From: Tenacibaculum lutimaris
GTDB lineage: Bacteria; Bacteroidota; Bacteroidia; Flavobacteriales; Flavobacteriaceae
Reading direction: 5' to 3'
Assembly (NCBI RefSeq): GCF_003610735.1
Contig: NZ_RAQM01000006.1
Span: 394,274 to 458,273, forward strand
Length of the DNA stretch: 64,000 nucleotides
Position numbers and translations under genes: made by a program. Each line of letters begins with the position of its first letter. Within the stretch, counting starts at the first letter, position 1. Below the pieces are notes generated by a model, which had not been told where the DNA came from, searched no databases, and worked only from the letters and a program-made list of their open reading frames with translations. Shown here in pieces: positions 1-64,000 of the stretch.

Positions 1-1438
1 CAATCATCAGCGATTTTGAAAACTCAGAAAACTGGTTACTAATACTTACTCCTCCCATTAAATATTTATGCTCTGGGTAACGTAACGTAACGTGCACAAT
101 ACCTTTCCATAATAAGAATAATGGCATTGGTTTTTGTTGGTACTCTTTAATGATAAAAGCACGCCCCATTTCAATGGTTTTTTCCATCATTGGGTATAAC
201 TCAGGTTCAATTCTAAACAACGTGTGAATGTAAAAACCATTTACACCATGCTTTTTAAAGATATCTTTTCCTAAGCCCATTCTATAAGCTCCAACCAACT
301 TCTTTTGTTCGTTATCCCACAAAAATAAATGGTGATAGTATTTATCAAACCTATCTAAATCAATTGGCTTGTTAGTTCCTTCTCCAACCTCTCTAAAGGT
401 AATTTCGCGTAAACGACCTACTTCATGTAAAATATTAGGAATCTCTTTTGCTGTTGCAAAAAACACTTCATAGTTTTTACTTTCTAACAACCTGCTTCCT
501 TTCTCACGCAAAGCATCTACTTCTTTTATAAATAGCTCTGGCGACTTTTGAGAAGTAATATTTTTAGCTTTCTTCGGAATTTTAAGGTTTTGTGTTGATA
601 AAATCTTTTGAGAAGCTTTCTCATATGGATTCGCCAACATGTACGTTTTTCTACGTAAAAACTGATAAAACTCTGGAATTTCAGGATAAGCATCTTGGTC
701 TTTTACTGATATTGGCTTACCAATCCTTACTTTTATAACTCTATTTTTTTGAGATAATAATTCCGATGGAAGTTTTGCTGTTCTTAGCGTATCACTAATT
801 TTAGATAACGTATAAAACAACTGGCTATTCTTGGCATGAAAATAAATAGGTATTACAGGTACTTTCGCCTTTTTTATTAAACGAACAGCTCCTTGCTCCC
901 ATTCTTTATCAACCATTAACTTTCCATCACGATACGTAGATACTTCCCCTGCAGGAAAAAGCCCTAAAGGTTTTCCTTCTTTTAAATGCAGTAAAGCATT
1001 TTTAATTCCAGCAACACTCGATTTTGCATCCTTATGATTTTCAAAAGGATTTACTGGCATTACATAAGGCTTTAACGGCTCTATTCTGTGTAGCAAAAAG
1101 TTGGCGATTATCTTATAATCATCTCTATGCTCTAATAAAAGCTTTAATAACAAGATACCATCTATTCCTCCTAACGGATGATTAGAAATGGTTATAAACG
1201 GTCCTTCTTTTGGAATACGTTTTAAATCTTCTTCAGGAATTTCAAACTCTATCTGAAACTCATCAAGCAAACCATTTAAAAAAGGTAAATCTTTTTTATG
1301 CTTGTGCTTGTTATAAACTTCATTAGCTTTTGAAATTCGTAGAACTTTCATCAGCAACCATCCTGAAAACGTTCCGAAAACCCCGAACTTATCAGCCCCT
1401 ATTGCTTTTGCAACTTCTTTAGGTGTTACTAATCCCAT
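1..1438 (-). CDS. Bifunctional acyltransferase, OlsF-like (PlsC domain + GNAT domain), 3' end cut by window edge
   Basis: The frame opens at the ATG at 1438 and stays open to base 1, so about 479 residues are visible and the C-terminus is missing. Residues 1-260 look like a PlsC/LPLAT acyltransferase: a short N-terminal region, then NHPLGGID at 86-93 as the acyltransferase histidine motif, and GLFPAGE further on. A second domain follows, with features of the hemolysin/OlsB-type GNAT family (LREITFREVGEG, and an EMGRAFI-type segment). This order is that of OlsF in Flavobacterium johnsoniae and Serratia, where the C-terminal half N-acylates ornithine and the N-terminal half O-acylates the lyso-lipid to give ornithine lipids. 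Assignment is from architecture; a related aminolipid, such as a glycine lipid, is an alternative product. Probably acts at the inner face of the cytoplasmic membrane. Confidence 0.72.
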   Translation of the reverse strand, partial: MGLVTPKEVAKAIGADKFGVFGTFSGWLLMKVLRISKANEVYNKHKHKKDLPFLNGLLDEFQIEFEIPEEDLKRIPKEGPFITISNHPLGGIDGILLLKLLLEHRDDYKIIANFLLHRIEPLKPYVMPVNPFENHKDAKSSVAGIKNALLHLKEGKPLGLFPAGEVSTYRDGKLMVDKEWEQGAVRLIKKAKVPVIPIYFHAKNSQLFYTLSKISDTLRTAKLPSELLSQKNRVIKVRIGKPISVKDQDAYPEIPEFYQFLRRKTYMLANPYEKASQKILSTQNLKIPKKAKNITSQKSPELFIKEVDALREKGSRLLESKNYEVFFATAKEIPNILHEVGRLREITFREVGEGTNKPIDLDRFDKYYHHLFLWDNEQKKLVGAYRMGLGKDIFKKHGVNGFYIHTLFRIEPELYPMMEKTIEMGRAFIIKEYQQKPMPLFLLWKGIVHVTLRYPEHKYLMGGVSISNQFSEFSKSLMI

Positions 1439-1463
1439 ACACAGTTATCAATTGACATAACTG

Positions 1464-1471
1464 CAAATATA
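1464..1471 (-). promoter_or_regulatory. Putative -7 element (TATATTTG) for the OlsF-like gene
   Basis: On the minus strand the bases read TATATTTG, a perfect match to the Bacteroidota -7 consensus TAnnTTTG, 25 bases before the ATG at 1438. No clear -33 TTG is seen at the usual spacing. Confidence 0.5.
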
Positions 1472-1489
1472 AATCATTTTTTGCTAGCT

Positions 1490-2743
1490 TTAAACGTTTT
1501 CTTGAATCACTAATTGCGCCGTTTCTGTATTAATCTGTCGAATGATAGATTTTCCTCGCTTTCTAATAGTTTCTATCGCTTCATCATCGAAATGACGGAT
1601 GGTAAACAACGTTGTATCTTCGTAAGCTTTAATCTTATACGCTCCTTTTAAATCATTATAAAAATCTTTAAAATGATTGTACTTGTCTTCAATACAAACA
1701 GAAAAACTAATAGCAGAATTTTGAATTAAGTTTACTTTTAATTTGTATTCGTGTAATTTTTTAAAAACATCACTGATATTATCTTCTACCATAAATGAAA
1801 AATCTTTTGCAGAGATTGCTACTAAAATTTGATTTTTCTTTACAATGTAACATGGTATTTCTGGAGTTATTTTTTTACCTCTACCAACGCAAGTACCCGA
1901 TTTTGTAACATCTTCAAACGATCGTACAAACAATGGAATATTTTTTTGCTCTAAGGGTTGAATAGTTTTCGGGTGAATTACCGATGCTCCATAAAACGCC
2001 ATTTCAATAGCTTCGGTATACGAGATTTCTTTTAACAAAGCTGTTTCCGAAAACACTCTAGGGTCTGCGTTTAATACTCCTTGAACATCTTTCCAAATAG
2101 TAACACTATCAGCATCCAAACAATAGGCAAAAATACCCGCGGTATAATCAGAACCTTCTCTACCCAGCGTTGTTGTTTGTTCTCCAAAACCTCCTAAGAA
2201 TCCTTGGGTTATATTCAATTGAGAAGTATCAACTTTATCTTGAATTTGTTGTTGGGTTTTCCCCCAATCAATCTTAGCATCACGGTAATTACCATCAGTC
2301 TTAATTAATTCTCTTACATCTAACCATTGATTGTTAACTCCTATTTCAGACAAATATGCACTTACAATAGTTGTTGATAATAACTCACCAAAACCAACCA
2401 TTTGGTCATATACAAAATTGTAATCTTTAGAAGTATTTCGCACCATAAATCCACTCAGCTCGCCAAATAAATGATTTACCTTGTGGTATATCTCGTGATT
2501 TGGAGTGAATAAATCATTCATCATTTGTTGATGGAAGTTCTCAACAAAACTTAAAGCTTCTTCAAAATCTTCCTTCTTATAAAAATAACCATCGACCAAA
2601 CGTTCAAAAGCATTGGTCATTTTTCCCATGGCAGAAATTACTACTAACGTATTTTCTATTCCTTCATGTTGCAATACTTTTGCAACATTTTTCACTCCAC
2701 TCGCATCTTTTACTGATGCTCCTCCAAACTTAAATATTCTCAT
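1490..2743 (-). CDS. Aspartate kinase (monofunctional, ACT-regulated)
   Basis: Phosphorylates L-aspartate with ATP, the first step toward lysine, threonine, methionine and diaminopimelate. The N-terminus has the aspartokinase signature KFGGASV (residues 5-11). GREGSDY (194-200) and WKDVQGVLNADPR (217-229) are the substrate and nucleotide loops of the amino-acid kinase fold. The last 120 residues form the ACT regulatory region, so feedback inhibition by an end-product amino acid is likely. The frame could start nine codons earlier at 2770, but MRIFKFGGASV at 2743 matches the family N-terminus and is chosen. It overlaps the stop of the upstream GNAT gene by 14 bases, so the two are probably co-transcribed and coupled. 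Length 417 residues. No homoserine dehydrogenase domain is fused. Confidence 0.92.
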   Translation of the reverse strand: MRIFKFGGASVKDASGVKNVAKVLQHEGIENTLVVISAMGKMTNAFERLVDGYFYKKEDFEEALSFVENFHQQMMNDLFTPNHEIYHKVNHLFGELSGFMVRNTSKDYNFVYDQMVGFGELLSTTIVSAYLSEIGVNNQWLDVRELIKTDGNYRDAKIDWGKTQQQIQDKVDTSQLNITQGFLGGFGEQTTTLGREGSDYTAGIFAYCLDADSVTIWKDVQGVLNADPRVFSETALLKEISYTEAIEMAFYGASVIHPKTIQPLEQKNIPLFVRSFEDVTKSGTCVGRGKKITPEIPCYIVKKNQILVAISAKDFSFMVEDNISDVFKKLHEYKLKVNLIQNSAISFSVCIEDKYNHFKDFYNDLKGAYKIKAYEDTTLFTIRHFDDEAIETIRKRGKSIIRQINTETAQLVIQENV

Positions 2744-3212
2744 TACAAAATTGTTGTAAGTTTTGTTCATTCATATGGCATACTCTCCACTCTTCATACA
2801 CTGTTGCTCCAGTACCTCTATAAAAATCTACAGCACCTGTATTCCAATCTAACACTTCCCAAGCTACTCTTTTGCATCCATTTTCATAAGCATACTTTAG
2901 TACAGAAGTGTACAGTGCTTTTCCTGCTCCAATACCTCTTTTAGATTGTGTTACCATTAAATCTTCTAGGTGAATTGCCTTTCCTTTCCATGTCGAATAG
3001 CGTTCGTAAAACAAAGCCATCCCTATAATTTTATTATCCTCTTCAGCTACAAAAGTTTTAAACTTTGGCGCATCTGAAAAACCATCTTTAATTAAATCTT
3101 CAACTGAAATCTCAACTGCATCTGGTTCTTTTTCAAAAACAGCTAGCTCCACTATTAAATCTAAAATAGCTTGTGCGTCTTTCTGTTCTCCTACTCTAAT
3201 AATAAAACTCAT
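2730..3212 (-). CDS. GNAT family N-acetyltransferase, SSAT/thialysine-acetyltransferase-like
   Basis: A 160-residue single-domain GNAT. The acetyl-CoA loop RGIGAGKAL is at 92-100 and the motif B segment W..N..AVDFY at about 118-131. The stretch YERYSTWKGKAIHLEDL (69-85) resembles the spermidine/spermine and thialysine N-acetyltransferase subgroup, so a small diamine or lysine-like amine is a plausible substrate, but this is inferred from subgroup likeness only. It lies upstream of and overlaps aspartate kinase. A near-consensus -7 element (TATCTTTA, about 3224-3231 on the minus strand) precedes the ATG. Confidence 0.85.
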   Translation of the reverse strand: MSFIIRVGEQKDAQAILDLIVELAVFEKEPDAVEISVEDLIKDGFSDAPKFKTFVAEEDNKIIGMALFYERYSTWKGKAIHLEDLMVTQSKRGIGAGKALYTSVLKYAYENGCKRVAWEVLDWNTGAVDFYRGTGATVYEEWRVCHMNEQNLQQFCNENI

Positions 3213-3357
3213 TTCTTAATTTTTGGGTAAAGATACTTTTCTTAAAATATTCTATTAAAACAAATAAAAAATTAAAACACATCATATTTTTTTGTTGAAA
3301 ATTTTAAATTACTAAATAAAAGTTGGCATCTTTGTACGCACAACACAAAAATTTGAC

Positions 3358-4392
3358 ATGAGTAACAAGCATATGACGCTGGGTGAGTTTATCATCAGCA
3401 AACAAAAAGACTTTAAATATTCTTCTGGTGAATTATCTCGTTTAATAAACTCTATTCGTCTTGCTGCCAAAGTAGTAAATCACGAAATTAGGAAGGCAGG
3501 ATTGGTAGACATTACTGGAGCTGCTGGAGATATTAATGTACAAGGTGAGGCGCAGCAAAAACTAGATGTTTTAGCTAATGATTTATTCAAACAAACACTA
3601 ATTAACCGTGAAATTGTTTGTGGTATTGCCAGTGAAGAGGAAGACGACTTTGTAATTGTTGAAGGAAACAATAAAGCCAACGAAAATAAATATGTGTTGT
3701 TAATGGATCCTTTAGATGGGTCATCTAACATTGATGTAAACGTATCTGTTGGTACCATTTTTTCTATTTACAGAAGAATTTCTCCTGTAGGAACTCCAGT
3801 TACTAAAGAAGACTTTTTACAAAAAGGTAGCGAGCAAGTAGCTGCTGGTTATGTAGCTTACGGAACTTCAACTATGTTAGTTTTTACTACTGGTAATGGT
3901 GTTAACGGATTTACGTTAAATCCAGCTATCGGAACTTTTTACTTATCACACCCAAACATGAGTTATCCTGAGATTGGTAGAATTTACTCAGTAAGTGAAG
4001 GATATTTTACGCATTTCCAGGAAGGAATGAAACGTTTTTTGATTCACTGTAAAGAATTAAACGAAGCAGATAACCGTCCGTACACGGCTCGTTATATTGG
4101 ATCGTTAGTTTCAGATTTCCATAGAAATATGATTAAAGGTGGTGTATATATTTACCCTGCTACAGCCATCACTCCTAAAGGAAAATTACGTTTATTATAC
4201 GAATGTAATCCTATGGCGTTTATTTGTGAGCAAGCTGGTGGAAAGGCTTCTGATGGATTTACTCGTATCATGGACATTAAACCAACCGAGTTACACCAAC
4301 GTGTTCCTTTTTACTGCGGAAGTATACAAATGGTAGAAAAAGCTGAAGAGTTTATGAGTGAATTTTCTGCTGATGATAAACCAAACTATTAA
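3358..4392 (+). CDS. fbp: Fructose-1,6-bisphosphatase, class I
   Basis: Hydrolyses fructose-1,6-bisphosphate to fructose-6-phosphate, the committing step of gluconeogenesis, in the cytoplasm. The metal and substrate site [10 protein letters not shown] is at 117-126 and the acidic loop ASEEED at 91-96. The C-terminal half carries the class I sugar-phosphate-binding segments ([37 protein letters not shown]). Length 344 residues is normal for class I. A weak -7-like element (CATCTTTG, about 3328-3335) lies upstream. A two-base gap separates its stop from the GTG of the small membrane gene that follows, so they share a transcript that ends at the hairpin at 4617. Confidence 0.97.
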
Positions 4393-4394
4393 TC

Positions 4395-4583
4395 GTGGTA
4401 AAATGGCTTGTAATATTAATCTGTTTAATATTAGCAATAGGTTCTTTTTTTAAAGATAAAAACCTAGCTATTAACATACATGACACGTATTTTGTTATGA
4501 GTTATTGGCATTTAGCTATTATTATTTCAAAAATAATAGGAGTTATTACCTTACTACTATTCATCAAGTCAAAAATTAAATAA
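4395..4583 (+). CDS. Small two-helix membrane protein resembling one helix of cytochrome c oxidase subunit I
   Basis: A 62-residue frame with a GTG start two bases after the fbp stop. Two hydrophobic segments, about residues 4-18 and 35-57, flank the loop INIHDTYFV (27-34). This loop and the start of helix 2 align with the COX1 helix X region, normally HDTYYVVAHFH. His29 and Asp30 match the Mg-site His/Asp, and His39 matches the low-spin heme a ligand. Tyr37 stands where the heme a3 ligand His would be. It is far too short to be an oxidase. The alignment was read by eye; any heme or metal binding is speculation. Translation is probably coupled to fbp. Confidence 0.6.
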   Translation: MVKWLVILICLILAIGSFFKDKNLAINIHDTYFVMSYWHLAIIISKIIGVITLLLFIKSKIK

Positions 4584-4616
4584 TAGTTATTATTTATACT
4601 TAAATAAATTATCCAT

Positions 4617-4647
4617 AAGGCAAACAGTTGTTTGCCTTATTTTTTTG
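4617..4647 (+). terminator. Rho-independent terminator after fbp and the small membrane gene
   Basis: Ten-base arms AAGGCAAACA (4617-4626) and TGTTTGCCTT (4629-4638), followed by a run of seven T. Confidence 0.85.
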
Positions 4648-4703
4648 GGTTAAATTTACATTCAGAAAAACGAAAAATTTAACCTTTTTAAAAACAAATA
4701 ATT

Positions 4704-5312
4704 ATGGCTTTCGAATTACCAGAATTAGGATATGCTTACGACGCTTTAGAACCAAATATAGATGCTAGAACTATGGAGATTCACCATACTAAGCACCACC
4801 AAGGATATACAAACAACTTAAATAATGCTATTGCAGGTACTGATTTAGAAGGAAAATCTATCGAAGATATTTTAACTAATTTAGACATGAGTAATGCTGC
4901 TGTTCGTAATAATGGAGGTGGGTTTTATAACCACTCTTTATTTTGGACAGTAATGAACCCAGAAGATAGAGGGTATTTAACAGGTGAGTTAAGAGATGCT
5001 ATTGAAGCTGAGTTCGGATCGAAAGAAGCGTTTATCGATGCTTTTTCTAAAGCAGCAGCTACACAATTTGGTTCAGGATGGGCTTGGTTATGTGTACACA
5101 AAGGAGGAAAAGTAGAAATTTGCTCTACTCCTAACCAAGACAACCCATTAATGCCAGGTGTTACTTGTGGCGGAACTCCTATTTTAGGATTAGATGTTTG
5201 GGAACACGCTTACTACTTAAACTACCAAAACCGTCGTCCTGACTATATTGAGGCTTTCTTTAATGTAGTTAACTGGAACGAAGTAGAAAGAAGATACGCA
5301 GAAGCTAAATAA
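4704..5312 (+). CDS. sodA: Superoxide dismutase, Fe/Mn family, Mn-type residues
   Basis: Converts superoxide to oxygen and hydrogen peroxide. Metal ligands are visible as His27 (MEIHHTKHH), His77 (YNHSLFW), Asp164 and His168 (DVWEHAYY). Second-shell residues favour manganese: Gly in NNGGGFYNH where Fe enzymes have Gln, and Gln145 in NQDNPLM where Fe enzymes usually have Ala/Gly. No signal peptide, so cytoplasmic. The length, 202 residues, is typical. A monocistronic unit: terminators lie on both sides and no partner gene is in the same direction. Confidence 0.96.
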
Positions 5313-5330
5313 TTTTACCTTTTGTACAAT

Positions 5331-5362
5331 AAAAAAACCGGAGTACGTGTACTTCGGTTTTT
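5331..5362. terminator. Bidirectional terminator between sodA and metB
   Basis: AAAAAAACCGGAGTAC faces GTACTTCGGTTTTTTTT across a tiny loop, with an A-run on one side and a T-run on the other, between convergent genes. One pair is a G-T wobble. Confidence 0.85.
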
Positions 5363-5387
5363 TTTGTTTTTATTTTTAATAGCCTTT

Positions 5388-6536
5388 CTACTTTGAAAGC
5401 GCTTGTTCTAAATCAGCCAATAAATCATCTATATCTTCTACCCCAACACTCAAGCGAATTAAAGAATCGGTAATTCCTATTTTTAAACGATCCGCTTCAG
5501 GAATAGATGCATGCGTCATCGTTACTGGATGACTTACCAAGCTTTCTACTCCTCCTAGTGATTCTGCTAACGTAAATATTTTAGTGTTTTCTAAAAAAGT
5601 TAAAGCTGCTTGTTTACTTTCATCTTTCAATCTAAAAGAAACCATACCTCCAAAATCATACATTTGTTTTTTGGCTATTTCATGATTTGGATGATTCTCT
5701 AATCCTGGATAAAATACCTCTCCTACTTTTGGATGTTCTGATAAATATTTAGCTACTGCTTTCCCATTTTCACAATGACGCTGCATACGTAAATGCAAGG
5801 TTTTTACTCCACGAAGTGCCAAAAATGAATCCATAGGTCCTGCAATAGCGCCCACAGCAAACTGAATAAAGTGTAGTTCTTCTGCTAGTTTAGCATCTTT
5901 AACCATTAAAGCTCCCATCACCAAATCGGAATGCCCACCTAAATATTTAGTTGCTGAATGCATTACAATATCAACTCCTAAATCTAACGGACGCTGTAAA
6001 TACGGTGTTGCAAAAGTGTTATCTACCGCTACTACAATAGCCGGTTTTTTATTTTTCACTGCTTTGGTTATTTCCTCTATATCCGCAATTTTCATTAACG
6101 GATTCGTGGGTGTTTCTATCCAAATCAGTTTTGTTTTTTCTGAAATTGCATTAACTACATTGACAACTTCATTCATGTCAACATACTGAAACTTCAATCC
6201 ATATTTTTCAAACATGTTGGTAAACATTCGATAGGTTCCCCCATAAATATCATCGCCTGCAATAACCTCATCACCTGGATTTAATGTGCGAAGCACACAA
6301 TCAATAGCCGATAAACCAGAAGAAAAAGCAAATCCGTGTGTTCCATTTTCAAGAGAAGCAAATGCATTTTCTAAGGCGGTACGTGTAGGGTTTGCTGAAC
6401 GTGAATACGCATAGCCTTTGTTCACTCCCGGACTCGACTGTGCATAAGTTGACGTTTGAAAAATTGGAGGCATTACTGCTCCTGTAGCTTCTTCGTGCTC
6501 TTGCCCTCCGTGTATGGCTTTGGTATTAAACTTCAT
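5388..6536 (-). CDS. metB: Cystathionine gamma-synthase (PLP-dependent trans-sulfuration enzyme)
   Basis: A 382-residue Cys/Met-metabolism PLP enzyme of fold type I. YAYSRSANPTR (43-52) is the phosphate and substrate-contact region, and Lys197 in SATKYLGGHSD is the Schiff-base lysine. SLGGVESLVSHPVTMTHAS near the C-terminus is characteristic of the gamma-synthase/gamma-lyase group. The likely role is joining an activated homoserine and cysteine to cystathionine for methionine synthesis. Family members interchange between gamma-synthase, gamma-lyase and beta-lyase, so the exact reaction is less certain than the family. No SAM-type riboswitch leader is visible, as only 52 bases separate it from the next gene. 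Confidence 0.88.
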   Translation of the reverse strand: MKFNTKAIHGGQEHEEATGAVMPPIFQTSTYAQSSPGVNKGYAYSRSANPTRTALENAFASLENGTHGFAFSSGLSAIDCVLRTLNPGDEVIAGDDIYGGTYRMFTNMFEKYGLKFQYVDMNEVVNVVNAISEKTKLIWIETPTNPLMKIADIEEITKAVKNKKPAIVVAVDNTFATPYLQRPLDLGVDIVMHSATKYLGGHSDLVMGALMVKDAKLAEELHFIQFAVGAIAGPMDSFLALRGVKTLHLRMQRHCENGKAVAKYLSEHPKVGEVFYPGLENHPNHEIAKKQMYDFGGMVSFRLKDESKQAALTFLENTKIFTLAESLGGVESLVSHPVTMTHASIPEADRLKIGITDSLIRLSVGVEDIDDLLADLEQALSK

Positions 6537-6588
6537 TTACTTGTATTTGCTGTTTTTCTTCAGAGTTAATTCGGTATACAAATAGCCA

Positions 6589-7044
6589 TTATACCAATTT
6601 TGTTAAAGTCATTATAATACCTAAATGCATTCCTTCATGTAAATTATTAAATGCAATAGCACTTTCAATAGAATCAATTACAAAACCTGTGCTAGTTTCA
6701 TATTTTTCGTATTCTGTAAAAATTCCTGCTTCAAAATCTTCTTGTAATGTATCTGGTAAACCAAGTAATAACTCTTTTACTTCCTCAAATTCTTCTTCGG
6801 TAAATTCTTTCGTTGGAAAAGTTCCTTTTCTATACTCTTCAATTAATTCATCTGGAGCTAAACAATTTAATCCTGATAATTTGTAATGTAATAACTGCTG
6901 TGTTACAACTAAATGAGCAACATTCCATGCAATATTGTTATTAAACCCTTCTGGAATTGTATGTAATTGCTCTGATGTTAATCCTTCTATTCTTTTTATA
7001 ACTAATTCTCTTGATCTTTTTAAAACTTCAAATTGTTTGTTCAT
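6589..7044 (-). CDS. DinB-superfamily protein (four-helix putative metalloenzyme)
   Basis: 151 residues, mostly helical. Three histidines sit where DinB/YfiT proteins bind a divalent metal: His44 in WNVAHLVVTQ, and His136 and His140 in NNLHEGMHLG. Members include thiol-dependent S-transferases (bacillithiol-, mycothiol- or glutathione-linked), but the substrate here cannot be read from sequence. It has its own promoter and lies 52 bases upstream of metB in the same direction, so read-through to metB is possible. Confidence 0.85.
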   Translation of the reverse strand: MNKQFEVLKRSRELVIKRIEGLTSEQLHTIPEGFNNNIAWNVAHLVVTQQLLHYKLSGLNCLAPDELIEEYRKGTFPTKEFTEEEFEEVKELLLGLPDTLQEDFEAGIFTEYEKYETSTGFVIDSIESAIAFNNLHEGMHLGIIMTLTKLV

Positions 7045-7067
7045 TTTTCTACTTATTTTAGCTATTT

Positions 7068-7075
7068 CAAAGATA
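7068..7075 (-). promoter_or_regulatory. -7 element (TATCTTTG) for the DinB-family gene
   Basis: Minus-strand TATCTTTG, a perfect TAnnTTTG match, 23 bases upstream of the ATG at 7044. Confidence 0.6.
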
Positions 7076-7151
7076 CCTATTTAACCATGAAAACCTGTAT
7101 TGAGTATTTATTATTTAATGGTTAAAACTAATGTCTTAAAAACATAATACA

Positions 7152-7499
7152 ATGAAGAAAGTTTATTTTTTACAAACTTGTGATACTTGCCGAAGAATTT
7201 TAAAAGAAGTGAATCTTGATGGATTTGAAAAGCAAGAAATAAAAACCCAACCAATTACTGTTGCTCAGTTAGAAGAAATGCGTGCTATGACAGATAGTTA
7301 TGAGAGTTTATTTAACAAAAGAGCAAAATTGTACAAAGAAATGGATTTGAAAAATCAAAATGTTACTGAAGCTGATTATCGTCAGTATATTTTAGATGAA
7401 TACACGTTTTTAAAACGTCCTGTTTTTATTGTTGATAACCAAATTTTTATTGGGAACAGTAAGAAAGTAGTAGAAAGCTTAAAAGCTATACTTGACTAA
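7152..7499 (+). CDS. ArsC/Spx-family protein (arsenate-reductase-like)
   Basis: 115 residues of thioredoxin-like ArsC fold. An N-terminal CxxC is formed by Cys10 and Cys13 in QTCDTCRRIL, and a later KRPVFIVD segment carries the cis-Pro region. Classical ArsC uses the first cysteine plus glutaredoxin to reduce arsenate; Spx proteins use CxxC as a redox switch on RNA polymerase. The Arg pattern of true ArsC is not clearly present and no ars genes are nearby, so a general thiol-redox or YffB/Spx-like role is as likely as arsenate reduction. Monocistronic, closed by the hairpin at 7502. Confidence 0.85.
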   Translation: MKKVYFLQTCDTCRRILKEVNLDGFEKQEIKTQPITVAQLEEMRAMTDSYESLFNKRAKLYKEMDLKNQNVTEADYRQYILDEYTFLKRPVFIVDNQIFIGNSKKVVESLKAILD

Positions 7500-7501
7500 A
7501 T

Positions 7502-7531
7502 AAAAACTCCGACAAAAATTGTCGGAGTTTT
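7502..7531 (+). terminator. Terminator after the ArsC-like gene
   Basis: AAAACTCCGACAA pairs with TTGTCGGAGTTTT around a three-base loop, directly after the stop codon. Confidence 0.9.
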
Positions 7532-7560
7532 CTATATAATCAAGGTTAGATTTACTAAAT

Positions 7561-7590
7561 TTCCCTTCAACTTCGCTCAGAGAACTTAGA
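7561..7590. repeat. Possible remnant of a dispersed intergenic repeat (CTTCAACTTCGCTCAG)
   Basis: The bases CTTCAACTTCGCTCAG resemble the CTTCGAC...GCTCAG intergenic repeats common in Flavobacteriaceae genomes. Only this partial copy and a related inverted repeat near 59551 are seen here. Identification is from memory. Confidence 0.3.
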
Positions 7591-7596
7591 AGTATT

Positions 7597-8082
7597 TTAA
7601 TTTGAAGCAATACTTTTATTTTTTGTAGATGCTTCTACCATAGCTGATAATTCATCCATTGTAAGGTTGGTTTTAATTCCTAATAAAACTAACTCATCTG
7701 TATTATCATGAACATTAACAATAATTTCTTTAATACGATCTTTACTTTCTCTAAAATACACCGTAACTCTTTCTTTACCGTCTTTTACTCTAACTAAAGT
7801 TTTTAATTTATTTTTTCTAGCAAACTTTTGAAAGTCTTTTTGAACAGAAACCATGTTGTTATTAAACACCATGATTTTATAGTTTTTAGATTTCTTTAAA
7901 AACACTCCAAATTCATCAGTGTCTTCATCAGAGATAAACATGTTAGCAAAAAAACTAGGAATATTTAAAGATACTTCAGCTTTGTCTTTATTAGATTGAT
8001 AGAATTCTTTAAAGTTTTGTTCTTGTGCAAAAGCAGTACTTAATATAAAAAGGCAAAAAAAGATAGTTACAATTCGTTTCAT
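7597..8082 (-). CDS. DUF4252 domain-containing exported protein
   Basis: 161 residues. The N-terminus MKRIVTIFFCLFILSTAFAQ is a Sec signal peptide with a signal peptidase I site after AFA, so the mature protein is periplasmic or secreted. The rest matches the small Bacteroidota-specific DUF4252 family: VSLNIPSFFANMF, then KIMVFNNN, LVRVKDGKERVTVYFRES and ELVLLGIKTNLTMDELSAMVE. The function of the family is unknown; members often sit beside sigma-factor/anti-sigma pairs, but none is visible here. Confidence 0.75.
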   Translation of the reverse strand: MKRIVTIFFCLFILSTAFAQEQNFKEFYQSNKDKAEVSLNIPSFFANMFISDEDTDEFGVFLKKSKNYKIMVFNNNMVSVQKDFQKFARKNKLKTLVRVKDGKERVTVYFRESKDRIKEIIVNVHDNTDELVLLGIKTNLTMDELSAMVEASTKNKSIASN

Positions 8083-8132
8083 AATAATAGTGTTTTAAAT
8101 GAAGACGACGCTAATAAGAATTTGTTACAAAC

Positions 8133-8166
8133 AAAAAAGCCTTAACTTATTCAGTTAAGACTTTTT
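8133..8166 (-). terminator. Terminator after tRNA-Gln copy at 8169
   Basis: On the minus strand AAGTCTTAACT and AGTTAAGGCTT form an 11-bp stem followed by a T-run, just beyond the tRNA 3' end. Confidence 0.8.
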
Positions 8167-8168
8167 AG

Positions 8169-8239
8169 TTGGCCCACAAGGACTCGAACCTTGAATATCG
8201 GTACCAAAAACCGGTGTGTTACCATTACACCATGGGCCA
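8169..8239 (-). tRNA. tRNA-Gln(TTG), copy 1
   Basis: 71 nt. The minus strand folds as acceptor TGGCCCA/TGGGCCA, D stem GTGT/ACAC, anticodon stem CCGGT/ACCGA (outermost C-A unpaired) with loop TTTTGGT giving anticodon TTG (reads CAA), and T stem CAAGG/CCTTG with loop TTCGAGT. The weak U1-A72 first pair is typical of glutamine tRNA. Discriminator base is A; CCA is not encoded. Confidence 0.96.
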
Positions 8240-8251
8240 ATGTTTACAGTG

Positions 8252-8259
8252 CAAATATA
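8252..8259 (-). promoter_or_regulatory. -7 element (TATATTTG) upstream of tRNA-Gln copy 1
   Basis: Perfect TAnnTTTG on the minus strand, 12 bases from the mature tRNA 5' end. No -33 box at the right spacing. Confidence 0.5.
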
Positions 8260-8301
8260 AAAACAAACTTTTATATTTAGAAATCATTAAACACTTTTTA
8301 T

Positions 8302-8333
8302 AAAAAAATCCTCACGAAGTTCGTAAGGATTTT
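8302..8333 (-). terminator. Terminator between the two tRNA-Gln genes
   Basis: On the minus strand AAAATCCT-ACGAA pairs with TTCGT-AGGATTTT and is followed by more T, just past copy 2. With the separate -7 element, it suggests each tRNA is its own transcription unit. Confidence 0.7.
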
Positions 8334-8334
8334 G

Positions 8335-8405
8335 TTGGCCTACAAGGACTCGAACCTTGAATATCGGTACCAAAAACCGGTGTGTTACCATTACACCATA
8401 GGCCA
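8335..8405 (-). tRNA. tRNA-Gln(TTG), copy 2
   Basis: 71 nt, identical to copy 1 except for acceptor pair 6:67, which is U-A here and C-G in copy 1 (bases 8400 and 8341 against 8234 and 8175). Anticodon TTG. CCA is not encoded. Confidence 0.96.
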
Positions 8406-8422
8406 ATTGCTTATTGCGGGTG

Positions 8423-8453
8423 CAAATATAAAACAAAGTTTTATTTCAACAAA
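8423..8453 (-). promoter_or_regulatory. Canonical Bacteroidota promoter for tRNA-Gln copy 2
   Basis: Minus strand: TTTG (8453-8450), 19 bases, TATATTTG (8430-8423), ending 17 bases before the tRNA 5' end. Matches the -33/-7 consensus in sequence and spacing. The rest of the 216 bases up to the DUF2723 gene shows no other clear element. Confidence 0.75.
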
Positions 8454-8621
8454 TTTTTTATACTTTTTTTTGTTTACTTCTTTTTAAACCTCTAAAACTT
8501 CATTTAACAGAACTTTATACTGGAGGTTATTTTAGAGAAACCGTTAAAATTATATTTTTGTTTTCAACGAAAAAATCATTAGTAATTAATACATTCGTAC
8601 TTTATATCTAGATAAAAAACT

Positions 8622-11600
8622 ATGACTGAGCCTAACTATAAAAAGTGGAACATCATTTTAGGATGGGTTTCATTTGCAATAGCACTAATTACCTACACCC
8701 TAACCTTAGAACCTACAGTAAGTTCATGGGATTGTGGTGAATATATAGCAACCGCAGTAAATTTAGAGGTAGGACATCCACCTGGAGCTCCTTTATTTCA
8801 AATGCTAGGTGCTTTTTTTGCTATGTTTACTAGCGATCCTAGTCAACTAGCTAAAATGGTAAACTTTATGTCTGCTTTAGCCAGTGCCTTCACTATTTTA
8901 TTTATGTTCTGGACCATTACTAGTTTAGCTAGAAAAATGGCAATAAAAAATGGGAAATTTAGTAAAAATGAAGCTATTGCTGTATTAGGTAGTGGTTTAG
9001 TAGGAGCTTTAGCTTATACTTTTTCTGATAGTTTTTGGTTTAGTGCTGTTGAAGGTGAAGTGTATGCCATGTCTTCTTTCTTAATGGCTCTACTATTTTG
9101 GTTAGGTTTACGCTGGGAAAGTGAGTTAAATACTCCTAGAGGAAATAAATGGTTAGTTTTAATAAGTTTTGTGGTAGGGTTATCTTTTGGTGTACACATC
9201 TTATCATTGCTTGTTATTCCTTCAATCGTTTTAGTATATTTCTTTAAAACCTATAAGAACATTAATGTAAAAACAACAGCTATTGCAACCTTAGTGGCAA
9301 TTTTAGTATTAGCTTTTGTGTTTAAGTTTTTATTCCCTTTCACTTTAAAGTTCTTTAGTGCGTCTGAATTATTTTTTATTAATCAGATAGGCTTACCATA
9401 TAACACAGGAACCATTATTGCCGGATTAGTATTGATAGGATTATTCTTTTACGGATTAAAATACACGCGTAAAAAAAATATGGTTACTGCAAACACCTTA
9501 GTGCTTTCTGTATTATTTATCATGATTGGATTCTCGTCTTGGTTAATGTTACCTATTCGTGCTAATGCTGACACGATTATCAACGAAAACAATCCTTCAA
9601 GTGCGCGTGAATTGTTAGCATACTACAACCGTGAACAATACGGTGATGCTAATGTTTTTTATGACAATTACTACTCTGTTGCTTTTGACAGAGAACAAGA
9701 TGCAGAAAACCCATATAAAGATGACAAACCTAAATATGAAAAAATAGATGGAAAGTATGTTATTGTAAACAGATACAAAAACGTACTTCCTAACTATTCT
9801 AGTAAACACAAAGGATTCATTCCTCGTATGGTTAATCCTGCTTCGGAGCAACAATACAAAAGCATTGCTGGAATTCCTGCTCGAAGTAAAAGGCGCCCAA
9901 CCTTTTTAGAAAACATAAAGTTTATGGTCGACTATCAATTTGGCTATATGTACGGGCGTTATTTTATGTGGAATTTTGTAGGTCGTCAAAACGATATTCA
10001 AGGACATTTGGATGTTGAAAACGGAAATTGGTTAAGCGGTATTAATTTTATTGATGAAGCCCGCTTAGGTTCACAACAAAACCTTCCTGATGATGTAAAA
10101 AACAACAAAGGACGTAACACTTACTTCTTTTTACCTTTTATTTTAGGTCTTATTGGTTTGTTGTATCAACTCAATAGAGATAAGAAGAGTTTTTATGTGT
10201 TAACCTTGTTTTTCTTATTTACAGGGCTCGCCATTATATTTTACACCAACCCAAAACCATTTGAACCACGTGAACGTGATTATGCAGTAGTTGGTTCGTT
10301 TTATGTTTTTGCTATTTGGATTGGTTTCGGAGTACTTGCCTTATATGATTACTTTAAAAAGTATGCTAGTAAAAAGGTAGTTGCTATTGCTGTTTCAGTG
10401 GTTTCACTGCTAGCTGTTCCTACTTTAATGGGCTTCCAAAACTGGGACGATCACGATAGATCTGACCGTTATTTAGCACAATTAAATGCACAAACTTATT
10501 TAGAAAGTTGTGATCCAAATGCTATTATTTTCACCATTGGTGATAACGATACATTCCCTCTATGGTATATGCAACAAGTTGAAGGTGTACGTAGAGATAT
10601 TAAAGTTGTAAACACAAGTCTTTTTCAAACAGATTGGTATATAGATCAAATGAAAAAGAAAACGTATACAGCCGATCCTATTCCATCACAATTAACGCAC
10701 GATCAGTATAAGTACGGAACATTAGATATGGCGTACCACTATCCTATTCCGCAATTAAAAGATTCTGTTCTTTCTATTAGTGACTTTATGCGTTGGATAG
10801 CTAGTGATAACGACGCTACCTATTTAGATGCTGGAGATGGTGCTAAAGAAAAATTCTATCCAACCAATAAAATCCGTATTCCTGTTAATAAAGAAAATGC
10901 GTTAAAAACAGGGCTAGTAGCAGCAAAAGACGCTGATAAAATGGTAGATTATATTGATATTACTGTTGATGATAGAGGCTTATCAAAAGCACGTTTATTA
11001 ATGCTAGACATCTTAAACAATTTCGATTGGAAACGCCCTCTTTATTTCACAGGTGGTGCCAATGCTGATGAAGAATACATTTGGTTGAAAGATTATTTAC
11101 AGCTAGATGGAATGTCTTACAAACTAGTTCCTATTAAAACTTCTAATGAAGGACAATCTATTTTTGAAATGGGACGTATCGACCCAGAAAAAATGTATGC
11201 TAATGTTAAAAAATGGGATTGGAAAACTATTAATAATGGAGAAATTTATTTAGACGAGCAAAGTAAACGTAACGCTATTTCATTACGTAATAACTTAATT
11301 CGTTTATCGGAAGAATTTTTACAAAAAGGTGATTCTGTAAATGCAAAAGACGTGTTAGATTTATCCTTACACAAAATGCCTATTAGAAGTTTTGATCACT
11401 ATAATTTCTCTTTAGGATATCCAGAATTGTACTACCGTATTGGTGACATTGATAAAGCTCGTGAAACTGCTGAAACATTGATTGACATTTTTCAACAAAA
11501 ACTACAATATTATATTACTTTTAAACCTAAAGATCTTTACCTTGTAGAAGATAACATACAAACGAATTTATACATGTATCAAAACATTATTCAGCAAATT

Positions 11601-11729
11601 GTACGTTATGACAAAGATGAAGAATACGGTAAAAAAGCATTCCAAGACTATATGGTTCACGAAAGATTCTTTAGAGCTCCTACCGAAGAAGAGTTAGAAC
11701 TAGAACAATTAGACTCTATAAAACCTTAA
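8622..11729 (+). CDS. DUF2723 (TMEM260-like) multi-pass membrane protein, probable GT-C O-mannosyltransferase
   Basis: 1035 residues. The N-terminal half (about 1-570) has many membrane segments; the C-terminal third is soluble and ends in a helical, repeat-like region. The first outside loop carries SSWDCGEYIATA (34-45) followed by GHPPGAPLF (51-59). This acidic motif in the first loop is typical of GT-C glycosyltransferases that use lipid-linked sugars. The family's human homologue TMEM260 is an established protein O-mannosyltransferase, so protein O-glycosylation on the periplasmic side is the likely role, but donor and acceptor are unknown here. Four bases separate its stop from a polysaccharide deacetylase, which suggests an envelope-glycan operon. 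Confidence 0.82.
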   Translation: MTEPNYKKWNIILGWVSFAIALITYTLTLEPTVSSWDCGEYIATAVNLEVGHPPGAPLFQMLGAFFAMFTSDPSQLAKMVNFMSALASAFTILFMFWTITSLARKMAIKNGKFSKNEAIAVLGSGLVGALAYTFSDSFWFSAVEGEVYAMSSFLMALLFWLGLRWESELNTPRGNKWLVLISFVVGLSFGVHILSLLVIPSIVLVYFFKTYKNINVKTTAIATLVAILVLAFVFKFLFPFTLKFFSASELFFINQIGLPYNTGTIIAGLVLIGLFFYGLKYTRKKNMVTANTLVLSVLFIMIGFSSWLMLPIRANADTIINENNPSSARELLAYYNREQYGDANVFYDNYYSVAFDREQDAENPYKDDKPKYEKIDGKYVIVNRYKNVLPNYSSKHKGFIPRMVNPASEQQYKSIAGIPARSKRRPTFLENIKFMVDYQFGYMYGRYFMWNFVGRQNDIQGHLDVENGNWLSGINFIDEARLGSQQNLPDDVKNNKGRNTYFFLPFILGLIGLLYQLNRDKKSFYVLTLFFLFTGLAIIFYTNPKPFEPRERDYAVVGSFYVFAIWIGFGVLALYDYFKKYASKKVVAIAVSVVSLLAVPTLMGFQNWDDHDRSDRYLAQLNAQTYLESCDPNAIIFTIGDNDTFPLWYMQQVEGVRRDIKVVNTSLFQTDWYIDQMKKKTYTADPIPSQLTHDQYKYGTLDMAYHYPIPQLKDSVLSISDFMRWIASDNDATYLDAGDGAKEKFYPTNKIRIPVNKENALKTGLVAAKDADKMVDYIDITVDDRGLSKARLLMLDILNNFDWKRPLYFTGGANADEEYIWLKDYLQLDGMSYKLVPIKTSNEGQSIFEMGRIDPEKMYANVKKWDWKTINNGEIYLDEQSKRNAISLRNNLIRLSEEFLQKGDSVNAKDVLDLSLHKMPIRSFDHYNFSLGYPELYYRIGDIDKARETAETLIDIFQQKLQYYITFKPKDLYLVEDNIQTNLYMYQNIIQQIVRYDKDEEYGKKAFQDYMVHERFFRAPTEEELELEQLDSIKP

Positions 11730-11732
11730 TTA

Positions 11733-12362
11733 ATGAGGTTCTATTTTATAAAAACGCCACGTATACTTAAACGTTTATTTGCTAAGTATACGTGGTCTTT
11801 TTTTTCTGATAGAAAAGAAATCTTTCTAACTTTTGATGATGGACCTATCCCAGAAGTAACAGAGTTTGTACTTGATCAACTTAAACAATTTAATGCGAAA
11901 GCCACTTTTTTTTGTATAGGTGACAACATACAAAAACACCCGGCTGTTTTTTCAAGAATAGTTAAGGAAGGACATTCGGTAGGCAATCACACTTTTAATC
12001 ACTTAAACGGCTGGAAAAATAGTGATACGACTTATATTGAAAACACTAGTAAATGTGAAAGCTTATTACCACGTCAAAAAACAAAATCATTTCGTCCTCC
12101 GTATGGAAAAATAAAAAGAAAACAAGCCAAACAACTTCTTGCCAACGGTTATAAAATTATTATGTGGGATGTATTGTCAGCAGATTTTGATCCGACTATC
12201 ACAAAAAAAGAATGTTTAAAAAACGTACTTAATAACACACAAAACGGAAGTATCATCGTTTTTCACGATAGCATAAAAGCTAGTGAAAAGCTATACTATG
12301 CACTACCAAAAATACTTCGAGAATTTTCGGAAAGAGGTTACGAATTTAAGGCGATTAATTAA
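11733..12362 (+). CDS. Polysaccharide deacetylase (NodB homology domain)
   Basis: 209 residues, a minimal carbohydrate esterase family 4 domain. All five motifs are visible: TFDDGP (33-38) with catalytic Asp35 and metal Asp36, HTFNH (86-90) with the zinc-binding histidines, RPPYG, MWDVLSADF and VFHDS. It probably removes acetyl groups from an N-acetylated envelope sugar such as peptidoglycan GlcNAc. A hydrophobic, basic N-terminus may be a membrane tether; no cleavable signal peptide is clear. Co-directional with the DUF2723 gene four bases upstream. Its stop codon overlaps the stop of the converging thioredoxin-like gene in the palindrome TTAA. Confidence 0.92.
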   Translation: MRFYFIKTPRILKRLFAKYTWSFFSDRKEIFLTFDDGPIPEVTEFVLDQLKQFNAKATFFCIGDNIQKHPAVFSRIVKEGHSVGNHTFNHLNGWKNSDTTYIENTSKCESLLPRQKTKSFRPPYGKIKRKQAKQLLANGYKIIMWDVLSADFDPTITKKECLKNVLNNTQNGSIIVFHDSIKASEKLYYALPKILREFSERGYEFKAIN

Positions 12363-12661
12363 ACGTATTGCTGCACCAAACCAATTAACGTGTTTGCATC
12401 TTGCTCACCTGTTTGACGCCACTTCATTTCCCCATTTTTATAAATCATAAATGTAGGATTTCCCTTTACACGCAAAGCTTCAGCAAGAATTTCATTCTTT
12501 TTAATATCAATTTTGATAACCTTAGCTTTATCACCCAAAGCAGCAGCAACATCACGAAGTGTGTCTAAACTAGGTTCAAACTCACTCCAATCTGCATAAA
12601 AATCAATTAACACAGGCTTGTTAATACTTATAATTTCACCAAACTTTGTCATCTTTTGCAT
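12359..12661 (-). CDS. Thioredoxin-fold protein lacking the active-site cysteines
   Basis: 100 residues with the thioredoxin layout: PVLIDFYADW (16-25), then where WCGPC belongs it has W25-S26-E27-F28-E29-P30. Both redox cysteines are replaced (Ser26, Glu29), and no other cysteine is present. The cis-proline region is kept (GNPTFMIYKNG, Pro70). It is therefore a thioredoxin-like scaffold that cannot do dithiol exchange, and may act as a binding or chaperone-like protein. The reading frame is intact and not obviously decaying. Monocistronic. Confidence 0.85.
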   Translation of the reverse strand: MQKMTKFGEIISINKPVLIDFYADWSEFEPSLDTLRDVAAALGDKAKVIKIDIKKNEILAEALRVKGNPTFMIYKNGEMKWRQTGEQDANTLIGLVQQYV

Positions 12662-12740
12662 AAGTTTAATCAGTAAAGAGCCTAAAATTACTAATTTTTT
12701 GTTAGGTAAATATTATTTTATCCTTAAAAAATACTGAAAA

Positions 12741-13967
12741 TCAGGCTTTTTTTAACTCTATTACAGTAATTTCCGGCCAAATACCTACTCTTCCAGGAAA
12801 AGCATGGTATCCGAACCCTCTATTTACGTTAATATACCTACCAAACTCTTCATATAATCCAGCCCATTGCTTATACACATATTTTGAGGGGCTCCATTTA
12901 AACCAACCTGGGATTTCAATTCCAAATTGTAACCCGTGTGTATGTCCGCTTAGTGTAAGTTGATAGTTATGTTCATCTTTCTTTACCATGTGTTCCCAAT
13001 GACTAGGATCATGGGAAAGTAAAATCTTAAAATCATCTTGTTTTACCCCTTCAGAAGCTTTTGCTAAATCTCCTTTTTTACTAAAACGACCTTTCCCCCA
13101 GTTTTCTACACCTATCAAAGCGATTTTTTGCCCGTCTTTTTCAATATAACGGTTTTCATTTAATAATAAATCAAACCCTATTTTTGGATGAATATCTTTA
13201 ATAGCATCAAAGTTTGCTTTTTTATCTTTTGGACTTTTCCAATCTGAATAATCACCATAATCATGGTTACCTAAAACGGAAAACTTACCTTCAGGAGCCT
13301 TTAATTGAGAAAAAACAGAGACCCAATCATCCATTTCATGAGCAAAATTATTTACAATGTCTCCTGTAAACAAAATCATGTCTGATTGTTGCTCATTAAT
13401 TAAATCTACTCCATATTGAATTTTCTCTTGGTTGTCAAAACTTCCAGAATGAATATCGGTGATATGAGAAATGGTAAAACCATCAAAAGCTTCGGGTAAA
13501 TCTTTAAAGCTTAATTGATACTTTAATACTTTGTAATTGTATTTCCCTTTAACCATACCATATAGCATACTTGCAAAAGGTAATGCAGCCAACCCTAAGG
13601 CAACCTTTGACACAAAAGCTCTTCTTCCTGCCAAATCTTTGGTTTCTTCCTTAGAAAAAAAAGAAATCCCTTTTTGAACTAGTCTCACAACATCTTCACC
13701 AAACATCAGTAATAATACCACTAATTTTGGCACCAAAACTAGTAAAAGCAATCCCACAGCCCATTGAAACTTAATTGTTTGTCCAGAGCCTCTATCTGAT
13801 GTAAGAATTACATAGAAAAAATTCGTATATACCAACAAGCTTACAAACAACCAACTATACTGTACAATTTTACTTTTAGTAAGTGTTTTTATTGCCTGAA
13901 ACGCATAAGTTTCGAGCAGAATAATAATTGCTGTTACTATAATAAGTGTTATTACCCAACGAGACAT
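12741..13967 (-). CDS. Membrane-anchored metallophosphoesterase (YkuE/YaeI-like)
   Basis: 408 residues. Three membrane helices lie at about 4-24, 35-55 and 68-90. A fourth hydrophobic stretch (119-138) is preceded by AGRRAFVSK, a Tat-like twin-arginine pattern. The catalytic domain has the calcineurin-type metal motifs: DIH (171-173), GDIV (202-205), GNHD (233-236), LLSHDP, and SGHTHGLQFG near 340. B. subtilis YkuE is a Tat-exported enzyme of this family; related enzymes act on lipid-linked phosphoesters such as UDP-diacylglucosamine. The substrate here is unknown. The domain is probably periplasmic. Confidence 0.85.
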   Translation of the reverse strand: MSRWVITLIIVTAIIILLETYAFQAIKTLTKSKIVQYSWLFVSLLVYTNFFYVILTSDRGSGQTIKFQWAVGLLLLVLVPKLVVLLLMFGEDVVRLVQKGISFFSKEETKDLAGRRAFVSKVALGLAALPFASMLYGMVKGKYNYKVLKYQLSFKDLPEAFDGFTISHITDIHSGSFDNQEKIQYGVDLINEQQSDMILFTGDIVNNFAHEMDDWVSVFSQLKAPEGKFSVLGNHDYGDYSDWKSPKDKKANFDAIKDIHPKIGFDLLLNENRYIEKDGQKIALIGVENWGKGRFSKKGDLAKASEGVKQDDFKILLSHDPSHWEHMVKKDEHNYQLTLSGHTHGLQFGIEIPGWFKWSPSKYVYKQWAGLYEEFGRYINVNRGFGYHAFPGRVGIWPEITVIELKKA

Positions 13968-13989
13968 TTACTTCATTTTTAAGGATAAA

Positions 13990-13997
13990 CAAAGATA
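13990..13997 (-). promoter_or_regulatory. -7 element (TATCTTTG) for the metallophosphoesterase gene
   Basis: Perfect TAnnTTTG on the minus strand, 22 bases before the ATG at 13967. Confidence 0.6.
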
Positions 13998-14139
13998 CAG
14001 CGAATCTTAAAATTGGTTTTTAACATCTTGTTAAAGTTTTGTAGCTTTACCTTCAAAATTCTTACGAAGAAACATTATTGCCTTTTTACCGTAAACAAAT
14101 AGGTGTCAACAAATTAATTCAACAGACTCAATATACAAC

Positions 14140-16971
14140 ATGGCAGATCAAAAACGACTTTTTCTACTCGATGCATATGCACTAATTTTTAGAGGTTATT
14201 ATGCTTTCATTAAAAATCCGAGAATCAACTCTAAAGGTTTAGATACTTCTGCTATTATGGGGTTTACAAACTCTTTAATGGACGTAATTAAACGAGAAAA
14301 ACCAGATTATTTAGCAGTATGTTTCGATAAAGGAGGTAGTACTGACCGTGTTGAAGCTTTCGAACACTACAAAGCTAACCGACAAGAAACACCAGAGGCT
14401 ATTCGTTTAGCAGTTCCTTATATTGAAAAAATATTGGAAGCAATGAATATTCCTGCCATTGTAAAAGAAGGATATGAAGCCGATGATATTATTGGAACAC
14501 TGGCCAAAAAAGCCGAAAAAGTAGGCTTACAAACCTATATGGTAACTCCTGATAAGGATTTTGCTCAGCTAGTTTCTGATAACATTTTTATGTACCGTCC
14601 GCCTCGTATGGGAAATGGATACGAAAAATGGGGTATTGAAGAGGTAAAAGCCAAGTTTGAAGTTGAAGATCCATTACAGGTGATTGACTTTTTAGGTATG
14701 ATGGGAGATTCTGTTGATAACATCCCTGGGTTGCCTGGTGTGGGTGAAAAAACAGCTAAAAAGTTTATTGCTGCTTATGGTTCTATGGAAGGGTTGCTTG
14801 CTAACACTCATGAGTTAAAAGGCAAAATGAAAGAAAAGATTGAAGCCAATGCTGAACTTGGTATGCTTTCGAAACAATTAGCTACTATCATGTTAGATGT
14901 TCCTGTAGAATTGGAATTAGATAAACTGATTTTTGAGCAACCTAATATTGAAGCTACCAAAGAAATTTTCACCGATTTAGAATTCCGTCGTTTAACTGAA
15001 AACTTCTTAAAAACATTTGCTTCTCCAGAAGAAAACCTAGCAAACACCTCTTCAGCTGAAAAACCAAAAGCTACGAAAACAAGTACTTCTGGACAATTCG
15101 ATTTATTTGCAACTCCAGGTAGTGGAAATACTTTCGAAGAAACCAATATCAACGGATTTAAAACCATTGAAAATACCAATCATTTTTACCAATTAGTAAA
15201 CTCACCTCTTTCAAGAAAACTTTTATTAGAAAAGTTATTACAACAAAACTCTGTTTGTTTTGACACCGAAACAACAGGTTTAAAAGCCTTAGAAGTGGAA
15301 TTGATAGGTATTGCTTTTTCTTGGGAAATTGGTAAAGGGTACTATGTTGTTTTTCCAGAAAATCAAGAAGAAACTAAAACTATTTTAGAAGAATTTCGTC
15401 CATTTTTTGAAGCAGAGAATATTGAAAAAATAGGTCATAATTTAAAATACGACATCAAAGTACTGTCAAATTATAACATGCCTGTAAAAGGTAACTTATT
15501 CGACACCATGATAGCACATTACCTTATCAATCCAGATATGCGTCATAACATGGATGTACTTTCAGAGACGTATTTAAACTACCAACCTGTTTCTATTACA
15601 GAGTTAATTGGTAAAAAAGGTAAAAATCAACTTTCTATGCGTGAAGTTGAATTGCCAAAACAAACTGAATATGCTGTTGAGGATGCTGATGTAACTTATC
15701 AGTTAAAAGAACATTTTTCTAAGGAATTAGAAAGCGGAAACGTTACCAAACTGTTCAACGAAGTTGAAACTCCTTTGGTATCTGTATTATCAGCTATGGA
15801 AATTGAAGGAATTAACTTAGATACTGACTTTTTAAAGTCCCTATCGGTAGAGTTAACCAAAGATATTCAACAATTAGAGCAAAATATTTACCAGCAAGCA
15901 GGTGAAGAATTTAACATTGCTTCTCCAAAGCAATTAGGCCCTATCTTGTTTGATAAATTAAAATTAGTTGATAAACCTAAAAAAACAAAAACAGGACAAT
16001 ATTCTACTGCGGAAGATGTGCTTTCTTACTTAGCTAAAGACCATCAGATAGTGTCAGATATTTTAGAATATCGTCAATATAAAAAATTACAAAGTACCTA
16101 TGTTGATGCGCTTCCTAACGAAATCAATCCAAAAACAGGAAGAGTACACACAGTATATGCACAAGCAGTGGCTGCTACTGGACGTTTAAGCTCAAACAAC
16201 CCTAACTTACAAAATATTCCTATCCGTACAAAACGCGGACAAGAAGTGCGTAAAGCTTTCATCCCAAGAAATGAAAATTATGTATTGTTAGCAGCAGATT
16301 ATAGTCAGATAGAATTACGAATCATTGCGGCTTTAAGTGAAGAAGAAACCATGATTAAAGCCTTTCAGCACGGTGAAGATATTCATGCTTCAACTGCTGC
16401 AAAAGTGTTTAATGTTCCTATTGAAGAAGTAACTCGTGAACAACGTAGTAATGCTAAAACAGTAAACTTCGGAATTATTTATGGAGTTTCTGCCTTTGGA
16501 TTGAGCAATCAAACCGACTTAACTCGCTCGGAAGCTAAAGAATTGATTGACACATACTATGCAACCTACCCTAAATTGAGAAGTTACATTGCCGAACAAG
16601 TAGATTTTGCTCGTGAACACGGATATGTAGAAACTATTTTAGGACGTCGTCGTTATTTAAAAGATATCAATTCTCGTAATGCTATTGTTCGTGGTGCTGC
16701 GGAAAGAAATGCCGTAAATGCGCCTATTCAAGGTTCAGCTGCAGATATTATTAAACTTGCCATGATTAACATTTACAAGCGATTTGAGCAAGAAAACTTC
16801 AAATCAAAAATGTTATTACAAGTACATGATGAATTGGTTTTTGATGCACATAAAGACGAGTTAGACGTTATAAAACCCATTATTAAACAAGAAATGGAAA
16901 ACGCTTTTAAAATGAGTGTTCCGTTAGATGTTGAAATTGATACAGGGGCAAATTGGTTAGAGGCGCACTAA
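14140..16971 (+). CDS. polA: DNA polymerase I (5'-3' exonuclease, 3'-5' exonuclease, polymerase)
   Basis: 943 residues with all three domains. The 5' nuclease/FEN domain spans about 1-290 (LLDAYALIFRGYYAF, then EADDIIGTLA and GDSVDNIPGLPGVGEKTA). A linker of about 60 residues rich in Ser/Thr/Lys follows. The proofreading domain has an intact FDTETTGL with Asp375 and Glu377. The family A polymerase domain follows, with DYSQIELR (catalytic Asp720), the O-helix region RSNAKTVNFGIIYG, and VHDELVFD (Asp897). It fills gaps, removes RNA primers and serves excision repair. It stands alone, facing the convergent Ig-like lipoprotein gene across a shared terminator. Confidence 0.98.
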   Translation: MADQKRLFLLDAYALIFRGYYAFIKNPRINSKGLDTSAIMGFTNSLMDVIKREKPDYLAVCFDKGGSTDRVEAFEHYKANRQETPEAIRLAVPYIEKILEAMNIPAIVKEGYEADDIIGTLAKKAEKVGLQTYMVTPDKDFAQLVSDNIFMYRPPRMGNGYEKWGIEEVKAKFEVEDPLQVIDFLGMMGDSVDNIPGLPGVGEKTAKKFIAAYGSMEGLLANTHELKGKMKEKIEANAELGMLSKQLATIMLDVPVELELDKLIFEQPNIEATKEIFTDLEFRRLTENFLKTFASPEENLANTSSAEKPKATKTSTSGQFDLFATPGSGNTFEETNINGFKTIENTNHFYQLVNSPLSRKLLLEKLLQQNSVCFDTETTGLKALEVELIGIAFSWEIGKGYYVVFPENQEETKTILEEFRPFFEAENIEKIGHNLKYDIKVLSNYNMPVKGNLFDTMIAHYLINPDMRHNMDVLSETYLNYQPVSITELIGKKGKNQLSMREVELPKQTEYAVEDADVTYQLKEHFSKELESGNVTKLFNEVETPLVSVLSAMEIEGINLDTDFLKSLSVELTKDIQQLEQNIYQQAGEEFNIASPKQLGPILFDKLKLVDKPKKTKTGQYSTAEDVLSYLAKDHQIVSDILEYRQYKKLQSTYVDALPNEINPKTGRVHTVYAQAVAATGRLSSNNPNLQNIPIRTKRGQEVRKAFIPRNENYVLLAADYSQIELRIIAALSEEETMIKAFQHGEDIHASTAAKVFNVPIEEVTREQRSNAKTVNFGIIYGVSAFGLSNQTDLTRSEAKELIDTYYATYPKLRSYIAEQVDFAREHGYVETILGRRRYLKDINSRNAIVRGAAERNAVNAPIQGSAADIIKLAMINIYKRFEQENFKSKMLLQVHDELVFDAHKDELDVIKPIIKQEMENAFKMSVPLDVEIDTGANWLEAH

Positions 16972-16982
16972 CACCAACCTCA

Positions 16983-17023
16983 AAATAACACAAGTATTTT
17001 TTCGAAAAGTGCTTGTGTTATTT
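16983..17023. terminator. Bidirectional terminator between polA and the Ig-like lipoprotein gene
   Basis: AAATAACACAAG (16983-16994) pairs with CTTGTGTTATTT (17012-17023). The right arm includes the stop codon of the minus-strand gene. Confidence 0.75.
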
Positions 17024-18616
17024 AATTACAAAAACTTCATTTTGTACTACCCAGTTAGCCCTTAACTTAAGTTCTGTTCCGTAATAAATAATTTGCTCTG
17101 GTTGTTTACGTTCTAAGAAATTACCCGTATCCCACACACGGTTATTATTTTTATCAATAATAGCTCTTATAGCATATTCTTTGGGTTCTAACAGGGTAAA
17201 CTCTATTTTTTTTGATTCTGAAAGATACACTGTTTCTTTCACCTCATCTTTTACCAATAATTGAATAATTACTGGGTATGGTGTTTCCTTTTTAACATCT
17301 AATACTATACCTCCATAATCATCCACTGCACGAGTTGTAAACTTGTAATTTAACGTATCGTTGGTAGTTTCGTAAATATCTATAATTCCTTGCGGTAATC
17401 CTTTAAAAATGTAACCAAATTTAGGTTTCTTCTCAAACAAGATGGCTAGTTTGTTAATCGATTGCTTTTTTAATTCAAACGCTACCTCAACAGTATCTTT
17501 ATCTATTAAGGAAAACTTGGATTTATCAATAGAAACAATCGGGTTGTTCGTCTGAATAAACATTGTGTCTTTTAAATGTAAAACACTACCTACATTTGAT
17601 GACACTGATAAAGAGTCAATCTGTTTTTTTCTTAAAAAGACAGTAACTGTATCTTTAAAGTTTAGGTTATTTACAATAAAGTTTAGCGAATCTCTTTCAA
17701 TCGGGGTATACCAATAGTTTAGTGTATCCTTATCTTTTTCAAACTGAGAAAATGATTTAAAATCTTGTGGAACTTCAGAAAGTAGTTCAATATTCATATC
17801 ACTCTGCTTTCCTTCAAATCCAAATTGAATTTTTCCTTTAGTTACTTCTTTCCCTCTTTTAAATTCATACAGTTGAATTTCTTTAAAAAAACGAATTGGC
17901 TTGTTTATAATACTATCAGCAGGTAATGTAATCGTGTCTGTTACAAAACCTATTTTATCATTTTTACTACTAAAAATATAGTCGTTTGCTTGCTCTTTTA
18001 AAGCAAGCATTAAATATTTCCCTTCACGTAAATTACTAAACTCAAAGTTTGTAGAATCTAACGTACTGGTTACATAGTTTGGTTTTTGTTTGTAAATAAT
18101 TGAGTCGTTGTAAACACTGTCTAACTTATACAATAACACACTTACTTCCTTTACTTCTTTATTATCAAAAGCATCAGTAACAGATCCCTTTATTCTTAAC
18201 GAATCAATATAGCTCCCTGTAGAAAACACATACTTAAAACTCTCTAATTTGTTGTTTTCATTATTATCTTGAACTGCATTTCCGAAGTTAAACGTGTACG
18301 TTGTATTAGGCTGTAGAGTATCTAATATTTTTATATTGATATATTTGCTCGGAGTTCCTTGAGGAGTAATTAGTGGTGGATTTTTCATCGGAGGAGATAC
18401 CACTAATTGTTTTTGTAAATCTTTTAAAACAATATACTCATCGAAGTAAATACGAATATTATCTTCTTTAAAATGAATGGTTTCGTATGGCGGATTTGCA
18501 GTAACCATAATGGGTGCTGTTTCATCTTTTGGCCCTCCTTCGGGTCTTCCTTTACGTGCACAACTACTAATGATAAAAGCAAAAAGTGTTATTAAAATAA
18601 GATGTTTATTTTTCAC
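17018..18616 (-). CDS. Ig-like (SbsA/Big_5-type) domain lipoprotein
   Basis: 532 residues. The signal peptide ends in a lipobox with acylated Cys19 (FIISSC), so it is an outer-membrane or periplasmic lipoprotein. The mature start is a strongly basic, Gly/Pro-rich tail (ARKGRPEGGPKD) leading to an SbsA-like Ig domain at about 35-140 (PPYETIHFKEDNIRIYFDEYI, LQPNTTYTFNFG). The rest is beta-rich repeats typical of carboxypeptidase-regulatory-like folds and ends with NNNRVWDTGNF. This architecture is widespread in Bacteroidota without an assigned role. It has its own promoter. Confidence 0.8.
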   Translation of the reverse strand: MKNKHLILITLFAFIISSCARKGRPEGGPKDETAPIMVTANPPYETIHFKEDNIRIYFDEYIVLKDLQKQLVVSPPMKNPPLITPQGTPSKYINIKILDTLQPNTTYTFNFGNAVQDNNENNKLESFKYVFSTGSYIDSLRIKGSVTDAFDNKEVKEVSVLLYKLDSVYNDSIIYKQKPNYVTSTLDSTNFEFSNLREGKYLMLALKEQANDYIFSSKNDKIGFVTDTITLPADSIINKPIRFFKEIQLYEFKRGKEVTKGKIQFGFEGKQSDMNIELLSEVPQDFKSFSQFEKDKDTLNYWYTPIERDSLNFIVNNLNFKDTVTVFLRKKQIDSLSVSSNVGSVLHLKDTMFIQTNNPIVSIDKSKFSLIDKDTVEVAFELKKQSINKLAILFEKKPKFGYIFKGLPQGIIDIYETTNDTLNYKFTTRAVDDYGGIVLDVKKETPYPVIIQLLVKDEVKETVYLSESKKIEFTLLEPKEYAIRAIIDKNNNRVWDTGNFLERKQPEQIIYYGTELKLRANWVVQNEVFVIK

Positions 18617-18641
18617 AAACTGATGGTTTTAAATCCAATTT

Positions 18642-18649
18642 CAAAAGTA
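18642..18649 (-). promoter_or_regulatory. -7 element (TACTTTTG) for the Ig-like lipoprotein gene
   Basis: Perfect TAnnTTTG on the minus strand, 25 bases before the ATG at 18616. Confidence 0.5.
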
Positions 18650-18670
18650 GTAAATTAAGATGGAAAGTTA

Positions 18671-19363
18671 TTATGCTTTTTGAGTATACGCCATGGTAGC
18701 AACACTAATGGTTATGTTTTTCGTTTTTAATAATTCGTTTGCACAAGCTTCTATCGTTGCTCCAGTAGTAATCACATCATCAATCAATAAAACATGCTTA
18801 TTTTCAAAAATTGTTGTGTTTGCTAATTTGAATTTTGTTTTGCTGTCAGAAAAACGTTCAAACCGCTGCTTTAATGTTTGTGTTTTAGTTGTTGAGTATC
18901 TAATAAGCACGTTTGATTTATATTCAACACCAAGAATTTTGCTTAATGTTTCTCCAAACAACGTTACTTGATTATAACCTCTCTTCCTCTGTTTTTTAGG
19001 ATGTAGTGGAACAGGGACAATATAATCTATGCCCTTAAAAACATTGGCTTCTACTAAATTATATCCAAACCACTCACCTATGAACCCTCCTATTTGTGGT
19101 TGATTTTTATATTTTAATTGATGAATTATTTTTTGTGTAATTCCATCTTTTTGATAATATAAAAACGAACGTACATCTTCTATAGGAACTCTACCATAAA
19201 AAGTTGACATTAATGTAACATTTATATGCTCATTATCGTCTATAATTGGTAGATCATTTTTACAAAATGTACAAAGAAATTTTTCATTTTGAAGTAATGC
19301 TATTTCACAATTTATACATAAATTGGGATAGAATACATAAAATATGTCTTTTAAAAATTGCAT
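18671..19363 (-). CDS. ComF family phosphoribosyltransferase-fold protein
   Basis: 230 residues. A zinc-ribbon with four cysteines (Cys16, Cys19, Cys31, Cys34) opens the protein. A type I phosphoribosyltransferase domain follows, with HPKKQRKRGYNQ (121-132) and the PRPP loop VLLIDDVITTGAT (191-203). ComF/GntX proteins are required for uptake and processing of single-stranded DNA in natural transformation in several bacteria; the enzymatic reaction is not settled. It is divergent from the methyltransferase gene, with about 53 bases between the preferred starts. Confidence 0.93.
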   Translation of the reverse strand: MQFLKDIFYVFYPNLCINCEIALLQNEKFLCTFCKNDLPIIDDNEHINVTLMSTFYGRVPIEDVRSFLYYQKDGITQKIIHQLKYKNQPQIGGFIGEWFGYNLVEANVFKGIDYIVPVPLHPKKQRKRGYNQVTLFGETLSKILGVEYKSNVLIRYSTTKTQTLKQRFERFSDSKTKFKLANTTIFENKHVLLIDDVITTGATIEACANELLKTKNITISVATMAYTQKA

Positions 19364-19416
19364 CTTTACAAGCCTTTTTTAACAGAAAGATACAAAAAGT
19401 AACAGAAAACGATATT

Positions 19417-19977
19417 TTGAGCACTAAATTTAATTTTTTTAAAGAAGCAGTAAAAAACTACAAAACATCAGGTACGATTATTCCTAGCTCAAGGTATTTG
19501 GCTAATAAAATGCTAAAAGAGATTGATTTTACTACTGCGAAAGTAATTGTAGAACTAGGCCCTGGTAATGGAGCTATAACTCATCATATTTTAAACAAAA
19601 TAAACTCCAATACTATATTAATTTGTTTTGAAATTAATGATGCTTTTTATCAAGAGTTACAAAAGATAAAACACCCTCAACTAATAGTTCTAAAAGCTTC
19701 TGCTGAAAAAATTAAAACTGAACTTGAAAAGTTAGGCTACACTAAAGCAGATTATATTATTTCTAGTTTGCCCTTAACTATTATTCCGAAAGAAATTTCT
19801 CATGCTATTTTAGTTAAGAATTATAATTTTCTTGCCACCAACGGAGCTTTTATTCAATACCAATACAGTTTAACTTATTACAAGAAATTAAAAGATGTTT
19901 TTGGTAACGATATTGACCTAAGTTTTGAACCTTTAAACTTTCCACCTGCATTTATTTACAAATGTGTTAAAAAATAA
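19417..19977 (+). CDS. SAM-dependent methyltransferase, RsmA/phospholipid N-methyltransferase-like
   Basis: 186 residues from the TTG at 19417. The open frame extends up to 19246, but those 57 codons lie antisense over the comF N-terminus and look non-native. From TTG the protein begins STKFNFFKEAVKNYK, which fits family N-termini as I remember them. Motif I for SAM is VELGPGNGAIT (45-55), and SSLPL stands where adenine-methylating enzymes have N-P-P-Y/F. It resembles PmtA-type phospholipid N-methyltransferases and KsgA relatives. A true RsmA is present separately at 33547, so a lipid or other small acceptor is favoured. Confidence 0.75.
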   Translation: MSTKFNFFKEAVKNYKTSGTIIPSSRYLANKMLKEIDFTTAKVIVELGPGNGAITHHILNKINSNTILICFEINDAFYQELQKIKHPQLIVLKASAEKIKTELEKLGYTKADYIISSLPLTIIPKEISHAILVKNYNFLATNGAFIQYQYSLTYYKKLKDVFGNDIDLSFEPLNFPPAFIYKCVKK

Positions 19978-20023
19978 ATAGTATATTAGCACAAAACACA
20001 ATTATGCATCATCCCCACTAAAA

Positions 20024-20926
20024 ATGATGATCCCTTCAAAAATAAAAAACAATGGCTTTGCTGCCTTTTTGATTCTATTAGTGGTTGTTATAGGAGTTCT
20101 TTCCTATCAAAACGCTAGAGATTATTCTGAATTAAAAGCCGTTTTCGAATTAGATAAAGAAGAATTAGAGCAAGAACTTACTACTATTATAGAAGACTAC
20201 AAGCAAGCTAGTTATAAGAAAAATGAATATTCTTTAAGGTTAAAAGACGAATTAGAAAAAGTTGTTCAACTAAGAGATTCTGTTAAAAACTTAAAAGAAG
20301 CAGATTACAGATTTATACGATACTATAGAAAAAGAACAAAAATTCTTATAGAAGAAAACCATAAGCTTTTTGAAAAAATAAACTACCTCAGTAGCATAAA
20401 CGATGAGTTGCTTTCAAAAAATGATAGTGTTAATCAAGCATTACTTTTTAAAGAACACCAAAACACAAAACTATTTAGTATAAATAATCAGCTAAACAAA
20501 GAACGTCAAGTTTTAAAAGAAAAAGTCGCCATTGCTGAAGTTATCGAAATATCTACAATTAAAGCTGAAGCTCTTAAAAAACGGAAAAATGGAAAATATA
20601 CTTCTACAACAAGATCAGAAAAAGTAAATGCTTTTAAAATAGAGTTCGATTTGTTAGAAAATAAAGTAGCATCACCAGGACCTAAAGAAGTGCATATTCA
20701 AATTACTGATAATAACAATAATGTTGTTGCTCCTATAAAAGAACCATGTTCACATAACAGTAAAAAGATACAATGTAGTGATGTTTTTATAACCGATTAT
20801 AACAATAGCCAAATATCAATAGTATCATTTGTAAATATAAATAACAAAATTAATGCTGGTGTGTACCACATTAATACCTTTGTAAATAATATTAATGTAG
20901 GCAACAATTCATTAGCTTTAAAATAA
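20024..20926 (+). CDS. Membrane-anchored coiled-coil protein with C-terminal beta domain, paralogue 1
   Basis: 300 residues, function unrecognised. One membrane helix (about 12-29) is followed by a long coiled coil, roughly 35-175, rich in Glu/Lys/Leu heptads (ELEQELTTIIEDYKQA, LKDELEKVVQLRDSVKNL). A linker with Ser/Thr/Arg (KYTSTTRSEKVNAF) leads to a C-terminal domain of about 100 residues with beta-strand patterning (FKIEFDLLEN, EVHIQITDNNNNVVAP). The same layout recurs in the next gene. It probably projects into the periplasm. A -7-like element (TATATTAG, about 19981) lies upstream. Confidence 0.75.
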   Translation: MMIPSKIKNNGFAAFLILLVVVIGVLSYQNARDYSELKAVFELDKEELEQELTTIIEDYKQASYKKNEYSLRLKDELEKVVQLRDSVKNLKEADYRFIRYYRKRTKILIEENHKLFEKINYLSSINDELLSKNDSVNQALLFKEHQNTKLFSINNQLNKERQVLKEKVAIAEVIEISTIKAEALKKRKNGKYTSTTRSEKVNAFKIEFDLLENKVASPGPKEVHIQITDNNNNVVAPIKEPCSHNSKKIQCSDVFITDYNNSQISIVSFVNINNKINAGVYHINTFVNNINVGNNSLALK

Positions 20927-20985
20927 AAAAATTAACCTCAAAATAGATAGAAAATACATAATATAAATTCAATTCCCCTAAAATC

Positions 20986-21864
20986 ATGACTCATCAAAAA
21001 ATGAAGAATACGCTAATTATTATATTAGCTATCCTAACTCTTTTCCTAATTTTTTATGCTCAACAAAAATCAAGCGAAAACAAAACACTTAACAACATTT
21101 TCTTAGAAGAAAAAGCCGATTTACAGCAAGATCTTGACGAAATGATTAAAGATTATACAGATGTTGTTGTAGGTAAAAAACGTTTAGCTGATAGATTAGA
21201 AATAGAGCTAACAAAAATGAAAAGTTTAAGAGACTCTATTAAAGATTTAAAATCTGACAATTTCAATTTAATCCGAAAATACCGAAGAAGAATTGCAACC
21301 CTAGAGCGCGAAAACAAAAAGTTATTTATTCAAATAGATTCTTTAAACAGTGCTAACGAAGCCTTAACTCAAGAAAATGTTATTGCTAATGAAATTTTAC
21401 AACAAAAAGATAGTGTAAATGAAAATTTAGCAGAAAAAAATAAAGAACTAGAAGCTAAAGTAGCTATTGGAGGTATTATTAAAACAAGTCCTGTTAAAGC
21501 AGTTGCAATGAAAGAACGTAGTAGCGGAAAACTTACCTCAACCTCTAGATCTAATAGAACTGATGCCTTTCGAATAAATTTTGATTTATTAGAAAACCCT
21601 ATCACTTCTGCTGGAGAAAAAAGAGTATACATTCAAATTACTGATGAAAACAAAAATGTAATTGCTCCGAAAGGAAAATTTAGTTTAAAAACTGGTGTTA
21701 AAATTCAATACACCGATTCACTCGAAGTAAATTACGATAACAATCGCTTAAGCTTAGTTTCTTTAGTATTGGTTAATCGTGACGATATTAAAAAAGGTAC
21801 TTACGTTATAAGTGCATTTGTAGACGGAGTATACTCTGGAAACACTAAAATCAAGCTTAAATAA
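20986..21864 (+). CDS. Membrane-anchored coiled-coil protein with C-terminal beta domain, paralogue 2
   Basis: 292 residues, a tandem paralogue of the gene 59 bases upstream. It shares the single N-terminal helix (about 7-23), the coiled coil with LRDSIKDLKSDNFNLIRKYRRR, the Ser/Thr linker (KLTSTSRSNRTDAF) and the C-terminal beta domain (RINFDLLENPITSAGEKRVYIQITDENKNVIAP). Paralogue 1 has Cys residues in the last domain (EPCSHNSKKIQCSDV) that this copy lacks. The start could be Met6. Function unknown; the shape suggests a periplasmic spacer or sensor. The terminator at 21892 closes the pair. Confidence 0.75.
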   Translation: MTHQKMKNTLIIILAILTLFLIFYAQQKSSENKTLNNIFLEEKADLQQDLDEMIKDYTDVVVGKKRLADRLEIELTKMKSLRDSIKDLKSDNFNLIRKYRRRIATLERENKKLFIQIDSLNSANEALTQENVIANEILQQKDSVNENLAEKNKELEAKVAIGGIIKTSPVKAVAMKERSSGKLTSTSRSNRTDAFRINFDLLENPITSAGEKRVYIQITDENKNVIAPKGKFSLKTGVKIQYTDSLEVNYDNNRLSLVSLVLVNRDDIKKGTYVISAFVDGVYSGNTKIKLK

Positions 21865-21891
21865 AACAATAATTACTTACAATATTTTAAC

Positions 21892-21927
21892 AAAAGTGAA
21901 GAGTTAACTAAATTCTTCACTTTTTTC
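21892..21927 (+). terminator. Terminator after the coiled-coil pair
   Basis: AAAAGTGAAGA and TCTTCACTTTT form the stem around a short AT-rich loop, followed by T-rich sequence. Confidence 0.75.
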
Positions 21928-21959
21928 TTTTTCAATACCCTAAGTTCAAATCCTTATTC

Positions 21960-21967
21960 TATTTTTG
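21960..21967 (+). promoter_or_regulatory. -7 element (TATTTTTG) four bases before the glyS ATG
   Basis: Perfect TAnnTTTG, then CAAT, then the ATG at 21972. With transcription normally starting a few bases after the element, the mRNA should be leaderless or nearly so. Confidence 0.65.
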
Positions 21968-21971
21968 CAAT

Positions 21972-23519
21972 ATGGCAAAACAAGAAGATCAATTTAAAAA
22001 AGTTTTATCGCACGCTAAAGAATATGGTTATGTATTCCAATCATCTGAAATTTATGACGGATTAAGTGCGGTATATGATTATGCTCAAAACGGAGTAGAG
22101 TTAAAGAAAAATATTCGAAACTATTGGTGGAAAGCAATGGTGCAAATGCATGAAAATATTGTAGGTATTGATGCTTCAATATTAATGCATCCAACTACTT
22201 GGAAAGCTTCTGGTCACGTCGATGCTTTTAACGATCCATTAATTGACAATAAAGACTCAAAAAAACGATATAGAGCTGATGTTTTAGTAGAAGATTACTG
22301 TGCTAAAATTGAAGCTAAAATTGATAAAGAAGTAGCCAAGGCTGCAAAACGTTTTGGTGATGCTTTCAACAAAGAAGAGTTTATATCAACAAACGGAAGA
22401 GTTTTAGGTTATCAAGAAAAAATTGACACTATTCTTAGCCGATTAGCTAAATCATTAGAAAATGAAGATTTAGCTGATGTAAAAGCCTTAATTGAAGAGT
22501 TAGAAATTGCTGATCCGTTAACTGGTTCTAAAAACTGGACAGAAGTAAAGCAATTCAACTTAATGTTTGGCACTCAATTAGGAGCTTCTGCAGATAGCGC
22601 TATGCAAGTATATTTACGTCCTGAAACGGCTCAAGGAATTTTTGTAAATTTCTTAAACGTACAAAAAACTGGACGTATGAAAATTCCTTTCGGAATTGCA
22701 CAAACAGGTAAAGCCTTCCGTAACGAAATTGTTGCACGTCAGTTTATATTTAGAATGCGTGAATTTGAGCAAATGGAAATGCAGTTTTTTGTAAAACCAG
22801 GAACTCAAAAAGAATGGTACGAAAAATGGAAAGAAACACGTTTAAAATGGCATTTGTCATTAGGAATGGGTGCTGACAACTATCGCTTTCATGACCATGA
22901 AAAATTAGCGCATTATGCCGATGCTGCTGCTGATATTGAGTTTAAATTTCCATTCGGATTTAAAGAATTAGAAGGAATTCACTCGCGTACCGACTTTGAT
23001 TTAAAAGCACATGAAGAATTTTCTGGAAAGAAATTACAATATTTTGATCCTGAAGAAAACAAAAACTATGTACCATACGTAGTAGAAACTTCTATCGGTT
23101 TAGACAGAATGTTCTTAGCTGTTTTCTCTAACTCTTTACAAGAAGAAGAATTAGAAAACGGTACTACTAGAACAGTATTAAAATTACCTGCTGTTTTAGC
23201 ACCGACTAAAGCGGCTATTTTACCATTAGTTAAAAAAGACGGATTACCAGAAATAGCTCGTAAAATTGTAGATGATTTAAAATGGGATTTCAATGTTTCT
23301 TATGATGACAAAGACGCTGTAGGTAGAAGATATCGTCGTCAAGATGCTGCAGGAACTCCTTTCTGTATTACTGTTGATCATGACACTTTAGAAGACAATA
23401 CTGTTACTATTCGTCATAGAGATACAATGGAGCAAAAACGTGTTAAAATAGAAGAATTAAGCAACATTATTAATCAAGAGGTAAATGTACGTTCTTGGTT
23501 ACAAAAAATGGAAGTATAG
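21972..23519 (+). CDS. glyS: Glycine--tRNA ligase, single-chain alpha2 type
   Basis: Charges tRNA-Gly. 515 residues, the class II homodimeric form also found in archaea, eukaryotes and Thermus, not the alpha2beta2 GlyQ/GlyS form of E. coli. Visible are LMHPTTWKASGHVDAFND near the N-terminus, the motif 2 region GKAFRNEIVARQFIFRMREFEQMEMQ, motif 3 (YVVETSIGLDRMFLAVF), and the anticodon-binding domain from about residue 400 (LAPTKAAILPL, VGRRYRRQDAAGTPFCITVD). Own promoter and terminator. Confidence 0.97.
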   Translation: MAKQEDQFKKVLSHAKEYGYVFQSSEIYDGLSAVYDYAQNGVELKKNIRNYWWKAMVQMHENIVGIDASILMHPTTWKASGHVDAFNDPLIDNKDSKKRYRADVLVEDYCAKIEAKIDKEVAKAAKRFGDAFNKEEFISTNGRVLGYQEKIDTILSRLAKSLENEDLADVKALIEELEIADPLTGSKNWTEVKQFNLMFGTQLGASADSAMQVYLRPETAQGIFVNFLNVQKTGRMKIPFGIAQTGKAFRNEIVARQFIFRMREFEQMEMQFFVKPGTQKEWYEKWKETRLKWHLSLGMGADNYRFHDHEKLAHYADAAADIEFKFPFGFKELEGIHSRTDFDLKAHEEFSGKKLQYFDPEENKNYVPYVVETSIGLDRMFLAVFSNSLQEEELENGTTRTVLKLPAVLAPTKAAILPLVKKDGLPEIARKIVDDLKWDFNVSYDDKDAVGRRYRRQDAAGTPFCITVDHDTLEDNTVTIRHRDTMEQKRVKIEELSNIINQEVNVRSWLQKMEV

Positions 23520-23538
23520 TCTTTTAAAACTATAAAAC

Positions 23539-23570
23539 AAAAATCCTAAGCCTAACCGTTTAGGATTTTT
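23539..23570 (+). terminator. Terminator after glyS
   Basis: AAATCCTAA (23541-23549) pairs with TTAGGATTT (23560-23568), followed by T. The -7 element of the next small gene begins at its end. Confidence 0.8.
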
Positions 23571-23577
23571 ATTTTTG
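23570..23577 (+). promoter_or_regulatory. -7 element (TATTTTTG) for the small membrane gene at 23610
   Basis: Perfect TAnnTTTG, 32 bases before the ATG, abutting the glyS terminator T-run. Confidence 0.45.
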
Positions 23578-23609
23578 CATTAGAAAACTATTTCAAACGA
23601 AAAGAACAG

Positions 23610-23837
23610 ATGAAAACATTACTTAAAATATTATTTGTCATTTTTTTACTATGGATAATTGTTGGAGCCTACCTTTTAAACACTGAACACCCCAAAGGTC
23701 AAGTTGTAATGGGCTTAGGCGTTTTATACATGTCTTTTGTATTAATGCCTATATTTATATACTATAGATACAAAGATGGTAAGTATAAAAAATACATTAT
23801 TAATTCTGATAAGAACAAAAAAAAAGCTGAGGATTAA
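23610..23837 (+). CDS. Small two-helix membrane protein, function unknown
   Basis: 75 residues. Two membrane segments (about 5-24 and 32-52) and a basic, hydrophilic tail of about 22 residues (YRYKDGKYKKYI, then KNKKKAED), so both ends are probably cytoplasmic. Not recognised beyond this. The ATG has a plausible promoter upstream, and its last codons and stop are part of a perfect palindromic terminator, which supports a real, self-contained gene. Confidence 0.65.
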   Translation: MKTLLKILFVIFLLWIIVGAYLLNTEHPKGQVVMGLGVLYMSFVLMPIFIYYRYKDGKYKKYIINSDKNKKKAED

Positions 23838-23850
23838 TCCTCAGCTTTTT
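23821..23850. terminator. Perfect 30-bp palindromic terminator overlapping a stop codon
   Basis: AAAAAGCTGAGGATT (23821-23835) is followed directly by its exact reverse complement (23836-23850). The TAA of the small membrane gene lies at the centre (23835-23837). It serves this gene and the convergent GDSL gene. Confidence 0.85.
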
Positions 23851-23868
23851 CATTTATACAATTTCTTT

Positions 23869-25506
23869 TTATTGTAACATAGGTGAGTAGTTTGTTGGGT
23901 AATCTACTGCTTTTGCTAAACCATCTTTAGCATCTTTAAAATTAGAACCATATGTTTTATCAATAGCTAATAACATTTGGTTAGCCATTAAGGCATATCC
24001 TCTAGCAGTTAAATGAATTCCATCTAAACTCACTAAACCTCCAGTTGCTAAACTCGTATTTAAGTTATAGTCTCCAAACTCTAAACCTGTAGTTGAAGCT
24101 TTTTCTAAAAGGGCTTTCAAATCAACAAAAGCCAATCCCTTTGCTTCCGCCATTGCTTTTATTGTAGCATTGTATCCATCTGTAGCTGTTTTGATTTCTG
24201 CTTGTTCTTGTGGAGTTAATACCCACTTATCTCCAAGAGGCAGAGAAATACCTTCTACAGAAAACATTCCCGCTAACTGTTGTGGTAAACCTTGAGACAT
24301 TAAAAAACCAACTGAATCAGTATTAACCTCACCTATTATAGCACTACTTGGTAACACTAATAAATCTGCTTCTGTTGCTTGTCTTGCTTGCCCATAATAA
24401 GCTCCTAACAATCCTGCAACTTTTTGCAAAGTAGTATTATCTGTTGGTAAGCCAAAGCTTGCTACAAAAGAAGGAAAAGTAGGACTCCCTAAAAAAACCT
24501 GTATCATTTCTTCTCCAATATATGGTAAAGACTCATCTTTAATAACTACTGCACTCGCTGCATCTGTTGCAAAAACTATTGAACGCTCTGATACCCCTAA
24601 GAATTCGAAAGCTCCATTAATTGCTCCAAAAACATTATTTAACACTGGTATCTGCGCTGCAAATTCTTCATTTGAAGGGTCTAATGGTGCGTAAGGCACA
24701 GTTGTAAAATGTGGTAATGTTGTAATATAAGGTAAATTTGCTACTACTCCTTTAGCATCTGAAGTTGGTGCTAAAGTATTAATAATAGCGCCAAATACTT
24801 GCTCGAAAACTGGTTGCGGAGTGATTTCTCCAGCAGCACCTCCTGCAACAGCATAATCTAACACATCATTCCCCCCTATTTCAGATAAAGTGAAAAAAGT
24901 TGGTTGTTTAGATGCTATTTCAGCTAATAAAGTAGATTGAGCAGGACTCATTCTAACAAAATAAGGATTCGCTGTAGCTGGTTCTACCTGTAACCCAGCA
25001 GAGCTACCATAACCTGGGGCTAAAAAGTGAAAACTTTTTACTCCTGGAATTCCATAGTTACTAAAACTTGTTGCATTTGTTGCTGGATAACCCGCTATAG
25101 TTGTTGGTGTTTTATCAAGCCCTGTTGGTAACCCTGTTGTAGCATCAAAATAATATCTTGGATCTAAAACAACTTCACCTGTTACTGGATGAATCATTCC
25201 ACCAACATTGTCTTCCATTAAAGGCTGGTTAAAATCTCCACCTCCTACCATAGCAAATTTGCTTGCTAAAATATTTGGAAAAGAATGTTGTTGCCCAATC
25301 TTGAACAAAGCTCCGTCTGAATACCCAGCTGTAAAAGAACCTCCCACTGCGATATAATTAGAAAAATCTACACTTCCCGCACTTAGAGCTATATTATTTT
25401 CTACTTCTGCTTCTGCTTTAATTTCTGGTAAGGTATTATCTACATCACAGGCAGCAAAACCTAAAAATAACGCAGATAAAAAAGTATATTTTATTGTGTT
25501 TTTCAT
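23869..25506 (-). CDS. SGNH/GDSL-family hydrolase lipoprotein
   Basis: 545 residues from the ATG at 25506; the longer frame starting at 25536 would place ten residues before the signal peptide and overlap the upstream gene. The signal peptide ends at lipobox LGFAAC (Cys20). The GDSL block I reads AVGGSFTAGYSDG with nucleophile Ser57. A block III-like IGGND occurs mid-protein, and block V DGIHLTARGY with the catalytic Asp/His pair is near the C-terminus. Residues +2 to +5 after the acylated Cys are DVDN, an acidic start. Probably an outer-membrane esterase or lipase. It lies 11 bases downstream of the TonB-dependent receptor and is likely co-transcribed, so the receptor may import what it releases. 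Confidence 0.87.
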   Translation of the reverse strand: MKNTIKYTFLSALFLGFAACDVDNTLPEIKAEAEVENNIALSAGSVDFSNYIAVGGSFTAGYSDGALFKIGQQHSFPNILASKFAMVGGGDFNQPLMEDNVGGMIHPVTGEVVLDPRYYFDATTGLPTGLDKTPTTIAGYPATNATSFSNYGIPGVKSFHFLAPGYGSSAGLQVEPATANPYFVRMSPAQSTLLAEIASKQPTFFTLSEIGGNDVLDYAVAGGAAGEITPQPVFEQVFGAIINTLAPTSDAKGVVANLPYITTLPHFTTVPYAPLDPSNEEFAAQIPVLNNVFGAINGAFEFLGVSERSIVFATDAASAVVIKDESLPYIGEEMIQVFLGSPTFPSFVASFGLPTDNTTLQKVAGLLGAYYGQARQATEADLLVLPSSAIIGEVNTDSVGFLMSQGLPQQLAGMFSVEGISLPLGDKWVLTPQEQAEIKTATDGYNATIKAMAEAKGLAFVDLKALLEKASTTGLEFGDYNLNTSLATGGLVSLDGIHLTARGYALMANQMLLAIDKTYGSNFKDAKDGLAKAVDYPTNYSPMLQ

Positions 25507-25517
25507 TGTTTCTTTTT

Positions 25518-28343
25518 TTAGTTGTTGATAGTCCATGAAATGTAGTATTGAGAACCAACAGCTCCTACTCCTGGAGCACTTAAGTATTCTTTTCCTGTTA
25601 AGTTAGAACCTCCTACTTTGAATATTGATTTAATTGATGGAATAGAGTAGTTAACTTGAGCATCAAGAACTGTTCTGTCTTCAATTGTTCCTTCTAAGAA
25701 AGATGACTCCCAATAAAATTCATCTTGCCAACGTAAGTTAACATTGAATCCGAAGTTTTCAAATAAACTTGTGTGTCCAAATTGTAATTTAACTTTATGC
25801 TCTGGCGTATTAAACCCTGCTTCAAAATCTGGATCTGAAGCTTGGTCAAAATCAAGCTTAGACCATGTATAGTTTAATCCAAGATCAAATCCGTTAAGAA
25901 CTTTTGTGCTTAAGCCTAATCCTAAACCGTATGAGCTAATATCTGCAGTAGAGTTTGTTCTAAAACCTACACCTGCATAATCTCCATTTTGTAAAGCTAA
26001 TAAAGCTAATTCTCCTTGTGTTACATTTGGAATACCACTTGGCTCTGTACTTCCTACTTTTCCGTAAAAAGGAACTGCTATGTTTTTAACAGAAATAAAA
26101 TCATTATAATCGTTATAGTAAGCACTTAAATCAATACCTAATTTATTTTCTCCTGTTGAGATTGCTCCACGATACCCTACTTCAAAAGATGTTACTTTTT
26201 CAGGTTTTACTAAATCAAAATTTGACTTTTGATATGTTCCTTCATCAATTGATTTTGCAGAAAAAGCATTAGTATATGCATCTCTACCCGTATATGTAGT
26301 TGTAGTTGAACCTAAGATTGCTGCTCCTGTTGGACTTAAATCTATTGGTGCAGAGGTAAATCTATCTAAGTTATCTTCGGCTGTACCTATTAAAGTTCCT
26401 CCTCCTGTATCTAAACCAATATATTGGTCTTGTGTTGTTGGATTACGGAAACCTGTTTGGAAAGATGCTCTGAAGTTATGGTTTTTCATTTCTCCTGCCG
26501 CATACGCTAACGATAAACGAGGTGAAACATTTCCATCAAAATTCATTGCTTTATCATAACGTGCAGATGCAGTTAACTTTAAACGATCATCTATCATTTT
26601 CTTTTGAATTTGTGTATATACACCAAATTCATCATAATCAATTGGTCCATCATTATCTGTATAAATTGTCCCAAATGAATTTAAGCTATACTGTCTGTAA
26701 GAACCTCCTACTTGTACTTCTGCCCAGTCGATATAATCACGTAAATTTAAGTTACCATCCACATGATACAATTGTGTATTGTCTTTAAATTTAGATCCTG
26801 TTTTTAAATCTGGATCACTAGTAACTTTATCAAAAGCTGCTTTAAACTCAGGTGTTCCTGGAATATAACGCCCAGTATCTGCTGCTTCTCTTGCTGCTTG
26901 ATGCATTTGTTTCTCAGACAATCCTTGTGGATTTCCAGCTAACATAATATCTGCATAGGTTTGAATATAATCTCCGAACCAATCTTCATTAGATTTCCAT
27001 TGCTTGTTTAAGTTGATTGCTGTAAAACGCGTATCGTAAGAATCTCCTGCGTCTTCACCTGTATAATATCCTCTTACAAAGAAGTTTTTACCTCTAACCT
27101 CTAACTTATGTTGCTCCATAAAGAAGTTAGCTATATTATATCTATTTTGTCCTTGATATATAGTATTTCCTCTACCGAATTTAGAATTCCAAATAATTTC
27201 TACACGGTCATTTCCTAAAGGGCGGAAATGTAATGCTCCTCCAAACTTCATGCTTTTTGCTTCATTACTCATCAAGTCAACTTCGTTATAACCTGTTCTA
27301 GTAACTCTCACGTCTGGAATAATCCCTAAACCTGAAGCTGTTCTTATATTTGTTCCTACTTCATCTCCGTAAACGTTTACACCGTCATAATCAATGGCAG
27401 AGTCTGCATCTCCTTCTCTTCTAAAACCTGCTTTGTATGTACCACCAACTCCTGATGTATTTCTATAATCTGTTGCGTGCCACTCTTCTCCTTTTAGGTA
27501 AGAAATGGTTGCTTTAGCTGCGAAATAGTCGTTAAATGTATGAGCCATACGCATACTAACATCGTAAAACTTATTATCTCCTGCTGCTTCTTGACTTGTT
27601 AAGCCACTTTTAACTACTGCACTAATTCCTTGCTCGTTAAATGGGTTTTTACTACGCATTAACATAATACCGTTAAATGCATTGGCACCATATAATGCAG
27701 AAGCTGCTCCTGGTAAAATCTCTACACTCTTCACATCTAATTCAGACAATCCTAATAAATTTCCTAATGAAAAGTTTAATGCAGGTGAAGAGTTATCCAT
27801 ACCATCTACTAACTGAACAAAACGCTCATTTGCAAATGCAGCAAAACCACGAGTGTTAACAGATTTAAATGTTAAACTACTTGTATTAATATCAACTCCT
27901 TTTAAGTTTTCTAAACCGTCATAAAAAGATGGAGCTGAAGTATTTTTAATTTCTCTAATATCAAAACGCTCAATTGTTACAGGTGATTCCATAACACGTT
28001 CTGGAGTTCTAGAAGCTGATACTACCACCTCATCTAATGAAGTAGCATTTTCGGTTAAACTAACCTCAACAACTTGATTGTTTTTAGTTATTTCAACTGT
28101 TTGTGTTTGATACCCTAAAGAAGATATTTCAATAGTAAACGGCGGGTTATCTGTTACTGTCATTGTAAACTTACCGTCAAAATCAGTAGAAGTCCCTACT
28201 GCTTTTCTTGAAACCTTAATGTTTGCTCCTGGAATAGGTTCACCTAAAGATACATCTTTAACTGTACCTGTAATGGTAGTTTGAGCAACCATTATTGCCG
28301 TGCCAAATAGCACAAATGCAACAAGTAATAGTTTTTTCATCAT
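25518..28343 (-). CDS. TonB-dependent receptor with carboxypeptidase-regulatory-like N-terminal domain
   Basis: 941 residues. A Sec signal peptide (about 1-20) is followed by a carboxypeptidase-D-regulatory-like beta domain (22-105; TTITGTVKDVSLGEPIPGANI, FDGKFTMTV). A plug domain follows at about 110-235 (EVVVSASRTPERV, NTRGFAAFANERFVQLVDGMD, SVEILPGAASALYGANAFNG), then a 22-strand outer-membrane barrel to the C-terminus. It imports an unknown ligand using TonB energy. No SusD partner is adjacent; the downstream partner is a GDSL hydrolase, so a lipid or ester-linked substrate is one possibility. Confidence 0.92.
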   Translation of the reverse strand: MMKKLLLVAFVLFGTAIMVAQTTITGTVKDVSLGEPIPGANIKVSRKAVGTSTDFDGKFTMTVTDNPPFTIEISSLGYQTQTVEITKNNQVVEVSLTENATSLDEVVVSASRTPERVMESPVTIERFDIREIKNTSAPSFYDGLENLKGVDINTSSLTFKSVNTRGFAAFANERFVQLVDGMDNSSPALNFSLGNLLGLSELDVKSVEILPGAASALYGANAFNGIMLMRSKNPFNEQGISAVVKSGLTSQEAAGDNKFYDVSMRMAHTFNDYFAAKATISYLKGEEWHATDYRNTSGVGGTYKAGFRREGDADSAIDYDGVNVYGDEVGTNIRTASGLGIIPDVRVTRTGYNEVDLMSNEAKSMKFGGALHFRPLGNDRVEIIWNSKFGRGNTIYQGQNRYNIANFFMEQHKLEVRGKNFFVRGYYTGEDAGDSYDTRFTAINLNKQWKSNEDWFGDYIQTYADIMLAGNPQGLSEKQMHQAAREAADTGRYIPGTPEFKAAFDKVTSDPDLKTGSKFKDNTQLYHVDGNLNLRDYIDWAEVQVGGSYRQYSLNSFGTIYTDNDGPIDYDEFGVYTQIQKKMIDDRLKLTASARYDKAMNFDGNVSPRLSLAYAAGEMKNHNFRASFQTGFRNPTTQDQYIGLDTGGGTLIGTAEDNLDRFTSAPIDLSPTGAAILGSTTTTYTGRDAYTNAFSAKSIDEGTYQKSNFDLVKPEKVTSFEVGYRGAISTGENKLGIDLSAYYNDYNDFISVKNIAVPFYGKVGSTEPSGIPNVTQGELALLALQNGDYAGVGFRTNSTADISSYGLGLGLSTKVLNGFDLGLNYTWSKLDFDQASDPDFEAGFNTPEHKVKLQFGHTSLFENFGFNVNLRWQDEFYWESSFLEGTIEDRTVLDAQVNYSIPSIKSIFKVGGSNLTGKEYLSAPGVGAVGSQYYISWTINN

Positions 28344-28509
28344 AATGTAAAATAATTTGTTAACTGCTTTGCAAAATACAATTTTTTTTCATTTACGAAA
28401 TATACCGCGTTCTTTTTTACTATTTTATTAAATTATTAGATATTTTTTTTACTAAATCTGAATTTTAGATTTTATTCTTGAAATATTATTTATCCTCTTA
28501 TACAAATTG

Positions 28510-28517
28510 TATTTTTG
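28510..28517 (+). promoter_or_regulatory. -7 element (TATTTTTG) for ribF
   Basis: Perfect TAnnTTTG. It lies inside the longest open frame starting at 28507, which argues that translation starts downstream, at the TTG at 28537. Confidence 0.55.
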
Positions 28518-28536
28518 CCTAAATTTATTCGTAACC

Positions 28537-29472
28537 TTGGAAATTACACATTCTATTTTTGACTTCACCCCTACTCAAAAAACAATAGTTACCATTGGTA
28601 CTTTCGATGGCGTGCACATTGGGCATCAAAAGATTATTGAAAAACTAGTGCATGAAGCAAAGTCTAGTGGAAAAAAATCAGTATTACTTACCTTTTTTCC
28701 ACATCCTAGAATGGTGTTACAAAAAGACATTTCTATCAAATTGATTAATACGATTGAGGAACGTGCACAACATCTTGAAAAATTGGGGTTAGACTATTTA
28801 ATTATTCACCCTTTTAGTAAAGAATTTTCAAGACTTACTGCTTTAGATTTTGTTCGAGATGTTCTAGTGAATCAACTTAACATTTCTAAATTAATTATCG
28901 GTTATGATCATCACTTCGGAAAAAACAGAGAAGGAAACATTGAACAACTAACCGAATATTCGCATTTATACGATTTTATAGTGGAAGAAATTCCTGCTCA
29001 AGATATTGACGAAGTTTCGGTAAGCTCAACTAAAATTAGAAAAGCGCTTTCTGAAGGACATTTAAAAACCGCCAACAACTATTTAGGATATAATTTTTCT
29101 CTTACAGGAAAAGTAGTGAACGGAAAACAGTTAGGTGGAAAAATAGGGTTTCCAACAGCTAATATTGATGTTCCTGAAGATTATAAATTGATTCCTAAAA
29201 CAGGCGTTTATGTTGTAAAATCTACCATAGAAAATAATTCTGTTTACGGAATGATGAATATTGGGAATCGTCCTACTGTTGATGGCGAGTATCAAACCAT
29301 TGAAGTTCACTTTTTCGATTTCAATCAAAACTTATATGACAAAGAGTTAACTATTGAATTGTTATACTTCTTAAGAGACGAACAAAAGTTCGATTCTGTT
29401 CCTGATTTAATATCACAACTCAAAAAAGACAAAGAAACTTCTTTAAACTACCTTAAAACAATTAGCCTCTAG
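28537..29472 (+). CDS. ribF: Bifunctional riboflavin kinase / FAD synthetase
   Basis: Makes FMN from riboflavin and then FAD. 311 residues from the TTG at 28537. The N-terminal nucleotidyltransferase domain has IGTFDGVHIGHQKI (HxGH) and STKIRKAL; the C-terminal flavokinase has GKIGFPTANID and MMNIGNRPTVDG, and EVHFFDFNQNLYD with the catalytic acidic residue. The frame extends ten codons upstream to another TTG at 28507, but that would overlap the promoter, and the family length (about 310) favours 28537. Own transcription unit; serS follows after 55 bases with its own promoter. Confidence 0.93.
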   Translation: MEITHSIFDFTPTQKTIVTIGTFDGVHIGHQKIIEKLVHEAKSSGKKSVLLTFFPHPRMVLQKDISIKLINTIEERAQHLEKLGLDYLIIHPFSKEFSRLTALDFVRDVLVNQLNISKLIIGYDHHFGKNREGNIEQLTEYSHLYDFIVEEIPAQDIDEVSVSSTKIRKALSEGHLKTANNYLGYNFSLTGKVVNGKQLGGKIGFPTANIDVPEDYKLIPKTGVYVVKSTIENNSVYGMMNIGNRPTVDGEYQTIEVHFFDFNQNLYDKELTIELLYFLRDEQKFDSVPDLISQLKKDKETSLNYLKTISL

Positions 29473-29474
29473 CA

Positions 29475-29505
29475 TTGCTTAAGTCTGTCGCATCTTTTAT
29501 CTTTG
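29475..29505 (+). promoter_or_regulatory. Canonical promoter for serS
   Basis: TTG (29475-29477), 20 bases, TATCTTTG (29498-29505), then a 22-base leader to the ATG. Fits the -33/-7 consensus in sequence and spacing. Confidence 0.75.
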
Positions 29506-29527
29506 CTTTTCTTAAAAAATTAAAAAG

Positions 29528-30802
29528 ATGTTACAGGTTCAGTTTATTAGAGAAAACAAACAAACTGTTTTAGACGGATTAGCAAAACGTAATTTTGCTG
29601 ATGCCGAAACAATTATTGAAGAAGTATTAACTGCTGATGAGACGCGTAGAGCTACACAAGTTTCTTTAGATAATGTTTTAGCTGAATCGAACAAAATATC
29701 CAAAGAGATTGGAGGTCTTTTTAAGTCTGGTAAAGTTGAAGAAGCAAATCAACTTAAAACAAAAACAGGTGAATTAAAGGAGCAATCTAAACAATTAACA
29801 GAAGAATTAAACTCTGCTGCTGATAAGTTAAACGAATTGTTATACCAAATTCCTAACATTCCGCATGCTTCAGTAAAAGCTGGGAAAAATGAAGAGGACA
29901 ATGAAGAAGTATTTAAAGAAGGAATTATTCCTGATTTAGGAGAAAACGCATTACCTCATTGGGAATTAGCTAAGAAATACGACATCATCGATTTTGATTT
30001 GGGTGCAAAAATTACAGGTGCTGGTTTTCCTGTATATAAAGGGAAAGGGGCTCGTTTACAACGTGCTTTAATAAACTATTTTTTAGATAAAAATACGGCT
30101 GCAGGTTACAATGAAGTACAAGTTCCTCATTTAGTAAATGAAGCTTCAGGTTTTGGTACGGGTCAGTTACCTGATAAAGAAGGACAAATGTACCACGTAA
30201 CTGGTGATAACTTATACTTAATTCCAACGGCAGAAGTTCCAGTAACAAATATGTTTAGAGATGAAATCGTACAAGAAAGTGATTTACCAATTACAGTAAC
30301 TGGTTACACTCCTTGTTTTCGTCGTGAAGCTGGAAGCTACGGAGCACATGTTCGCGGATTAAATCGTTTACACCAATTTGATAAAGTAGAAATTGTTCGT
30401 GTTGAGCATCCTGACAATTCATACAATGCTTTAAACGGAATGGTAGAACACATTAAAGAAATTTTACGTGAATTAAAATTACCATATCGTATTTTACGTT
30501 TATGTGGGGGTGATACAGGATTTACTTCTGCTTTAACGTTCGATTTCGAATTATATTCAACCGCTCAAGAGCGTTGGTTAGAAATTAGTTCTGCTTCAAA
30601 CTTTGAAACTTTTCAAGCAAATCGCTTAAAGTTACGTTTTAAAAATAAAGAAGGAAAAAGTCAATTAGTACACACTTTAAATGGAAGTTCTTTAGCTTTA
30701 CCTCGTGTGCTTGCTGGTATTTTAGAGAACTATCAAACTGAAAACGGAATTAAAATTCCTGAAGTATTGGTTCCTTACTGTGGTTTTGATATGATTGATT
30801 AA
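29528..30802 (+). CDS. serS: Serine--tRNA ligase
   Basis: Charges tRNA-Ser (and tRNA-Sec where present). 424 residues, the normal size. The N-terminal 110 residues form the antiparallel coiled-coil arm that contacts the long variable arm of tRNA-Ser (ESNKISKEIGGLFKSGKVEEA). The class II catalytic core shows LIPTAEVPVTN, motif 2 PCFRREAGSYGAHVRGLNRLHQF, and motif 3 NGSSLALPRVLAGILENYQ. A strong terminator follows. Confidence 0.98.
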   Translation: MLQVQFIRENKQTVLDGLAKRNFADAETIIEEVLTADETRRATQVSLDNVLAESNKISKEIGGLFKSGKVEEANQLKTKTGELKEQSKQLTEELNSAADKLNELLYQIPNIPHASVKAGKNEEDNEEVFKEGIIPDLGENALPHWELAKKYDIIDFDLGAKITGAGFPVYKGKGARLQRALINYFLDKNTAAGYNEVQVPHLVNEASGFGTGQLPDKEGQMYHVTGDNLYLIPTAEVPVTNMFRDEIVQESDLPITVTGYTPCFRREAGSYGAHVRGLNRLHQFDKVEIVRVEHPDNSYNALNGMVEHIKEILRELKLPYRILRLCGGDTGFTSALTFDFELYSTAQERWLEISSASNFETFQANRLKLRFKNKEGKSQLVHTLNGSSLALPRVLAGILENYQTENGIKIPEVLVPYCGFDMID

Positions 30803-30824
30803 TCAATCTTCAATATAAAAATGA

Positions 30825-30862
30825 AAAAATCCCAAGCCTCAATTACGAGACTTGGGATTTTT
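30825..30862 (+). terminator. Terminator after serS
   Basis: AAAAATCCCAAG (30825-30836) and CTTGGGATTTTT (30851-30862), with an inner CTC/GAG pairing in the loop. Confidence 0.88.
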
Positions 30863-30894
30863 AATTAATCAATCCCCATTGAAAAAAAATATGT

Positions 30895-31038
30895 TTAGTT
30901 GGCAACTACCGCTACCATTAATCTCTTGTATTTATTCATTTCTAGCAGTGCTTCAAAATATTGAGTTATTTGACCTTTTCTCATAAACTCATTTGCATTC
31001 TGCTTTGCTATCTCGTATTGTGTAGTAAAGTTTTTCAT
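30895..31038 (-). CDS. Small conserved-looking protein, 47 residues, function unknown
   Basis: In the 357-base gap between serS and the TPR gene, the minus strand holds ATG at 31038 to TAA at 30895. The product begins MKNFTTQYEIAKQNAN and ends MNKYKRLMVAVVAN: soluble, amphipathic helical, with a hydrophobic C-terminal tail. Its composition looks coding (Lys/Glu/Ala/Asn with regular hydrophobic spacing), and I recall similar short proteins in other Flavobacteriaceae, but cannot confirm this. No perfect -7 element was found upstream. The remainder of the gap holds only the serS terminator and the TPR-gene promoter. Confidence 0.6.
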   Translation of the reverse strand: MKNFTTQYEIAKQNANEFMRKGQITQYFEALLEMNKYKRLMVAVVAN

Positions 31039-31147
31039 AATTTACATTGTTTAGTTGTTTTACTAATAAGACAAAGTTCGTGCCAAAATGTTACAATCCT
31101 TTTCAAAAAAGCACCTCTTTTAATAGTATTTTAACAATTATGTTCAG

Positions 31148-31155
31148 TATTTTTG
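31148..31155 (+). promoter_or_regulatory. -7 element (TATTTTTG) four bases before the TPR-protein ATG
   Basis: Perfect TAnnTTTG, then ATAA, then the ATG at 31160; predicts a leaderless mRNA. No clear -33 TTG is seen. Confidence 0.6.
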
Positions 31156-31159
31156 ATAA

Positions 31160-32938
31160 ATGAAAAGAGCCGTTATTCTATTTAATTTACTGATATTTAG
31201 TTTGTTTTGTCACGCACAGCAAAACGAATTTATCATTGCTGAAAATTATTTTAGAAATAATGAATATGAAAAAGCAATTCAGTTATATAAAGAGTTATAC
31301 AACCAAAGTCCTTATAATACTACTTATTTAGAAAGATTAATTACTTGCTACCAAGAAACTGAACAATTTACAGTAGCTGAAGATCTTCTTTTTCAAAAGT
31401 TAAAAGAAAAACCAAATTTAGCATACCTACATGTTGTTCTTGGTCACAATTTTGAACGTCAAGAAAAAATAGACACTGCAAACAAACACTATCAATTAGC
31501 AATACAGTCCATTAATAACAAGGCTAATTACGGGGCTTTAATTGCTGGTATGTTTAAAAATTATAGCAAACTAGATTTGGCTATTGAAACCTTTCAAAAG
31601 ATAATGGATATAAATCCGAAAGCTAATTATGGTTTTCAAATGGCTCAAATTTATGGTGAGAAAGGTGATTTTAAACAAATGTTCGAATCATACATCGATT
31701 TGGTTGATAAGAACGAAGGCTACCTCAACAATGTTAAACGCTATGCTGGCAAATACTTAACTGATGATAGCGAGGATGAAAATAATATTCTGTTCAAAAA
31801 AGCTTTATTAAAAAGATCTATAAGCAACCCCAAAGACATATGGAACGATCTACTTTCTTGGTTATTTATTAGACAAAAACAATACAGCAAAGCACTTATT
31901 CAAAGCAAAGCATTATTTGCTAGAGATCCTGATAATTTAAATAGAATTAATGAAGTTGGTAAATTAGCTTTGGAAAATAAAGACTACGAAACCGCGAAAG
32001 AATGTTTTGATCTTATCATAGAAAACACCAATTATCCAAGAGATAAGTTTGCTGCAATAAACAACAATCTGAGAATAGCTATAGATACAAATCAACCAGA
32101 CATAGAACAACGTTTTGATGCTATTTTTAAAGAATACGGTATAAATTCAAAAACATTATTCACCCAAATAGCTTATGCCGATTATTTAACCTTTACCAAA
32201 AACACCCCTGAAGAAGCTGAAGTTATTCTACAAAAATCTTTAGATTTTTCTAACTCAAGGTTTATAAAAGCTTCTATAAAACTAAAATTAGGAGATGTTT
32301 TAGTGTACATGGGTAAATTCAATAAAGCCCTCATTTATTATTCACAGGTACAAACATCATTTAAAAATCATAATATTGGGCAAGAAGCTCGTTTTAAAGT
32401 AGCTCAAGCATCTTACTTTAAAAATGATTTTAAATGGGCTAAAGCACAACTAAAAGTTTTAAAAGGTTCAGCATCTCAACTTATTGCCAACGATGCAGCA
32501 AACCTGTTTTTAACTATTTCAGACAACGAACCTAAAGACAGTATATCTTCTGGATTGAAAGAATATGCTAAAGCCGATTTGTTAGCTTTTCAGAATAAAA
32601 ACGACAAAGCTATTGTTGTTTTAAGTGAAATTATTACAACTTATAGAGGACAAGCTATTGAAGACGAAGCCTTGTTTAAACAAGCTCAGTTATTTATTAA
32701 AAAGAAGCTATTTGATGAAGCTATTTTAAATTATGCTAAAATCATAGCCTTAGATAAAAAAGGAATTTATGTTGATGATGTATATTACTACATGGCAGAA
32801 TTATACAACAACGAATTAAATAACCCTGAAAAGGCTAAAGAATACTATCAAAAGATTATTTTTGACCACCCTTCGAGCATCTATTTAGTAGAAGCTCGTA
32901 AAAAGTTCAGAAAACTAAGAGGAGACGATGTTAATTAA
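31160..32938 (+). CDS. Exported tetratricopeptide-repeat protein
   Basis: 592 residues with a Sec signal peptide (cleavage after CHAQ, about residue 20). TPR-type helical pairs run through the whole protein: ENYFRNNEYEKAIQLYKELYNQSPYNTTYLERL near the N-terminus, HYQLAIQSI, ALIYYSQVQTSFKNHNIGQEARFKVAQASYFKNDFKWAKAQLK, and ends KAKEYYQKIIFDHPSSIYLVEARKKFRKLRG in YbgF/BamD style. It is probably a periplasmic scaffold. No enzyme domain is visible and the partner is unknown. Confidence 0.85.
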   Translation: MKRAVILFNLLIFSLFCHAQQNEFIIAENYFRNNEYEKAIQLYKELYNQSPYNTTYLERLITCYQETEQFTVAEDLLFQKLKEKPNLAYLHVVLGHNFERQEKIDTANKHYQLAIQSINNKANYGALIAGMFKNYSKLDLAIETFQKIMDINPKANYGFQMAQIYGEKGDFKQMFESYIDLVDKNEGYLNNVKRYAGKYLTDDSEDENNILFKKALLKRSISNPKDIWNDLLSWLFIRQKQYSKALIQSKALFARDPDNLNRINEVGKLALENKDYETAKECFDLIIENTNYPRDKFAAINNNLRIAIDTNQPDIEQRFDAIFKEYGINSKTLFTQIAYADYLTFTKNTPEEAEVILQKSLDFSNSRFIKASIKLKLGDVLVYMGKFNKALIYYSQVQTSFKNHNIGQEARFKVAQASYFKNDFKWAKAQLKVLKGSASQLIANDAANLFLTISDNEPKDSISSGLKEYAKADLLAFQNKNDKAIVVLSEIITTYRGQAIEDEALFKQAQLFIKKKLFDEAILNYAKIIALDKKGIYVDDVYYYMAELYNNELNNPEKAKEYYQKIIFDHPSSIYLVEARKKFRKLRGDDVN

Positions 32939-33014
32939 AGCAACAATCTTATTGTTTATCAACCAAGTAAAGCTTGTTTAATAAATTAATTCATCTCTCA
33001 CTAAATTATAAAAG

Positions 33015-33344
33015 ATGTACATATACAACGTAACCGTAAATATAGACGAAAGTATCCACGCCGAATGGTTAATTTGGATTGAAAACCATATCCCAGAAAT
33101 GTTAGCAACGGGGCATTTTATCAGTGCAAAAATGACGCAAGTACTAGTTGAAGAAGAAATGGGAGGAATTACATACTCTATTCAATATACCGCAAGAACT
33201 CGTGAAGATTTGGACAACTATTATAAATATAGTGCAGACAAATTACGCAACGATGGATTAAAAAAGTTTGCAGATAAAATGCTAGCATTCCGCACAGAAC
33301 TGAAAGTGGTGAATGAGTTTTACCCTACAGTAAATAGCAACTAA
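33015..33344 (+). CDS. DUF4286 family protein
   Basis: 109 residues, cytoplasmic. The sequence pattern MYIYNVTVNIDESIHAEWLIWIENHIPEML opens many Bacteroidota DUF4286 proteins, which adopt a ferredoxin-like/dimeric alpha-beta barrel fold (SIQYTARTREDLDNYYK, LRNDGLKKFADKMLAFRTELKVV). Function unknown. It is first in a run with a small membrane gene and rsmA, a neighbourhood I recall from other flavobacteria. Confidence 0.82.
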   Translation: MYIYNVTVNIDESIHAEWLIWIENHIPEMLATGHFISAKMTQVLVEEEMGGITYSIQYTARTREDLDNYYKYSADKLRNDGLKKFADKMLAFRTELKVVNEFYPTVNSN

Positions 33345-33345
33345 G

Positions 33346-33534
33346 ATGCAAGAAAAAATCTATCAAAAGAAAAAACTACTTATCATAGTAGGAATACTCA
33401 TAGCAACTTTAGGTGGAGTTATGGGATATTACACTTATGACAATAACCCTTGGGAAACCATTAGTGGAGTAATTAGTGGGATAGGTTTTGGACTAACATT
33501 TATAGCGTTAACAATAAAACCACCAACCAAATAG
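33346..33534 (+). CDS. Small two-helix membrane protein between DUF4286 and rsmA
   Basis: 62 residues with two membrane segments (about 9-27 and 38-57), glycine-rich (GILIATLGGVMGYY, SGVISGIGFGLTFI), and a basic N-terminus, so the ends are probably inside. The ATG is one base after the DUF4286 stop and rsmA follows 12 bases later, which implies translation from the same mRNA. Function not recognised. Confidence 0.7.
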   Translation: MQEKIYQKKKLLIIVGILIATLGGVMGYYTYDNNPWETISGVISGIGFGLTFIALTIKPPTK

Positions 33535-33546
33535 ATATAATAAAAA

Positions 33547-34350
33547 ATGACCGTAAGAGCTAAAAAACATTTAGGACAGCATTTTTTGAACGATGAAAAC
33601 ATTGCAAAAAAAATAGCTGATACTTTAACCGAAAACGGATACGAAAATGTATTAGAAATCGGTCCTGGAATGGGGGTTTTAACAAAGTATTTATTAGAAA
33701 AAAAGCCTAAAGTTACCGTAATGGAACTTGATTCGGAATCTGTAGTTTATTTACAAGACACCTTTCCTGTTGAACATATTAAACTAGACACCTCAAAAGA
33801 AAAATTTAATATCATTGAAGGTGATTTCTTAAAAAAGGACTTTACAGAAATATTTAACAAACAACAAGTAGCTATTATAGGAAACTTTCCTTACAATATT
33901 TCATCACAAATTGTTTTTAAGGCGATTGAAAACAGAGAGTATGTTCCAGAGTTTTCAGGAATGTTTCAAAAAGAAGTTGCTCAACGAATTGCTGAAAAAG
34001 AAGGGAGTAAAACTTACGGAATATTATCAGTATTAACACAAGCTTTTTACGATGCTGAGTATTTATTTACAGTTCCTCCTTCTGTATTCAATCCACCGCC
34101 AAAGGTAGATTCTGGAGTTATTAGACTTATCAGAAAAGAAAACTATACGCTTCCTGTAGATGAGAAATTGTTTTTTAGAGTGGTAAAAACTGCCTTTAAT
34201 CAACGAAGAAAAATGCTTCGTTCTAGTTTAAAATCTTTCAATCTTTCGGATACCTTAAAAGAAGAACCTATATTTGCGATGCGTCCCGAGCAATTATCGG
34301 TACAAAAATTCATAGAATTGACACAAAAAATAGCTCAAGACAATAGTTAA
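33547..34350 (+). CDS. rsmA: 16S rRNA (adenine1518/1519-N6)-dimethyltransferase
   Basis: Dimethylates two adjacent adenines near the 3' end of 16S rRNA late in 30S assembly (KsgA). 267 residues. [14 protein letters not shown] opens the family; SAM-binding motif I is [11 protein letters not shown], and the adenine-pocket motif IV is [21 protein letters not shown] and [13 protein letters not shown] are in the C-terminal lobe. A second, shorter relative is at 19417. Confidence 0.97.
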
Positions 34351-34413
34351 AAGCTTATTTTTAAGTTAGTTTTAGAATATTCAACTCTCTATTATCGGCT
34401 AAAATCGTAAACG

Positions 34414-35763
34414 ATGGCATTAGAAATTACGAAAGACTTACTAGAGCGCGTAGAAGATCTTATACAAAATCAGAAAGATAAATCGCTTTCTAAATTTTTC
34501 TCAGACTTCCACCATGCAGATATTGCAGAAGTATTAGATGAATTGTCTTTTGATGATGCTGTATATATCATTCGATTACTAGACAGTGAAACCACTTCAG
34601 AAGTATTAATGGATGTTGATGAGGAGGTTCGTGAAAACATTCTTGAACAACTTTCTGCTAAAGAAATTGCCGAAGAAATTGATGAATTAGATACCGATGA
34701 TGCTGCCGATGTCATCGCTGAACTTCCAGAAGAGCGTAAACAAGAGGTAATTCAACAAATTGAAGACCGTGAACACGCCAAAGAAATTGTTGAATTATTA
34801 CGTTACGACGAAGATTCTGCTGGGGGATTAATGGCTAAAGAGCTTGTAAAGGTTAATGAAAACTGGAATGTACTTACCTGTGTTAAAAAAATGCGTTTGC
34901 AAGCAGAAGAAGTAACCAGAGTACACTCTATTTACGTAGTAGACGATGAAGGGAAGCTGAAAGGGCGTTTGTCTTTAAAAGACCTTTTAATGGCGTCTAC
35001 CCGTGCTAAAATATCAGATGTTTATATTCCTAAAGTAGATTTTGTTCATGTTCATGATAAAGCAGAAGAAGTTGCTAATATTATGAGTAAATATGACCTT
35101 GAAGCAATTCCTGTTGTTGATGAATTAGGTGTTTTAGTAGGAAGAATTACTATTGATGATATTGTTGATGTAATTAAAGAAGAGGCTGAAAAAGATTACC
35201 AATTAGCCGCAGGTATTACCCAAGACGTAGATTCTGAAGATAGTATTTTTGCCCTAACCAAGGCACGTTTACCTTGGTTATTCTTAGGAATGGTTGGAGG
35301 GCTAAGTGCTGCTAGTATTATGGGAGTTTTTCAAGATGCTATGGAAAAAAGTCCTATTCTCTTTTTATTTACACCGCTAATTGCGGCGATGGCTGGTAAT
35401 GTAGGTGTACAATCATCAGCAATTATTGTACAAGGTTTAGCTAACGATGGAATTAAAGGTTCTATTTGGAATCGTTTATTAAAAGAAATTTCATTAGCAA
35501 TGCTTAATGGTGCAATTCTAGCTGTTTTACTATTTTCTTTTGTATGGATAACTAAAGGAGATTTTCAGGTAGCTTTAGCTATTGCTTCTTCTCTATTTTC
35601 AGTTATTATTGTCGCTGGTTTGGTTGGCACCTCTATTCCGTTAATTTTAGATAAATATGGAATAGATCCTGCTATTGCAACAGGACCTTTTATTACAACT
35701 AGTAATGATATTTTTGGAATTCTAATTTACTTTTCAATAGCCAAAATGATTATTGGTTTTTAA
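34414..35763 (+). CDS. mgtE: Magnesium transporter MgtE
   Basis: 449 residues. The N-terminal superhelical domain (about 20-130) is rich in acidic Mg-sensing residues (ELDTDDAADVIAELPEERKQEVI); two CBS domains follow at about 135-255 (VHSIYVVDDEGKLKGRLSLKDLL and YDLEAIPVVDELGVLVGRITIDDIVDVI). Five membrane helices complete the channel, with PLIAAMAGNVGVQSSAIIVQGL and the C-terminal GTSIPL...DPAIATGPFITTSNDIFG, where the Asp in helix 5 helps bind Mg. It closes when cytosolic Mg is high. Last gene of the rsmA run, 63 bases after it. Confidence 0.96.
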   Translation: MALEITKDLLERVEDLIQNQKDKSLSKFFSDFHHADIAEVLDELSFDDAVYIIRLLDSETTSEVLMDVDEEVRENILEQLSAKEIAEEIDELDTDDAADVIAELPEERKQEVIQQIEDREHAKEIVELLRYDEDSAGGLMAKELVKVNENWNVLTCVKKMRLQAEEVTRVHSIYVVDDEGKLKGRLSLKDLLMASTRAKISDVYIPKVDFVHVHDKAEEVANIMSKYDLEAIPVVDELGVLVGRITIDDIVDVIKEEAEKDYQLAAGITQDVDSEDSIFALTKARLPWLFLGMVGGLSAASIMGVFQDAMEKSPILFLFTPLIAAMAGNVGVQSSAIIVQGLANDGIKGSIWNRLLKEISLAMLNGAILAVLLFSFVWITKGDFQVALAIASSLFSVIIVAGLVGTSIPLILDKYGIDPAIATGPFITTSNDIFGILIYFSIAKMIIGF

Positions 35764-35857
35764 TCGCAGAATTATAAACAATTAATTGATTGTTAGACGG
35801 ATATATCAAAAACATTAAAAACAGCTCCCTTAAATACTTAGCAATCTTGCCCGTAGT

Positions 35858-36535
35858 TTAATCTATAGATTCTACTTTTTCAATCAAATTATCTATTTTT
35901 TCATCTGGAATAAAGCCTTTCAACATCAGGAAAGCTCCGAAAACAATAAGTAATACTCCCATTCCGCGTTTTATACGATAAATAACCAAAGGGGTTAACC
36001 TGCTTTTTAATTGTTTTGCTAAAAGTATCTTTCCTAAATCGGTAATGGCATATCCTGCTATTACAGTACCAAAATACCAAACCAAGTATTTAGGGTTCAT
36101 ATCATAAGTAGGACCAATAACCACAATTAACCCTAACCAAAATGCCAACACTCCAATATTAATAAAGTTTAAAAAGAACCCTTTTAGCAACAGTTTTAGA
36201 TAATTATTGCTTTCTGGTAAAACAACATCAGGAGCTTCTACTTCCTTCTTATTATTTTTATCTAAATAAGTAATTAATCCGTAAACAATTAGCACCAATC
36301 CGCCAATAAGAAATAACCGTGGATCGTCTTTTATTTTTTCTAACAAACTTCTACTTCCAAAGTAGGCAATTAGCATAAAAGAAATATCTCCTAAAATTAC
36401 ACCTATATCAAAGGCAATAGCTGCTCGAGCACCTTTTAAAATACTTGTTTTTATTAGCATAAAAAACACTGGCCCTATCATAAAAGCCATAAAAACACCT
36501 ACTAAAAAAGCATTTTTAAAATCGTAGAAATCCAT
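35858..36535 (-). CDS. LysE-family amino-acid exporter
   Basis: 225 residues with about six membrane helices. The family start is clear: FLVGVFMAFMIGPVFFMLIKTSILKGARAAIAFDIGVILGD, including the G-P motif of LysE/RhtB proteins. A hydrophilic loop lies around 90-110, and the C-terminus (EKIDNLIEKVESID) is cytoplasmic. Substrate unknown; the family exports lysine, homoserine, threonine and related compounds. It is 20 bases downstream of the ferredoxin reductase gene and in the same direction, so the two may be co-transcribed. Confidence 0.85.
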   Translation of the reverse strand: MDFYDFKNAFLVGVFMAFMIGPVFFMLIKTSILKGARAAIAFDIGVILGDISFMLIAYFGSRSLLEKIKDDPRLFLIGGLVLIVYGLITYLDKNNKKEVEAPDVVLPESNNYLKLLLKGFFLNFINIGVLAFWLGLIVVIGPTYDMNPKYLVWYFGTVIAGYAITDLGKILLAKQLKSRLTPLVIYRIKRGMGVLLIVFGAFLMLKGFIPDEKIDNLIEKVESID

Positions 36536-36555
36536 AATTATAAAGTTACGACTTA

Positions 36556-37605
36556 CTAAACATCGTCAAAATCTACCACAATCTTCTGAGTTGTCGGATG
36601 TGCTTGACAAGTAAGAATTAATCCTTCTTCTAATTCTTCGTCTGTTAAAATTGAGTTTTTCGCCATTACCGCTTCTCCTTCGGTAACTTTAGCAATACAA
36701 CTGCTACAAACTCCTCCTTGACAAGAATAAGGAGCGTCTAATTTATGATGCAAAGAGGCTGCTAAAACCGTATCTGTTTTCTCCATCATAAAAGTATGCT
36801 CTTCATCATCTAATAGTACAGTGATTTCAGATTTTCCATCAGGAATATTTAATGCCGCTTCCTCATCTGAAACACTTGCAGTAAACAATTCAAAATTGAT
36901 ATTTCTTTCATCAAACCCATCTTCTTGAAGTGTAGTAGAAACTGTTTGAATCATTTCTTCTGGCCCACATAAGTACACCGAATCAAAAGAAATATCTTTA
37001 TGAACATTCTTTACAAAGTAATTTACAAGTCCTTTGTCAATTCTACCAAACTTAGTATTAGTTTTAACCTCTTGGCTAAATACATAGTGCAAATTTAATT
37101 GAGAAGGATGCTTTTCAGCCAACTCATTTAATTCATCGTAAAAAATAGTACTCTCAGCTTTCTTGTTTCCAAAAACCAAGGTAATTGTTGAAGTTGGTTC
37201 ATTTTCTAACACAGCTTTTACCATTGATAAAACTGGTGTTATACCACTTCCTGCTGCAAATGCTAAATAGTTTTTTTGCGCTTGCGGTTCAATAATAAAC
37301 TTTCCTTCAGGTTCAGAAATTTCTAAAAAAGTATTCTCTTTTAATTTCGTAGTAGCATAGGTTGAAAATTTTCCATGATCAACAGCTTTTACCGCTACTT
37401 TTATTTGTTTACTGTTAGGTGAAGCACAAATAGAATAAGCTCTTCTTATCTCCTTATCATCTAAATTGGCTTTTATGGTAATATATTGTCCTGCAATAAA
37501 AGTGTAATTACTTGCTAACTCAGCAGGTACATCAAATAAGATAGAAACAGCATCTGTCGTTTCTTTTATTATTTTTTCAATACGTAGTTTGTGAAATGTA
37601 GACAT
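36556..37605 (-). CDS. Ferredoxin-type NAD(P)H reductase with C-terminal plant-type [2Fe-2S] domain (PaaE-like)
   Basis: 349 residues in three parts: an FAD domain with RAYSICASPN (55-64), an NAD(P) domain with AAGSGITPVLSMV and YLCGPEEMI, and a C-terminal [2Fe-2S] domain whose ligands are Cys295, Cys300, Cys303 and Cys333 (CQGGVCSSC and LTCQAHP). It passes electrons from NAD(P)H to an oxygenase or to another acceptor. PaaE of phenylacetyl-CoA epoxidase has this layout, but no other paa genes are near, so a general reductase role is equally possible. Divergent from padR. Confidence 0.9.
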   Translation of the reverse strand: MSTFHKLRIEKIIKETTDAVSILFDVPAELASNYTFIAGQYITIKANLDDKEIRRAYSICASPNSKQIKVAVKAVDHGKFSTYATTKLKENTFLEISEPEGKFIIEPQAQKNYLAFAAGSGITPVLSMVKAVLENEPTSTITLVFGNKKAESTIFYDELNELAEKHPSQLNLHYVFSQEVKTNTKFGRIDKGLVNYFVKNVHKDISFDSVYLCGPEEMIQTVSTTLQEDGFDERNINFELFTASVSDEEAALNIPDGKSEITVLLDDEEHTFMMEKTDTVLAASLHHKLDAPYSCQGGVCSSCIAKVTEGEAVMAKNSILTDEELEEGLILTCQAHPTTQKIVVDFDDV

Positions 37606-37626
37606 TTATTCATTTTATAAGGATTA

Positions 37627-37654
37627 CAAAAATAAGAAACTCAGCACGAACAAA
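37627..37654 (-). promoter_or_regulatory. Promoter for the ferredoxin reductase gene
   Basis: Minus strand: TTTG (37654-37651), 16 bases, TATTTTTG (37634-37627), then a 21-base leader to the ATG at 37605. Confidence 0.65.
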
Positions 37655-37676
37655 AGTTAGGGTTTTTACAAAAAGT

Positions 37677-37738
37677 ATACCTAAGATTTTTATACATAAG
37701 AAAATTATGTATATTTGCATACCTAAGTTTCTTAGGTA
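37677..37738 (+). promoter_or_regulatory. padR promoter with repeated operator boxes
   Basis: A -7 element TATATTTG is at 37710-37717. The box ATACCTAAG occurs at 37677-37685 and 37719-37727 (42 bp apart), a one-mismatch copy ATACATAAG at 37692-37700, and an inverted CTTAGGTA at 37731-37738. The last two form a hairpin-like ACCTAAG-TTT-CTTAGGT just after the expected start of transcription. TATG-N8-CATA also brackets the -7 element. This is what autoregulation by a PadR repressor would need; binding itself is inferred. Confidence 0.6.
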
Positions 37739-37751
37739 AAATTTCGAACTT

Positions 37752-38090
37752 ATGGGAAATCAGAAATTATATAAAGGATCATTACAAACTATTATTTTGA
37801 AACTACTAGCTCAGAATGATAAAATGTACGGATATGAAATCACGCAAAAAGTAAAAGAACTTACCAAAGGTGAATTAAAAATCACAGAAGGGGCTTTGTA
37901 TCCTGCCCTACACAAACTTGAAGCTGAAGGCTTGTTAGACGTTGAAGTTGCTAAGGTTGGAAATCGTTTACGTAAATATTATAAGCTTACCGAAAACGGT
38001 ACAAAAGAAACTGCAAATCGTCTTTCAGAAATGCAAGAATTTTTGAATACCATGCAACAATTGGTAAACCCTAAGTTTAGTTTGGAGTAA
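37752..38090 (+). CDS. PadR-family transcriptional regulator
   Basis: 112 residues, the small PadR-s2 type. The winged helix-turn-helix is visible as LAQNDKMYGYEITQKVKELTKGELKITEGALYPALHKLEAEGLLDVEV, followed by a C-terminal dimerisation helix (TENGTKETANRLSEMQEFLNTMQQLV). It is the first gene of an operon with four membrane paralogues beginning 11 bases later, and probably represses its own promoter. PadR next to membrane proteins with HAAS domains is a recurrent arrangement in Firmicutes; this looks like a Bacteroidota counterpart. Confidence 0.93.
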   Translation: MGNQKLYKGSLQTIILKLLAQNDKMYGYEITQKVKELTKGELKITEGALYPALHKLEAEGLLDVEVAKVGNRLRKYYKLTENGTKETANRLSEMQEFLNTMQQLVNPKFSLE

Positions 38091-38101
38091 TTTTTTTAGC
38101 T

Positions 38102-38779
38102 ATGGAATTAACAAAAGAACAAATACAAGAAATTGACAACTATATCAATGCTTGTGGTATTAAATTTTATGATGTAAAAGCTGAATTAGTAGACCATTTT
38201 GCTTCAATTTTAGAAGAGCGCCTAGAAATAGAACCTAAATTAGATATTCATAAAACTATTATAGAAGAACATAAAAAATTTAGTGACCAAGGATTTAAAA
38301 AACTATTAAAAACAAAAACTGATACTGTTCACAAACGCTTTTATAAGCTGACTTTTTTACACTTAAAATCATTTTTTAAATTACCTAAACTCATAATAAC
38401 AATTGCTATTTTTTATCTACTTAAAGAATTAATGAACCTCTTTGAAAACAAAGAACATTTCTTCAATTTACTTAGTGGAATTGGTCTTTTAATTATAGCA
38501 CAATTGTTCATTCGTGTAACTACTAACATTGGAAGTAAAAAAGATAAATTTCTTGTTCTGAACAAGTCAGATATGTTTTTAAATCTTATAAATTCTCTTT
38601 TTATCATTTTTAACAGTAGTGTTACTTTCAGAAGTGATCAAAGTTTTACTGAAAACAATTATAATTTAATTCATTTAGGAATATTTGTTTTATTACTGCT
38701 TTTTTATTGGTCTGGTGAATATATCTTTTATCAAAATAAACAAACCATAAAAAAACAGTATCCTAACGTATTGGTATAA
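38102..38779 (+). CDS. PadR-operon membrane protein, paralogue 1 of 4
   Basis: 225 residues. The cytoplasmic N-terminal region (1-80) begins MELTKEQIQEID and carries YDVKAELVDHFA at 23-34, whose Glu28, Asp31 and His32 are shared by all four paralogues. Four hydrophobic segments follow between about 95 and 215 (KLIITIAIFYLLKEL, LLSGIGLLIIAQLFI, MFLNLINSLFIIF, LIHLGIFVLLLLFYWSG). The layout, a short helical signalling domain plus four helices behind PadR, resembles HAAS/DUF1700-type proteins, but I cannot confirm the family. No enzyme motif is seen. Confidence 0.75.
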   Translation: MELTKEQIQEIDNYINACGIKFYDVKAELVDHFASILEERLEIEPKLDIHKTIIEEHKKFSDQGFKKLLKTKTDTVHKRFYKLTFLHLKSFFKLPKLIITIAIFYLLKELMNLFENKEHFFNLLSGIGLLIIAQLFIRVTTNIGSKKDKFLVLNKSDMFLNLINSLFIIFNSSVTFRSDQSFTENNYNLIHLGIFVLLLLFYWSGEYIFYQNKQTIKKQYPNVLV

Positions 38780-38782
38780 GCT

Positions 38783-39445
38783 ATGGAATTAACAAAAGAA
38801 CAAATACAAAAAATAGATCTCTTTTTAGAAGGAATAGGAATTGAATATATAGATATCCGATTTGAGATGGTAGATCATATTGCTACTGAAATTGAAAATA
38901 ACATTGAAGATATAAATGCTTTTTTTAAATATAATGGCTTTCAAACTCCTTTCATAAAATATATGCTTAGCAGAAAAAAGGAATACTTCGAAAGCTATAA
39001 AAAACAAAAAAGAAAAGCTTTTTGGTTTAACATAAAAAGAACACTTGTTGCTGTTTTTAAAGAATCTATAAAACCTATTAACTTTATAGCTATTTTACTC
39101 TTTTTATTTGCTATTAATCTCTTGGAAAACTTTAACCTAAAATACGCCAGCGAAATTGTCTTTGTTTCTTTTTTTCTTAGTTTCTTTTATTTTACGATAA
39201 GGTTTAATCAGTTTAAAAAGAAATTTGGTGCCATTAAAATTATTCATGCTTATGCATCCATTTTTATGTTCAACTACATTGTCTCTTTTCACTTTCCTGG
39301 AATTACCCCTATCTTTAGTGAAGGTAGTTATTCACCTTTTCTTCTATATAAATGCTTTACAGCTCTAATTATTAATTTTTTAGTCTTTAAGTGCTTTCTA
39401 AATGAAAAAACAAATATTCAAAAACGCCTTAAAAATTTAGCTTGA
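38783..39445 (+). CDS. PadR-operon membrane protein, paralogue 2 of 4
   Basis: 220 residues, three bases after paralogue 1. Same N-terminus (MELTKEQIQKID) and conserved IDIRFEMVDHIA at 23-34 with Glu28, Asp31, His32. About four membrane segments lie between 95 and 205 (PINFIAILLFLFAINLL, IVFVSFFLSFFYFTI, ASIFMFNYIVSF, CFTALIINFLVFKCFL). The loop before the first segment is strongly basic (SRKKEYFESYKKQKRKAF). The first bases of its reading frame are identical to those of paralogues 1 and 3, while the rest has diverged. Confidence 0.75.
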   Translation: MELTKEQIQKIDLFLEGIGIEYIDIRFEMVDHIATEIENNIEDINAFFKYNGFQTPFIKYMLSRKKEYFESYKKQKRKAFWFNIKRTLVAVFKESIKPINFIAILLFLFAINLLENFNLKYASEIVFVSFFLSFFYFTIRFNQFKKKFGAIKIIHAYASIFMFNYIVSFHFPGITPIFSEGSYSPFLLYKCFTALIINFLVFKCFLNEKTNIQKRLKNLA

Positions 39446-39450
39446 TTACT

Positions 39451-40107
39451 ATGGAATTAACAAAAGAACAAATACAGTATATCGAAAATCGATTAATTAA
39501 AGACGGTGTAAAATACTGGGATATCCGTATTGAAATGTTAGACCATATTGTTTCTGATATAGAAAGAAATGCTAATACAAAAAACTTTGATTCTGAGCTT
39601 CAAAGAGCATTAAAAAATGCTAATTGGGACAAAAGTCTGGTTGATATTAATCAGGAAGCATTAAAAAATATAAATAGAAAATATAGAACTCAATTTCATA
39701 AAGAAATTTTGCTCCTTTTAAAGAATGCCAAGTATATATTCTTTTTAATCACTTTTTGTTTTAACCATTATTTATTATCTAAAAATTTAAATTTCAAAAC
39801 TTTTGATAGGATTAATATTATTCTTTTTCTTTTCCCTATCATTTTTTATTTAGTTTTTGCTATAAAAGCATGGACTAAAAAATATGGTAAATCTGCAAAC
39901 TTACTTTATGGCATGTTTTATTTTTCATTTTCGTTTTTAATACTTCAAATGATTCCTCAATTTATGAGAGATACTTCATATGAAAATAAAATTTTAATGT
40001 GGTTAATTTTAATTCCAATTTATTACACAATGTCTTTTTCAGGGTATAGGTTATGTAAAAAAACCATAACAAAAATTGAAATAATGAAAAAAGAATTAGC
40101 GATATGA
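39451..40107 (+). CDS. PadR-operon membrane protein, paralogue 3 of 4
   Basis: 218 residues from the ATG at 39451, chosen because it matches the starts of paralogues 1 and 2; the frame could begin at 39442, which would overlap the previous stop. The signature is WDIRIEMLDHIV at 23-34 with Glu28, Asp31, His32. Four membrane segments follow (YIFFLITFCFNHYLL, INIILFLFPIIFYLVFAI, MFYFSFSFLILQMI, ILMWLILIPIYYTMSF), then a short basic tail. Its last four bases, ATGA, start the next paralogue. Confidence 0.75.
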   Translation: MELTKEQIQYIENRLIKDGVKYWDIRIEMLDHIVSDIERNANTKNFDSELQRALKNANWDKSLVDINQEALKNINRKYRTQFHKEILLLLKNAKYIFFLITFCFNHYLLSKNLNFKTFDRINIILFLFPIIFYLVFAIKAWTKKYGKSANLLYGMFYFSFSFLILQMIPQFMRDTSYENKILMWLILIPIYYTMSFSGYRLCKKTITKIEIMKKELAI

Positions 40108-40802
40108 AACTAACCGACCAACACATAGAACAATTGTACAAGTTTACACGTCAACATTTTGTTGAGCATTATGATGTACAAACCGAGTTAGTAGATCATC
40201 TAGCTAACGATATTGAACAAATTTGGGAGAAAAATCCAACGCTGACTTTCGAACAAGCCCGAGATACCTCATTTAAAAAATTTGGTGTGTTTGGTTTTAT
40301 GAATGTCGTTGAAGAAAAACAAAAACAAATGAATAAAAAGTACAGAAAAATTATTTGGAGCTACCTAAAACAATGGTTTACGCTACCTAAAATAATTTTA
40401 ACTGTAAGTTCTGTTTTTATCTTTTATTTTTTATTCCAAATACCACATTATGGAAAGTATTTCTTCTATAGTTTAGAAGTTTTCTTTTTCCTTTTTATAA
40501 TAATTAGATGTCAATTTTTAATCAAGCAACAAAAGCAGCGAGTAATAGAAACTAGTAAAAACTGGTTATTAGAAGATATCATTTTTAAAATGGCATCTTC
40601 TAACTTTATTGTCTTTTTTTGTAATGTGTATAATATTTTTCGATTAGCAGAACTGATGCATAGAAAAGAGTTCACACTTCTTATTTCTGTCTTTTCGGTT
40701 CTTTTAATATTAGTCTCTTACATCACTTTAGAGTTAATCCCTAAAAAGTCAGAAGAATTACTCGAAGCACAGTATCCTGAATATAAATTTGCTAACAATT
40801 AA
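40104..40802 (+). CDS. PadR-operon membrane protein, paralogue 4 of 4
   Basis: 232 residues, overlapping paralogue 3 by ATGA. It is the most divergent at the N-terminus (MKLTDQHIEQLYKF) but keeps YDVQTELVDHLA at 23-34 with Glu28, Asp31, His32, and adds NPTLTFEQARDTSFKKFGVFGF. Membrane segments: LPKIILTVSSVFIFYFLF, YFFYSLEVFFFLFIIIRC, SSNFIVFFCNVYNIF, LLISVFSVLLILVSYITLELI. The tail SEELLEAQYPEYKF resembles the end of related proteins I have seen in other flavobacteria. It may be the ancestral copy, since the other three share near-identical starts. Confidence 0.75.
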   Translation: MKLTDQHIEQLYKFTRQHFVEHYDVQTELVDHLANDIEQIWEKNPTLTFEQARDTSFKKFGVFGFMNVVEEKQKQMNKKYRKIIWSYLKQWFTLPKIILTVSSVFIFYFLFQIPHYGKYFFYSLEVFFFLFIIIRCQFLIKQQKQRVIETSKNWLLEDIIFKMASSNFIVFFCNVYNIFRLAELMHRKEFTLLISVFSVLLILVSYITLELIPKKSEELLEAQYPEYKFANN

Positions 40803-40804
40803 AA

Positions 40805-40842
40805 ATCCAACAATCTAAAAATCCAAGGATCCAACAATCTAA
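40805..40842. repeat. Short direct repeat (ATCCAACAATCTAA twice)
   Basis: The 14-base unit occurs at 40805-40818 and 40829-40842, in the 41-base gap between convergent genes. A partial third unit (AAATCCAAGG) lies between them. Probably replication slippage or a fragment of a dispersed AT-rich repeat. Confidence 0.6.
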
Positions 40843-40843
40843 C

Positions 40844-41515
40844 CTACTTCTTCCCTTCAACAACAATAACAATTTCACCTTTAGGTGGTTTTTCAGTATA
40901 ATATGATAGTACTTCTTTTACAGTTCCTCGCTTGGTTTCTTCAAATAATTTTGTCAACTCTCTAGAAACTGATAGTTGCCTTTCCTCTCCAAAGTATTCT
41001 GCAAAATTTGCCAAGGTTTTTAATAGTTTGTGCGGACTCTCATAAAAAATCATTGTACGAGTTTCTTCAGCTAAGAACTGTAAACGCGTTTGACGCCCCT
41101 TTTTTACAGGTAAAAAGCCTTCAAACACAAATTTATCATTCGGTAAACCAGAATTTACCAATGCAGGTACAAAAGCAGTTGCTCCAGGTAAACATTCTAC
41201 TTCAATATTATTTTGCACACATGCTCTTGTCAATAAAAAACCAGGATCGGAAATTGCAGGAGTTCCAGCATCGGAAATCAGAGCAAAAGTTTCTCCACTT
41301 TGTAAACGTTTTACGATTGTTTCTACCGTTTTGTGTTCGTTGTGCATATGATGCGATTGCATAGGTGTAGCAATATCAAAATGCTTTAATAGTTTTCCGC
41401 TAGTTCGCGTATCTTCTGCTAAAATATAATCTACTTCTTTTAAGACTTTCAACGCTCTTAGCGTAATATCTTCTAAATTCCCAATCGGTGTAGGTACCAA
41501 GTACAATTTGCTCAT
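40844..41515 (-). CDS. rsmI: 16S rRNA (cytidine1402-2'-O)-methyltransferase
   Basis: 223 residues of the tetrapyrrole-methylase fold. LYLVPTPIGNLEDITLRAL opens the protein, then AEDTRTSGKLLKHF, LISDAGTPAISDPGF (SAM site) and VECLPGATAFVPALVNSG. It 2'-O-methylates C1402 of 16S rRNA with RsmH adding N4-methyl. Slightly shorter than the E. coli protein, which has extra C-terminal residues. Divergent from dxs; the ATG at 41515 is only four bases from its -7 element. Confidence 0.96.
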   Translation of the reverse strand: MSKLYLVPTPIGNLEDITLRALKVLKEVDYILAEDTRTSGKLLKHFDIATPMQSHHMHNEHKTVETIVKRLQSGETFALISDAGTPAISDPGFLLTRACVQNNIEVECLPGATAFVPALVNSGLPNDKFVFEGFLPVKKGRQTRLQFLAEETRTMIFYESPHKLLKTLANFAEYFGEERQLSVSRELTKLFEETKRGTVKEVLSYYTEKPPKGEIVIVVEGKK

Positions 41516-41519
41516 ACAA

Positions 41520-41527
41520 CAAAACTA
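41520..41527 (-). promoter_or_regulatory. -7 element (TAGTTTTG) four bases before the rsmI ATG
   Basis: Minus-strand TAGTTTTG, a perfect TAnnTTTG match, then four bases to the ATG; predicts a leaderless mRNA. Confidence 0.6.
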
Positions 41528-41569
41528 CAAAGTTTTTAGTCTAAAAAGTTAGGAATCTCTACCTTTTTG

Positions 41570-41577
41570 TACTTTTG
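41570..41577 (+). promoter_or_regulatory. -7 element (TACTTTTG) four bases before the dxs ATG
   Basis: Perfect TAnnTTTG, then CTAT, then the ATG at 41582. It lies inside the longest open frame (TTG at 41567), so translation must begin downstream. Confidence 0.65.
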
Positions 41578-41581
41578 CTAT

Positions 41582-43351
41582 ATGTCGAACGACCTATTGA
41601 AACACATTCAGATTCCTGCTGATTTACGTAAGTTAACATCAGACAAATTACCACAACTTGCCCAAGAATTGCGTGAGTTTATTATTGATGTAGTTGCAAC
41701 AAAAGAAGGACACTTAGGCGCAAGCTTAGGTGTGGTAGAACTAACCATTGCACTTCATTATCTGTTTGATACTCCTAACGATTTATTGGTTTGGGATGTT
41801 GGACACCAAGCATACGGACACAAAATTTTAACAGGAAGAAAAGACATTTTTCATACTAATCGTCAGTTTGATGGTATTTCAGGTTTCCCAAAACGATCTG
41901 AAAGCAAATACGACACCTTTGGTGTAGGACATTCATCTACCGCTATTTCTGCAGCTTTAGGAATGGCAATTGCTTCGAAATTACAAGGTATTCATAAACA
42001 TCATATTGCGGTGATTGGTGATGCTTCTATTGCAAGCGGAATGGCTTTTGAAGCCTTGAATCATGCAGGAGACACTAATGCTAATTTGTTGGTTATTCTG
42101 AATGATAATGCGATTGGAATCGATCCATCCGTAGGTGCTTTAAAAGATTATTTAACGAAAATTAAATCTCCACGATTAGAAGTTGAACAACACAATATTT
42201 TTGAAGCCTTAAATTTTGACTATTCTGGACCTATTGATGGACATAATTTTGAGGAATTATTATCGGAACTAGAACGTTTAAAAAACATTCAAGGACCAAA
42301 GTTTTTACATGTAATTACTACCAAAGGAAAAGGATTACGACAAGCAGAGCAAGATCAAGTAAAATACCATGCTCCGGGAAAGTTTGATAAAATTTCTGGA
42401 GATGTATTACCAAAAGAAGAAAGCAAGTACACAAAATATCAAGATGTTTTTGGTAAAACCATTGTTGAATTAGCACAGCAAAACGAAAAAATTGTAGGAA
42501 TCACCCCAGCCATGTTAACAGGAAGTTCGTTAAAATTTATGTTGGAAGCTTTTCCTGACCGAACTTTTGATGTTGGTATTGCTGAACAACATGCGGTAAC
42601 CTTAGCTGCAGGTATGGCTACCCAAGGGTTAATTCCGTTTTGCAACATATACTCTACTTTTTTACAACGCGCTTACGACCAAGTAATTCATGATGTAGCT
42701 TTACAAAACTTACCTGTAATTTTTTGTTTAGACAGAGCCGGATTGGTAGGTGAAGACGGAGCAACACACCATGGGGTTTTTGATTTGGCTTATTTACGTT
42801 GCATTCCGAATCTAATTATCTTTGCTCCTCGCAACGAAATTGAGTTACGTAACATCATGTTTACTGCCCAACAAGGCTTGGAACATCCGATTGCAATTCG
42901 TTACCCAAGAGGGAAGGGAAAAATAGAGCAATGGCAACTTCCTTTTGAAAGCATAAAAATTGGAAAAGGGACTTGTTTAAAGGAAGGAACACAAATAGCA
43001 GTGCTATCTATTGGAACTATAGCTGATAATGCATCAGAAGCAATAAATTTGCTTGAAAACAACAAATCGATTGCACATTACGACTTACGTTTTGTAAAAC
43101 CGTTAGACACCCAGCTTTTAAATATAATTTTCAACAAATTTAAAACAATTATCACTATTGAAGATGGTACGGTAAAAGGTGGTTTTGGAAGTGCAGTCTT
43201 AGAATATGCTTCCGAAGTAAATTATCAAGGAAAAATCAAGTTATTAGGAATTCCTGATGAGTTTATACACCACGGAACTATTCAACAATTACAAGAAGTT
43301 TGTGAGACAGATATTACTTCTATTAAAGAAACAATTCAAGACTTTTTATAA
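41582..43351 (+). CDS. dxs: 1-deoxy-D-xylulose-5-phosphate synthase
   Basis: Condenses pyruvate and glyceraldehyde-3-phosphate using thiamine diphosphate, the first step of the MEP isoprenoid pathway. 589 residues from the ATG at 41582. WDVGHQAYGHKILTGRKD is near the N-terminus; the TPP/metal motif is GDASIASGMAFEALNHAG with LNDNAIGID; the transketolase-like pyrimidine domain has VGIAEQHAVTLAAGMATQGL and LDRAGLVGEDGATHHG. The family often has about 620 residues; this shorter form is usual for Bacteroidota. Single-gene unit. Confidence 0.95.
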   Translation: MSNDLLKHIQIPADLRKLTSDKLPQLAQELREFIIDVVATKEGHLGASLGVVELTIALHYLFDTPNDLLVWDVGHQAYGHKILTGRKDIFHTNRQFDGISGFPKRSESKYDTFGVGHSSTAISAALGMAIASKLQGIHKHHIAVIGDASIASGMAFEALNHAGDTNANLLVILNDNAIGIDPSVGALKDYLTKIKSPRLEVEQHNIFEALNFDYSGPIDGHNFEELLSELERLKNIQGPKFLHVITTKGKGLRQAEQDQVKYHAPGKFDKISGDVLPKEESKYTKYQDVFGKTIVELAQQNEKIVGITPAMLTGSSLKFMLEAFPDRTFDVGIAEQHAVTLAAGMATQGLIPFCNIYSTFLQRAYDQVIHDVALQNLPVIFCLDRAGLVGEDGATHHGVFDLAYLRCIPNLIIFAPRNEIELRNIMFTAQQGLEHPIAIRYPRGKGKIEQWQLPFESIKIGKGTCLKEGTQIAVLSIGTIADNASEAINLLENNKSIAHYDLRFVKPLDTQLLNIIFNKFKTIITIEDGTVKGGFGSAVLEYASEVNYQGKIKLLGIPDEFIHHGTIQQLQEVCETDITSIKETIQDFL

Positions 43352-43423
43352 AATGAATCTTTTTTAAGACTAATTATTTTCATGTTTTATATTCGCGGAA
43401 TATAACCCCCAAATATTTAATAC

Positions 43424-44485
43424 ATGAAATTATTATTTAAAGCTCTTGTATGCTCTTCTATTTTCTTAGCATCATGTAGCGACAAAGAAAGTATTCCTAA
43501 TGTTAAGCTTCAAAGCTATTCTTTTGATTCTGAAACGAATTCTACTCTAATGTTTCAAGATGGCGAATCACAAGAAGTTATGACGTCCGAATGGAGAGCT
43601 TATGAAATTAGTAAGGTAATACGTGTTAAACCTATTGATAACAAAACCATTGAAGTTGCCAATTTTGCTCCAATAGATTTAGAAAACATCACAATTACTG
43701 CCGTGATAGAAAATGAAGGAATTGATAAACCGATCAAACTTTTTAATATTGATAAAATAAGAGCTCATGGTAAACAAGAAATTAACTATCCGTTTATAGG
43801 TAATACTTCTTTGTTTCTAAATACCAGCAATGAGATAGTTGACCTATCTAACTTTGAAGAGACAGGTATTAATCCTAACCATATTACATTTGATTTTACT
43901 GGTGACAATAAAATTGTTCATAAACTTAAAGCCTTACGTAAATTAAAATGGGTTATAAAGTACCACGATTTTGATCATAATAACGATACAAGTAATAATT
44001 GGGCTGAAGATATAAGCGCAAAAGACATTCGTAGGTTTACAGGATTAATGATAAACCTTGGTGTTGTATTTACCTCAGATAATTTTAAAAATGAATTTAT
44101 TAGTGAACATATTGTAGGAAATGATGGTACAACTGCGCTAACTGAAAACGAAAAATTAGGAGCTTATAATATAATCTTAAACAAACCTCGTTACAATTGT
44201 GGTAAAGTTGTTAATGTTTCTGGTTTAGGAGGTGGTGCTACTTTTGGTTTAGCTGAACATGTGCTAAGAGATTATATTCGCAAAGAAACTGGTTTTATTA
44301 CAGCTCATGAAATTGGGCATACAATAGGTTATAATCATTCTTCAAATATGACATACCCTCATGAAGTAAATGGTGTGAGTACAGGAATTAGTCCTGTTAC
44401 TACTCGAATTATGAATCAATTTTTCGAAGATGGTTTATTCCCTGTAACATTAGAAAATTATTATCTACCATCCGATTTTGAATAA
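43424..44485 (+). CDS. Secreted lipoprotein with HEIGH-type zinc metalloprotease motif
   Basis: 353 residues. The signal peptide ends at lipobox LASC (Cys18). Residues 20-200 form a region of unknown type rich in Asn/Asp. The zinc motif HEIGHTIGYNH is at 295-305 (HExxHxxGxxH), with Glu296 as the general base, followed closely by NMTYP (308-312), which may serve as a Met-turn though it is nearer than in most metzincins. This resembles the M57 (dual-action HEIGH) peptidases. It is probably a cell-surface or periplasmic protease; the substrate is unknown. It is convergent with the next lipoprotein across a terminator. Confidence 0.72.
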   Translation: MKLLFKALVCSSIFLASCSDKESIPNVKLQSYSFDSETNSTLMFQDGESQEVMTSEWRAYEISKVIRVKPIDNKTIEVANFAPIDLENITITAVIENEGIDKPIKLFNIDKIRAHGKQEINYPFIGNTSLFLNTSNEIVDLSNFEETGINPNHITFDFTGDNKIVHKLKALRKLKWVIKYHDFDHNNDTSNNWAEDISAKDIRRFTGLMINLGVVFTSDNFKNEFISEHIVGNDGTTALTENEKLGAYNIILNKPRYNCGKVVNVSGLGGGATFGLAEHVLRDYIRKETGFITAHEIGHTIGYNHSSNMTYPHEVNGVSTGISPVTTRIMNQFFEDGLFPVTLENYYLPSDFE

Positions 44486-44492
44486 TAAGAAT

Positions 44493-44523
44493 AAAAAAAG
44501 CGAACCTAAATTGGTTCGCTTTT
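44493..44523. terminator. Bidirectional terminator (AAGCGAACC / GGTTCGCTT)
   Basis: AAAAGCGAACC (44496-44506) and GGTTCGCTTTT (44513-44523) with a six-base loop, A-run and T-run, between convergent genes. Nearly identical to the hairpin at 45335. Confidence 0.88.
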
Positions 44524-44535
44524 CTTTTATAAAAT

Positions 44536-45294
44536 TTAGAAACCTATAGGGTCTCCAACTGCATTACAGTCTTCTGCATATAATATAAATTTTTCTACTC
44601 TAGAACCCACAACATTAGTTGTTGTTAATGTAACTGTGTATGTACCTGGTTGAGTAACTGCCACAATTGCCGAATTGTGTGATGGGAAAACTTTCCCTAA
44701 ATTTCCTGCTGGTGTTATAGACCAATTATAACTTGCACATCTTTCAAAAGGAACTGATAATTCATTGTTTATTGTTGTTGTACAAATATAGTTACTTCCT
44801 AATCTATCTTTCTCATAATTATTGGGTACAGGAGATCCAAAGGTTGAATAAACTGGATAAGCTAAAGGTCGTGTCGGGTAATTCACACAGTCAACATTAC
44901 ATCGAGTATCTGTTAAAGTAAATCTTTCGTCACAGTCACCAAAAACTACTCTAATTTCTGCTTGTGAAAATCCAGTACTAAAATATAAGGTTACCGACTT
45001 TTGATTAGAAGCTCCTACAATTTGCACAGAATTACCATTTTCTATAGACCATTGATATGTAGAATGGTTTTCTACAACAGTATAGGTCCTGTACTGTCCA
45101 ATATAGTCTTTGCTCTCATTATCCACTTCAATATAAGAGCATACTCCACTCCTAGAGACTAAGTTACTTTCATCTTTTGATTTTTCTGTTTTAATTTTTG
45201 GAGACATATCATCTATAGAGTCTTCAGTTTGACATGAAAAAAGAAAAATAGAGGATAAGACAATAAATGCGAAGTTTTTAAAATTCGTTTTCAT
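44536..45294 (-). CDS. Surface-type lipoprotein with PKD/Ig-like folds
   Basis: 252 residues. The signal peptide ends at Cys21 (LFSC). The next residues QTEDS fit the Q-x-(D/E)(D/E) lipoprotein export signal described for surface lipoproteins in Bacteroidota, so exposure on the cell surface is inferred. Two beta-sandwich regions are suggested: about 55-125 (STYQWSIENGNSVQIVG, KSVTLYF) and 180-245 (SYNWSITPAGNLGKVFP, AVTQPGTYTVTLTTTN), both like PKD domains; eight or so cysteines in the mature part may form disulfides. No catalytic motif. The function is unknown, perhaps adhesion. It is bracketed by two near-identical terminator hairpins. Confidence 0.75.
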   Translation of the reverse strand: MKTNFKNFAFIVLSSIFLFSCQTEDSIDDMSPKIKTEKSKDESNLVSRSGVCSYIEVDNESKDYIGQYRTYTVVENHSTYQWSIENGNSVQIVGASNQKSVTLYFSTGFSQAEIRVVFGDCDERFTLTDTRCNVDCVNYPTRPLAYPVYSTFGSPVPNNYEKDRLGSNYICTTTINNELSVPFERCASYNWSITPAGNLGKVFPSHNSAIVAVTQPGTYTVTLTTTNVVGSRVEKFILYAEDCNAVGDPIGF

Positions 45295-45334
45295 AATAAT
45301 TTTTTTGGTTAAACTGTCACCAAAATAGTAAATA

Positions 45335-45367
45335 AAAAAAAGCGAACCAAATTGGTTCGCTTTTTTT
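45335..45367 (-). terminator. Terminator after the atp operon (near-copy of the hairpin at 44493)
   Basis: AAAAAAAGCGAACC (45335-45348) and GGTTCGCTTTTTTT (45354-45367) with a five-base loop. It lies just downstream of atpG in the direction of transcription. Confidence 0.88.
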
Positions 45368-45401
45368 ATAATAATTCTCGGAATATTCCGAGGTATTTCT
45401 C

Positions 45402-46262
45402 TTAGTTATTTAAAGCTTCTGCTCCACCAACAATCTCTAAGATTTCGTTTGTAATAGCAGCTTGACGAGCTTTGTTATAAGTTAATAATAACTCATTACG
45501 TAATTCCGTAGCATTATCTGTTGCTTTGTGCATTGCAGTCATACGAGCACCGTGTTCGGCAGCAAATGAATCACGAATTGCTTTGTATAATTGCGTTTTT
45601 AATGACTTAGGAATTAACTCTAAAATAATTTCTTCTTTAGAAGGTTCAAAAATGTAATCTAAATTAGCATTTGATTCTCCTTCTACAGGTTGAATTGGTA
45701 AGAATTGCTCTACCTCTGCTATTTGAGTAGCAGCATTTTTAAACCTGTTGTAAATAATTTCTATCTTGTCGTAAGAACCATCTACAAATAAATTCATTAA
45801 CTTTTCAGCTACTTCAGCAACATTATCAAAAGTTAAGTCATCAAAAATGTCGTTTCTGTTTTCAATAACTGTATAGTCTTTTGATAAAATATCGTTACCT
45901 TTTTTACCAATCGTTAATAAATCAACAGTAGTATTGTTATATTTTTCATTGATTGTTTTAACTGTTTCTTTTATAATAGATGAGTTAAAACCACCACATA
46001 AACCTCTGTTTGAAGTTATACTAACTAACAATACTTTATTTACTTCTCTTTCTGTTGAATATACTCCACCAGCATCACTATCTAAAGTAGCGCTTAAGCT
46101 TTGTAATAATTCGGTAAGCTTAGATGAATACGGGCGCATTGCCGTAATTGCATCTTGAGCTTTTTTCAACTTCGCAGCCGATACCATTTTCATGGCAGAG
46201 GTAATCTGCATTGTTGATTTAATCGAAGTAATTCTGTTACGTATTTCTTTTAAGTTTGCCAT
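45402..46262 (-). CDS. atpG: ATP synthase F1, gamma subunit
   Basis: The central rotor shaft of F1. 286 residues. The N-terminal helix MANLKEIRNRITSIKSTMQITSAMKMVSAAKLKKAQ and C-terminal helix (MTAMHKATDNATELRNELLLTYNKARQAAITNEILEIVGGAEAL) form the coiled coil inside the alpha3beta3 ring; SNRGLCGGFN is the conserved Rossmann segment. It is the last gene of the operon, separated from atpA by 62 bases that hold a GC-rich hairpin. Normal length. Confidence 0.98.
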   Translation of the reverse strand: MANLKEIRNRITSIKSTMQITSAMKMVSAAKLKKAQDAITAMRPYSSKLTELLQSLSATLDSDAGGVYSTEREVNKVLLVSITSNRGLCGGFNSSIIKETVKTINEKYNNTTVDLLTIGKKGNDILSKDYTVIENRNDIFDDLTFDNVAEVAEKLMNLFVDGSYDKIEIIYNRFKNAATQIAEVEQFLPIQPVEGESNANLDYIFEPSKEEIILELIPKSLKTQLYKAIRDSFAAEHGARMTAMHKATDNATELRNELLLTYNKARQAAITNEILEIVGGAEALNN

Positions 46263-46286
46263 TTATTTGAACTTAAAATTTATAAA

Positions 46287-46308
46287 ACCCCCGTTGTTAC
46301 ACGGGGAT
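46287..46308 (-). promoter_or_regulatory. GC-rich hairpin between atpA and atpG (possible attenuator or processing site)
   Basis: Arms CCCCGT (46289-46294) and ACGGGG (46301-46306) with a six-base loop. On the minus strand the stem is followed by GGTTTTAT, like a leaky intrinsic terminator. Its GC content stands out from the AT-rich surroundings. Confidence 0.6.
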
Positions 46309-46324
46309 GCCTTTTTTGTTTTTA

Positions 46325-47905
46325 TTAAGCTGAAAATTTAGCTGAAATTTCTTTAGCAGCGTCTCTTAAAGTATCAATTACTTCATCAGTTAATTTTCCT
46401 GCTTTTAAAGTATCTAAAGTATCTCTGTGCTTCGCATTTAAATACTCTAAATAATCTTTTTCGAATTCTTTCACCTTGTTTACAGGTACATCTTTTAACA
46501 AGTTCTTAGAACCTGCATAGATAATAGCTACCTGATCTTCTACGGTATAAGGGTCGTTTTGAGCTTGCTTTAAGATCTCAACGTTACGCTTACCTTTTTC
46601 AATTACATTTAAAGTAGCTGCATCTAAATCAGAACCAAACTTAGCGAATGCTTCTAATTCACGGTACTGAGCTTGATCTAACTTTAAAGTACCAGATACT
46701 TTTTTCATTGATTTAATCTGAGCAGATCCTCCTACACGTGATACAGAGATACCTACGTTAATCGCTGGACGAACCCCTGAGTTGAATAAATCAGACTCTA
46801 AGAAAATCTGACCATCAGTAATTGAGATTACGTTTGTTGGAATATAAGCTGAAACGTCTCCTGCTTGTGTTTCAATAATTGGTAAAGCAGTTAATGATCC
46901 TCCACCTTTTATTTTTCCTACTAACGAAGCAGGTACATCATTCATTTGTGCAGCAATTGTATCATCGTTAATTACTTTTGCAGCACGTTCTAATAATCTT
47001 GAGTGTAAGTAGAATACATCCCCTGGATATGCCTCACGTCCTGGTGGTCTTCTTAATAATAAAGACACCTCACGGTAAGCTACTGCTTGCTTAGATAAAT
47101 CATCATAAACAATTAAAGCTGGTCTACCAGTATCTCGGAAATATTCTCCAATTGCAGCTCCTGCGAATGGTGCATATACCTGCATTGGTGCAGGGTCAGA
47201 TGCATTTGCAGCAACAATAGTTGTATAAGCTAACGCTCCTTTTTCTTCTAACATGTTAGCAATAGCTGCTACTGTTGAAGCTTTTTGACCGATAGCTACA
47301 TAGATACAGTAAACAGGTTGTCCTGCATCAAAAAATTCTTTTTGGTTTAAGATAGTATCAATAGCAACAGTTGATTTACCTGTTTGACGGTCTCCAATGA
47401 TTAACTCACGTTGACCACGTCCTACTGGAATCATTGCATCAATAGATTTGATACCTGTTTGCATTGGCTCAGTTACAGGCTCACGGAAGATAACCCCTGG
47501 TGCTTTGCGCTCTAAAGGCATTTCAAAAGTTTCACCTTGAATTGACCCTTTACCATCTATTGGTTGTCCTAAAGTGTTAACAACACGTCCTACGATTCCT
47601 TCTCCAGCTTTTAAAGAAGCAATTCTTTCTGTACGCTTTACAGTAGATCCTTCTCTTACTGAAGTAGAAGCTCCTAATAATACAACACCTGCATTATCCT
47701 CTTCTAAGTTTAATACGATACCTTCTAATCCGTTATCGAATTCTACTAATTCTCCGTATTGTACGTTAGATAATCCATAAACACGTGCAATACCATCACC
47801 TACTTGTAATACTGTCCCTACTTCGTTTAATGAAGCCTTAGACTCAAAATTTGTTAATTGTTCCTTTAAAATTGCTGATACTTCAGCTGGTTTAATTGCT
47901 GCCAT
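46325..47905 (-). CDS. atpA: ATP synthase F1, alpha subunit
   Basis: Non-catalytic nucleotide-binding subunit of the F1 ring. 526 residues. Walker A GDRQTGKS is at 171-178; the Walker B-like segment [47 protein letters not shown] follows, and [17 protein letters not shown] is in the helical C-terminal part. The conserved arginine finger is in the Arg-rich [12 protein letters not shown] stretch. The beta and epsilon genes (atpD, atpC) are not in this operon, as is usual in Flavobacteriaceae. Confidence 0.98.
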
Positions 47906-47926
47906 CTTATTTCTTTTGATGTATAA

Positions 47927-48484
47927 TTAAATTTTTGGAATGTAATGACCGTTGTCAAACTCTCTCCTTAACTCATTAAATTGGCTAGAGATACTTGCAT
48001 CATACTGCACATCTCCAACTCGTAAGATAAATCCTCCTAAAATATCAGGATTTACTATATTCTCAATACTTGCATTGTTTCCTGTAAGGGCAACAATTTT
48101 AGCTTGTATTTTATCTTCTAACTCTTTTGTTAAAGCTACTGCTGTAGTAACTTTAGCTACGTTGATGTTCTTGTGGTAATCATATATAACAGCATATTGC
48201 TTAGCAATAGACTCTAACATTACCATGCGCTTATTTTCCTCTAATAAGTTAAATAACCCTTTTACTATGTTATCTACTTTATCACCAAAAAGCGCATTTA
48301 AAACCTTACGTTTATCTGCAGCTTTGATTACAGGACTTTTAAGCATAACATCTAAATCATCGCTCTCAGCAATTGTATCAACGATTAACTTCATGTTATC
48401 GTTTACTAAAGTTTCGCTTCCTGAATCTTTAGCTAAGTTTAAAACTGCTTTTGCGTAACGTAGTGCTGCTCTTGCTTCTTTCAT
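47927..48484 (-). CDS. atpH: ATP synthase F1, delta subunit
   Basis: Joins F1 to the b-subunit stator. 185 residues. ARAALRYAKAVLNLAKDSG opens the protein as in OSCP/delta relatives; LKSPVIKAADKRKVLNALFGD and the C-terminal IVNPDILGGFILRVGDVQYDASISSQFNELRREF are family segments. It starts seven bases after the atpF stop in transcription order, so translational coupling is likely. Confidence 0.96.
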   Translation of the reverse strand: MKEARAALRYAKAVLNLAKDSGSETLVNDNMKLIVDTIAESDDLDVMLKSPVIKAADKRKVLNALFGDKVDNIVKGLFNLLEENKRMVMLESIAKQYAVIYDYHKNINVAKVTTAVALTKELEDKIQAKIVALTGNNASIENIVNPDILGGFILRVGDVQYDASISSQFNELRREFDNGHYIPKI

Positions 48485-48491
48485 CTACTGA

Positions 48492-48989
48492 TTAGTTTAA
48501 AGTAACCTCTTCTAACATTCCTTCAACAAGCTTTAATTGATCGTCTTGTGAAGCTAATTCTTTTCTTACAACCTTTTGAGCGATTTCAATAGATAAATTA
48601 CCTACTGTTTTCTTTAATTCAGCGATAGCTGCTTGTTGCTCTTGTTTTATTGTAGCTTTAGCATTATCAATCATTGTAGTTGTTTGCTCTTCTGCTTCTT
48701 GCTTAGCGTCAGCTATAATTTTATCTTTAATCTCACGAGCTTCTTTCATCATTGCGTCTCTCTCTGCTCTTGCTTCTTTTAACAAACGCTCATTATCAGC
48801 TTGTAAATTTTGCATTTCCTTACGAGCGTTTTCTGCAGCATCTAAAGCTCCTTGAATTCCTTCTTCACGCTCATTTAACGCATTCAAAATAGGCTTCCAT
48901 GCAAACTTTGCCATTATAAAGATTAATAAAGCTAAGATTACAAGTTGCATAAGAAACAACCCTATTGAAAAGTCATTAAATATTCCCAT
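48492..48989 (-). CDS. atpF: ATP synthase F0, b subunit
   Basis: Peripheral stalk of the synthase. 165 residues with one N-terminal membrane helix (about 8-28, SIGLFLMQLVILALLIFIMAKF) and a long soluble helix/coiled coil (NEREEGIQGALDAAENARKEMQNLQ, EARAERDAMMKEAREIKDKII) that contacts delta. The conserved KFAWKPIL after the membrane segment is typical. Normal length, single b gene, so a b2 homodimer is expected. It is separated from atpE by a strong hairpin. Confidence 0.97.
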   Translation of the reverse strand: MGIFNDFSIGLFLMQLVILALLIFIMAKFAWKPILNALNEREEGIQGALDAAENARKEMQNLQADNERLLKEARAERDAMMKEAREIKDKIIADAKQEAEEQTTTMIDNAKATIKQEQQAAIAELKKTVGNLSIEIAQKVVRKELASQDDQLKLVEGMLEEVTLN

Positions 48990-49031
48990 TATTATATATT
49001 TTTATCGTATTTTTTGTTTAATTGTGTAAAC

Positions 49032-49060
49032 AATTCCTGCAACCAACCGTTACAGGAATT
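49032..49060 (-). promoter_or_regulatory. Strong hairpin between atpE and atpF (possible stabiliser, processing site or attenuator)
   Basis: Arms AATTCCTGCAAC (49032-49043) and GTTACAGGAATT (49049-49060) form a 12-bp stem (one G-U) with a five-base loop, in the 91 bases between the genes. No T-run follows directly, so a pure terminator is less likely. Confidence 0.65.
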
Positions 49061-49080
49061 TGTTTTTTTTGTTTTGTTGC

Positions 49081-49314
<234 letters not shown>

Positions 49315-50436
49315 TTAGTGATGATCATGTTCTTCTACAGCCATACCAATGAATAACGATGATAACATGGTAAAGATATAGGCTTGTAAAAAAGCTACTA
49401 ATAATTCTATAATAGTTAAAAATAAAGTTAGGAAGAAAGAAATTCCTGTAGCACCTGCTGTTCCAAACTTTGCTTTTAATAAAATCATCAACGCTGCGAT
49501 ACCCATTACTACAGAGTGACCTGCGGTGATGTTCGCGAATAAACGCACAAATAAAGAAAATGGTTTAGTTAACATACCTAACACCTCGATAGGCGCTAAC
49601 ACTAACTTCATTAATACCGGCACACCTGGCATCCAGAAGATATGTTTCCAATAATCTTTATTTCCACTGAATTGCACAATAAAGAAAGTAAATAACGCTA
49701 AACAAACTGTTACTGCTATCTGACCTGTTACGTTAAACCCTAACGGGGTTAACCCTAATAAGTTTAACACCCAAATAAAGAAGAATACGGTTAATAAGAA
49801 CCCCATAAACTTACGGTAATGCTTCTCACCGATATTAGGACGTGCAATTTCGTCTCTTACATATAATACTAAAGGCTCTAATATACGTGCTGCTCCTGTT
49901 GGGATTGGCCCTTTCTTATACCCTGAAGCTAAACTTCTAAATCCGAAGAACATTAACAAACCTGCGAACAGCATACCAAAAACACTTTTAGTAATAGATA
50001 AATCTAATACTTTTTGTGCATTTGTAGCGTGGTGTTCCTCATCAAAAGCAACTGCTTCTTCTCCTGCATTTAATTCATATATTTTACTATGAATTTTCGT
50101 TAACTTAACTCCATCTTTTTCTAAGACAACAGCACCGTCATCATTGTGATGAAATTCTGAAGACATAAAAACTCTTAACCCTTCGCTTGTCCAAACAATT
50201 ACTGGCAACGGAAACCCAATATGTTTACGTTCTCCCGCATTGTTTGTGTAAGAAAAAAGTGCAAAATCATGCGAGTCTGCTAAGTGATGCTTAATATAAG
50301 CGTCTATCGATTCTTTAGTGTTAACTCTACCATTATCATTGGAAGTTGTATCGCCTCCACCTGCAAATGCAGTTAACGATGAAAACACAAGTGTCAAAAG
50401 TGTTAAAAACTTGATAGTTCTGTTTGCTACCATCAT
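49315..50436 (-). CDS. atpB: ATP synthase F0, a subunit with exported N-terminal extension
   Basis: Stator channel for protons. 373 residues from the ATG at 50436 (50433 is also possible); the longest frame starts at 50490, but that stretch holds the promoter. Residues 1-25 are a signal peptide (TIKFLTLLTLVFSSLTAFAGG), followed by about 110 His/Asp-rich residues before the conserved core, an extension seen in Bacteroidota a subunits. The core has LTPLGFNVTGQIAVT, the essential arginine in LFVRLFANITAGHSVVMG, and the last helix LLVAFLQAYIFTMLSSLFIGMAV. The C-terminus ends EEHDHH. Confidence 0.95.
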   Translation of the reverse strand: MMVANRTIKFLTLLTLVFSSLTAFAGGGDTTSNDNGRVNTKESIDAYIKHHLADSHDFALFSYTNNAGERKHIGFPLPVIVWTSEGLRVFMSSEFHHNDDGAVVLEKDGVKLTKIHSKIYELNAGEEAVAFDEEHHATNAQKVLDLSITKSVFGMLFAGLLMFFGFRSLASGYKKGPIPTGAARILEPLVLYVRDEIARPNIGEKHYRKFMGFLLTVFFFIWVLNLLGLTPLGFNVTGQIAVTVCLALFTFFIVQFSGNKDYWKHIFWMPGVPVLMKLVLAPIEVLGMLTKPFSLFVRLFANITAGHSVVMGIAALMILLKAKFGTAGATGISFFLTLFLTIIELLVAFLQAYIFTMLSSLFIGMAVEEHDHH

Positions 50437-50477
50437 ACCTTTACTAAATATAGATTTTGGGTCTGTAAATTTCGCTG

Positions 50478-50485
50478 CAAAGGTA
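50478..50485 (-). promoter_or_regulatory. -7 element (TACCTTTG) before atpB
   Basis: Perfect TAnnTTTG on the minus strand, about 41 bases before the chosen ATG. It allows atpB-G transcription apart from the upstream sprE-bactofilin-atpZ genes. Confidence 0.55.
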
Positions 50486-50560
50486 CACATTTAATTAAAA
50501 CTACAAACCCTTTTTTTTCTTAGTTTTAAAGAAGTCTGTGCTATACCTTAAACAGTTCAT

Positions 50561-50941
50561 CTATTTAGCGTTAAGTATTTTTGAAAGCGCTATAGTTTCA
50601 ATAGCTAAAAATACCATAATAGGAATTAATAAGGTGGCTTTTTCAGGAGTTGTTAACCCTGCCTCTGAGAAAATACTCTTTTGAAACAACAAAATAAAAA
50701 TACCAAATTTCACCATTAACATTCCTAAATACAGGTACCCTGTTTCATTAGGTAAATACCCCAATACCCACTCTATTAAAGCATAAATTAAAATGGTTGC
50801 TATAACATTAAAGCAATATACTTGTAACACCGAAAAAGAAAGTGTTACTTCTGCGTTAGAAAGTAAAAAGCTATTTAAAAAAAAGCCTCCTATCCCTAAA
50901 ACTAAGATGATAGAAGAAAATATTAGTATTCGTTTACCCAT
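50561..50941 (-). CDS. Four-helix membrane protein of the ATP synthase locus (DUF6168-like)
   Basis: 126 residues with four membrane segments (about 5-27, 35-60, 70-90 and 104-122): LIFSSIILVLGIGGFFL, VYCFNVIATILIYALIEW, GYLYLGMLMVKFGIFILLF, LLIPIMVFLAIETIALSKIL. I believe this is the DUF6168 family that precedes atpB in flavobacteria, from position and pattern. It is placed where AtpI would be elsewhere and overlaps atpZ by eight bases, so a role in F0 assembly or Mg/ion handling is plausible but unproven. Confidence 0.7.
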   Translation of the reverse strand: MGKRILIFSSIILVLGIGGFFLNSFLLSNAEVTLSFSVLQVYCFNVIATILIYALIEWVLGYLPNETGYLYLGMLMVKFGIFILLFQKSIFSEAGLTTPEKATLLIPIMVFLAIETIALSKILNAK

Positions 50942-51164
50942 TATTATCGGTTATCTTAATTACTTGGCGTATTACAGAATATATGGCACCAAAAACCGCT
51001 GCAAGTGTACAAATTTTTGTATAAAGTTCACTGTCGTTTGGATATTTTTGGTCCAACCATTCACCTAGTAAACTTCCTAGATAAATGGTTAAGCCCATTT
51101 GAAGTGCGATTCCTGTGAATCGTATGTATTTATTAAGCGGATTTTTCTTTGAGTCCTTGCTCAT
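50934..51164 (-). CDS. AtpZ/AtpI-family F0 accessory protein
   Basis: 76 residues with two membrane helices (about 16-34 and 46-66). Matches the AtpZ (ATPase gene 1) family, with FTGIALQMGLTIYLGSLLGEWLD. It is thought to help assemble the c-ring or deliver Mg. Overlaps bactofilin by 32 bases upstream and the next gene by eight, so the whole cluster is tightly coupled. Confidence 0.85.
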   Translation of the reverse strand: MSKDSKKNPLNKYIRFTGIALQMGLTIYLGSLLGEWLDQKYPNDSELYTKICTLAAVFGAIYSVIRQVIKITDNNG

Positions 51165-51540
51165 TTTTATTTAATTCTTTTACCGCTCCTCTCATGGCAC
51201 AAGTTGCGTTAAACTCAGCTCCTGGCTCTACAGAAAGCTTACCTATAACCACATCACCATTTATATTTGCTGTTGATTTAACGGTAAGTACATTTGAAAC
51301 TAATAACTCTCCAGAAAATTTCCCTTCAATATCAGCATCAGTACATTCTACTTTTCCTTTGATAAGACCTGAACCACCAATAATTACTCTACCATTTGTA
51401 ACTATTGTTCCTTCTAAAGTACCGTCAATTCTAAAATCTCCTTCTGAAATGATTTCTCCAGTAATTTTAGTGTTCTTTCCTATAATATTTCTTTCTGCAA
51501 CTTTGTTTTCTCCGGCTTTTTTACTCTCTTTACCAAACAT
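51133..51540 (-). CDS. Bactofilin (polymer-forming cytoskeletal protein)
   Basis: 135 residues. The central 80 residues show the right-handed beta-helix repeat of bactofilins: IIGKNTKITGEIISEGDFRIDGTLEGTI, GRVIIGGSGLIKGKVECTDADIEGKFSGEL, STANINGDVVIGKLSVEPGAEFNATCAM. The short hydrophilic tails at both ends (MFGKESKKAGENK; LNKNEQGLKEKSA) are normal. Bactofilins self-assemble into nucleotide-free filaments and organise cell-envelope growth. Located between the T9SS gene sprE and atpZ. Confidence 0.93.
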   Translation of the reverse strand: MFGKESKKAGENKVAERNIIGKNTKITGEIISEGDFRIDGTLEGTIVTNGRVIIGGSGLIKGKVECTDADIEGKFSGELLVSNVLTVKSTANINGDVVIGKLSVEPGAEFNATCAMRGAVKELNKNEQGLKEKSA

Positions 51541-51560
51541 ATTCGGGGAATTTAAGGGAT

Positions 51561-53795
51561 TTATGTTTTATTTAATTGTTCTATGATTTCTTTTGCTTTT
51601 TTACCTTCTTCGGTAGTTGCATAACTAACCGCAACAAATTCTAACGCTTTCTTGTAGGTTTCTTTATCTTGATATTTACCTATAGCTAGGGCTTTTAGGA
51701 GTGCGAATTTAGGAATTAAATTTGAATTCTGCAGTGTAGACGAAAAATTATCTATCTCATTAACAGCTTCTTCAAATTTATTCTCTTTATACAAATAGTA
51801 AACTTCTTTATACTTGTTTAAAATTTCATCTTCTTTTTTCTCCACTACTAACTTTACATCTGGATTTTTAATTATTTGAGCAAAAGTTGTTTCAGGATAC
51901 TTTTGTAAAATGGTGTTCTTATACTCATTAGATTTTACTAAATCTCCTTGTTCTTTATAAATTTGATATAAATGATAGCTTATAGGTAGCTCTAACTTGT
52001 CATCGGCACTTACTTCTCTTAAACGCTCTAGATTCTTAATAGCTAGTGTATGGTTTATAAACTGCTCTTTGTAAATCAACCCTAATTGATACAATGCATC
52101 ATTACGCTCCAAAACTAAATTTGTAATTGTTTGTTCATCGGTCGGAATAGCATCTATATAAGTAGAAAGTTGATATCTTGTATTTACTTTTGTTTCTTCT
52201 GTATTTGCTAATGTGTTGTCAATAGTGTTTATTGATTTATCTGATAACCTCCAATTATCCTCCAATGGACGTGTTCCCCATACTTTCTGAAACTCTCCTC
52301 TTCCAAAATTAAGAGCTTGTGTATTGTAGAAGTACCATTTTCCCTTATTTGCTGAACTATTTATTGAAGCACCTCCTCCAAAACTATTTCCAAAATTTTG
52401 TGCATTTAACAATTGTTGTTGTTTTTCTTCGTCTTCTTTTTTGATTTTTTCAATATAGCTTTCAAAAAAAGAAGTTCTTTCATCTGAAGTCATGGCTACT
52501 AATTGAAGAATACTATCGTTGTTCTTCACCGTTTCTTCATACTTTCTTAAGGCAGTAAGTCCTTTATTTTTTCTTCGAATTCTTCGAATTCTTTTTTCTT
52601 GATCAAATTCTTTAGAAACTACTTGCATTACACTATCGTAATATGAGCCTGCTAGTAGGTAATCTTCTTTTTCAAAAGCCATATCTGCCAAACGTTCGTA
52701 GGCATAAGTTTTTTGATAGTTATTATTATGCTTTGCTTGTAGTGATCTTTTATAGTATTCAGCTGCTTTTTCTTGATTATTTCTTCCTTCTTCTAAAACT
52801 CCTGCTTGATAATACAGTGCATTTAAAAACTTGCGATTGTCTGTGTTTTTTATAAGTTTTTTCATTCTTGCTAACACCACTATAGATGCTGAATCATTCG
52901 GAGTATTTTTAGCGTATTCTATTTCTGCTCTAATACGAAATCTATCTGGAGCTCTTCTACTTTCAGCTAATTTTTTAAATACCATTCGAGCAGAATCTTT
53001 TCTATCTAATTCACTATACACTTGCCCTAAAACAAACATATTTCTAGCCGTTTGCTCTTTGTTATAATTTGTAGTAGTTGCTAACTTTAAATAATCCACT
53101 ACTTTTTGAATTGTATCTGTTTGCTCATACGCCATTGCCATAGCTGTATAGGCTTGCTCTTTAGTAGATTTTCCTATCTTTTCCGTTTCGTCTAAAACGT
53201 CTAACAACAATCGTAACGTTTGTATCGCTCTTTTTTCATTACCTAAACGAATGTTTGCTTTAGCCCTCCAAATTCTGGTTTCGTAATTTAAATTTGCTTT
53301 AGGGTAATTTACTATAACGTAGTTAAACGCCTCTAACGCTGGAATAAATCGCTGTGTGTAGTATCTTGATTTTCCTAACAAAAGGTAAGCATCATCTATT
53401 TGACTGTTTTTTTCGTACCCATTAATATTCATAGAGTGGGTTTGAATTGCTTTTACAGCCTTTTCTTCTGCTTTTTCAAAAGGAGTAAGGTTTTTATTTT
53501 CTTCGTCTTCTTCACCTGCGTTAAATCCTGTACCTGGAGTTAGTACCTTAGCATCTATTGTACTCTCATCAAATGTGATGGGTTCAATTTGTAAACGTTT
53601 CCAAAAGTTATCTTCATGTTTTTCTTGAATTTCTTCAAGGCCTTTTAAATACGCCTGTTCGCCATTAAAAAGCACATTGTATTTGGTAGTAACAGCGTGA
53701 TAGCTTCTATTTAAAAAAGCATCCTTTTTAACACTACACGAATACACGATAGCTACTAAAACACTGAATACTATTATCTTGCCCCCTTTTTTCAT
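51561..53795 (-). CDS. sprE: Type IX secretion / gliding TPR lipoprotein SprE (PorW)
   Basis: 744 residues. The signal peptide ends at lipobox VYSC (Cys20). The mature N-terminus (KKDAFLNRSYHAVTTKYNVLFNGEQAYLKGLEE) is the signature of SprE/PorW proteins, which are needed for T9SS function and gliding motility. TPR repeats run throughout (ALEAFNYVIVNYPKANLNYETRIWRAKANIRLG; NQEKAAEYYKRSLQAK; YPETTFAQIIKNP). It probably bridges outer-membrane and periplasmic T9SS parts. It sits upstream of bactofilin and the ATP synthase genes; the 21-base gap to bactofilin suggests co-transcription. Confidence 0.88.
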   Translation of the reverse strand: MKKGGKIIVFSVLVAIVYSCSVKKDAFLNRSYHAVTTKYNVLFNGEQAYLKGLEEIQEKHEDNFWKRLQIEPITFDESTIDAKVLTPGTGFNAGEEDEENKNLTPFEKAEEKAVKAIQTHSMNINGYEKNSQIDDAYLLLGKSRYYTQRFIPALEAFNYVIVNYPKANLNYETRIWRAKANIRLGNEKRAIQTLRLLLDVLDETEKIGKSTKEQAYTAMAMAYEQTDTIQKVVDYLKLATTTNYNKEQTARNMFVLGQVYSELDRKDSARMVFKKLAESRRAPDRFRIRAEIEYAKNTPNDSASIVVLARMKKLIKNTDNRKFLNALYYQAGVLEEGRNNQEKAAEYYKRSLQAKHNNNYQKTYAYERLADMAFEKEDYLLAGSYYDSVMQVVSKEFDQEKRIRRIRRKNKGLTALRKYEETVKNNDSILQLVAMTSDERTSFFESYIEKIKKEDEEKQQQLLNAQNFGNSFGGGASINSSANKGKWYFYNTQALNFGRGEFQKVWGTRPLEDNWRLSDKSINTIDNTLANTEETKVNTRYQLSTYIDAIPTDEQTITNLVLERNDALYQLGLIYKEQFINHTLAIKNLERLREVSADDKLELPISYHLYQIYKEQGDLVKSNEYKNTILQKYPETTFAQIIKNPDVKLVVEKKEDEILNKYKEVYYLYKENKFEEAVNEIDNFSSTLQNSNLIPKFALLKALAIGKYQDKETYKKALEFVAVSYATTEEGKKAKEIIEQLNKT

Positions 53796-53889
53796 AAAAT
53801 AAAGCTTTTACTGTACAACAACGTTATAATTGTCTTTTTTGTACGTAAAAAGGTAAAAATAATAATTATAAGGTGATTTTAACCCTATT

Positions 53890-54585
53890 TTAAATAGAAA
53901 AATAGCTTTCTAACTCTTGTAATGTTTCTTGTGATGTGTGAATGTCTTTTACTAGGTTTCCTTTATCTAAAACCACTATACGCTCGCAAACTTCGGTAAC
54001 ATGACTTAAATCGTGACTAGAAATTAACACGGTTACCTCGTTATTTTCAGTCAATTTTTTAATTAGTTTTTTTAATCTGATTTGCGTAGTTGGATCTAAG
54101 TTTGCAAAAGGTTCATCTAAAATTACTACTTGCGGATTCCCCATCATTGCAGCAACAATACCTACCTTTTTCTGATTTCCTTTGCTTAGACTTCGTAAAT
54201 ACTTTTTCTTTCCTAAGATTTCACCATTAAAAAATTCTTCAAACTCAGTTAAGAAGTCTTGAATATCAGCTTTGTTCATTCCGCGTAAATCTCCTACAAA
54301 ATCAAAATATTCCTCAGGTGTTAAGTAACCTATTAAAAAAGACTCATCAATAAATGATCCTGTAAAAGTTTTCCAATCTTCACTTTTATTCACTACTACT
54401 TCATTATTCACAATTTCTCCAGTAGTAGGTCGAATTAAGTCTAACAACAAATTAAATAAAGTAGTTTTTCCTGCTCCGTTATTTCCTACCAATCCGAAAG
54501 ATTGTCCGCTAGGGATTTCTATACTTTCAAGGTTTAAAACTTGTGCTGTTCCGTAGGTTTTTGAAATATTTTGTATTGAAATCAT
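53890..54585 (-). CDS. ABC transporter ATP-binding protein
   Basis: 231 residues. Walker A GNNGAGKTT (about 34-42), Q-loop region TGSFIDESFLIGYLTPEEY, signature LSKGNQKKVG, Walker B VVILDEPFANLD, and switch His in LISSHDLSHV. Belongs to the exporter-type class related to CcmA/NatA. Twenty-one bases downstream of its permease gene (minus-strand order permease, then ATPase), so the pair forms one transporter. Substrate unknown. Confidence 0.94.
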   Translation of the reverse strand: MISIQNISKTYGTAQVLNLESIEIPSGQSFGLVGNNGAGKTTLFNLLLDLIRPTTGEIVNNEVVVNKSEDWKTFTGSFIDESFLIGYLTPEEYFDFVGDLRGMNKADIQDFLTEFEEFFNGEILGKKKYLRSLSKGNQKKVGIVAAMMGNPQVVILDEPFANLDPTTQIRLKKLIKKLTENNEVTVLISSHDLSHVTEVCERIVVLDKGNLVKDIHTSQETLQELESYFSI

Positions 54586-54606
54586 TTTTAATTCTTTTAA
54601 GGTTGG

Positions 54607-56079
54607 TTATGATTTTTGGCTGAATGCGTGTATTGCAGCATATTTGTTTTTAATGTATCTCTTTTCTATTCTATTCATAAAGTAATTTTTGAACACTAAA
54701 GCGATTGCTCCTGTTATAGCGATTGCTAAAACACCTGAATTGAACCCTACAAACTTGTTAAAAATCCAAAATAAGAACATTGGAACCCCCATAATAGGAA
54801 TGATAATTAAAAACTGTGTTGCACTAGTTCCTTGATAGTTTGAAAATCCGCTTTTATTTAAGTCGATTCGTTTTTTATTGAATGCACCGGCAAATAGTAA
54901 AAACAAAGAATTGAACCCGATGTTAAAAATAGCTCCAGCAGTAATCATCAAAAAGATATCTAATCCATAAAAATATAAATATGGAATGCTTAAAAGGTAT
55001 AACCCTGCCGATACTACAACCATTAAGTACCATTTACTTTCTAAAAACTTTCGATAACGAATATTTTGACTCATAAGCATCTTGTAATATTCACTATCCC
55101 AAGCAGGAATAAATTGACCATAATTAAGTGTAAATCCCCCAGTAATAAATATTGCTGCGAAGACTAAAAAAGCAGGCATTTTTTCTCGATACATCTCTTG
55201 TCCGAAGAAGATTGCTCCATAAAAAAGAAATAAAAACGACATAAAAAATACTGTTTTAGTACGTTTGTTTCTCCAAATTTGTCGGATGTCATTTTTTATA
55301 AACGGCGCTACATCTCCTAAACTATCAATAAAAGATAAATCAGTAGTACTAGCTACTTCTTCTTTACTTTTAATAACATCATCTAAATATACTTTACTTC
55401 GTAAAAGTTTAAAGTTCAAATAATACAATCCTGTAAGCAAAAGCACTCCTAAAAGAGCTAATATTGGGTTGCTATATACTGATTGAAAAACAGGTGCAAA
55501 AAACTCAGTAATATTGAAAATTTCGTATTTGTTTACCAAAAACAACAGCGCTAAAACAGCAACCATTATTCCTAATGCATAGTTGTTTTTATTGATTAAG
55601 AAATTGAGATAGTTTGCACTTAACACTAATGTAATCATTAAAAACAACCAACCTATAACCCCTATAGTATTGTAACCTTGTCCTATTAGTACTATTGAAA
55701 AAGGAATATAGAAAAATAACGGCATGAAGTTGAAAAACGAAAATGCTGACTTTCCTAACACGAAATGCACTAACTTTTCCTTTCTTATAGGTAATCCAAG
55801 AAATGGTTTAATATTCAACACAGGAAGTTTTTGCATTAAATAGCGGAAAATTAAATCAGCAACTAACAAGAAAATGATAATTCCATTTACAAAAAACAAA
55901 GGGTCAGTATTTGGGTATTCTTTTTTAATAAAAAAATAACCTCCTAAACCTATCATTAAAAAAGAAGCTAACATATATAAGGCAAAAAAGCCCATGATAA
56001 TTTTTAGCGCAATACTTTTCCCAAAATAAGAGGAGCGAAAAAATTGTTTCCACTCAAGTTTAAAAAAATGTGCAATCAT
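54607..56079 (-). CDS. DUF5687 family ABC-type permease
   Basis: 490 residues with about 12 membrane segments. The start MIAHFFKLEWKQFFRSSYFGKSIALK and MQKLPVLNIKPFLGLPIRKEKLVHFVLGK are features of the Bacteroidota DUF5687 proteins, which pair with ABC ATPases. A cytoplasmic loop lies around 230-265 (SKEEVASTTDLSFIDSLGDVAPFIKNDIRQIWRNKRTKTVF), and the C-terminus is basic. Partner of the ATPase downstream. Substrate unknown. Confidence 0.85.
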   Translation of the reverse strand: MIAHFFKLEWKQFFRSSYFGKSIALKIIMGFFALYMLASFLMIGLGGYFFIKKEYPNTDPLFFVNGIIIFLLVADLIFRYLMQKLPVLNIKPFLGLPIRKEKLVHFVLGKSAFSFFNFMPLFFYIPFSIVLIGQGYNTIGVIGWLFLMITLVLSANYLNFLINKNNYALGIMVAVLALLFLVNKYEIFNITEFFAPVFQSVYSNPILALLGVLLLTGLYYLNFKLLRSKVYLDDVIKSKEEVASTTDLSFIDSLGDVAPFIKNDIRQIWRNKRTKTVFFMSFLFLFYGAIFFGQEMYREKMPAFLVFAAIFITGGFTLNYGQFIPAWDSEYYKMLMSQNIRYRKFLESKWYLMVVVSAGLYLLSIPYLYFYGLDIFLMITAGAIFNIGFNSLFLLFAGAFNKKRIDLNKSGFSNYQGTSATQFLIIIPIMGVPMFLFWIFNKFVGFNSGVLAIAITGAIALVFKNYFMNRIEKRYIKNKYAAIHAFSQKS

Positions 56080-56139
56080 TTGGTTACTAATTTGGTTGAT
56101 TGTTTTATAAGTCTATTGTCACTTAATTTTGTTACATAA

Positions 56140-56171
56140 AAAAAGCATCAATTTAAAAATTGATGCTTTTT
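56140..56171 (-). terminator. Terminator after the DUF4837 gene
   Basis: AAAAAGCATCAATTT (56140-56154) pairs with AAATTGATGCTTTTT (56157-56171), directly downstream of the minus-strand stop at 56195. Confidence 0.85.
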
Positions 56172-56194
56172 CTTATTTCTTATACCGTAAAAAG

Positions 56195-57187
56195 TTATTT
56201 TATTTTTAACGACTTTCCAATTGCTTCAAGTTCAAAAATAAAGTCTCTTTTATTTACAGAGGGTGCATAAGTAAACCCTTCAAATACAATTACTCGGTTG
56301 TGTTCTTTATCAACTATCGTGTAGTTAATAAATGGCCCTGCCATAAAATCATTTTTCACTTCCCATTTACCTCTTGTTTCATATGCTTTTTTTCCATCTA
56401 TTTCTGCATCATACGTAAACGGTGTATATGCTTGTTCTGTAATCATGTACATTCCTTCTTTGCTTCCAGGAATGTATTTTTCACCAATAACATCTCTCAT
56501 CTTAGTGATATTATCAGCTACTTTAGCTTCGTCTTTCAACGGATAACTATATACTAATATATTATTTGATCCATCTCCTCTGGCAATTCCGCTTTTTAAG
56601 TGTTGACGTAACCATAAAAAATCACCTGTATCTTCGACTAAATTGTACCTTTTAGGAATAGTAATTGTAACCCCTAAATTTTTAATTGTTTTAAATTTAC
56701 TCTCATCTACTTTTTCTTTATTAAAAATTCTTTGAGTAAATTTAATATCCTCATCTTTAAATAACTGCGTAATTTCTTTTCCTCTATTACGAATTAAATT
56801 TACGATACCATCTTTATCTTTTGCTGTTGCGTAAATTAATATTTGAGGTTGAGCATATTTATTTTTTTCAACTGCTATTTTTTCTTTTTCTCCTTCTCTA
56901 ACTATTAAAACAGCCTTTGCATTTCTTATAAAACCTTTATAACCTGTAGGGTCTATTTGGCTAACTGACAGTAGTGTTTCTGGTTGTGGTAAACCTACCT
57001 GATGCTCTCCAAAAACAGTACGAATTTCATCTCCAATTCTTCCTTCCCAATCAACCCCTTTTATAACTACCAAAATCTTATTGGTGTTACCTGTAGATGT
57101 TGGCAAAACATAATTATCTTTCCCTCCTTCTGTTTTACATGATATTGTAATAAAAATCAATGCAAAAAAGGTTAATAGTTTATTCAT
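56195..57187 (-). CDS. DUF4837 family lipoprotein
   Basis: 330 residues. The signal peptide ends at lipobox TISC (Cys17). The mature protein matches the Bacteroidota DUF4837 family: NTNKILVVIKGVDWEGRIGDEIRTVFGEHQVGLPQPETLLSVSQIDPTGYKGF, then RNAKAVLIV, DTGDFLWLRQHL and ILVYSYPLKDE. Role unknown; outer-membrane-bound. It lies 28 bases after a lytic transglycosylase gene in the same direction, perhaps sharing an envelope task, and ends at its own terminator. Confidence 0.85.
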   Translation of the reverse strand: MNKLLTFFALIFITISCKTEGGKDNYVLPTSTGNTNKILVVIKGVDWEGRIGDEIRTVFGEHQVGLPQPETLLSVSQIDPTGYKGFIRNAKAVLIVREGEKEKIAVEKNKYAQPQILIYATAKDKDGIVNLIRNRGKEITQLFKDEDIKFTQRIFNKEKVDESKFKTIKNLGVTITIPKRYNLVEDTGDFLWLRQHLKSGIARGDGSNNILVYSYPLKDEAKVADNITKMRDVIGEKYIPGSKEGMYMITEQAYTPFTYDAEIDGKKAYETRGKWEVKNDFMAGPFINYTIVDKEHNRVIVFEGFTYAPSVNKRDFIFELEAIGKSLKIK

Positions 57188-57215
57188 AGTTGATATGATT
57201 TAAAATAGTTTGGTT

Positions 57216-58721
57216 TTAACTTTTAAAAATTTTAAGCTTCATTCCTGGCTTTAAACTTTTAGCACTCCAAATATTGTTCCATTTTTTAATTTCTTCGATA
57301 GAAACTGCAGGATATTTTTTTGAAATGGTCCATAAGGAATCTCCATCTTTAACAACATAAACTTCGTGTTTACCTTTTGGAGTCTCTACCTTCTTCTTTG
57401 ATACTTCTTTCGGTATTGCCATTCTCTTTGGGTAAATAGTTAATCGTTGACCTATTTTTAAGTGATGTGTACGTAAACCATTCCACCTTTTAATATCGCT
57501 AACTCTTACACCAAACTTATTTGCTATTTTTCCTAAATAATCTCCACTTCTAACTTTATAACGAATACGTTTGTCCATTTCAAAGTACTTAGGTAGTGGT
57601 TTTTCTCTTTTAGCATCATCTTCGTTAGCTAATGCATAGATTTCTTCTTCTTTTTCTAAGAACTCAATCATGTCTCTTCGAGGTAATCGAACAGCATAGT
57701 TTTTTTCTTTTACATATGGAATGATATCTATCTTATAAGATGGGTTTAAAAATGATAATAAATCAGAATTAATACCTGTTTTTTCAGAAATTTGATCAAA
57801 ACTAATGGTTCTTTTTACACGAATTGTATCTGTTTCAAAATGGTAAATTTTTGGAGATTCAGGATAAATATGATGTTTATCTGCATACTCAAAAATATAC
57901 ATTGTTGCATAAAATGCAGGAACATATCCTGCTGTTTCTGTAGGTAAAAATGGACGAATATTCCAATAATTTTTATAACCTCCAGAACGTTTTATTGCTT
58001 TTGAAACATTTCCTGGCCCTGAATTATATGCTGCTAAAGCCAAATCCCAATCGCCAAAAATCTTATATAATTGACTTAAGTATTGACATGCTGCAATGGT
58101 AGATTTTACAGGGTCTTGACGTTCATCTACATACGAATTGACCTTTAAATCAAACTGAATTCCTGTTCCATACATAAATTGCCATAAACCAGTAGCTCCT
58201 ACCCAAGAACGAGCATCTGGGCGAAGTGCAGATTCTACAATTGCCAAATACTTCATTTCTAAAGGAATGTCGTACTGATCTAAGTATCGTTCAAACATTG
58301 GAAAGTAATATTTAGCACGTGCCATTAAAGCTGGATAATATTTCTTTCTATGCTTTAAGTAACTATTAATTACCTTTTCTAACGCAGGATTATATTCTAA
58401 ATGAAAAGGAGTTTTTACATTTAAATCGTGTAACCTTTTCTTTAATAATTCCGTTGTTAGTACTGTTGTTGTATTAGCTAGAATATCTTTATCATTAAGA
58501 ACATATTGGATGCTATCAAACAATGAAGAATTAAATTTTTCTTCTATCAATAAGCTATCAATCATTTTTAAATCTTCCGTAGAGAATAATTCTTGATAAT
58601 TTACAGAGTCTTTTACAATGAGTTTAACATCAATGCTATCTTTAACGACCAAAAGACTATCGTTTGGTTGTTGTGCTATGATTGAGGTTGTAAAAAGGAG
58701 TAGTGTTAGTAATTTTTTCAT
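57216..58721 (-). CDS. Lytic transglycosylase with two LysM domains (MltD-like)
   Basis: 501 residues. A signal peptide (1-16, ending IIAQ) makes it periplasmic. The family 1 transglycosylase (SLT) domain spans about 140-290: catalytic Glu163 in YLAIVESALRPDA, then SWVGATGLWQFM and AAYNSGPGNV. Two LysM domains follow, roughly 385-430 (RYKVRSGDYLGKIANKFGVRVSDIKRWNGL) and 453-500 (YVVKDGDSLWTISKKYPAVSIEEIKKWNNI), which bind glycan strands. It cleaves peptidoglycan with formation of 1,6-anhydroMurNAc. Exonuclease III is nine bases upstream in the same direction. Confidence 0.93.
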   Translation of the reverse strand: MKKLLTLLLFTTSIIAQQPNDSLLVVKDSIDVKLIVKDSVNYQELFSTEDLKMIDSLLIEEKFNSSLFDSIQYVLNDKDILANTTTVLTTELLKKRLHDLNVKTPFHLEYNPALEKVINSYLKHRKKYYPALMARAKYYFPMFERYLDQYDIPLEMKYLAIVESALRPDARSWVGATGLWQFMYGTGIQFDLKVNSYVDERQDPVKSTIAACQYLSQLYKIFGDWDLALAAYNSGPGNVSKAIKRSGGYKNYWNIRPFLPTETAGYVPAFYATMYIFEYADKHHIYPESPKIYHFETDTIRVKRTISFDQISEKTGINSDLLSFLNPSYKIDIIPYVKEKNYAVRLPRRDMIEFLEKEEEIYALANEDDAKREKPLPKYFEMDKRIRYKVRSGDYLGKIANKFGVRVSDIKRWNGLRTHHLKIGQRLTIYPKRMAIPKEVSKKKVETPKGKHEVYVVKDGDSLWTISKKYPAVSIEEIKKWNNIWSAKSLKPGMKLKIFKS

Positions 58722-58730
58722 TTTAGTTTT

Positions 58731-59492
58731 TTATAAATCTAATTCAACAGCAATCGGACAGTGGTCTGAATGCTTAGCTTCAGGTAAAATATACGCTCTT
58801 GAAATTTTATCTTTCAATGGTTCAGTTACCATATTGTAATCAATACGCCAACCTTTGTTATTTGCTCTGGCATTTGCTCGATAACTCCACCATGAATACT
58901 CTTGTTTTTCCGGATGTATATGACGGAAACTATCGATAAAACCGCTATTTATAAACTTTCCTAACCACTCACGTTCTTCAGGTAAGAATCCTGAAACTCC
59001 TTTCATTTTTGGGTTATGAATATCTATTTCTTCATGACAAATGTTATAATCTCCACAAATAACTAAATTCGGAATTTCTTTTCTCAATTCAGTAGCATAC
59101 TCAAGAATTTCATCCATATAATTGAACTTATAATCTAAGCGATCACTGTTAGTTCCTGAAGGTAAATACATACTCATTACAGACACCCCGTCAAAATCTA
59201 CACGAAGATTTCTTCCCTCAAAATCCATTGACTCGATTCCTGTTCCGTACTCTACATGATTTGGTTCTTCTTTACAAAAAATTGCGACTGATGAGTATCC
59301 TTTTTTCTCTGCTGAAAACCAATAGTGAAAAGGGTATCCTGCATTTTCAAATTCAGTTACATCTAATTGTTCTTTGTGCGCTTTGGTTTCTTGAATACAT
59401 ATTACATCAGGATTTGCTGCTTGTAACCAATCGATAAATCCTTTTTTTAATGCCGCACGTATTCCGTTTACGTTGTATGAAATTATTTTCAT
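58731..59492 (-). CDS. xth: Exodeoxyribonuclease III (AP endonuclease)
   Basis: 253 residues of the EEP fold. KIISYNVNGIRAALKKGF, CIQETKAHKEQ (metal Glu), CGDYNICHEEIDIHNPK, and SDHCPIAVEL (catalytic His) are the family motifs. It cuts DNA at abasic sites and removes 3' blocks in base-excision repair. The gene comes first in a possible run with the transglycosylase and DUF4837 genes. Confidence 0.96.
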   Translation of the reverse strand: MKIISYNVNGIRAALKKGFIDWLQAANPDVICIQETKAHKEQLDVTEFENAGYPFHYWFSAEKKGYSSVAIFCKEEPNHVEYGTGIESMDFEGRNLRVDFDGVSVMSMYLPSGTNSDRLDYKFNYMDEILEYATELRKEIPNLVICGDYNICHEEIDIHNPKMKGVSGFLPEEREWLGKFINSGFIDSFRHIHPEKQEYSWWSYRANARANNKGWRIDYNMVTEPLKDKISRAYILPEAKHSDHCPIAVELDL

Positions 59493-59547
59493 TAAACTTC
59501 TTTTAATTTAACCTCAGGGTAAAAATATTGCTTTTTTATTTTATTTG

Positions 59548-59584
59548 AAAAGCTTGCCGAAAAGTATAAAACTTCGACAAGCTC
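59548..59584 (-). terminator. Imperfect hairpin (terminator or dispersed repeat) after the scoAB operon
   Basis: AGCTTGCCGAAAAGT (59551-59565) and ACTTCGACAAGCT (59571-59583) form a bulged stem. Its ACTTCGACAAGCT arm resembles flavobacterial intergenic repeats. Confidence 0.55.
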
Positions 59585-59617
59585 TATTTGATATTTTCTT
59601 AATTATTAAGAAAAAGT

Positions 59618-59845
59618 TTAGTCTAGAATGATTGGTTCTTTTAAAAGAAACCAAGTGATTTGTGTTTTTTCTCCTGTTTGGGTTTGAATCTTCTTTTTTC
59701 TTGGAGAAAGAAGCATCCCTATAGGGATTAGTATTATAAGCCTAATAAGAAAATTATCAACGTGAAAAATCTTATCTAGAATTGCACTTCCTATAAATAT
59801 AATTGCAAAAACTATGATAAAACTATTTTTTGCTAAGAACTTCAT
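59618..59845 (-). CDS. Small membrane protein downstream of scoB
   Basis: 75 residues. Two membrane segments (about 6-24 and 30-47), then a basic hydrophilic tail (SPRKKKIQTQTGEKTQ) ending ITWFLLKEPIILD. The ATG is one base after the scoB stop, so translation is coupled. I recall similar proteins in other Flavobacteriaceae but know no function. Confidence 0.7.
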   Translation of the reverse strand: MKFLAKNSFIIVFAIIFIGSAILDKIFHVDNFLIRLIILIPIGMLLSPRKKKIQTQTGEKTQITWFLLKEPIILD

Positions 59846-59846
59846 A

Positions 59847-60500
59847 TTAAATATCCATCTCAGGAATTTCTCCTTCCACTATTAAAGTACCTTCAGTAGC
59901 CGCTTGAATTTCTTCAACAGATACTCCTGGAGCTCTTTCTAACAAGTAAAATTTATTGTCTTTAATTTCTAATACTGCTAAGTTGGTTACAATTTTTGTA
60001 ACACATCCTACACCTGTTAATGGCAGTGAGCATCTTTTTAATAGTTTAGATTCTCCTGCTTTATTGGTATGCATCATCGCTACGATGATATTATCTGCTG
60101 AAGCTACTAAATCCATTGCTCCACCCATTCCTTTTACCATTTTTCCTGGTATTTTCCAGTTCGCAATATCACCATTTTCTGCAACCTCCATTGCTCCTAA
60201 AATAGTTAGGTGAACATGCTTTCCTCGAATCATTGAAAAACTCATTGCCGAGTCAAAAAAACTCGCCCCTGGCATAGTGGTGATGGTTTGTTTTCCTGCA
60301 TTGATAATATCAGCATCTTCTTCTCCTTCAAAAGGAAAAGGCCCCATACCTAAAACACCATTTTCTGATTGAAATTCTACCTCAATATCATCACGAACAA
60401 AGTTGGCTACTAGTGTTGGAATTCCGATACCAAGATTTACATAATATCCGTTTTTTACTTCTTTTGCGATTCTTTTCGCGATTCCGTTTTTATCTAACAT
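59847..60500 (-). CDS. scoB: 3-oxoacid CoA-transferase, subunit B
   Basis: 217 residues. With subunit A it moves CoA from succinyl-CoA to a 3-oxoacid such as acetoacetate. The catalytic glutamate is Glu46 in SENGVLGMGP; YVNLGIGIPTLVANFV precedes it. KMVKGMGGAMDLV and LTGVGCVTKIVTNLAVLEI are further family segments. Two bases after scoA. Length is normal. The exact acyl substrate cannot be read from sequence. Confidence 0.94.
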   Translation of the reverse strand: MLDKNGIAKRIAKEVKNGYYVNLGIGIPTLVANFVRDDIEVEFQSENGVLGMGPFPFEGEEDADIINAGKQTITTMPGASFFDSAMSFSMIRGKHVHLTILGAMEVAENGDIANWKIPGKMVKGMGGAMDLVASADNIIVAMMHTNKAGESKLLKRCSLPLTGVGCVTKIVTNLAVLEIKDNKFYLLERAPGVSVEEIQAATEGTLIVEGEIPEMDI

Positions 60501-60502
60501 AA

Positions 60503-61204
60503 CTAGCTTCTTTGTCTTACAGTTCGTTGTTCAATTCTCTTTTCATATTTCTCTCCTTGGAAAATGCGTTGTACAAAAATTCCTGGAATATGAATTTGAT
60601 TTGGATCTAATTCTCCTACTGGAACTAACTCTTCAACTTCAGCGACAGTAATGGTAGCTGCTCCACACATATTTGGATTAAAGTTTCTTGAGGTTCCTTT
60701 AAAAATTAAGTTTCCAGCAGCATCTCCTTTCCATGCTTTTACAAAAGCAAAATCTGCTTTAAACGCTGGTTCTAACACATACATTTTTCCATCAAACTCA
60801 CGAGTTTCTTTTCCTTCTGCTACTTCTGTACCATAACCTGCTGGGGTATAGAATGCTGGAAAACCTGCTTGCGCTGCTCTACATTTTTCAGCCAAAGTTC
60901 CTTGTGGAGTTAATTCAACTTCTAACTCTCCTGATAACATCTGGCGCTCAAATTCATCATTTTCTCCTACATAAGAAGAAATCATTTTTTTTATTTGACG
61001 ATTTTGTAATAATAATCCTAAGCCAAAATCATCAACTCCTGCGTTATTAGAAATACAAGTAACATTTTTTACTCCTATTTTAACTAACTCTGCAATAGCA
61101 TTTTCAGGAATACCGCATAAACCAAATCCTCCTAACATAAAAGTCATTCCGTCTTTTACACCTTCTAATGCTTCTTGTACGTTATTTACTTTTTTATTTA
61201 TCAT
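60503..61204 (-). CDS. scoA: 3-oxoacid CoA-transferase, subunit A
   Basis: 233 residues. [19 protein letters not shown] opens the family fold; [31 protein letters not shown] and the C-terminal half ([31 protein letters not shown], then [20 protein letters not shown]) match the alpha subunit of succinyl-CoA:3-ketoacid transferases. It forms an A2B2 complex with scoB. First gene of the sco operon; the PBP1A stop is 30 bases upstream. Confidence 0.94.
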
Positions 61205-61234
61205 TATTATAGTTGTTGTTTTAAAGCTTCGTTA

Positions 61235-63520
61235 CTAAAAATCCGTATCGTCAAGTTTCTCTTCTTCTCCTTCTTTCGAAGAATCTACTTTTGAACAATC
61301 CAAATTAATACTTATATCTTTTGGTTTTTCAAAACTTCCATTGCTTACATCTAAGGTCTTGTCCTCATAACACTTTCTCATAAAAATTCCCCAAGTAGGA
61401 AGTGCCATTGTTGCTCCTTGACCATATCTTAATCCTGCAAAGTGTGTTGCTCTGTCTTCTCCTCCAGCCCAAACACCTGTTGCTAGATTTGGGACTATTC
61501 CCATAAACCAACCATCAGATTGATTTTGAGTAGTACCAGTTTTACCAGCTATAGGGTTGGTAAACCCATAAGGAAAACCAGTAGCAGCATCTCCTGCATT
61601 CGTATAATTAGATCGTAACCTTGCACCCGAACCTGCCCTTGTTACTCCTTGCATTAAATCTAGTATTACATAGGCTGATTCTTCACTTAGTACCTCTTTG
61701 GTTTCAGGGACAAACTCTTGTAAAACAGTTCCGTTTTTGTCTTCTATTCGAGTAACCATTAGTGGACTTACACGTAATCCTTTATTTGCAAAAGTTGAAT
61801 ACGCACTTACCATTTCCATTAATGATAATTCAATAGCACCTAATGCAATAGACGGATTTGCCTCTAATTTAGATTTTATTCCTGCAGACTCTGCTAATCG
61901 TACCACATTTATTGGTGAGACTTTGTCTATTAACTGTGCAGTGATTACGTTTACAGAACCTGCTAAAGCATCTTTTAAGGTTAACTCTTCTCCATATTTA
62001 CCTCCCGCATTTTTTGGTGTCCAGTCTTCTGGCATTCCATATTTTTCCTTAGGAATAGTATATGGTGTGTTAGGTAACTTATCACAAGGAGACATTTTTA
62101 ATTGATTAATTGCTGTAGCATACACAAAAGGTTTAAAGGTAGAACCTACTTGCCTTTTTTGTTGCTCTACTGCATCGTATTTAAAATACTTATGGTTAAT
62201 ACCACCAACCCAAGCTTTAATATGACCTGTTTGCGGTTCAATAGATACTAAACCTGAACGTAAGAAATATTTATAATGTCGAATAGAATCATAAGGTGTC
62301 ATCACTGTATCACGTTCACCTTTCCATGTGAAAATTCGCATATCTGTTGCGGTATTAAATACCTTATCTATTTCCTTTTCAGATTTACCTTCGGCCTTCA
62401 TTCGTTTGTAACGATCTGAGTTTAGTTTAGCTCTTCGTAAAATTCTTTCTATATCTCTCTTATCTATATCATAAAAAGGAGCTGTTTTGTTACGCTTTTG
62501 CTCTTTATCAAAATACGTTTGAAGATTAGACATATGTTCTACTACAGCTTCTTCTGCGTATTGTTGCATACGCGAATCAATCGTTGTATAAATTTTTAAT
62601 CCATCTTTATAAATATTATACTCTTCACCATTTGCCTTAGGGTGTTCTTTTGCCCAATCTTTTAAATAATTTCGTAAATGCTCTCTAAAATAGGTTGCCA
62701 AACCATCACTATGACTTTCAGGAGTGAAATTTATTTTTAAAGGTAACTTTTGTAATGAATCTTTTTGTTGTTCTGTTATAAACCCATTTTTTTCCATTTG
62801 AGCAAACACAACATTTCTACGAACTAACGATTTCGCTTTTGAACGTTCTCTATGTGGATTAAACTGCCTTGGGTTTTTTAACATTGCCACTAAAATAGCA
62901 GACTCTTGTAAGTCTAAATCTTTAGGTTCTTTTCCAAAATAAATACGAGCTGCTGAACGGATACCTACTGCATTAAAGATGAAGTCTTGAGTATTAAAAT
63001 ACATTGTTACTATTTCTTCTTTGGTATATTGACGCTCTAATTTAACTGCTACTACCCATTCTTTAAGTTTTTGTGATAGTCTTTTAAAAATATTGCTAGA
63101 CCCACCTCTATTAAATAAGTTTTTAGCTAACTGTTGTGTTATTGTACTTGCTCCTCCTGATCTTCCTAAATTGGCAACTGCTCTAGCAGTTCCTCTAAAA
63201 TCGATTCCTGAATGCTCATAAAAACGTTCATCTTCAGTAGCAACTACCGCTTTAATTAAATTTTCTGGTAAATCTTTATATTGAATTGGAGTTCTATTTG
63301 CATTTACATAGTATTTCCCTAAAGTTTTTCCATCTGACGAAATTACTTCTGTTGCTAAATCACTTTTAGGGTTTTCTAATTCTTCAAAAGTAGGTAACGC
63401 ACCAAATACCCCCCATGAGGCCAGCAAAAAAAGAAGACCTAATGTTAGAAAGCCTCCAATAATAATACCCCAAAACCATTTAATATACTTACTAAAATTT
63501 GCTGTTTTTTTCTTTGTCAT
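61235..63520 (-). CDS. Class A penicillin-binding protein 1A (bifunctional peptidoglycan synthase)
   Basis: 761 residues. One N-terminal membrane helix (about 14-37). The glycosyltransferase family 51 domain has EDERFYEHSGIDFRG with catalytic Glu96, then GGASTITQQLAKNLF and KLKEWVVAVKLERQYTKEEI. The transpeptidase domain has the SxxK serine Ser460 in VGSTFKPFVYA, SVN in ALAGSVNVITAQ, and KTGTT near 660. The C-terminal tail is acidic (SSKEGEEEKLDDTDF). It polymerises and crosslinks murein in the periplasm. It starts immediately after gldH, a pairing I recall from flavobacteria. Confidence 0.96.
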   Translation of the reverse strand: MTKKKTANFSKYIKWFWGIIIGGFLTLGLLFLLASWGVFGALPTFEELENPKSDLATEVISSDGKTLGKYYVNANRTPIQYKDLPENLIKAVVATEDERFYEHSGIDFRGTARAVANLGRSGGASTITQQLAKNLFNRGGSSNIFKRLSQKLKEWVVAVKLERQYTKEEIVTMYFNTQDFIFNAVGIRSAARIYFGKEPKDLDLQESAILVAMLKNPRQFNPHRERSKAKSLVRRNVVFAQMEKNGFITEQQKDSLQKLPLKINFTPESHSDGLATYFREHLRNYLKDWAKEHPKANGEEYNIYKDGLKIYTTIDSRMQQYAEEAVVEHMSNLQTYFDKEQKRNKTAPFYDIDKRDIERILRRAKLNSDRYKRMKAEGKSEKEIDKVFNTATDMRIFTWKGERDTVMTPYDSIRHYKYFLRSGLVSIEPQTGHIKAWVGGINHKYFKYDAVEQQKRQVGSTFKPFVYATAINQLKMSPCDKLPNTPYTIPKEKYGMPEDWTPKNAGGKYGEELTLKDALAGSVNVITAQLIDKVSPINVVRLAESAGIKSKLEANPSIALGAIELSLMEMVSAYSTFANKGLRVSPLMVTRIEDKNGTVLQEFVPETKEVLSEESAYVILDLMQGVTRAGSGARLRSNYTNAGDAATGFPYGFTNPIAGKTGTTQNQSDGWFMGIVPNLATGVWAGGEDRATHFAGLRYGQGATMALPTWGIFMRKCYEDKTLDVSNGSFEKPKDISINLDCSKVDSSKEGEEEKLDDTDF

Positions 63521-64000
63521 TTATTGTGTTTTTTCAATTCTAAATCCTACATGAGTAATTCCTTCCAGTTCTTCTATGCCTTGAACTTCTCCATTTTTTC
63601 GCATAGCTTGACGAACTTTAAAGGTATAATCTCCTGTGCTTGGAAATGTTATGTTTTCTTTATAAAAAAGTTTATTCTCTTTAATATCTGAAAAACCTTG
63701 TCCTAAAAATTTTCCTGTAACATCTGCCATATCATACTCTAAAGTATCTACAATAACTTGACCGTCTGGAAAATTCATTTGTGTTATTAAGAAAAGATTA
63801 CTGTACTCGTAATCTTTATTATTTCTAAGGTTTATAAAAAGGTTTTTTTTATTTATTGAATCATTAACTGGAAAAGTAAATTGTATTGTATTGGTTCTAT
63901 GCCAAGCACTTTTTGGAAGTGCCACATACTCATCAAAATCACTATTTGAATTACACGATACAATTAGTGTAGCTATAAAAAAAAGTAAACCAATTTTAGT
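63521..64000 (-). CDS. gldH: Gliding motility lipoprotein GldH, 5' end beyond the window
   Basis: Open to the window edge; 159 residues are visible. A GTG at 63925 is not the start, because the frame runs on upstream through a lipoprotein signal peptide (KIGLLFFIATLIVSC) and the acylated Cys (codon 16 of the visible part), so only the first residue or two are missing. Family segments include YVALPKSAWHR, NTIQFTFPVNDS, FLITQMNFPDG, DTLEYDMAD and FTFKVRQAMR-like sequence near the end. GldH is a lipoprotein needed for gliding and T9SS in F. johnsoniae. Its stop is immediately followed by the PBP1A start. Confidence 0.9.
   Translation of the reverse strand, partial: TKIGLLFFIATLIVSCNSNSDFDEYVALPKSAWHRTNTIQFTFPVNDSINKKNLFINLRNNKDYEYSNLFLITQMNFPDGQVIVDTLEYDMADVTGKFLGQGFSDIKENKLFYKENITFPSTGDYTFKVRQAMRKNGEVQGIEELEGITHVGFRIEKTQ

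Follow-up and report, generated by a model that had tools for sequence, protein, structure and literature searches.

Standalone PadR regulators are described as partners of the HAAS domain (PF22564; HAAS_TM/DUF1700, PF08006), a helical N-terminal domain placed before multi-spanning membrane parts or other envelope modules; the accessible text of PMC11237479 proposes that such pairs relay membrane signals and defines the domain by a GxP motif at the kink of helix 3. The Listeria LltR-Lmo0600-Lmo0601 system, as far as the sections of PMC6624303 at hand describe it, has an autoregulated padR followed by a gene for a multi-spanning membrane protein of the DUF1700 family; both LltR and LstR act as repressors of the operons that encode them, and their targets rise roughly 150-fold in mutants. 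Permease prefix domain 1 (NF038403) forms the N-terminus of ADOP-type MacB/FtsX permeases.

The locus described here, in a window of 64,000 nucleotides from Tenacibaculum lutimaris, resembles the Listeria system in its gene order and differs from it in the family of the N-terminal domain, here termed the E-domain. Listeria is moreover a Firmicute, and its operon, in the same sections of that paper, has a single membrane paralogue followed by a DUF4097 protein.

The operon and its membrane proteins

A small padR gene followed by four genes for proteins of 218-232 residues, with one ATGA overlap, had been described in a sequence-only reading of this DNA, and the reading frames and gaps confirm that layout:

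37752-38090, plus strand: padR, a 112-residue PadR-family winged-helix regulator (PF03551, 76 bits, cut-off 27)
38102-38779, plus strand: E1, 225 residues, E-x-x-D-H N-terminal domain and four transmembrane segments, after a gap of 11 bases
38783-39445, plus strand: E2, 220 residues, same organization, after a gap of 3 bases
39451-40107, plus strand: E3, 218 residues, same organization, after a gap of 5 bases
40104-40802, plus strand: E4, 232 residues, same organization, with an ATGA overlap with E3

The successive spacings are thus 11, 3, 5 and -4 bases, and the E run extends from 38102 to 40802. The start of E3 is taken as the ATG at 39451; the mechanical ORF list begins it at a TTG at 39442. 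The PF03551 match spans residues 15-88 and, at 76 bits against a gathering score of 27, places the regulator in the PadR family. No convincing terminator was found 3' of E4, and a scan for Sigma-70 promoters was uninformative (16 found, 19.2 in shuffles).

The E-proteins are homologous beyond chance, as judged by phmmer E-values among 643 ORFs (E1-E4 2.8e-18, E2-E3 8.4e-8, E1-E2 4e-6); E3 and E4 gave no direct match at E<=0.01 in this set and are linked via the profile instead. Glu 28, Asp 31 and His 32 of the E-x-x-D-H motif do fall at the same positions in all four proteins and, together with Asp 24 and Glu 38, are invariant in the E1-E4 alignment. Across 79 family members Glu 28, Asp 31, His 32 and Glu 38 are invariant and Asp 24 is present in at least 90%. 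The acid/His patch may, as the sequence-only reading proposed, be an interaction or ligand site. Four hydrophobic segments are found in each of E1-E4, in keeping with the earlier estimate of about four membrane helices. Identity among 30 E4-type rows is 63% in the N-domain versus 25% in the membrane part, and the membrane parts of the window paralogues share 12-20% identity.

An AlphaFold2 model of E4 built with 79 sequences (pLDDT 92.8, pTM 0.82) has helices at residues 5-17, 23-43, 49-59 and 64-91, followed by the membrane helices, and in this prediction a three-helix domain lies N-terminal to the membrane or sensor part, as in HAAS proteins. The N-domain modelled alone has a pLDDT of 79 and a pTM of 0.62. 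Foldseek searches of the PDB with the E4 model and with the N-domain alone each gave no matches at E<=0.001, and PDB sequence searches with three queries (A2, A3 and A5) returned nothing meaningful. VIA matched the E4 model to helical bundles, chiefly over the membrane part, without a fold match, and its best match for the N-domain (2apl, Z 6.9) lies within helical-bundle noise; the HAAS-related PDB entry named in the accessible text of PMC11237479 was absent among the VIA matches listed, which is evidence neither way.

The proposal that the genes were amplified in place proved right only in part: the paralogues represent old lineages and the amplification is not recent, because in a quick tree (support 24 at the deepest forks) the E1, E3 and E4 lineages are common to other genera and the E2 lineage to other Tenacibaculum. 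In 41 of 41 tree loci the run ends with a gene of the E4 lineage, a regularity that is partly selection, since 40 of these were fetched with an E4 bait. Among the 41 loci, two carry one E copy, 15 carry two, 17 three, three four, three five and one ten. Gene conversion of the first 26 nt shared by E1-E3 was considered and rejected: codon identity at shared residues is 0.75 within versus 0.71 between loci over codons 1-9, and 0.63 versus 0.60 over codons 10-40, so that the 5' ends are not special. The tight spacing with an overlap, and the retention of different old lineages together, would also suit unequal subunits of one hetero-oligomeric membrane complex, with PadR merely autoregulating their dose. 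We consider this arrangement improbable, as a copy number of one to ten between loci and the gain and loss of lineages among them are unlike fixed subunits. That the paralogues are parallel sensors, not one hetero-oligomer, is a reading we hold at slightly less than even confidence.

Relatives of the E-domain

No Pfam or NCBIfam model matches the E N-domain above its curated cut-off, and the nearest relative found for the domain is, as judged from profile alignment, permease prefix domain 1. Two hhalign comparisons gave E-values of 3.8e-7 (probability 92.9) and 7.7e-9 (probability 95.8), both single-pair values; the second scored 42.2, and the maximum of 200 column shuffles was 16.2 (0/200). 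Alignment A4 placed first a member with a weak prefix-1 match (L101), and the prefix-1 alignment held 15 of the 16 above-cut-off loci, L129 being omitted for its unclear start. About 67 columns are homologous, with Glu 28 and His 32 in register with the invariant Glu 28 and His 32 of prefix-1. Both domains stand N-terminal to membrane parts; with a crude motif a padR-like ORF is detected within the 3-kb stretch of 10 of the 16 above-cut-off prefix-1 loci, and in L105, L106 and L226 the E-domain takes the same place, attached to MacB_PCD/FtsX permeases. L105 and L106 score 306.8 and 299.9 bits with the ADOP model TIGR03434, below its cut-off of 622.3.

The two domains nevertheless differ. No E-domain reaches the 30 bits that NF038403 requires (the best, in L101, has 22.3; 6 of 29 members match weakly), E1-E4 give no match to that model at E<=1, position 31 is an Asp in the E-domain, and E-type loci have their own PadR group and candidate operator. 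The window proteins, of 218-232 residues with four transmembrane segments, contain no permease and no TIGR03434 match. The best NCBIfam match of the window PadR is TIGR03433, which we take to be the model of ADOP-linked PadRs, with 76.9 bits, under the cut-off of 101.8.

As to HAAS, the locus had been proposed as a Bacteroidota counterpart of the HAAS-PadR pairs. The padR linkage and pair-like arrangement stand, and the likeness in working to the pairs in the accessible text of PMC11237479 is borne out, but a place for the domain within HAAS itself finds no support: the one HAAS profile match of this genome falls elsewhere, beside a padR, as a true HAAS-PadR pair, and direct comparison of the E-domain and HAAS profiles lies within shuffles (14/200 and 17/200 reach the score; 11 HAAS sequences, all from Bacteroidota). 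That alignment took 11 of 12 matches, without L055, and includes L053 and L054 from just below the cut-off. PF22564 matched none of E1-E4 at E<=1 and is absent among the 25 families listed for 79 E-family members. The GxP motif occurs in 2/79 E-proteins and 0/29 N-domains versus 10/11 HAAS sequences; at its location the E4 group conserves Phe 60, Gly 61, Phe 63, Gly 64 and Phe 65. Prefix-1 and HAAS do compare above shuffles (0/200), which makes any kinship of E-domain and HAAS at best one step removed. HAAS_TM gave a single weak match among 148 Bacteroidota genomes.

A confident match to an unrelated family was sought and not found, the sole significant relation being to a padR-associated domain. 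The STING transmembrane domain PF23417 matched 12/79 members (best 5.4e-4; E4 12.9 bits, cut-off 28.1), DUF2207_C five members (best 1.3e-5), and DUF373 and similar families sporadically, and these scattered matches are read as hydrophobic chance. DUF1129 (3/79 members, best 0.019) and the best PHROGs matches (0.018 for E1, 0.032 for E4) were discounted.

padR linkage, candidate operator and domain architectures

Conserved linkage to padR, on which the proposal of a signalling module depended, holds across the Bacteroidia. A standalone padR, as in HAAS pairs, adjoins or heads the E run in 39/40, 24/25 and 58/60 loci of three sets that may share species, or 121/125 in all; an E-like protein encoded without padR (L100) has a degenerate motif. 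The module is present in 106 of 395 sampled Bacteroidia genomes. The second set comprises the 25 E-domain-bearing stretches of 29 fetched; L111-L113 matched in the membrane part only, and the T. lutimaris genome itself contributed L114, its second padR. In one of the 25, L098, the run has one E gene of another type. The 60 loci come from 58 of the 106 match genomes, mostly taken down the match list; the selection passed over genomes sampled earlier as well as many weaker ones.

Upstream of padR lie the following elements:

37677-37739, plus strand: candidate operator cluster, three copies or variants of ATACmTAAG...TTATGTAT
37677-37697, 37692-37712 and 37719-37739, plus strand: the copies, with 3, 0 and 3 mismatches
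37692-37712, plus strand: main candidate operator ATACATAAGAAAATTATGTAT, a 21-bp inverted repeat
37710-37717, plus strand: TATATTTG, fitting the -7 promoter element TAnnTTTG and overlapping the operator by 3 bases

The main operator has 9-bp arms, TATACATAA and TTATGTATA, around 5 bases (37691-37713), and is the genome's one perfect match to the pattern, the remaining matches being on a par with the reversed-pattern control. TAnnTTTG is presumably the consensus of the Bacteroidota -7 element. With at most 2 mismatches the operator lies upstream of E-type padR in 54/63 and 42/58 loci, the latter excluding two of the 60 (L183, which lacks padR, and L210, whose upstream DNA is too short), versus 49/3150 and 64/2900 random stretches drawn from the same whole loci, operator included. 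At the same threshold none of 21 HAAS- or prefix-1-linked padR genes has it. The operator is not wholly private to E-type padR genes: of ten prefix-1-linked genes, one has a variant with 3 mismatches and four have one with at most 4, and one of 11 HAAS-linked genes has a variant with 4. It is missing upstream of padR (at least 5 mismatches) in L041, L095, L096, L107, L177 and L201; L095 and L096 have the reverse gene order, and there a copy with 3 mismatches stands ahead of the E gene. The operator and its conservation are well supported at the level of DNA; binding by PadR and the signal are inferred. The PadRs themselves, in a quick tree, group by partner domain, with 3 changes (the minimum) versus a mean of 23 in shuffles (0/200 as low).

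The low identity of the membrane parts (12-20% between window paralogues) might suggest that padR lies near unrelated membrane proteins by neighbourhood chance and that the motif is convergent. This is hardly credible, contradicted as it is by linkage in 121/125 loci, the widespread operator and the profile homology.

In relatives the E-domain is fused to 4-TM modules, GldL/GldM-like proteins, the MacB/FtsX permeases mentioned above or M23 peptidases (Peptidase_M23 in L189 and L209). Among 42 long E-proteins (set A7; 41 from the 60 loci, plus L104), 39 match GldL_N and 27 match GldM_1st at E<=0.001; because the 60 loci were hand-picked down the match list, such architecture counts are not frequencies. 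GldL and GldM (PorL/PorM) belong to type IX secretion, and many E-domain relatives outside the window carry their regions in one chain with the PadR-linked N-domain, whereas the window proteins have no GldL/GldM match at E<=1. No paper mentioning both PadR and GldL was found in the literature searched, so PadR-linked GldL/GldM-like fusions may be undescribed; the accessible text of PMC9950754, on two tandem colony-spreading genes, does not mention PadR.

The permeases, peptidases and GldL/GldM-like proteins bearing the domain are plausible effectors, and the E-proteins could be regulated output only, for example membrane partners in export or envelope repair, which PadR would switch on when it binds a small molecule itself, with the N-domain serving assembly. 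In the sections of PMC6624303 at hand, the Listeria DUF1700 protein Lmo0600 is the effector whose overproduction gives the phenotype, and these PadRs are assumed by the authors to respond to compounds that act on the envelope. In 43/66 loci a DUF5687-homologous permease is encoded within 500 nt 3' of an E gene and on its strand, in most cases accompanied in these groups by an ABC ATPase. The pair also occurs in the window:

53890-54585, minus strand: ABC ATPase, paired with the DUF5687-like permease
54607-56079, minus strand: permease with homology to a DUF5687 protein

Here it lies 13-15 kb past E4, and the 115-nt gap before the permease contains no operator match with up to 3 mismatches; for both reasons the pair was left out of the parts of this operon. 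An output role does not predict that the link to padR should go with the very domain that unrelated effectors have in common, nor that the PadR tree tracks partner-domain type, and we judge it unlikely, though well ahead of a hetero-oligomer.

A possible membrane-to-gene relay

The best explanation of the whole is, on balance, a self-regulated membrane-to-gene relay of PadR with E-proteins as its sensors or anchors. PadR very probably controls its own operon: it would occupy the promoter-overlapping inverted repeat and shut off transcription. The E-proteins are predicted to be inner-membrane proteins whose three-helix E-x-x-D-H domain faces the cytoplasm, where the domain would act as a PadR-partner adaptor of the permease-prefix-1/HAAS kind; a direct contact between the two, which is reasonably likely, is suggested by their linkage and by the grouping of the PadRs. 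The adaptor may retain PadR at the membrane or free it, depending on what the membrane part senses or does. In the window this part appears to be a four-helix bundle that changes fast and exists in four old versions, and one PadR may therefore listen to, or be buffered by, several sensors of envelope state. As the adaptor sits on GldL/GldM-like, MacB/FtsX and M23 proteins in relatives, the relay may serve envelope machines generally.

The Bacteroidia are a major group in gut and marine habitats, and to our knowledge little is known of their envelope-to-gene signalling beyond two-component systems and anti-sigma factors. We tentatively suggest that throughout the Bacteroidia the E-x-x-D-H domain acts as a PadR-partner adaptor, as yet unnamed, with one conserved operator and one PadR clade, in a general envelope-to-gene relay that might report proton-motive force or motor or secretion load in its GldL/GldM-bearing forms. 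Equally tentative is the view that this relay runs parallel to HAAS and two-component systems and couples diverse envelope machines, among them proton-motor-like proteins of the GldL/GldM type. Since the module has one conserved adaptor domain, a candidate operator and its own group of regulators, its wiring is directly testable. Shared beside padR throughout the class and borne on many envelope parts, the domain looks like widespread, unstudied envelope-state reporting, and the PadR-linked GldL/GldM-like fusions would offer an entry point for studying regulation around the type IX motor family.

The padR–E operon and its proteins

The window spans positions 394274–458273 of contig 1 of the 2.87-Mb genome. 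Reading of the open reading frames bore out the layout proposed from sequence alone, in which a padR gene is followed by four paralogous membrane proteins (E1–E4), and the small regulator is a PadR protein by passing the PF03551 cut-off. The features discussed are:

36556–37605, minus strand: ferredoxin-reductase-like gene (family matches; 18 labelled locus groups contain homologues)
37692–37712: operator, a 21-bp inverted repeat upstream of padR
37752–38090, plus strand: padR
38102–40802: E1–E4
51561–56079, minus strand: DUF5687 permease, ABC ATPase and TPR protein (permease and ATPase 13–15 kb from the padR–E run)

In 43 of 66 loci, an E gene has a DUF5687-type permease next downstream in the same orientation, no more than 500 nt away.

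In Pfam and NCBIfam, E1–E4 all stay below the curated cut-offs; against PHROGs the best match of the four has an E-value of 0.018. A profile search of the genome with the E-domain, the helical N-terminal domain bearing the E-x-x-D-H motif, returned four matches, all of them E1–E4. E4 is 96% identical to its counterpart in Tenacibaculum sp. L6 (locus L003) and is predicted by AlphaFold2 (pLDDT 92.8) to comprise a three-helix N-domain, a long helix at residues 64–91 and four membrane helices. Residues E28, D31, H32 and E38 are invariant in an alignment of 79 members; across 126 N-domains, D31 is found in 125, H32 in 124, E38 in 118, and Glu or Asp at position 28 in 110. Identity is 63% in the N-domain versus 25% in the membrane part among 30 E4-type rows, and 36% versus 14% among the remaining 49. 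As the N-domain is conserved so far above the membrane part, the constant portion of these proteins would, by predicted topology, be cytoplasmic, leaving the membrane part free to change.

The genome contains two PadR genes. The second (G000:C4:414720–415269 onward; loci L002, L044 and L114) is followed by a protein with a HAAS domain (PF22564), the remainder of which we take to be PspC-like; the small membrane protein upstream is presumably DUF4870-like.

Linkage to padR and domain shuffling

The expectation that E genes accompany padR in related genomes held in 121 of 125 loci, a near-absolute linkage whose total pools three locus sets between which species may overlap. In 40 named Flavobacteriaceae loci, fetched with E4 as bait and hence favouring E4, the run is headed by padR in 38 on the fetched DNA and in 39 after extension (in L035, padR and ten E genes were found once the adjoining stretch was read). 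Locus L031, scored here as a miss, lies at the edge of its contig and starts within an E gene; padR with two E genes is present elsewhere in that genome, on a different contig. Profile searching across 247 genomes of the phylum gave 25 further domain-carrying stretches, 24 of them with padR adjacent; E precedes padR in L095 and L096, and the sole stretch lacking padR, L100, has a degenerate motif. Among 60 loci chosen from a search of 395 genomes of the class, 58 have a co-oriented padR no more than 200 nt away, the exceptions being L183, which ends at its contig end, and L214, where padR is 1344 nt away with another gene between. Counting the window with the first set (41 loci), runs hold 1 to 10 E genes, two in 15 and three in 17.

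L035 read with L152 presents ten tandem E genes after padR in a Flavobacterium MAG. In L100, positions 3882–4610 encode an E-like protein of 242 residues that has lost the E-x-x-D-H motif, with no padR within the fetched 8.5 kb; it may be a relic, or else a paralogue that has been freed.

Of the 395 Bacteroidia genomes searched, 106 carry the E-domain at E ≤ 1e-4, and they represent 68 of 196 genera; in a whole-protein search of the phylum, matches outside the class lie in the membrane part, none starting before model position 55. The domain is shuffled among four-helix membrane proteins of the window type, long proteins, duplicated MacB/FtsX permeases and M23 peptidases. Long E-proteins (at least 370 residues) contain GldL_N in 39 of 42 and GldM_1st in 27 of 42. 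In L105 (5802–8498), L106 and L226, ADOP-like duplicated MacB/FtsX permeases adjacent to padR carry the E-domain at the position of the prefix domain, and in L189 (2340–3101) and L209 (2417–3127) an M23 (LytM-type) peptidase is fused to the E-domain, with padR adjoining. GldL_N and GldM_1st regions occur together in one PadR-linked E-domain chain in L104 and many of L167–L221 (e.g. L167:1211–2506). These GldL/GldM-type proteins often repeat a KxxH[WMLF]P motif (FKxMHWPGA is one form): at least two copies occur in 24 of 42 members of a slightly different set.

The operator and its reach

The inverted repeat ATACATAAGAAAATTATGTAT at 37692–37712, which two variant copies adjoin, overlaps TATATTTG, which fits the Bacteroidota -7 element. 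With up to two mismatches, the operator occurs within 170 nt upstream of 54 of 63 E-type padR genes in a first set and 42 of 58 in a second, versus 49 of 3150 and 64 of 2900 random stretches of the same loci. It is nearly specific to this type, being absent at that threshold upstream of 11 HAAS-linked padR genes and of 10 linked to permease prefix domain 1 (prefix-1; NF038403). Looser matches appear in the prefix-1 group (one of 10 at three mismatches, four of 10 at up to four), as if its operator were a cousin of the E-type one, and in one of 11 HAAS-linked genes at four mismatches. In L095 and L096 a copy with three mismatches lies ahead of E.

The only perfect site in the genome is at the padR promoter, and matches with up to three mismatches (17 and 16) are as frequent as those of the reversed pattern (16 and 18), so the regulon is probably the padR–E operon alone. 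This would resemble Listeria LstR and LltR, which chiefly regulate their own operons (PMC6624303).

Kinship, history and a proposed relay

The E-protein of L101 weakly matches NCBIfam prefix-1 (E 4.8e-4; 19.9 bits versus a cut-off of 30). In profile–profile comparisons, 15 prefix-1 domains collected from Bacteroidota loci matched 29 E-domains at E 3.8e-7, 79 full E-proteins at 6.2e-5 and 126 N-domains at 7.7e-9; scores of 37.9 and, for the 126 N-domains, 42.2 compare with maxima of 18.9 and 16.2 in 200 column shuffles. The invariant Glu and His of prefix-1 align with E28 and H32. The sequence-only reading had placed the E-domain beside HAAS, and direct comparison with 11 HAAS domains was not significant. 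Prefix-1 matches the HAAS profile weakly (prob 21, P 0.001), its score of 19.7 topping all 200 shuffles (maximum 16.5), and PF22564 matches two of the 15 prefix-1 domains (best E 0.0053). A kinship of the E-domain to HAAS by way of prefix-1 is thus suggested rather than shown.

The grouping of PadRs is congruent with partner type. In a quick tree of 84 PadRs (113 columns, several long branches), the four partner labels require three changes, the fewest that could occur (shuffling gives 23 on average and never so few in 200 trials), and HAAS-linked (n = 11), prefix-1-linked (n = 10) and E-linked (n = 63) PadRs cluster with supports of 97, 78 and 94. In a quick tree of E-proteins, the last genes of 41 runs share one branch of 48 rows, E1 and E3 of the window cluster with proteins from Polaribacter, and E2 clusters with sequences from other Tenacibaculum. 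Amplification in place, as the earlier idea had it, was thus not a fresh event: the E1 and E3 lineages are common to other genera and that of E2 to other Tenacibaculum, and judged from this tree the paralogues are old and have been reshuffled.

Among the papers listed by searches of a library that covers few subscription papers, none describes the E-domain, and no paper has PadR together with GldL; searches for PadR with Bacteroidetes tandem paralogs found no paper, and those for PadR with permease prefix or ADOP nothing on an E-type system. PadR would repress the operon through the overlap of operator and promoter, and the E-proteins, placed in the membrane by their predicted topology, may bind PadR through the N-domain until an envelope signal leads to its release. 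A relay of the same kind has been proposed for HAAS–PadR pairs (PMC11237479; restated in PMC12419801). Several E paralogues in one run would then act as parallel sensors.
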